This document shows, in pieces, positions 1 through 17,492 of a stretch of 17,492 nt of DNA. The DNA lies in NCBI GenBank assembly GCA_002450295.1, contig DJYX01000043.1, positions 1 through 17,492 on the forward strand. Reading direction: 5' to 3'. Position 1 is the stretch's first letter; each line of letters opens with the position of its first letter. Source of the DNA: Deltaproteobacteria bacterium UBA6967. GTDB lineage: Bacteria; SAR324; NAC60-12. Under the pieces are notes generated by a model. The model did not search any database and was not told where the DNA came from. It saw only the letters and a program-made list of their open reading frames with translations. The position numbers were made by a program, and so were the translations under genes.

Positions 1-653
1 TCTTTTCCTGCCAAGTTCCCTCCATGACATTCGTAACACCCTGTAATTCTTGTCAAATATTGACCATATTCAAGGGACTCATCAATAATCGGTGCTATTT
101 TTCCACCAACTTCATCATGAGGAATTTGATTTGCGGGCCATGAATCATAAGCAAGAATTCCAAAAATAATTGATCCAGGAAATTGAATTTCTCGTGAGCC
201 AAATTTATTTTCAGCGGGTGGTAATGTTTTCATGTAAGAAATGAGTGCAGCGAGATCATCATCACCATAGGCCGAATAATGGTTTGAGGGCATAATCACC
301 ATTACCCTACCATCTTTCGCTATGCCATGCCGAATAGCCTTCACCCAATCTTCATCTGTATAATTTGCGACAGGTCCAGCAGGGGTGAGATTAGGAGCCG
401 GGACATATCCAATAGGTGCCCCGTTTATAAAATCTTTCCCTTGAAAATTTGCCCCATGACAACCGTTGCACCCACTAATGGTTGCTAAATGCTTCCCTCT
501 CTCAAGGGCAACCGAATATTCACTAGCTTTTACTGTTGTAAATCGATCGAGTTGATATGCACTCAAATTCTGTAATCCATAAAAATGTGCACCTCCAACA
601 GCAACGAATAAAATTACGACTATGCTAACTAGAGCAATGAAAAACTTTTTCAT
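1..653 (-). CDS. multiheme c-type cytochrome, 3' end outside window
   Basis: Exported electron-transfer protein. The visible 217 residues begin with a hydrophobic signal or anchor segment (about residues 4-22), then a first cytochrome c domain with heme motif CNGCH (residues 62-66) and a likely distal Met ligand in MPSNHYS (Met121), followed by a typical DDDLAALISYMKTLPP helix. A second heme motif CYECH sits at residues 206-210, just before the window edge, so at least two c-type domains are present. The ATG at 653 is chosen because it is preceded by GAGGA about 8 nt upstream. It lies 53 bp downstream of the ABM-like gene on the same strand and is probably cotranscribed with it. This layout recalls soluble or anchored cytochrome subunits of periplasmic dehydrogenases (family knowledge). 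The actual partner is not visible, and the C-terminus is cut off. Confidence 0.9.
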   Translation of the reverse strand, partial: MKKFFIALVSIVVILFVAVGGAHFYGLQNLSAYQLDRFTTVKASEYSVALERGKHLATISGCNGCHGANFQGKDFINGAPIGYVPAPNLTPAGPVANYTDEDWVKAIRHGIAKDGRVMVIMPSNHYSAYGDDDLAALISYMKTLPPAENKFGSREIQFPGSIIFGILAYDSWPANQIPHDEVGGKIAPIIDESLEYGQYLTRITGCYECHGGNLAGK

Positions 654-706
654 GCTATTTTCCTCAGTGATTAAATGAGAAAATTTCTGTTTTTAGTAGT
701 GACTCT

Positions 707-970
707 TTAGTCTGCAAGAGGAGTTACTTTGATACTCTCTACATTCACTCCTGAATCAGCGATTGCCTTTGCATTATCAGGGCGCTGCATAAACTCCTGC
801 ATTGCTTCCATAGAAGGAATTTCAACAATCAACACTACATTGTTTGGATTTTCTGCTTCATGACCTACAAAGATGTCCTGTTGAAATCCAACTCTTACAG
901 GAGCGTGAGCATCGTAGGCTTTTTTCCAGTGATCCCAGTCTCTACATTCCACTTGCATCATTACTTTCAT
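707..970 (-). CDS. small ABM-like dimeric alpha/beta-barrel protein
   Basis: An 87-residue cytoplasmic protein without signal peptide. The pattern of a short beta strand (MKVMMQVEC), an amphipathic helix (DWDHWKKAYDAH), a strand around NNVVLIVEIP, a helix (SMEAMQEFMQRPD) and a last strand (ESIKVTPL) fits the ferredoxin-like dimeric alpha+beta barrel fold (antibiotic biosynthesis monooxygenase and related stress proteins). No catalytic residues can be assigned. The ATG at 970 has only a modest purine-rich site (GGGATGA). It is the first gene of a likely two-gene unit with the cytochrome c gene downstream. A second ABM-like gene lies about 3 kb away on the same strand. Fold assignment is inference from pattern; function is unknown. 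Confidence 0.75.
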   Translation of the reverse strand: MKVMMQVECRDWDHWKKAYDAHAPVRVGFQQDIFVGHEAENPNNVVLIVEIPSMEAMQEFMQRPDNAKAIADSGVNVESIKVTPLAD

Positions 971-1151
971 TGTTCATCCCAAACTAGAATTAGTATTTCA
1001 TTTCGTCACGTTGGCAGATCATTCTTTTTTCAAAGCAATTTAGCTGAAATTCTTTTTTAATTTAAGGCCAAAAAATTGAAAATATAAGAATATGTCAATT
1101 AGAAAAATTAGTTGATCTAAACCAACCATCATTTTAACACGGAGGATCAGC

Positions 1152-1174
1152 GGGACCCAATTTGATTGGGTCCC
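1152..1174 (-). terminator. hairpin downstream of the 1196-1627 gene
   Basis: A perfect inverted repeat, GGGACCCAAT paired with ATTGGGTCCC across a 3-nt loop, lies 21 bp past the stop of the secreted-protein gene on the minus strand. The stem is strong, but no T-run follows it on the minus strand, so it is either a weak intrinsic terminator or an mRNA 3' stabilising structure. Confidence 0.4.
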
Positions 1175-1195
1175 AAGGTGGTTAACTAGTACACG

Positions 1196-1627
1196 CTATT
1201 CACTAGAAGGAGACCAAATAACATCTTGTGATGGAAGCATGAACCACTGATCGTCAGCGCTTTCAACAATATTCATCATAGCCTTGAAATGAGGTTGAAA
1301 CCCCTCAAGCTTTACCAGTCTACTTCTACCTATAATTCTGTCATCAATACTGTCAGAAATGTAAAAGAAGCTAAATTTGTTTGACGGCCCCGCTACTGGA
1401 ACAAGCATGGTAAGAATACCATTCCCTTGGAGGAGTTTGTTATTGACAAAATCCATTACACCTCTTGCAACCTTTTCAGCCTCTACTGAACTCACCCCAG
1501 GTTTCAATTCATAAGTACGGATCCACATGAACTGCGGTTTTTTCTCATTTGAATGACTACCCCCAAAGATAGGTGTAGCAGATAACAGCGCCATGATAAG
1601 ACAGGCAAAAATCAATTTTCTCAGCAT
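1196..1627 (-). CDS. secreted protein of unknown function, possible alpha/beta-barrel fold
   Basis: A 143-residue exported protein. The start is the ATG at 1627: it is preceded by AGAGGA at good distance and is followed directly by a signal peptide (MLRKLIFACLIMALLSATP, about residues 1-22). A GTG 13 codons upstream has no ribosome site and would bury the signal. The mature part starts with a strand (FMWIRTYELKPG), then a helix (SSVEAEKVARGVMDFVNN), strands around ILTMLVPVAG and KFSFFYISDS, and a later helix, which suggests a ferredoxin-like barrel as in the two neighbouring ABM-like proteins. No conserved active-site motif is recognised. It stands alone, with 413 bp upstream containing hairpins that could act in its leader. 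Confidence 0.8.
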   Translation of the reverse strand: MLRKLIFACLIMALLSATPIFGGSHSNEKKPQFMWIRTYELKPGVSSVEAEKVARGVMDFVNNKLLQGNGILTMLVPVAGPSNKFSFFYISDSIDDRIIGRSRLVKLEGFQPHFKAMMNIVESADDQWFMLPSQDVIWSPSSE

Positions 1628-1710
1628 TTGGTCCTCTAGATAATCAGATTTAGCGTTGCGTTGCACAGTGTGAGATCACAACTCACATGAGTCGGACACT
1701 GCGGCATCAG

Positions 1711-1740
1711 GCCCAAGTAATTTGGGCAGAGAGCCCAAAT
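1711..1740 (-). promoter_or_regulatory. mutually exclusive hairpins upstream of the 1627 start
   Basis: The segment holds three copies of one arm in alternating orientation: GCCCAA (1711-1716), ATTTGGGC (1720-1727) and GCCCAAAT (1733-1740). The middle arm can pair with either neighbour (6-bp or 8-bp stem), giving two alternative folds. It lies about 84 bp upstream of the secreted-protein start. A further 6-bp hairpin (TGTGAG/CTCACA, 1669-1687) lies between. The arrangement is what an attenuator-like leader would show, but no ligand class or leader peptide was recognised. Confidence 0.3.
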
Positions 1741-1902
1741 ATCAACCAGAAGGTAATTAAAACACAAGCAATCTGTTAGCAAAAAATTGAATTAGCCAGT
1801 TTAAACATATAACTTCAGGAAACTAGCCAAAAATTTTGGCAAAATTGCTATACAAGATGCGCAGAATCACCAAATTGAAAAAAAATGAATAAGATAAAAA
1901 TA

Positions 1903-1918
1903 TATCATTCAGTAGATA
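1903..1918. repeat. 16-bp dispersed direct repeat, copy 1
   Basis: TATCATTCAGTAGATA occurs here and again identically at 4462-4477, both intergenic. The ends form TATC-N8-GATA, a short palindrome that could be a protein-binding site. The flanks are only loosely similar. Confidence 0.5.
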
Positions 1919-2040
1919 GTGTAAAGACAAACTATGCGTTCGCAAGAAAGTAATCAGACTACTTTGGAGGATCGTCTTGATAAATTTAACGACCTACCAA
2001 CGAACTCAGGATGAGTGGCGTCTCTTACAATTTATGAAAC

Positions 2041-3744
2041 CTATTCACCCAGAACCAATCCTTCTCTACGTGGATCTGCCCCACCAACCAGTCCACCTGA
2101 TGAGACAACAATCCCCTGAATTCCGCTCGTGAGTGAACGCACACTAACTTTGTGTCCCCGTTGTTCCAACTCTGCTTTCAGTTGCTCTGCAGGGGTTTCT
2201 GCTTCCAAGTCTAGGGTACCAAAATTTTTGGCTAGGTTCGGCAGATTAATCGCGTCCTGTATATCCATGTTCCATTCAAGTACCCCCAACAGAGTTTTTG
2301 CAACGTATGGAATGATCCGACTACCGCCAGGTGAGCCAACAGCCATGTGTAACTCACCTTTTGCGTTGAACACAAGTGTAGGAGACATCGAAGAGCGAGG
2401 ACGCTTCCCGGGTTCAAGTCGATTGGCAATCAAGCGACCATTCTGTTCCGGTCGGAAAGAGAAATCGGTTAATTCGTTGTTGAGCAAAAATCCCCTGGTC
2501 ATCAGGCGAGAGCCAAAGCCGTTTTCAATAGTGGTCGTCATACTGACAGCGTTGCCTTGAGCATCTACAATTGCAAAGTGACTCGTAGAGGGGAATTCTA
2601 GCGACATGTCAGGACTAAGTTGATAACTCAAAGCTTTCGGCGGTGAGCCAGCAGACAGATTACCGGAGGCTTTACTCGGATCGATCAACTTGGACCGCAT
2701 CTCTAAATATTCCGGATCAAGCAAACCTTCAGTTGGCATGTCTACATAGTCACTATCCGCCATGTAAAGACCTCGATCTTTAAATGCCAGTTGGTTGGCC
2801 TCTGCAAAAAGATGGGTGAAGTTCAATCCGTTTGGAGACAGGTCTCGCAAATTGAAGTGACTTAGCATCCCCAACATTTGTCCAATGGTAAGTGCTCCTG
2901 AAGAGGGTGGTCCCATTCCACAAATTTGATACTGCTTGTAGTCATGGCAAATTGGTTGTCTCTCAATAACCCAATAATTTCTTAAATCAGCGAGTGATAG
3001 TTTGCCTGGGTTACCCTTTGCTTCTTGAACAGTACGAACAATGTCCCTCGCAATTTCACCATAGTAAAATGGGTCGCTACCCTCTGCGGCAATCAGGCGC
3101 AATGTTTTGGCGAAATCTGGATTACGCAACAAAGTTCCCTCGGGAACTGGCGTATCACTGTCTAGGAAGAAATATGATTTTGTTGCTGGGAAAGTTTTCA
3201 AACGTTTTGCATCCCTCTCCACCGATGCCGCTAGCCTTTTGGAAACCCTGAAGCCCTCTTCAGCAAGTTTAATTGTCGGTTGCATCAACTCTCGCCAAGG
3301 GAGAGAACCAAAGTTTTTATGGGTGACTTCTAGGAGTTTCAATGTTCCTGGTGTTCCAACAGAGCGACCCCCTACAACACCTTCAAAAAATTTCAGAGGG
3401 CCGCCATCCTCTTTGAGAAACAAGTCTCCCTTTGCCTTGAGTGGTGCTGTTTCCCTACCGTCAAAACTGGTAACTTCCTTCCGTTTGGCATCATAAAACA
3501 ACAAGAAAGCACCACCACCAATCCCAGAACTCTGTGGTTCCACAAGATTCAGCATGAGTTGAACACCAACCATGGCGTCAATCGCATTGCCTCCCCTGCT
3601 TAGAATATCGTAGCCAACTTGGGAAGCCACTGGATTTGCAGTAGCTACCATGTACTTGAGCGCTTTCTTGGAGCTTTGGGCAAATGCCGGATTCCACAAG
3701 AAAGCAACAAAGACCAAGCTAGAGAACAGTCTATTAAAAATCAT
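2041..3744 (-). CDS. ggt: gamma-glutamyltransferase (glutathione hydrolase)
   Basis: Periplasmic N-terminal-nucleophile hydrolase that removes or transfers the gamma-glutamyl group of glutathione and related peptides. The 567 residues match the usual length. A signal peptide ends near AFA-QS (residues 20-24). The proenzyme should cleave itself before Thr387 in STSHF, and that Thr then acts as nucleophile (large subunit before it, small subunit after it). Other family features are visible: GRETAP (Arg97, substrate carboxylate), the SSMSPT segment (451-456), GSPGG (470-474, oxyanion region) and the closing GADPRREG. The ATG at 3744 is preceded by GAAGGG. It is a single gene on the minus strand, with noncoding gaps of 413 bp downstream and 314 bp upstream. 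Glutathione salvage is the expected role; acylase-type relatives cannot be fully excluded. Confidence 0.95.
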   Translation of the reverse strand: MIFNRLFSSLVFVAFLWNPAFAQSSKKALKYMVATANPVASQVGYDILSRGGNAIDAMVGVQLMLNLVEPQSSGIGGGAFLLFYDAKRKEVTSFDGRETAPLKAKGDLFLKEDGGPLKFFEGVVGGRSVGTPGTLKLLEVTHKNFGSLPWRELMQPTIKLAEEGFRVSKRLAASVERDAKRLKTFPATKSYFFLDSDTPVPEGTLLRNPDFAKTLRLIAAEGSDPFYYGEIARDIVRTVQEAKGNPGKLSLADLRNYWVIERQPICHDYKQYQICGMGPPSSGALTIGQMLGMLSHFNLRDLSPNGLNFTHLFAEANQLAFKDRGLYMADSDYVDMPTEGLLDPEYLEMRSKLIDPSKASGNLSAGSPPKALSYQLSPDMSLEFPSTSHFAIVDAQGNAVSMTTTIENGFGSRLMTRGFLLNNELTDFSFRPEQNGRLIANRLEPGKRPRSSMSPTLVFNAKGELHMAVGSPGGSRIIPYVAKTLLGVLEWNMDIQDAINLPNLAKNFGTLDLEAETPAEQLKAELEQRGHKVSVRSLTSGIQGIVVSSGGLVGGADPRREGLVLGE

Positions 3745-4058
3745 AATCCCTTCTTTCTTTACTTGGGTTCATCAAGGATAAATTCATTATTTGAAACAAC
3801 TTTTGTACTGAGTACTCCGGGTCATTCTTCAATTATAATTTTTCATCTATCTTCCGCAGGTAATGAGAGATTGCTTTCAAGAATGATAGCCAATAATTTT
3901 TGTAGCTGAAGTATTCTTCGGCAAATTTGATCCACCAACGAACTGGTATGATAGAACTGATATTTAGCTGACTAGATCCCGAGTGCATTAGCAGTTACTA
4001 AGCAAGAGATAGTTGGTAGTTCCATGAGCAATAGGAATTCTTGCATGGGGGTGAGACT
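3745..4058. other. 314-bp intergenic region without a recognised gene
   Basis: Lies between the ABM-like gene stop and the ggt start and must hold the ggt promoter, although no clear -35/-10 pair could be chosen. An 8-bp palindrome GAGTACTC is present near 3809-3816. No convincing ORF was found. Confidence 0.5.
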
Positions 4059-4373
4059 CTAGACTTCCATGATTTCTGGGAAAATCTCTCGAGGAACACC
4101 ATCAATACAATCTGCAAAAATTTCCTCAAACTCTGCACCAGGCAAGCGCTCTGGGTCTTGGCCATAATTTTCAAAGTCTTCCAGCTTTTCCCATTTCTCC
4201 CACAGGTGGAAAGTGGTTTGACCCACACCATCTTTCGATAGTCCAACTTCTGCCGAAATGAAACCCGGCTTTGATTTGGTGATTGCAAAGCCTTTAGGGC
4301 CGTTTACGAATTGAAGAAATCGTTCTTCCTTACCTATTTTCAATTTGGCTTCAAAATAAAACAGTGTTGGCAT
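4059..4373 (-). CDS. ABM-like (antibiotic biosynthesis monooxygenase fold) protein
   Basis: A 104-residue cytoplasmic protein with the typical ABM order: N-terminal strand (FYFEAKLKIG), helix (KEERFLQFVNGPKGF), KPGFISAEVGLS (the Pro-Gly-Phe/Cys turn common in the family), strand with TTFHLWEKWEKLEDFENY, then a C-terminal helix. The FHLWEKWEKLEDFENY block resembles the E-x-W-x-x-x-x-x-x-x-H/Y block of ABM proteins. The ATG at 4373 follows AAGGTTAGTA, an acceptable ribosome site. It is transcribed alone. Members of this fold act as monooxygenases, heme-degrading enzymes or unknown stress factors, and the sequence does not decide between these. Confidence 0.8.
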   Translation of the reverse strand: MPTLFYFEAKLKIGKEERFLQFVNGPKGFAITKSKPGFISAEVGLSKDGVGQTTFHLWEKWEKLEDFENYGQDPERLPGAEFEEIFADCIDGVPREIFPEIMEV

Positions 4374-4461
4374 TACTAACCTTAATCATAGAAATTTTTA
4401 AAATTACCGGCCTCAGCAGAATAAAATACCAAGCCCAAAAAATTAGAAAAAGCGTCGAAAG

Positions 4462-4477
4462 TATCATTCAGTAGATA
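4462..4477. repeat. 16-bp dispersed direct repeat, copy 2
   Basis: Identical to 1903-1918 (TATCATTCAGTAGATA). It lies 89 bp upstream of the ABM-like gene start and 187 bp upstream of the divergent DapA-type gene, so it could serve either as an operator. Confidence 0.5.
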
Positions 4478-4663
4478 ATGAAGTAGCAAGCAAAGTCTGG
4501 AGGCTGGACCAATGGATTCTGTTCCGGTAAGTATTCTCTTCATTAGCTGAACAGACAATATTCCTAAAATTAAACCTAATTGCCTGATTTGAACTAAGCA
4601 GATCCAAATCTGTTGACTCAAATCGAAGCATGGCCCAAACAGATTCATAAACTGAGTAGCGCA

Positions 4664-5617
4664 ATGAAGCCAACACACACGTTTTATGGTTGTATTCCTG
4701 CCCTAATGACTCCCTGCGACGAATCTGGCATCCCCAATTTTGATGCGCTAGTCCGCAAAGGCCAAGAGCTGATGGAAGAAGGAATGAGTTCAGTAGTGTA
4801 CTGTGGATCAATGGGCGACTGGCCGTTACTTTCTGAGGAGCATCGTCGCCACGGAGTGAATGCCCTGATCGATGCTGGTCTTCCAGTTATTGTGGGAACC
4901 GGTGCTCAAAATACTCAGAACGCAGTTGCTCATGCTGTCCATGCAAAGGCAAGTGGAGCAAGAGGGTTGATGATCATTCCCAGAGTACTCTCCAGGGGCA
5001 CCTCACCCACAGCGCAAAGAGCACATCTGGCTGCGGTTTTGGAAGCTGGGGTGGACCTTCCCTCTGTGATTTACAACAGCCTATACTATGGATTTGAAAC
5101 GAAAGCAGAGTTGTTTTTTGATTTACGGAAAGATTACCCGCATCTTGTTGGATTCAAGGAGTTTGGAGGTGCTAAGGCGCTGAGTTACGCTGCAGAACAC
5201 ATCACCAGTGGGGAGGAAGCGTTAGAGCTACTGGTTGGGGTCGATACCCAAGTTTGCCACGGAGTACTTCGATGTGGTGCCATTGGGTTGATTACTGGGG
5301 TTGGCAACGTTCTGCCACAACCTGTGCTGAAGTTGTTTGCACTCTGCCAAATGGCTCTCAGCGGAGATTGCCAAGCAAAAAACTATGCGTATGAGCTCGA
5401 AGACGCCCTAAAAACGCTATCCACCTTTGATGAAGGCCCGGACCTTGTGCTCTATTACAAATACCTGTTGTTTCTCAAGGGCGATGCTGACTATCAACAC
5501 CATCTCAATGCCTTTGATGAACTGAGCCCAAGCCAGAAAGATTTTGCAGCAAGCCAGCTGGCTTTGTTTGAACGATGGTGGGATAGATGGCCAGGAAAAC
5601 AACATCCTGTGGGATAG
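4664..5617 (+). CDS. DapA-superfamily lyase, similar to pyrroline-4-hydroxy-2-carboxylate deaminase
   Basis: A 317-residue class I aldolase-type enzyme (dihydrodipicolinate synthase superfamily). The likely Schiff-base lysine is Lys165 in LVGFKEFGG and the partner tyrosine Tyr137 in VIYNSLYYG. The N-terminal GCIPALMTP and the GSMGDWPLL block (48-56), replacing the GTTGE of true DapA, point to the subgroup that includes LhpC (PA1254 of Pseudomonas), which converts pyrroline-4-hydroxy-2-carboxylate to alpha-ketoglutarate semialdehyde in hydroxyproline breakdown. The usual Pro of YNSPYYG is Leu here. No epimerase, oxidase or semialdehyde dehydrogenase gene is nearby, so the substrate is inferred only from family likeness. 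The ATG at 4664 is chosen because family members begin there; an upstream TTG at 4613 has no support. The ribosome site is weak. It is convergent with the peptidase gene. Confidence 0.85.
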   Translation: MKPTHTFYGCIPALMTPCDESGIPNFDALVRKGQELMEEGMSSVVYCGSMGDWPLLSEEHRRHGVNALIDAGLPVIVGTGAQNTQNAVAHAVHAKASGARGLMIIPRVLSRGTSPTAQRAHLAAVLEAGVDLPSVIYNSLYYGFETKAELFFDLRKDYPHLVGFKEFGGAKALSYAAEHITSGEEALELLVGVDTQVCHGVLRCGAIGLITGVGNVLPQPVLKLFALCQMALSGDCQAKNYAYELEDALKTLSTFDEGPDLVLYYKYLLFLKGDADYQHHLNAFDELSPSQKDFAASQLALFERWWDRWPGKQHPVG

Positions 5618-5639
5618 TTTCCAAATTCTGACCGATGTT

Positions 5640-5663
5640 CTCAACCAACGAGTTGAGCTCGTT
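5640..5663. terminator. weak inverted repeats between convergent genes
   Basis: Two overlapping 6-bp stems, CTCAAC/GTTGAG (5640-5657) and AACGAG/CTCGTT (5647-5663), occupy the 45-bp gap between the converging lyase and peptidase genes. They could end transcription in both directions, but no T-run accompanies them. Confidence 0.25.
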
Positions 5664-7594
5664 CATTCCTCCAGGTTGTCAATCACAATCGGGTCAATCG
5701 GATCTGCCGGGTGGAAGCCAAAAATACGGGAATAGAAATACAACTCAAGCTCCAGGCAGCGCTTGATGTTCTCTGCGATGCGGAAGCCATGCTGCTCTTT
5801 TTCAAAGGGCACATACGCCACGGGAACCCCTTTCGTCCGCAGTGCTTCGACCATCATCTCTGCCTGGTTGGGGGGCACCACTTGATCCTCCAACCCATGA
5901 AAGAAGATGCAGGGGCTTGAAAGTTGATCTAGATGATTGATCGGTGAACGAGCCTGGTAGACCTCTTTCTCTTCGGGGTAGTCGCCGATTAGCCGGTCCA
6001 GGTAGCGCGATTCGAATTTGTGAGTTTCCTGGGCTAGAATTTCCAAGTCACTAATGCCATAGAGGCTCGCTCCTGCTTTGAAAGTATCCGCGAAGGTCAA
6101 GGCGGCCAGCGTGGTGTAACCTCCGGCACTACCTCCCCGGATGGCCAAGCGCAGTGGATCTGCTTTTTGCTGACGCACCAAGTACTCCGCCCCAGCGACA
6201 GCGTCCTCTACGTCGATGATTCCCCACTGACGGATCAACTCATCCTGGTAGGCTCTTCCGTATCCTGTAGATCCCCGATAATTCAGATCGAGCACTCCAA
6301 ATCCACGTGTTGTCCAGTACTGCGTCTTGAAGCTCAGCACCGCGTGGGTAGCGCTGGTGGGACCACCATGCAGCGTCACGATCAGCGGAGGAGTTTCTCC
6401 ATCCAGACCCTGAAAATCTTGGTTTGTCGGAGGGTAGTAAAACCCGTGGGCAACTGCATTTCCCGCAGTGGGGAACTCAATCGTTTCTGGGACAGAGAGG
6501 TAAGCCTGATCCAGCTCCAAATCCGTCGAGGTTTTGATGGTTTGTATCGTTTTCGTGGAGAGATCGATTTCGATGATTTCTTGAAAAAGCGTTGGTGAAG
6601 ATGCCACTGTCAGGAGTCTGTTGCCCGAAAGAGAAAGATTCCCGATGGAGGTATACAGAAGATCTAGGTCTTCCAACTCGCCTGTCTCTGGATTCAGCAA
6701 GGCCAGTTGATCAAGGTTCTTCTCACTGTAGCAACAAATGATTTTGCCTGAATCGAGAAACTCGTAATGGTGCATTCCAAACACCCAGTGAGGACCACCA
6801 AATTCAGCTTCTCTTGGACATACGCTCTGTCCGGACTGCTCCCGATACAGGTTCCAGTAACCACTCTCATCAGAGATGTAAAAGAGCTCTCCAGTTGCTG
6901 AAAACTGCAGTTGCTGGACAGAGATTTTCTGCTCTCCTTGCTTTCCACCCGCTACCGGAATCATTTCTCTGGGCATGCCTGCTTCGTCTAGTTCAGTAAC
7001 CCAGATTGTCGATTCGTCCCAGGGCATGTTGGGATGATCCCAAGTCATGAACGCCATCCTTGATCCATCTGGACTGATCACTGGGGAGCTATAAAAATCG
7101 TGACCCTTGGCAAGAATCGTCAGCTCGCCTGTTTCTAGATCAACTGCGCCAATCAGGTTTTTGGGTTCCCCAGAGACGTTGTGGCCTTCAACCACATAGA
7201 TCATGCGGTTCCGTAGGGTATCGACAGAGCCATTCGCAAAACGATAGCCCTCAGAATGTGTGAGTTGAGTCGGAACCGGATCTTCCCATCCCTGGCGATA
7301 CAGTTGCTGATCTGAAAAATTGGAGAAATAGATGCTATCTCCATGAATCAGCGAGGCTCCCCCTCCATACTCATGCACTCGGGTTCTGATGTTGAAAGGA
7401 GCTGGTGTTACGTCATGGACCTTGCCGTCTGGATCCTGTTTGACTAGTACCGACCGACCTCCTTCCTGGGGCCGAGACTCAATCCAGCAGCGACCATTTT
7501 GCAATGCTTGAGGGGAGGACAAGCCAATGGAACCAGCAACGATCAGATCCGTGCTGATTGGTGACTTCCAGGAACCGTAAGGAGCTTTAGCCAT
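5663..7594 (-). CDS. S9 family prolyl oligopeptidase-type serine peptidase
   Basis: A 643-residue cytoplasmic peptidase (no signal peptide) of the S9C/dipeptidyl-peptidase type. The N-terminal part (about residues 20-375) has beta-propeller repeats, with short blades such as SPVISPDGSRMAFMTWD. The C-terminal alpha/beta hydrolase carries the triad Ser489 in RGGSAGG, Asp570 in HGLEDQVV and His602 in EQHGF, with HGGPTS before it forming the oxyanion region. The ATG at 7594 gives MAKAPYGSWKSPIS, the usual N-terminus of these proteins. A TTG 16 codons upstream would extend it but lacks family support. The ribosome site is poor at both. The gene is single, separated by 205 noncoding bases from the MerB-like gene upstream. 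Role: hydrolysis of short peptides; substrate preference is not readable. Confidence 0.93.
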   Translation of the reverse strand: MAKAPYGSWKSPISTDLIVAGSIGLSSPQALQNGRCWIESRPQEGGRSVLVKQDPDGKVHDVTPAPFNIRTRVHEYGGGASLIHGDSIYFSNFSDQQLYRQGWEDPVPTQLTHSEGYRFANGSVDTLRNRMIYVVEGHNVSGEPKNLIGAVDLETGELTILAKGHDFYSSPVISPDGSRMAFMTWDHPNMPWDESTIWVTELDEAGMPREMIPVAGGKQGEQKISVQQLQFSATGELFYISDESGYWNLYREQSGQSVCPREAEFGGPHWVFGMHHYEFLDSGKIICCYSEKNLDQLALLNPETGELEDLDLLYTSIGNLSLSGNRLLTVASSPTLFQEIIEIDLSTKTIQTIKTSTDLELDQAYLSVPETIEFPTAGNAVAHGFYYPPTNQDFQGLDGETPPLIVTLHGGPTSATHAVLSFKTQYWTTRGFGVLDLNYRGSTGYGRAYQDELIRQWGIIDVEDAVAGAEYLVRQQKADPLRLAIRGGSAGGYTTLAALTFADTFKAGASLYGISDLEILAQETHKFESRYLDRLIGDYPEEKEVYQARSPINHLDQLSSPCIFFHGLEDQVVPPNQAEMMVEALRTKGVPVAYVPFEKEQHGFRIAENIKRCLELELYFYSRIFGFHPADPIDPIVIDNLEE

Positions 7595-7799
7595 ATTTCG
7601 TAATCGATGAGGAAAATAAAAGGAATGTGGGTTTGTTTTCAAGCGTTTCGGTCAGCAAAGAATGATTAACCGATTTGTTGAAAAGGTTTGGGTATAGCAC
7701 AAGAATTTTGAAAAGACCTTGGTGTTGCCAAATGAAAGGTGGTTGCTTGAAGCCTCTCAGTGACCAAAATTTTCGTCGATATGCGCTAACAAGGGCTCT

Positions 7800-8477
7800 T
7801 CAAAAACTCCAGAATGGCCCTGTCATTCCTAATTCAGCAAACATTGCCTGTGTTGAGTCACCCGAGCGTCTTTCCCAATGTTTTTCTGCTCGCCCAGAGT
7901 ACCACTGAATCGCCAATTGATGGCAGGTTTGAAGAGAAATCATTGCTCCATGATTCTGATCTGTTCTCTTCAACCAATTCTGCAAATGTGCTTTCGAACT
8001 GAAAGCGAGGATGGTAGCTCAGGTGAAACCAATTTTTTCCCAGAACTGTCTTGCAGGAACAACAAAATGCACAACCCATTCGGAGGTAATTGGCTGGTTT
8101 TTACCAATCAAAAAATCCAAATGATCATTACACTCTCCACACCCGCACGGAGTGTGACCTTCGGTATTTTTGCCCAGGATGGCAGCAATACCGAAGACAT
8201 CCCAAATTCAATTGCCGTAATATTTTTTCCCGTCTATTTTGGCCGTGTAGTTGGTAGGCAAAGCAGAAAATGGATGAGCCATCCAGATCGAGTGGCTACC
8301 AGGAGCCAGTGCAATATCATGTGTAGCCGCAAGCCGCTCGAAAGCGCTTTCTATTTTATTAATCGGCAGTTGAAATCGTTTTGCAGTTTCTTCTGTCGTC
8401 GGTGGTCTCAATGCACTTATGAAGGTTTGATATATGAAGTGCCTCACCTCAGTATCAAGCGTAGATTCTTCAGCCAT
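7800..8477 (-). CDS. merB: MerB-type organomercurial lyase homologue with two in-frame UGA (predicted selenocysteines 90 and 153)
   Basis: One frame runs 225 codons from the ATG at 8477 (GGAG 9 nt upstream) to TGA at 7802-7800, interrupted only by TGA at 8210-8208 (codon 90) and 8021-8019 (codon 153). The frame resembles the alkylmercury lyase family throughout: a winged-helix N-terminus (DTEVRHFIYQTF...RPPTTEETA), IWMAHPFSALPT, YYGN-U-IWD, TPCGCGEC, EWVVHFVVPARQF, GFT-U-ATILAF and the C-terminal FAELGMTGPFW. From recalled MerB R831b, Cys96-x-x-Asp99 equals U90-x-x-D93, Cys117 equals C111 (ungapped), and Cys159 (or its neighbour Cys160) equals U153; the 63-residue spacing is the same as Cys96 to Cys159. 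MerB cleaves carbon-mercury bonds with Cys96, Cys159 and Asp99. Both catalytic thiols would therefore be selenols. C111-x-C113-x-x-C116 adds nearby thiols. No other mer gene is adjacent. Selenoprotein status is inferred; mercury substrate is by family only. Confidence 0.88.
7990..8006 (-). promoter_or_regulatory. candidate bacterial SECIS element for UGA codon 153
   Basis: On the minus strand a 6-bp perfect stem, GCTTTC paired with GAAAGC, closes a 5-nt loop AGTTC. The loop starts 18 nt after the TGA at 8019 and has G at its second position followed by U, as in the E. coli fdhF element (loop AGGUCU about 17 nt after UGA). Spacing and loop agree with known bacterial SECIS rules. SelB binding is inferred. 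Confidence 0.6.
8159..8196 (-). promoter_or_regulatory. candidate SECIS hairpin for UGA codon 90
   Basis: A perfect 10-bp stem (CTTCGGTATT with AATACCGAAG) starts 11 nt after the TGA at 8208. It continues across a 2x2 internal loop into TGCC/GGCA with apical loop ATCCTG, 27 nt after the TGA. The stem is remarkable inside a coding region, but the loop lacks the usual early G. An alternative fold pairs GGGATG (8203-8198) with CATCCT (8181-8176) and exposes GGT 16 nt after the TGA, closer to the canonical pattern. Confidence 0.5.
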
Positions 8478-8616
8478 GGTTCTACTCCAAAATTCTCAGG
8501 TTACATGTTTCCTGATTTGAAAAGGACATTCTAACGTGAATTCTCAGTATAGAGACGCGATGAAGGTGGTTTTTATTTGGTGAATGCATGAACTTGACTG
8601 AGCACACATATTTTCC

Positions 8617-8787
8617 ATGAAATCTTGTGATCAGTGTCTCAAAGAAATGAACACCCTGTTTCGAGTGCGTGTTTCCACAAGCAAGGAGTGGGTCTTTGTC
8701 TGTAGAGGATGCCTGGAAGTTGTACGGCCAAATAATCCAAACTATCAATATGGAGGAACGTGGAAGAACCGAAAAAATAAAAAATGA
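8617..8787 (+). CDS. small four-cysteine zinc-ribbon protein
   Basis: A 56-residue basic protein with two CxxC knuckles: C4-x-x-C7 and C29-x-x-C32, separated by 21 residues rich in beta-type residues (FRVRVSTSKEWVFVC). This is the layout of a one-zinc ribbon. The C-terminus NYQYGGTWKNRKNKK is Gly/Lys-rich with a QYGGTWK block that looks conserved and could contact nucleic acid. No clear ribosome site precedes the ATG, so the start rests on the cysteine knuckle lying immediately after it. It stands alone and converges with the DUF4174 gene. No function is recognised. The regular knuckles and the low-complexity tail make a chance ORF unlikely. Confidence 0.72.
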   Translation: MKSCDQCLKEMNTLFRVRVSTSKEWVFVCRGCLEVVRPNNPNYQYGGTWKNRKNKK

Positions 8788-8826
8788 AGACTCACTGAAC
8801 CCAAGATTACTGAATGTAGGGCTGCT

Positions 8827-9237
8827 TCAACACTGATCATCTCTCATTTCGCTTCTTCTCATTGGCATCGTATCGATCAGGGAGAAAATATCTTCTAAAG
8901 AGGCAGTACTCGATCTTAACTTTACCCCACCATCTTTGCCCAATAGCAGTAACTGAAATCCTGAGCTTGATACCGCAAATTGTTGGCTCATCTCGTCAAA
9001 GTCCTCTGACCCTTGAAGCAGATCTATGTGCACAAGATTTCTGTCTATAAATGCACAGGCTTTCTCTTCCATTTGCTTTTGAAGTGCAAGACGCTCCGGT
9101 TCCTTCACCGATGCAGAGAATGTAATGATCACACGGTTTTTCCAAAGATGGTCTTTCAGTGGAGTGGCTTGAAGCGACATGGTAATCACAAGATTGGTGA
9201 GCGTGAGGAGCAAAGCAATCGCTAGACGATGAGACAT
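8827..9237 (-). CDS. DUF4174 domain-containing exported protein
   Basis: A 136-residue protein with an N-terminal signal peptide (RLAIALLLTLTNLVITMSLQA, about residues 4-25) followed by a DUF4174 domain. The hallmarks are the opening DHLWKNRVIITFSAS, a central helix with EKACAFIDRNLVHIDLL, and the strongly conserved end LLLLGKDGGVKLRSSTASLEDIFSLIDTMPMRRSEMRD. The domain looks like a degenerate thioredoxin-type fold without a CxxC, and its function is unknown. The ATG at 9237 is used; a GTG directly before it gives the same protein plus one residue. Ribosome site is weak. The acidic small ORF starts 45 bp upstream of this gene, so the pair is probably one transcript. Confidence 0.9.
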   Translation of the reverse strand: MSHRLAIALLLTLTNLVITMSLQATPLKDHLWKNRVIITFSASVKEPERLALQKQMEEKACAFIDRNLVHIDLLQGSEDFDEMSQQFAVSSSGFQLLLLGKDGGVKLRSSTASLEDIFSLIDTMPMRRSEMRDDQC

Positions 9238-9282
9238 CACCAGTCCAATCTCAATCAGGCATCATCTGTAGAAATCTTGTTC

Positions 9283-9438
9283 TCAACACAGAATCTCCGA
9301 GCCAGAGCCGTTGAGAATTTCATCAGCCTGCAAATCCCACAGTTCGTACTCGTCCAACTCCTCCAGTTCATCTAGTTCCAACGCTTTCTGACGCTGCTGA
9401 TCTTTCTCAAGAATCTCATCAATGCAGATCACACTCAT
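9283..9438 (-). CDS. small acidic protein, unknown function
   Basis: A 51-residue protein with about one third Asp/Glu, mostly one predicted helix (EILEKDQQRQKALELDELEELDEYELWDLQADEI; residues 8-41), and a final Cys. It has the best ribosome site in this segment: GAGGA followed by 3 nt and then ATG at 9438. Translation stops at TGA 9283-9285, 45 bp before the DUF4174 gene on the same strand, which suggests cotranscription. Shape and charge resemble small adaptor or inhibitor proteins, but no family is recognised. Confidence 0.65.
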   Translation of the reverse strand: MSVICIDEILEKDQQRQKALELDELEELDEYELWDLQADEILNGSGSEILC

Positions 9439-9583
9439 ATTTCCTCACTGTAAATGACTTCCACCCAAGTAATCACTTAAGAATCTTTCCGGATCAATTA
9501 CCGGCGATGCTGCTCTCGGTCAAGTAGAAGCATCTGTCTCTCTGATATTCTAACAAGATCACTCTGGCAAGCTGGAATCTATC

Positions 9584-9715
9584 TCACTGTGGATTTTCGA
9601 AAAAGATCAACAGAAACCCAAGGAACGCAATTGCTGCGGCCAGAGAACTATAAACAACGATTGCACTGACTATTTTGCGAATTTTCGGATTGATAAAGAC
9701 TGTCTCAGAAAACAT
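9584..9715 (-). CDS. tiny single-pass membrane protein
   Basis: A 43-residue protein: a short basic N-terminus (INPKIRKI) and one long hydrophobic segment (about residues 16-39, VSAIVVYSSLAAAIAFLGFLLIFF), ending ENPQ. By the positive-inside rule the N-terminus is cytoplasmic. The ATG at 9715 is preceded by AAGGA at 6 nt, which picks it over the longer frame starting near 9943, whose extra N-terminus has no protein-like pattern. Function is unknown. Another tiny membrane protein is encoded 490 bp away in the opposite direction. Confidence 0.6.
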   Translation of the reverse strand: MFSETVFINPKIRKIVSAIVVYSSLAAAIAFLGFLLIFFENPQ

Positions 9716-10205
9716 GAATTTTCCTTGGATATAGAATTGGTCAATTAATGGGTAAAAACTTGATTTACAATTATGAGTGACAGCTGAGCTGAAAAACAAA
9801 CAATTCTTTTCCAAATATTTTCTTCCGTTCGTCCACAAGCTCGATAACATTCGACCAAGGAAATCATTTCTCCAGGTTCGCAAAGCCAAATTATTCACTA
9901 TCTGCAAAGCAACAGAAGGCAAAAACAACTGCTGTAGCCACACATCGAAAGAGCTACCGATGGAATGCTAGCTGGTTGGCAAACCTACTGATCCATCGTT
10001 TCCTGAGAAAATCATTATCAACGCCTGCATTTCTCACTAATTTTCTCACACAATCTCTTTTCTTTTGTTCTTAAAATTAAATAATAAATAATTTCAGTAT
10101 TTTAATTTTATATACTACGTGGCAAAGAGCTTGAAAAAGGTTGTTCCTGCCAACTATTGTCCTCAATCAGCAGATTATCAATACAGCAATCAACTGGAGA
10201 ATTTC
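9716..10205. other. 490-bp divergent intergenic region
   Basis: AT-rich region between two divergently encoded tiny membrane proteins. The right end (about 10060-10118) is almost purely A/T with a TATACT at 10111-10116 that could be a -10 box for the plus-strand gene. A 64-codon GTG-started frame at 9777-9971 has no ribosome site or protein-like pattern and is not called. Confidence 0.45.
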
Positions 10206-10364
10206 ATGAAAAATCCCCACAAGGGTGTGCACAAATCATATGGCGTTCATTGGACAGACATTTTGGAATTGAATGACGCTGAGGAAATGGCAAAACGATC
10301 TGCCATCTTGGTCGGCTTGATCTGTTTTGGATTCATGGGCGCTGCTAGCTGGATGTTATTCTAA
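10206..10364 (+). CDS. tiny single-pass membrane protein
   Basis: A 52-residue protein with a charged N-terminal half (MKNPHKGVHKSYGVHWTDILELNDAEEMAKR, shown here only as a description of residues 1-31) and one C-terminal transmembrane helix (about residues 33-51, AILVGLICFGFMGAASWML). The ATG at 10206 is preceded by TGGAGA at 6 nt. A GTG at 10119 would add 29 residues but has no ribosome site and sits beside a possible -10 box, so the short form is preferred. No family is recognised. It could be a small subunit or assembly factor of a membrane complex, but nothing in the sequence proves this. Confidence 0.6.
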   Translation: MKNPHKGVHKSYGVHWTDILELNDAEEMAKRSAILVGLICFGFMGAASWMLF

Positions 10365-10535
10365 CTCGAAATGTCCTAGTTGCTGAGCAAGTTGTGGGCT
10401 GTGAGAGCGAACTTCTAGTTGCTTTTACTCCACAACAAAAAATGCACTAAGATTATAACTGGCTTTCATTTAACCCCTATGAAAATTTTTCAACAATAAT
10501 TGCCACTTCAAATTCAATAGTAAAAAAGAAAGAAA

Positions 10536-11045
10536 ATGTCATATTTTAACGGAAATAATAAAACTCTATTTCATTCAACTTTAGTCTTCGTCATTCTACT
10601 GATGACATGTGCCTCACCGCTGATGCTACAAGCTGCGGGTGGTTCAGATGATGACTTTACATCACAAAAATCAAGAGATTATCAGCGAGCTGTCAGCTAT
10701 ATAAAGAAATTTGACTACAGTGCAGCTATTCCACTATTGAGGAAAGAATTAGAAAAAAATCCAGGAAACGCGAATGCTCATAATTATATGGGTTACGTGT
10801 TGCGCAAAATGAATGACCTGAAAAATTCTGCAATTCACTATGAAAAAGCACTTGATATCAATCCCAAACACTTGGAGGCTCTGGAATATCAAGGAGAACT
10901 CTTCCTGACAGTAGGCAATCTAGACCTCGCGAAGGCTAATTTAGAGAAATTAGATAAATTATGTTGGCTGGGCTGTGATGAATATGACGATCTAAAAGCC
11001 TCTATTGAGGCTTATCAGCAAGGAAGAAAAGTCAGTAGATATTGA
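10536..11045 (+). CDS. exported TPR-repeat protein
   Basis: A 169-residue periplasmic protein with a signal peptide (hydrophobic core about residues 15-33, then AAGGSDD). It contains about three tetratricopeptide units: residues 47-77 (RAVSYIKKFDYSAAIPLLRKELEKNPG), 79-112 (NAHNYMGYVLRKM...ALDINPK) and 113-140 (HLEALEYQGELFL...LEKLDK). The last unit runs into KLCWLGCDEYDDL, whose C143/C147 pair and following DEYDDL helix recur in a family of small exported TPR proteins (from memory). The ATG at 10536 follows an A/G-rich stretch but no strong ribosome site. TPRs bind partner proteins; the partner is unknown. Codons are AT-rich compared with genes after 11.7 kb. Confidence 0.88.
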   Translation: MSYFNGNNKTLFHSTLVFVILLMTCASPLMLQAAGGSDDDFTSQKSRDYQRAVSYIKKFDYSAAIPLLRKELEKNPGNANAHNYMGYVLRKMNDLKNSAIHYEKALDINPKHLEALEYQGELFLTVGNLDLAKANLEKLDKLCWLGCDEYDDLKASIEAYQQGRKVSRY

Positions 11046-11109
11046 TGGAAGGATAGATTTACATCGAACATTTTTACTAAAATTTTTAGATCATAAATAT
11101 AAACCTGAA

Positions 11110-11229
11110 ATGAAGATCAAAACATTCATAGTATTCACAATATTCTCATTTTTACTAGTTGGATGTCCTGGTAAAAATGTTCCACCAAAAAATAATCAAT
11201 CTGAGTACTCTAAAAAATCTATGTACTGA
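11110..11229 (+). CDS. tiny lipoprotein
   Basis: A 39-residue protein: basic start MKIK, hydrophobic stretch TFIVFTIFSFLL, and lipobox LVGC (Cys19) followed by a 20-residue polar tail (PGKNVPPKNNQSEYSKKSMY). This fits a lipoprotein signal with an extremely short mature chain, and it does not match the LptM-type tail (CGxKGPLY). The ribosome site is weak. It is 64 bp downstream of the TPR gene on the same strand and may be cotranscribed. Confidence 0.55.
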   Translation: MKIKTFIVFTIFSFLLVGCPGKNVPPKNNQSEYSKKSMY

Positions 11230-11316
11230 AATTTCTTTACAGTTGAGCTATGAACTGCATTACTGGTGAGGTTACGATTGTAACCAATCCACACTCAATC
11301 ATCTATGGAGTAGATT

Positions 11317-11646
11317 ATGTCATCAAACACCCCCGATAACTCTCGAAGACGCTTGCTAAAAATGGCAGCCACAGGAGCTCTGCTAGCACCCTTCGCAAAA
11401 TTTACCAGCCAGGCAGCATACGCCGGTGGTCACGAGAAGAAGTTGGAGTTAGACAATCCACAAGCCAAGGCCCTTCAATACGTTCACGTTGCCACTGAAT
11501 CAACAAGTCCTCTCTACAAGGATGGATCCATCTGCGGCAATTGTATTCAGTGGAAGGGAGGAGATGCTGAGTGGGGCCAATGCGTTCTTTTCGCTGGCGT
11601 TGTTGTAGCGAATGCCGGGTGGTGCTCAGCATGGGCAAAAGGATGA
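11317..11646 (+). CDS. high-potential iron-sulfur protein (HiPIP), Tat-exported
   Basis: Periplasmic one-electron carrier holding a [4Fe-4S] cluster that cycles between +2 and +3. The 109 residues start with a twin-arginine signal (SRRRLLKMAATGALLAPF, residues 9-26). The mature part has the HiPIP cysteine order C73-x-x-C76, C89 and C103 in SICGNCIQWKGG, WGQCVLF and GWCSAW. The ATG at 11317 has GGAG 6 nt upstream. HiPIPs pass electrons from the bc1 complex to terminal oxidases or reaction centres (family knowledge). No such complex is in the window, though a cytochrome c gene is present at the left edge. It appears to be monocistronic. Confidence 0.95.
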   Translation: MSSNTPDNSRRRLLKMAATGALLAPFAKFTSQAAYAGGHEKKLELDNPQAKALQYVHVATESTSPLYKDGSICGNCIQWKGGDAEWGQCVLFAGVVVANAGWCSAWAKG

Positions 11647-11691
11647 TCTCATTCGGCTAGTGCTGCTTCGTCGAAAGATTCCTAAAATTTT

Positions 11692-12312
11692 TCAAATCGC
11701 AGGGCAGACAACCATGCCCTGCAGCCTCGCTGGGACAACCGCCTCACAAGCTTCCAAATTCCCACCAATTATTCCCAGATAGCCCAGAACCAGTAACAAA
11801 TTCCAGATCACTAACAGTAGCAAGACTCGGCGGAGACGTCCACCAATCGACAAGGCTTTCCGCTGCCGATTGAAGAGCAGTCGCCCACTGAGCAGAATCG
11901 GAAAGAGCTGCGCAGCAGCCCACGCAAGCCAAGGATTCCAGACCAGCACAGGTTCCTCAGTTCCCAGAACACACCAGTCCTTGGACTTGGTTCCGCCAGC
12001 ATAAGCCACGGCATGCCCCTCTTCCAGCAGCAGCTGTGAAAGATCACGACCATCAACCTTGACCTTGGCAACTACCCGAAAATACTTGTCTCGTTTCACA
12101 TCCACGAGATCAATCTGTTGGGCCTGTTCGAGCAGTTCCCGTACACGATCCCGGGCTTGCAACGCCATTCGCTCTTCCTGAGCGCACTTGCCCCGAATCT
12201 CCGGAGCATCAATGCCTGCCACCCGAATGCCAAGCTCCTCACCAAAAACAGATGGTAGGTTCTTCAAATTCACGGTGAGTGTATCGGCATCGTAGGCACG
12301 GACATACTGCAC
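11692..12312 (-). CDS. staphylococcal nuclease-like (thermonuclease) protein with C-terminal membrane segment
   Basis: SNase-fold nuclease (OB fold). With the GTG at 12312 as start, 206 residues: Asp8/Asp10 in YDADTLTV, Arg30 and Asp35/Glu38 in IRVAGIDAPE, and Arg79 in YFRVVAKV match the metal and catalytic residues (Asp21, Arg35, Asp40/Glu43, Arg87 of the S. aureus enzyme). LLLEEGHAVAY closes the domain. A basic stretch and a transmembrane segment (about 163-183) follow. GGAGGA lies 10 nt before the GTG. However, the same frame continues upstream to the TAG of the preceding gene and encodes a signal-peptide-like segment, QLLSLCLLLLTIQVQA-ED, with no ATG, GTG or TTG. The true start may be a CTG near 12372, so the annotated N-terminus is uncertain. 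Confidence 0.82.
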   Translation of the reverse strand: MQYVRAYDADTLTVNLKNLPSVFGEELGIRVAGIDAPEIRGKCAQEERMALQARDRVRELLEQAQQIDLVDVKRDKYFRVVAKVKVDGRDLSQLLLEEGHAVAYAGGTKSKDWCVLGTEEPVLVWNPWLAWAAAQLFPILLSGRLLFNRQRKALSIGGRLRRVLLLLVIWNLLLVLGYLGIIGGNLEACEAVVPARLQGMVVCPAI

Positions 12313-12396
12313 ACCTACAAAGTCCTCCGCCTGTACTTGAATGGTTAATAGTAACAGGCAGAGTGACAGCAGCTGGAAATGATGGGAGAAGGGGGG

Positions 12397-12702
12397 CTAG
12401 CGTAACGAGCGGAGTGGATCAACCGAAAGCCTTGGAAACTCTGTGCGCTCAAACTCACGGCGGTCGGCTTTTCGACGATCATTGGCTACAGGAATGCTTT
12501 GAACCCGGCGATCCGTAGGCTGGCGGCGGTCGGCAATCGTTCCACGTCGATCACCCCTACGGCGATCCTCCTTGATGCCTACCTCAGAGAGGTCCACATG
12601 AATCTTGCGACGCTCCACACGGGTTCGACGTTCCGGTAAATCAGCTTCAATGATTCCACCAAGGGTTAGATGAATCGAATCACCTGTCTTTGTCTTTTTC
12701 AT
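12397..12702 (-). CDS. arginine-rich DRR-repeat protein
   Basis: A 101-residue protein of unknown function. Its middle carries the triplet DRR six times (residues 46, 51, 58, 64, 75 and 80), plus ERR/RR pairs at 25 and 31, in a DRRxxDRR spacing. The N-terminus (KTKTGDSIHLTLGGIIEADLP) and C-terminus (FPRLSVDPLRSL) are not repetitive. High positive charge with evenly spaced aspartates suggests a disordered segment that binds nucleic acid, membrane lipid or an acidic partner. The ATG at 12702 has only GAGA upstream. It ends with TAG at 12399-12397, and the nuclease frame follows in the same frame right after that stop. Confidence 0.7.
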   Translation of the reverse strand: MKKTKTGDSIHLTLGGIIEADLPERRTRVERRKIHVDLSEVGIKEDRRRGDRRGTIADRRQPTDRRVQSIPVANDRRKADRREFERTEFPRLSVDPLRSLR

Positions 12703-13267
12703 AGATTTCTCGGCTCGCTCATCGACTCTGAAAGGACTGTTTTCGTGAAACCGTTGGTCACATCAGGGAGGCCCATCAATGATCCTCAGTCTTTCAAGTC
12801 GGTATGTTGATTCTGCTCTCAAGGTTTAGGATCAACTCCTAAGATCAGAAGTTTTCCACTTTAATAGCGAGATATACTCCAAAGGAAATCCATTGCCAAT
12901 TCTTTCTTACCAAAGCAACTTTTTTGTAATAGTTCTAAACTAACAAATATAGAACAAGACAAGCCCAGCAGCAGAATGTTCAATCCTGAACAAAGGCAGT
13001 ACGAAGACAAGTCATCCACCCCTCGAAAACTCGTATTCTTTATCTAAGCAGCACTCCATCTTCTTACCCTCTCAATGATTGCGTGACGAGTCTTCAGAAA
13101 ACCGATAATCTTGGCACAGTTCAATCAGATAATTTGCTGATCTCAGGCAACACCCACCACTAGTTTCCTGCCAATTATCCTGATCTCAGAGTTGGAACCC
13201 TGTTCCGTTATTTTCCATTCACTCCAAGCTCCTTTTCTTCAGAAGGAGTCGACTCACGCAGGCCCCT
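12703..13267. other. 565-bp divergent intergenic region
   Basis: No gene recognised on either strand between the DRR protein (minus) and the MFS transporter (plus). The only structure noted is a 10-bp direct repeat CTGATCTCAG at 13137-13146 and 13180-13189. The copies are 43 bp apart (about four helical turns) and lie 79-131 bp upstream of the transporter start, a spacing that could suit a regulator. Confidence 0.4.
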
Positions 13268-14491
13268 ATGAACACCGTTGCTATTCCTTCACAAACGTAT
13301 CGCTGGGTCATGCTCTTTGGAGTTTGGTTGATTTATTTCTGTTTTGGGCTGACGGTTTCGGCGCTTGCTCCATTGGTGCGCCCTATCACAGAAGACCTCT
13401 CGATGAGTTATGCGGCAATGGGGAGTGTACTCGGAGCTTGGCAACTCATTTACATTGGCACTGCTCTACCGTGTGGTGCGCTGATTGATCGCTTTGGTCT
13501 GCGGCGCTCACTACTGATGGCTTCACTACTAATGGGGGCCTCTGCGCTGTTACGTTCACAGGCTGAAGACTATACGATGCTGCTGGTCGCAGTAGCCCTG
13601 TTTGGCTTAGGGGGTCCACTGATCTCAATTGGTGCTCCAAAGCTGATCAGCCTCTGGTTTGAGGGCCCACAAAAAGGACTGGCGATGGGTCTGTATGTAA
13701 CAGGACCGGCATTGGGTTCCATTGCTGCCCTCTCGCTAACGAACTCCGTTGCCATGCCCTTCTTCGAGAACCAATGGCGCAGCGTACTTTTCAGTTACGG
13801 AGTGCTCGTGCTGCTGTCTGGAGTTGTCTGGTGGGTGATTAATCTGGAACCGGGAAGTCGGCAACTGGAGCAGGACAGTCTAAGAGAAGCTCGACCAGCC
13901 CAGTGGGGTCTATTTCTGCAGTTAAGTCAAATTCGTGCTGTGCAGTATGTTTTACTGATCAGCATCGGCATTTTTCTTTATAACCACGGTCTGAGTAACT
14001 GGTTGCATGAGATCCTGATGACCCACGGTCTGAGTTCAGAGAAAGCCGGAATCTGGGCTTCCCTGCCCACAATGATTGGTGTACTGGGGGCGCTGCTGAT
14101 TCCTCGCAAGGCAACACCGCCCTATCGGGTTCGCATTCTGGCCACTTTGTTTCTAATGGCGGGTTCCGCCTCGCTTTGCCTTCAGTCTTCGACAGAGTGG
14201 ATCCTGCTGCTGGGGCTTATCCTCAAGGGCATCACACAGGGATCAATGATGACGATCCTGTTGCTGGTACTGATGGAAATCCCAGAGGTGGGTGCGAAGA
14301 ACTCTGGCTCAGCAGGAGGGATGTTCTTTGCCGCAGCAGAAATCGGTGGGGTCCTCGGTCCACTAGGGCTCGGAGTCTTGTCGGAGTGGACCGGGAACTT
14401 TCAGGGAGCGCTTGGAGGATTGACCTTCGTCTGTCTCGTAATGATTCTCCTGCTTAACCTGCTTCGGCGTTCCGATGAACGCGCTACTTGA
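13268..14491 (+). CDS. MFS transporter, CynX/NimT-like
   Basis: A 407-residue inner-membrane protein with about 12 hydrophobic helices and no signal peptide. The A-like motif GALIDRFGLRRSLL (about residues 72-85) between helices 2 and 3 is the major facilitator signature, and a long cytoplasmic loop (residues 195-222) separates the two halves. The general look (WLIYFCFGLTVSALAPLVRPITEDL, LGGPLISIGAPKLISLWF) resembles the CynX/NimT group of anion or drug exporters, but the substrate cannot be read. The ATG at 13268 is the only reasonable start, although the nearest purine-rich site (AGAAGGAG) is about 20 nt upstream, further than usual. It is a single gene converging with the binding-protein gene, with a 12-bp gap. 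Confidence 0.92.
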   Translation: MNTVAIPSQTYRWVMLFGVWLIYFCFGLTVSALAPLVRPITEDLSMSYAAMGSVLGAWQLIYIGTALPCGALIDRFGLRRSLLMASLLMGASALLRSQAEDYTMLLVAVALFGLGGPLISIGAPKLISLWFEGPQKGLAMGLYVTGPALGSIAALSLTNSVAMPFFENQWRSVLFSYGVLVLLSGVVWWVINLEPGSRQLEQDSLREARPAQWGLFLQLSQIRAVQYVLLISIGIFLYNHGLSNWLHEILMTHGLSSEKAGIWASLPTMIGVLGALLIPRKATPPYRVRILATLFLMAGSASLCLQSSTEWILLLGLILKGITQGSMMTILLLVLMEIPEVGAKNSGSAGGMFFAAAEIGGVLGPLGLGVLSEWTGNFQGALGGLTFVCLVMILLLNLLRRSDERAT

Positions 14492-14503
14492 CTCTATGAG
14501 GAA

Positions 14504-14923
14504 TCAACGCATCTCCACGATTTTCAGTCCAATCTCTGCCAGTTGCTGAATGGGATCGTCGCTATAGGTCATTGCTTGTTCGAGAGCAAATACGGCAATA
14601 TAAGCATCATCTTTCTCAGGCACATCCAGCAGGGGTGAAGCACGACCTGAATTGATCTGTTCTCGTAGTTGATAAAGCGTCCGGAAGTAATTCAACTGTA
14701 GAAACTCTTCGATGAAACGCCGAGTGACTTCCTGATTCTCTAGGTACACCACGAGGGTTGCTGTACCACTGTCAAAACTTTGCCGAGTCCGTCCCTCTAT
14801 CAGGGCAACGAGCTCCTGGCGTGAAAAATTTGGAACCGAGTTGGAAGCCATCCAGACTTCTTGTGCCTCTACCGAACCCAGCAAGAGAAGCCAGGCTCCC
14901 AGCAGGGCCATCAGCTTTTGCAT
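14504..14923 (-). CDS. small phosphate-binding-protein-like periplasmic protein
   Basis: A 139-residue exported protein with signal peptide (LMALLGAWLLLLGSVEA-QE, about residues 4-21). The mature chain (SNSVPNFSRQELVALIEGRTRQSF...YLENQEVTRRFIEEFLQLNYFRTLYQLREQINSGRASP, described not quoted in full) follows the order seen in one lobe of PstS-like phosphate-binding proteins: an 'L-x-x-I-F-x-G' type element, a substitute for W-x-x-G, then a helix with R-x-x-F, and a Gly/Arg loop. It is far shorter than a full two-lobe binding protein, as is known for a set of stand-alone short versions. The start is 6 bp after the porin stop, and its ribosome site overlaps that stop, so the two are translated from one mRNA. 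Ligand is unknown. Confidence 0.65.
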   Translation of the reverse strand: MQKLMALLGAWLLLLGSVEAQEVWMASNSVPNFSRQELVALIEGRTRQSFDSGTATLVVYLENQEVTRRFIEEFLQLNYFRTLYQLREQINSGRASPLLDVPEKDDAYIAVFALEQAMTYSDDPIQQLAEIGLKIVEMR

Positions 14924-14929
14924 AGATTC

Positions 14930-16258
14930 TCAGAATTCATAGGTCACCGAAATTGCCTGGGCTTGCCAGTTCTCCCCCATCTCTTTACGCCACTCTGAGG
15001 ATTCGGAAGTTTTTTTGTTTTGTGAGTAGCGCAGGCCGAAGTAGCCAGTCTTGTCATGGAATTCATACTTCAGGGTCCAATCGTGGTGGGGCTTGTATTT
15101 CAGACCAGCGAAGCGATGAGTACCCCCAAATCTTTGCTCATTGTTTTCCTCAACAGACCAATCCCCGTAGCCAACATGACTAGTGAGTTGCTCCATGTGC
15201 AGTGTCAACACAGCAGAACGGTGAGTGTCCAGCCGCTTGCGAAGACGTGAATCAGCTGCAGCAGTGACACACTGCATGAAGGAATAGTAGTCTTGCTGTG
15301 TACCCTCTGTCTTGTAGTACAACCGTGACTGCTCCAAGGTCAGCTGCCATCCTTCCAACCACAACTCCAAGCCATCGTAGTCAATCACATAGGGCCGAGT
15401 GAATTCCCCAGTTGGTAAAGTTCCACAAGCAATTTCTGCTGCCTCAATCTCTGAATTTATGAACGCTAGCTCTCCAACACCTAGAGCATCCAAAGTTGTA
15501 CCAGTTGGTAAGAGTCCCCTACCAACCGCATCCTGAACCGTAAGCTTTTGGTAATAAGAGTAGGGAATCTGAATGAAATGAGTGGGTTCGTGGTGATCCT
15601 TGCGAATCCGGAGCATCTCCCAGAGTTCCAACTCCACCGAGGCGAATTGGTTTTCCTGGCGATCCAGTCTCATATCCAATTCGGTCAGGGTGGTCAGATA
15701 ATCTTCCTGAGGCTCTGGGTCATGGCGAACAATACGACCTAGTTCAAATTGGGCCTGAAAGCTTGAACTTCTGGGTGTGTAAAAGTAGGTCATCCAGCCA
15801 TCACCTCGATCGAAGATGGCTGCATTCTGTCCCCAATAGATTTGCATCGGCTGGGCGTGATGAATACCAAGCCGATCCGCAGGATTCAGGCGCTGCATGT
15901 TGTAAAAACCATAGGGCAGCTGTAGCCGCCCAAAGCGAGTACCGACGATGCTTTCACCAAGGTAAGTGTTTGCATCCAGCAGCAAGAACTCAAATTCGCT
16001 GTCCGGGCCGTCATTGAGGTAAGGCTGGTAGGCATAAAGGGCTCGGAAGGCAAGCCACGGCTGTATGACCCAATCCAGGCGCAGCGCAGCTTCCCAGCCG
16101 TTATCCTCCTGCTGTGGGAGACGCAAGGGCTCAGGATCCGTCTGCATCCAAGCCTTGGAGATCCAGCCACTCCATTGTAGTTTGGCGAATGGTGATGCCG
16201 CTTCATCAGCCCAGAGCACACAAGGCCAAAGCAGCAAACACCAAAAGATTTTTCTCAT
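14930..16258 (-). CDS. outer-membrane porin-like beta-barrel protein
   Basis: A 442-residue protein with a signal peptide (KIFWCLLLWPCVLWA-DEA, about residues 3-18) and alternating beta-strand pattern throughout, closing with the canonical C-terminal aromatic signature AISVTYEF. Segments such as FGRLQLPYGFYNMQRLNPADRLG and YKPHHDWTLKYEFHDKTGYFG are typical of phosphate-/substrate-selective porin-type barrels. A Cys pair (around residues 274 and 325) could form an extracellular disulphide. The ATG at 16258 is chosen over a GTG at 16285 because the signal peptide begins there. Its gene is first in a two-gene unit with the small binding protein, and divergent from a histidine kinase gene. That context suggests uptake of a sensed ligand, which is inference. 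Confidence 0.85.
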   Translation of the reverse strand: MRKIFWCLLLWPCVLWADEAASPFAKLQWSGWISKAWMQTDPEPLRLPQQEDNGWEAALRLDWVIQPWLAFRALYAYQPYLNDGPDSEFEFLLLDANTYLGESIVGTRFGRLQLPYGFYNMQRLNPADRLGIHHAQPMQIYWGQNAAIFDRGDGWMTYFYTPRSSSFQAQFELGRIVRHDPEPQEDYLTTLTELDMRLDRQENQFASVELELWEMLRIRKDHHEPTHFIQIPYSYYQKLTVQDAVGRGLLPTGTTLDALGVGELAFINSEIEAAEIACGTLPTGEFTRPYVIDYDGLELWLEGWQLTLEQSRLYYKTEGTQQDYYSFMQCVTAAADSRLRKRLDTHRSAVLTLHMEQLTSHVGYGDWSVEENNEQRFGGTHRFAGLKYKPHHDWTLKYEFHDKTGYFGLRYSQNKKTSESSEWRKEMGENWQAQAISVTYEF

Positions 16259-16361
16259 GATTTTCTCAGGATTGTTGTCGAACACCGCAAACTATACTAA
16301 AGTATTTAAGTGTCAATTTATTGTAATTATTCTGAGTTCCTAATTCTGACTGACGAATTCA
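16259..16361. promoter_or_regulatory. divergent promoter region between porin and kinase genes
   Basis: A 103-bp AT-rich gap. On the minus strand a perfect -35 hexamer TTGACA (16316-16311) lies ahead of the porin start, with a TAGTTT 16 nt further as a poor -10. A palindrome ATACT-AA-AGTAT (16294-16305) overlaps this spacer and is a good candidate operator for the response regulator expected after the kinase. Confidence 0.4.
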
Positions 16362-17492
16362 ATGTCCAGGTTTCTTGAACAACTCCGACGCCAACCGCTG
16401 AATCGACAGCTCAGCTTGTCGATCTGGATACTCTTCATTGGCACTGGATTGTTGTTTGGATTCGGCCTCTACCACTACATGGAGGACATCACTGAGAAGA
16501 ATTTTCAGCAGAACCTTCAGCAGGATCAACTACTTGCCCAGATTTTCCTACAGAACCAACTCAACGAATTTACTGATGAAACACAGGGCATCGTCAACAC
16601 CTACAATTTCCTGCTGGAAGTCACAGCCGAAGATCCAGACCGTAACCGCTCTGTCTTGAAGGCGATGTTTGCAAAGCTGAAGGAATCTCCTGGATTTCTC
16701 TGGTTCTTCGATAATACTTGTCAGCTCCGGACTTCCTACAGCAGTATCGGAGAGTTCCCAGCACTACCCAATCTTTGTGAAGAAGCTGGAACACTGCTAA
16801 AGTCCAGCGAAGATTCTCAGCAAGCTTTCCTGCTTGCCCACCACATCCTGCAGGACCGAAAGGGCCTGCCTTATGGCCAATTACTGATCGCCAAAAAGCT
16901 CGATCTGCAGGAGTGGGAGCAGCCATCACAGGTGCTTCATATCTCTGCTGATCTCGTACGCCTCACCATGGAGCCGTTGACAGCAAATGCTTTGGGCGGT
17001 TTCCGAGTTCACAGCCTACCTGTACCCACCACCCGCGATTTCTATCTGAACCTCTTTTATGACAACAAGCGACTTGAAGCAACCGCCATCAACACCACTG
17101 CAGTTGCCATGCTTGTCTTTCTGATGATGGGGCTGATTCTTTATCTTGGCGTGCGGCTGGTTCTTGAGAAGACCATCACGGGGCCAACCAGCCAATTATT
17201 GGGAGATGTGTGGGCATTTGTGGAAAACGATCATCAGGTTCCTCTTCGTAAGCAACAATCCCAGGAATTGGATCAACTCTACCAGGCGATTCATGAGATG
17301 ACAGTAGCCATCCAGGAATCTCGTAAGCGGCAACTTGATCAGTTGGAGGAACGCCTGCAAATGCGTTCTAAGCTGGAGATTGCGGACGCATTGGGTCATA
17401 TCAGCCATGAAATCAATCGCTACCTTGGTGCGATCCGCATCTCTGCAGAGTTTTTGCGGCTCCTTCCTGACCAGGACCCTAAACCTCAACTA
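16362..17492 (+). CDS. sensor histidine kinase, 3' end outside window
   Basis: Inner-membrane two-component sensor. The visible 377 residues show a first transmembrane helix (about 20-38), a periplasmic sensor domain (about 40-243) with coiled N-terminal part and no recognised family, a second transmembrane helix (about 246-265), a HAMP linker (about 266-320), a coiled coil and the start of the DHp helix with the phosphoacceptor His349 in GHISHEINRYLGAIR. The ATP-binding domain lies beyond the window. The H-box carries N-R in place of the common N-P, followed by YLGAIR, as in the HisKA-type kinases of this style. The ATG at 16362 has no strong ribosome site. It is divergent from the porin/binding-protein pair and probably controls it; a response regulator is expected downstream. 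Confidence 0.9.
   Translation, partial: MSRFLEQLRRQPLNRQLSLSIWILFIGTGLLFGFGLYHYMEDITEKNFQQNLQQDQLLAQIFLQNQLNEFTDETQGIVNTYNFLLEVTAEDPDRNRSVLKAMFAKLKESPGFLWFFDNTCQLRTSYSSIGEFPALPNLCEEAGTLLKSSEDSQQAFLLAHHILQDRKGLPYGQLLIAKKLDLQEWEQPSQVLHISADLVRLTMEPLTANALGGFRVHSLPVPTTRDFYLNLFYDNKRLEATAINTTAVAMLVFLMMGLILYLGVRLVLEKTITGPTSQLLGDVWAFVENDHQVPLRKQQSQELDQLYQAIHEMTVAIQESRKRQLDQLEERLQMRSKLEIADALGHISHEINRYLGAIRISAEFLRLLPDQDPKPQL

Follow-up and report, generated by a model that had tools for sequence, protein, structure and literature searches.

A predicted double-selenocysteine MerB homologue within a large, little-noticed selenoprotein family

Introduction

The organomercurial lyase MerB is the textbook enzyme of methylmercury breakdown, and selenium is an element that binds mercury very strongly. 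The two catalytic cysteine columns of MerB bind one mercury and hence lie near each other. At neutral pH selenolates are in the deprotonated state, and their affinity for mercury exceeds that of thiolates.

A selenium-containing relative of MerB has been described and is the nearest known counterpart of the protein analysed here. SaoL (NCBIfam NF040728), named for the selenocysteine-assisted organometallic (SAO) system, is a MerB-like organometallic lyase and also a MerB-related selenoprotein, given with one selenocysteine (Sec) in the motif CU in passages of the review in which it appears (PMC13188914). Excerpts of that review and of a second one (PMC9312934) each list one MerB-like selenoprotein. 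Double selenoproteins such as MbdU, MduS and a UxxU FmdB-like protein, with two Sec per protein and some of them metal related, also figure in passages of PMC13188914; as presented there they belong to other families, and no MerB with Sec at both catalytic sites is among them. Full-text searches of the literature returned no description of a double-Sec MerB, an earlier mention in the SaoL papers of Haft and co-workers being possible, and MerB as a word had no match within PMC12013277, PMC2398784 and PMC5029168.

Here we analyse a MerB-family gene in a window of 17,492 nucleotides (the whole stretch of DNA under study) from Deltaproteobacteria bacterium UBA6967. The predicted double-Sec MerB homologue that it encodes sits within a large, little-noticed selenoprotein family.

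Results

The gene and its product

The gene begins with ATG at position 8477 of the minus strand, and the features discussed below are as follows.

8485..8488, minus strand: GGAG upstream of the ATG, ribosome-binding-site-like by its sequence
7800..8477, minus strand: MerB-family gene, 225 codons plus a TGA stop, with two in-frame TGA codons as predicted Sec
8208..8210, minus strand: TGA codon 90, predicted Sec, aligned with MerB Cys96
8199..8201, minus strand: Asp93 codon, aligned with MerB Asp99
8151..8203, minus strand: candidate first SECIS, a long hairpin after TGA 90, loop not canonical
8145..8147, minus strand: Cys111 codon, in the region aligned with MerB Cys117
8019..8021, minus strand: TGA codon 153, predicted Sec, aligned with MerB Cys159
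7990..8006, minus strand: SECIS candidate, a 6-bp hairpin with loop AGUUC, 12 nt after TGA 153
7800..7802, minus strand: frame-ending TGA, taken as a true stop; the related L032 frame closes with TAG

Read on the minus strand, the MerB-like frame has no frameshift and no stop codons besides the TGAs at 90 and 153, as the initial annotation had stated, and the spacings given there also hold: Asp93 lies at +3 and Cys111 at +21 from the first TGA, and 63 codons separate the two TGAs. Ordinary frame calling shortens the gene to 89 aa. Elsewhere in the window lie a gamma-glutamyltransferase above its NCBIfam cut-off (2041-3744) and a high-potential iron-sulphur protein with a twin-arginine-like leader (11317-11646).

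The read-through protein matches the Pfam MerB family (PF03243) with 74.1 bits (cut-off 27, E 1.3e-20), and the family profile places TGA 90, Asp93 and TGA 153 opposite C96, D99 and C159 of MerB, with C117 opposite the Cys111 region. Its AlphaFold model has the MerB fold (pLDDT 95.7), shared over 180-188 residues with R831b MerB (PDB 3f0o, 3f2f and 1s6l) and MerB2 (5c17) at 14-16% identity in the structural alignment. Where canonical MerB carries Cys96, Asp99 and Cys159, the window protein keeps the Asp and has TGA, as predicted Sec, in place of both Cys. It scores far below the NCBIfam MerB cut-offs (NF009710 and NF033555, 26 of 193 and 18.1 of 200 bits), and a phmmer search with it against the PDB gave no match, although the family profile did match. 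N-terminal matches to the winged-helix domains of LexA, DtxR and SelB were set aside as generic winged helix. By fold, residues and family, the protein would be an organometal lyase.

Against the SaoL model NF040728 the window protein reaches 30.3 bits (cut-off 140) and has two predicted Sec where SaoL has one; this comparison was made with the NCBIfam model and the published description. The model, of 159 positions, stops where the second Sec of L031, a relative described below, aligns, so that going by the model the Sec of SaoL probably occupies the same second site. None of the 10 window frames scanned against NCBIfam matched an SAO family, and no Mer family was found among them.

Recurrence of the double TGA

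Within the phylum of the window, 12 of 52 genomes have a MerB-family match (13 matches). Exactly two TGAs occur in seven of the 13 matches, in seven of the 12 genomes, and all seven have them at the same two columns, which excludes the chance nonsense mutation that the initial annotation had held to be very unlikely. The seven genomes are that of the window, three congeners, two members of another family in the same order and one of another family in the same class. The congeneric genes have 225 codons each and are 85-92% identical to the window gene; two further congeners (G033 and G037) gave no MerB-family match. The genes of the three genomes from other families (L030-L032) belong to a second subfamily, which is 20-23% identical to the window protein and has Glu in place of Asp93. 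Within the set formed by the window gene and the three congeneric copies, dN/dS amounts to 0.15-0.30 ahead of the first TGA, 0.10-0.24 between the two and 0.06-0.31 past the second; all three segments evolve under purifying selection.

In Chloroflexota 59 of 400 genomes have a MerB-family match (56 above cut-off), with two TGAs in seven matches from five genomes and one TGA in 18 matches. Four of the double-TGA matches are of the L031 type and three (L144, L148 and L149) form a third subfamily, with UAIDAIA or UAVDAVA at the first site, whereas the second site reads FURNSVFFWSEEHA or a near variant of it; phmmer matched its proteins neither to the window protein nor to that of L031. Double-TGA MerB forms are found in three subfamilies, the third encountered only in Chloroflexota in this analysis. 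A separate locus, G349:C30:238-1282, holds two adjacent MerB-family matches, one with an in-frame TAG.

A wide family of relatives

A scan of 84,980 species genomes yielded 284 relatives, the best 80 of which (L033-L112) were retained. Among these best 80, 77 pair Cys at site 1 with TGA at site 2 (C/U) and three carry Cys at both (C/C); the scan patterns demanded Cys at one site or the other, and forms with TGA at both (U/U) could not be detected. The C/U relatives belong to the same Pfam family as the window protein and have TGA at the second site; they differ from it in having Cys at the first site and a GGUC hairpin loop, and are 29-44% identical to it over the best segment. The 80 relatives come, mostly as metagenome-assembled genomes, from Gemmatimonadota, Actinomycetota, Acidobacteria, Chloroflexi, Marinimicrobia, Calditrichota, Verrucomicrobia, Phycisphaerae and others. 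TGA-bearing homologues were found in the window's phylum, in Chloroflexota and in many further phyla, and a wide single-Sec MerB-like family, with Cys at site 1 and TGA at site 2, spans many phyla.

Homologues were aligned from 129 loci (L037, from the same genome as L035, was excluded) and 11 of 145 predicted proteins chosen for having Trp (W/W) or Cys at both sites. L142 was unmatched, 10 of the 139 rows with a match covered too little of the profile and were removed, and three of the final 129 are repeats. The rows comprise 83 C/U, 22 C/C and 24 U/U, the last made up of 14 U/U and 10 W/W counted as TGA, and both catalytic columns are filled by Cys or TGA only in 129/129. One protein outside this set, P0019, has Tyr at the first column and is cut at the second site, and we counted it against our preferred explanation. 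A quick tree of the aligned rows places U/U at four changes, at least two of them forced by well-supported branches, so that gain of the second Sec probably occurred repeatedly; a long-branch warning concerns the third subfamily.

Among predicted proteins, the window query found 25 matches, of which three are full-length W/W proteins (86, 56 and 54% identical), 19, P0019 among them, end directly before the second site, one (P0017) ends before the first and two were unclassified. An L031-type query found 616 matches; among the 120 listed, 44 are Trp/Trp, 75 have Cys and are cut before the second site, and one is Cys/Cys. Among the matches listed for the two queries, 94 of 145 stop directly before the second site, a class that 10 of the 75 (L031 type) and 3 of the 19 (window) entered by length and tail, their alignments having ended residues earlier. 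Predicted proteins of the single-Sec kind that are cut at UGA are named hypothetical protein or organomercurial lyase, among others. The double Sec predicted here is no lone oddity, as most kept relatives are single-Sec and double-TGA forms occur in three subfamilies.

Hairpins downstream of the TGA codons

In the 77 C/U relatives a hairpin follows the second TGA, its GGUC loop (with few variants) lying within codons for Phe-Arg-Ser-Glu. These codons are TTC in 77/77, CGG in 76/77, TCG in 74/74 of those bearing Ser and GAA or GAG in 77/77; nearby Leu and Val codons vary. Across the 7-bp stem 93.0% of cells are paired, against 39.5-63.5% on sliding, and 30 cells are doubly changed against 9.0 +/- 2.5, a number that 0 of 500 shuffles reach. 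The kept loop, the compensatory stem changes and the frozen synonymous codons together are the mark of a bacterial SECIS. The GGUC loop is retained after the second TGA in L030-L032, L143 and L145-L147, and the third subfamily has CTTCT-GGTC-AGAAG at this place with a compensated stem. In L144, L148 and L149, the members of this subfamily, the second TGA is followed by the SECIS-like CTTCTGGTCAGAAG.

The second-site hairpin of the window gene, GCTTTC-AGTTC-GAAAGC, is identical in 4/4 (the window and three congeners) and lies in the same place as the GGUC hairpin of the relatives; its 6-bp stem is perfectly paired and the second loop base is G. Counted against it are a stability no greater than that of shuffles (z 0.15) and a loop, AGUUC, unlike GGUC. 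The first-site hairpin of the window folds at -24.3 kcal/mol (z -4.85, with 0/200 shuffles as low), lacks G at both of the opening loop positions and loses strength in the congeners (z -2.21, -2.90 and -1.75); it is a likely candidate for the first SECIS, less clear than the second. At the first site of L030-L032 a six-pair stem with loop GGTCT or GGTCA is possible, the stretch there folding no more stably than shuffles (z 0.41, -0.76 and 0.00).

Selenocysteine machinery and genetic code

The genome of the window, which is 69% complete, contains all four components sought: tRNA-Sec (60.1 bits; ARAGORN SeC), SelA (514.8 bits), SelB (366.7 bits) and SelD (378.4 bits). Its SelD (L016, G000:C163:8671-9588) has one in-frame TGA and is itself likely a selenoprotein. 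SelA is above cut-off in 45 of 48 tested genomes behind the relatives, and in 28 of 32 tested genomes of the window's phylum with or without a MerB-like gene; a full SelA is missing in two of the seven double-TGA genomes, with a fragment at a contig end in G002 and none in G043. In Chloroflexota SelA is present in 21/21 genomes with a TGA-containing MerB, 29/35 with a MerB without TGA and 16/20 tested without MerB, the last sampled from 341 unmatched genomes, and three genomes with below-cut-off matches excluded. SelA co-occurrence was dropped as proof of recoding, being found in most genomes regardless of the gene. TGA terminates 8 of the 15 other frames checked within the window, from which we conclude that the genetic code is not altered.

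Partners and gene neighbourhood

The best MerA candidate in the 69%-complete genome of the window reaches 384.7 bits against a cut-off of 454.45. With at most 18 candidates scored per genome, MerA is above cut-off in eight of 77 genomes searched, including two among the phylum's seven genomes with a double TGA and three of the 45 genomes behind C/U loci, which rules it out as a general partner. In the other 69 of 77 genomes, where MerA stays below cut-off, product handling or substrate may differ. MerA-like matches of other kinds were also seen. Two pyridine nucleotide-disulphide oxidoreductase matches with one in-frame TGA (G004:C226:1084-2409 and G009:C201:10043-11371) are possibly Sec-containing reductases; G000:C173:7284-8654 is a MerA-like reductase match below the MerA cut-off in a 731-aa open frame, and frames of similar length with such a match occur in several genomes of the phylum.

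Among 685 flanking frames of 79 C/U or C/C loci there are no recurrent neighbours, and gene neighbourhood was dropped as a guide to function. The largest neighbour cluster, an ABC transporter ATPase, comprises 10 loci at scattered distances. A pyridine nucleotide-disulphide oxidoreductase lies on the opposite strand in three loci only, 120 bases off in L065 and L073 and 2.4 kb off in L091.

Discussion

The double-Sec reading put forward in the initial annotation is favoured by the residue columns, the recurrence of the two TGAs, the Sec machinery, purifying selection past each TGA and, behind the second of them, a SECIS-like hairpin. Both in-frame UGAs are very likely read as Sec. By analogy with MerB, we think it probable that this is a MerB-family protein with Sec at both catalytic Cys positions, whose two selenolates would cleave carbon-mercury bonds where MerB uses two thiolates. 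At each UGA, SelB would deliver Sec-tRNA under the guidance of the downstream hairpin. As in MerB, one selenolate would capture the organomercurial and the other would join it; Asp93 would protonate the departing carbon, and both seleniums would keep hold of Hg(II) until its removal by thiols or a partner. The deprotonation of selenolates and their tight hold on mercury would favour attack and slow product release. In model chemistry, Hg-C cleavage by selones is faster than by sulphur analogues, according to excerpts of PMC11639659.

Two readings dispense with Sec altogether, and we regard each as almost certainly wrong. If the TGAs were true stops, the gene would be decaying or would yield only an 89-residue piece, and standard calling does shorten the window gene and its relatives alike. 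Yet seven genomes of the phylum and five of Chloroflexota have the two TGAs in matching columns, which refutes a pseudogene, and the hairpin is frozen in the relatives; the dN/dS values of all three segments, taken with this recurrence, likewise argue that the gene is not a pseudogene. Decoding of TGA as tryptophan would agree with the full-length W/W proteins that gene callers using such a code have yielded, but it is refuted by the TGA stops of the other window frames and by the relatives, whose columns carry Cys, not Trp; tRNA-Sec, SelA, SelB and SelD in the genome also speak against it.

Other readings keep both Sec and change the reaction. A diselenide redox enzyme (a thiol oxidoreductase or peroxidase) on a MerB scaffold is improbable. 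The two columns are close in space, and excerpts of PMC9312934 describe the selenoprotein families reported in the last decade as mostly thiol-based oxidoreductases, but the window protein has no CxxC-like motif at either site, seven of eight compared sequences have Asp or Glu at +3 as in MerB (L023 has Cys), and the commonest form in the family pairs one Cys with one Sec. We give more weight, while still judging it unlikely, to a two-Sec protein that acts on another substrate (organotin, organoarsenic or organoselenium) or as a metal trap, with organomercury not its main target. The lack of recurrent neighbours in the 79 loci, of mer families among the scanned window frames and of frequent MerA in the genomes would suit it; passages of PMC8261052 note that MerB without MerA raises the question of Hg(II) removal, and that 99Ser MerB variants may be broader organometal enzymes. 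Against it stand the MerB fold and the preservation of both mercury-ligand columns and of the catalytic carboxylate (Asp93, or Glu in the L031 type).

A broader picture can be drawn, which we offer as speculation that is more doubtful than not by a wide measure: much of the organomercury cleavage of uncultured bacteria may take place in selenoenzymes, forming a branch of the MerB superfamily with Sec at the second site and several independent all-selenolate upgrades, working free of MerA with an inert mercury-selenium product, their genes shortened by pipelines and discarded by merB surveys. As described in excerpts of PMC11308531, a deep-ocean merB screen demands Cys at position 159, and under that requirement C/U and U/U genes would be excluded. 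More generally, merB surveys requiring Cys at the catalytic positions probably miss such genes, and this, like the frequent shortening of predicted proteins of the family at UGA, bears on mercury cycling. With selenium predicted in both catalytic positions, the enzyme would make a chemistry already under discussion, the cleavage of Hg-C bonds by selenium, directly testable in a natural protein.
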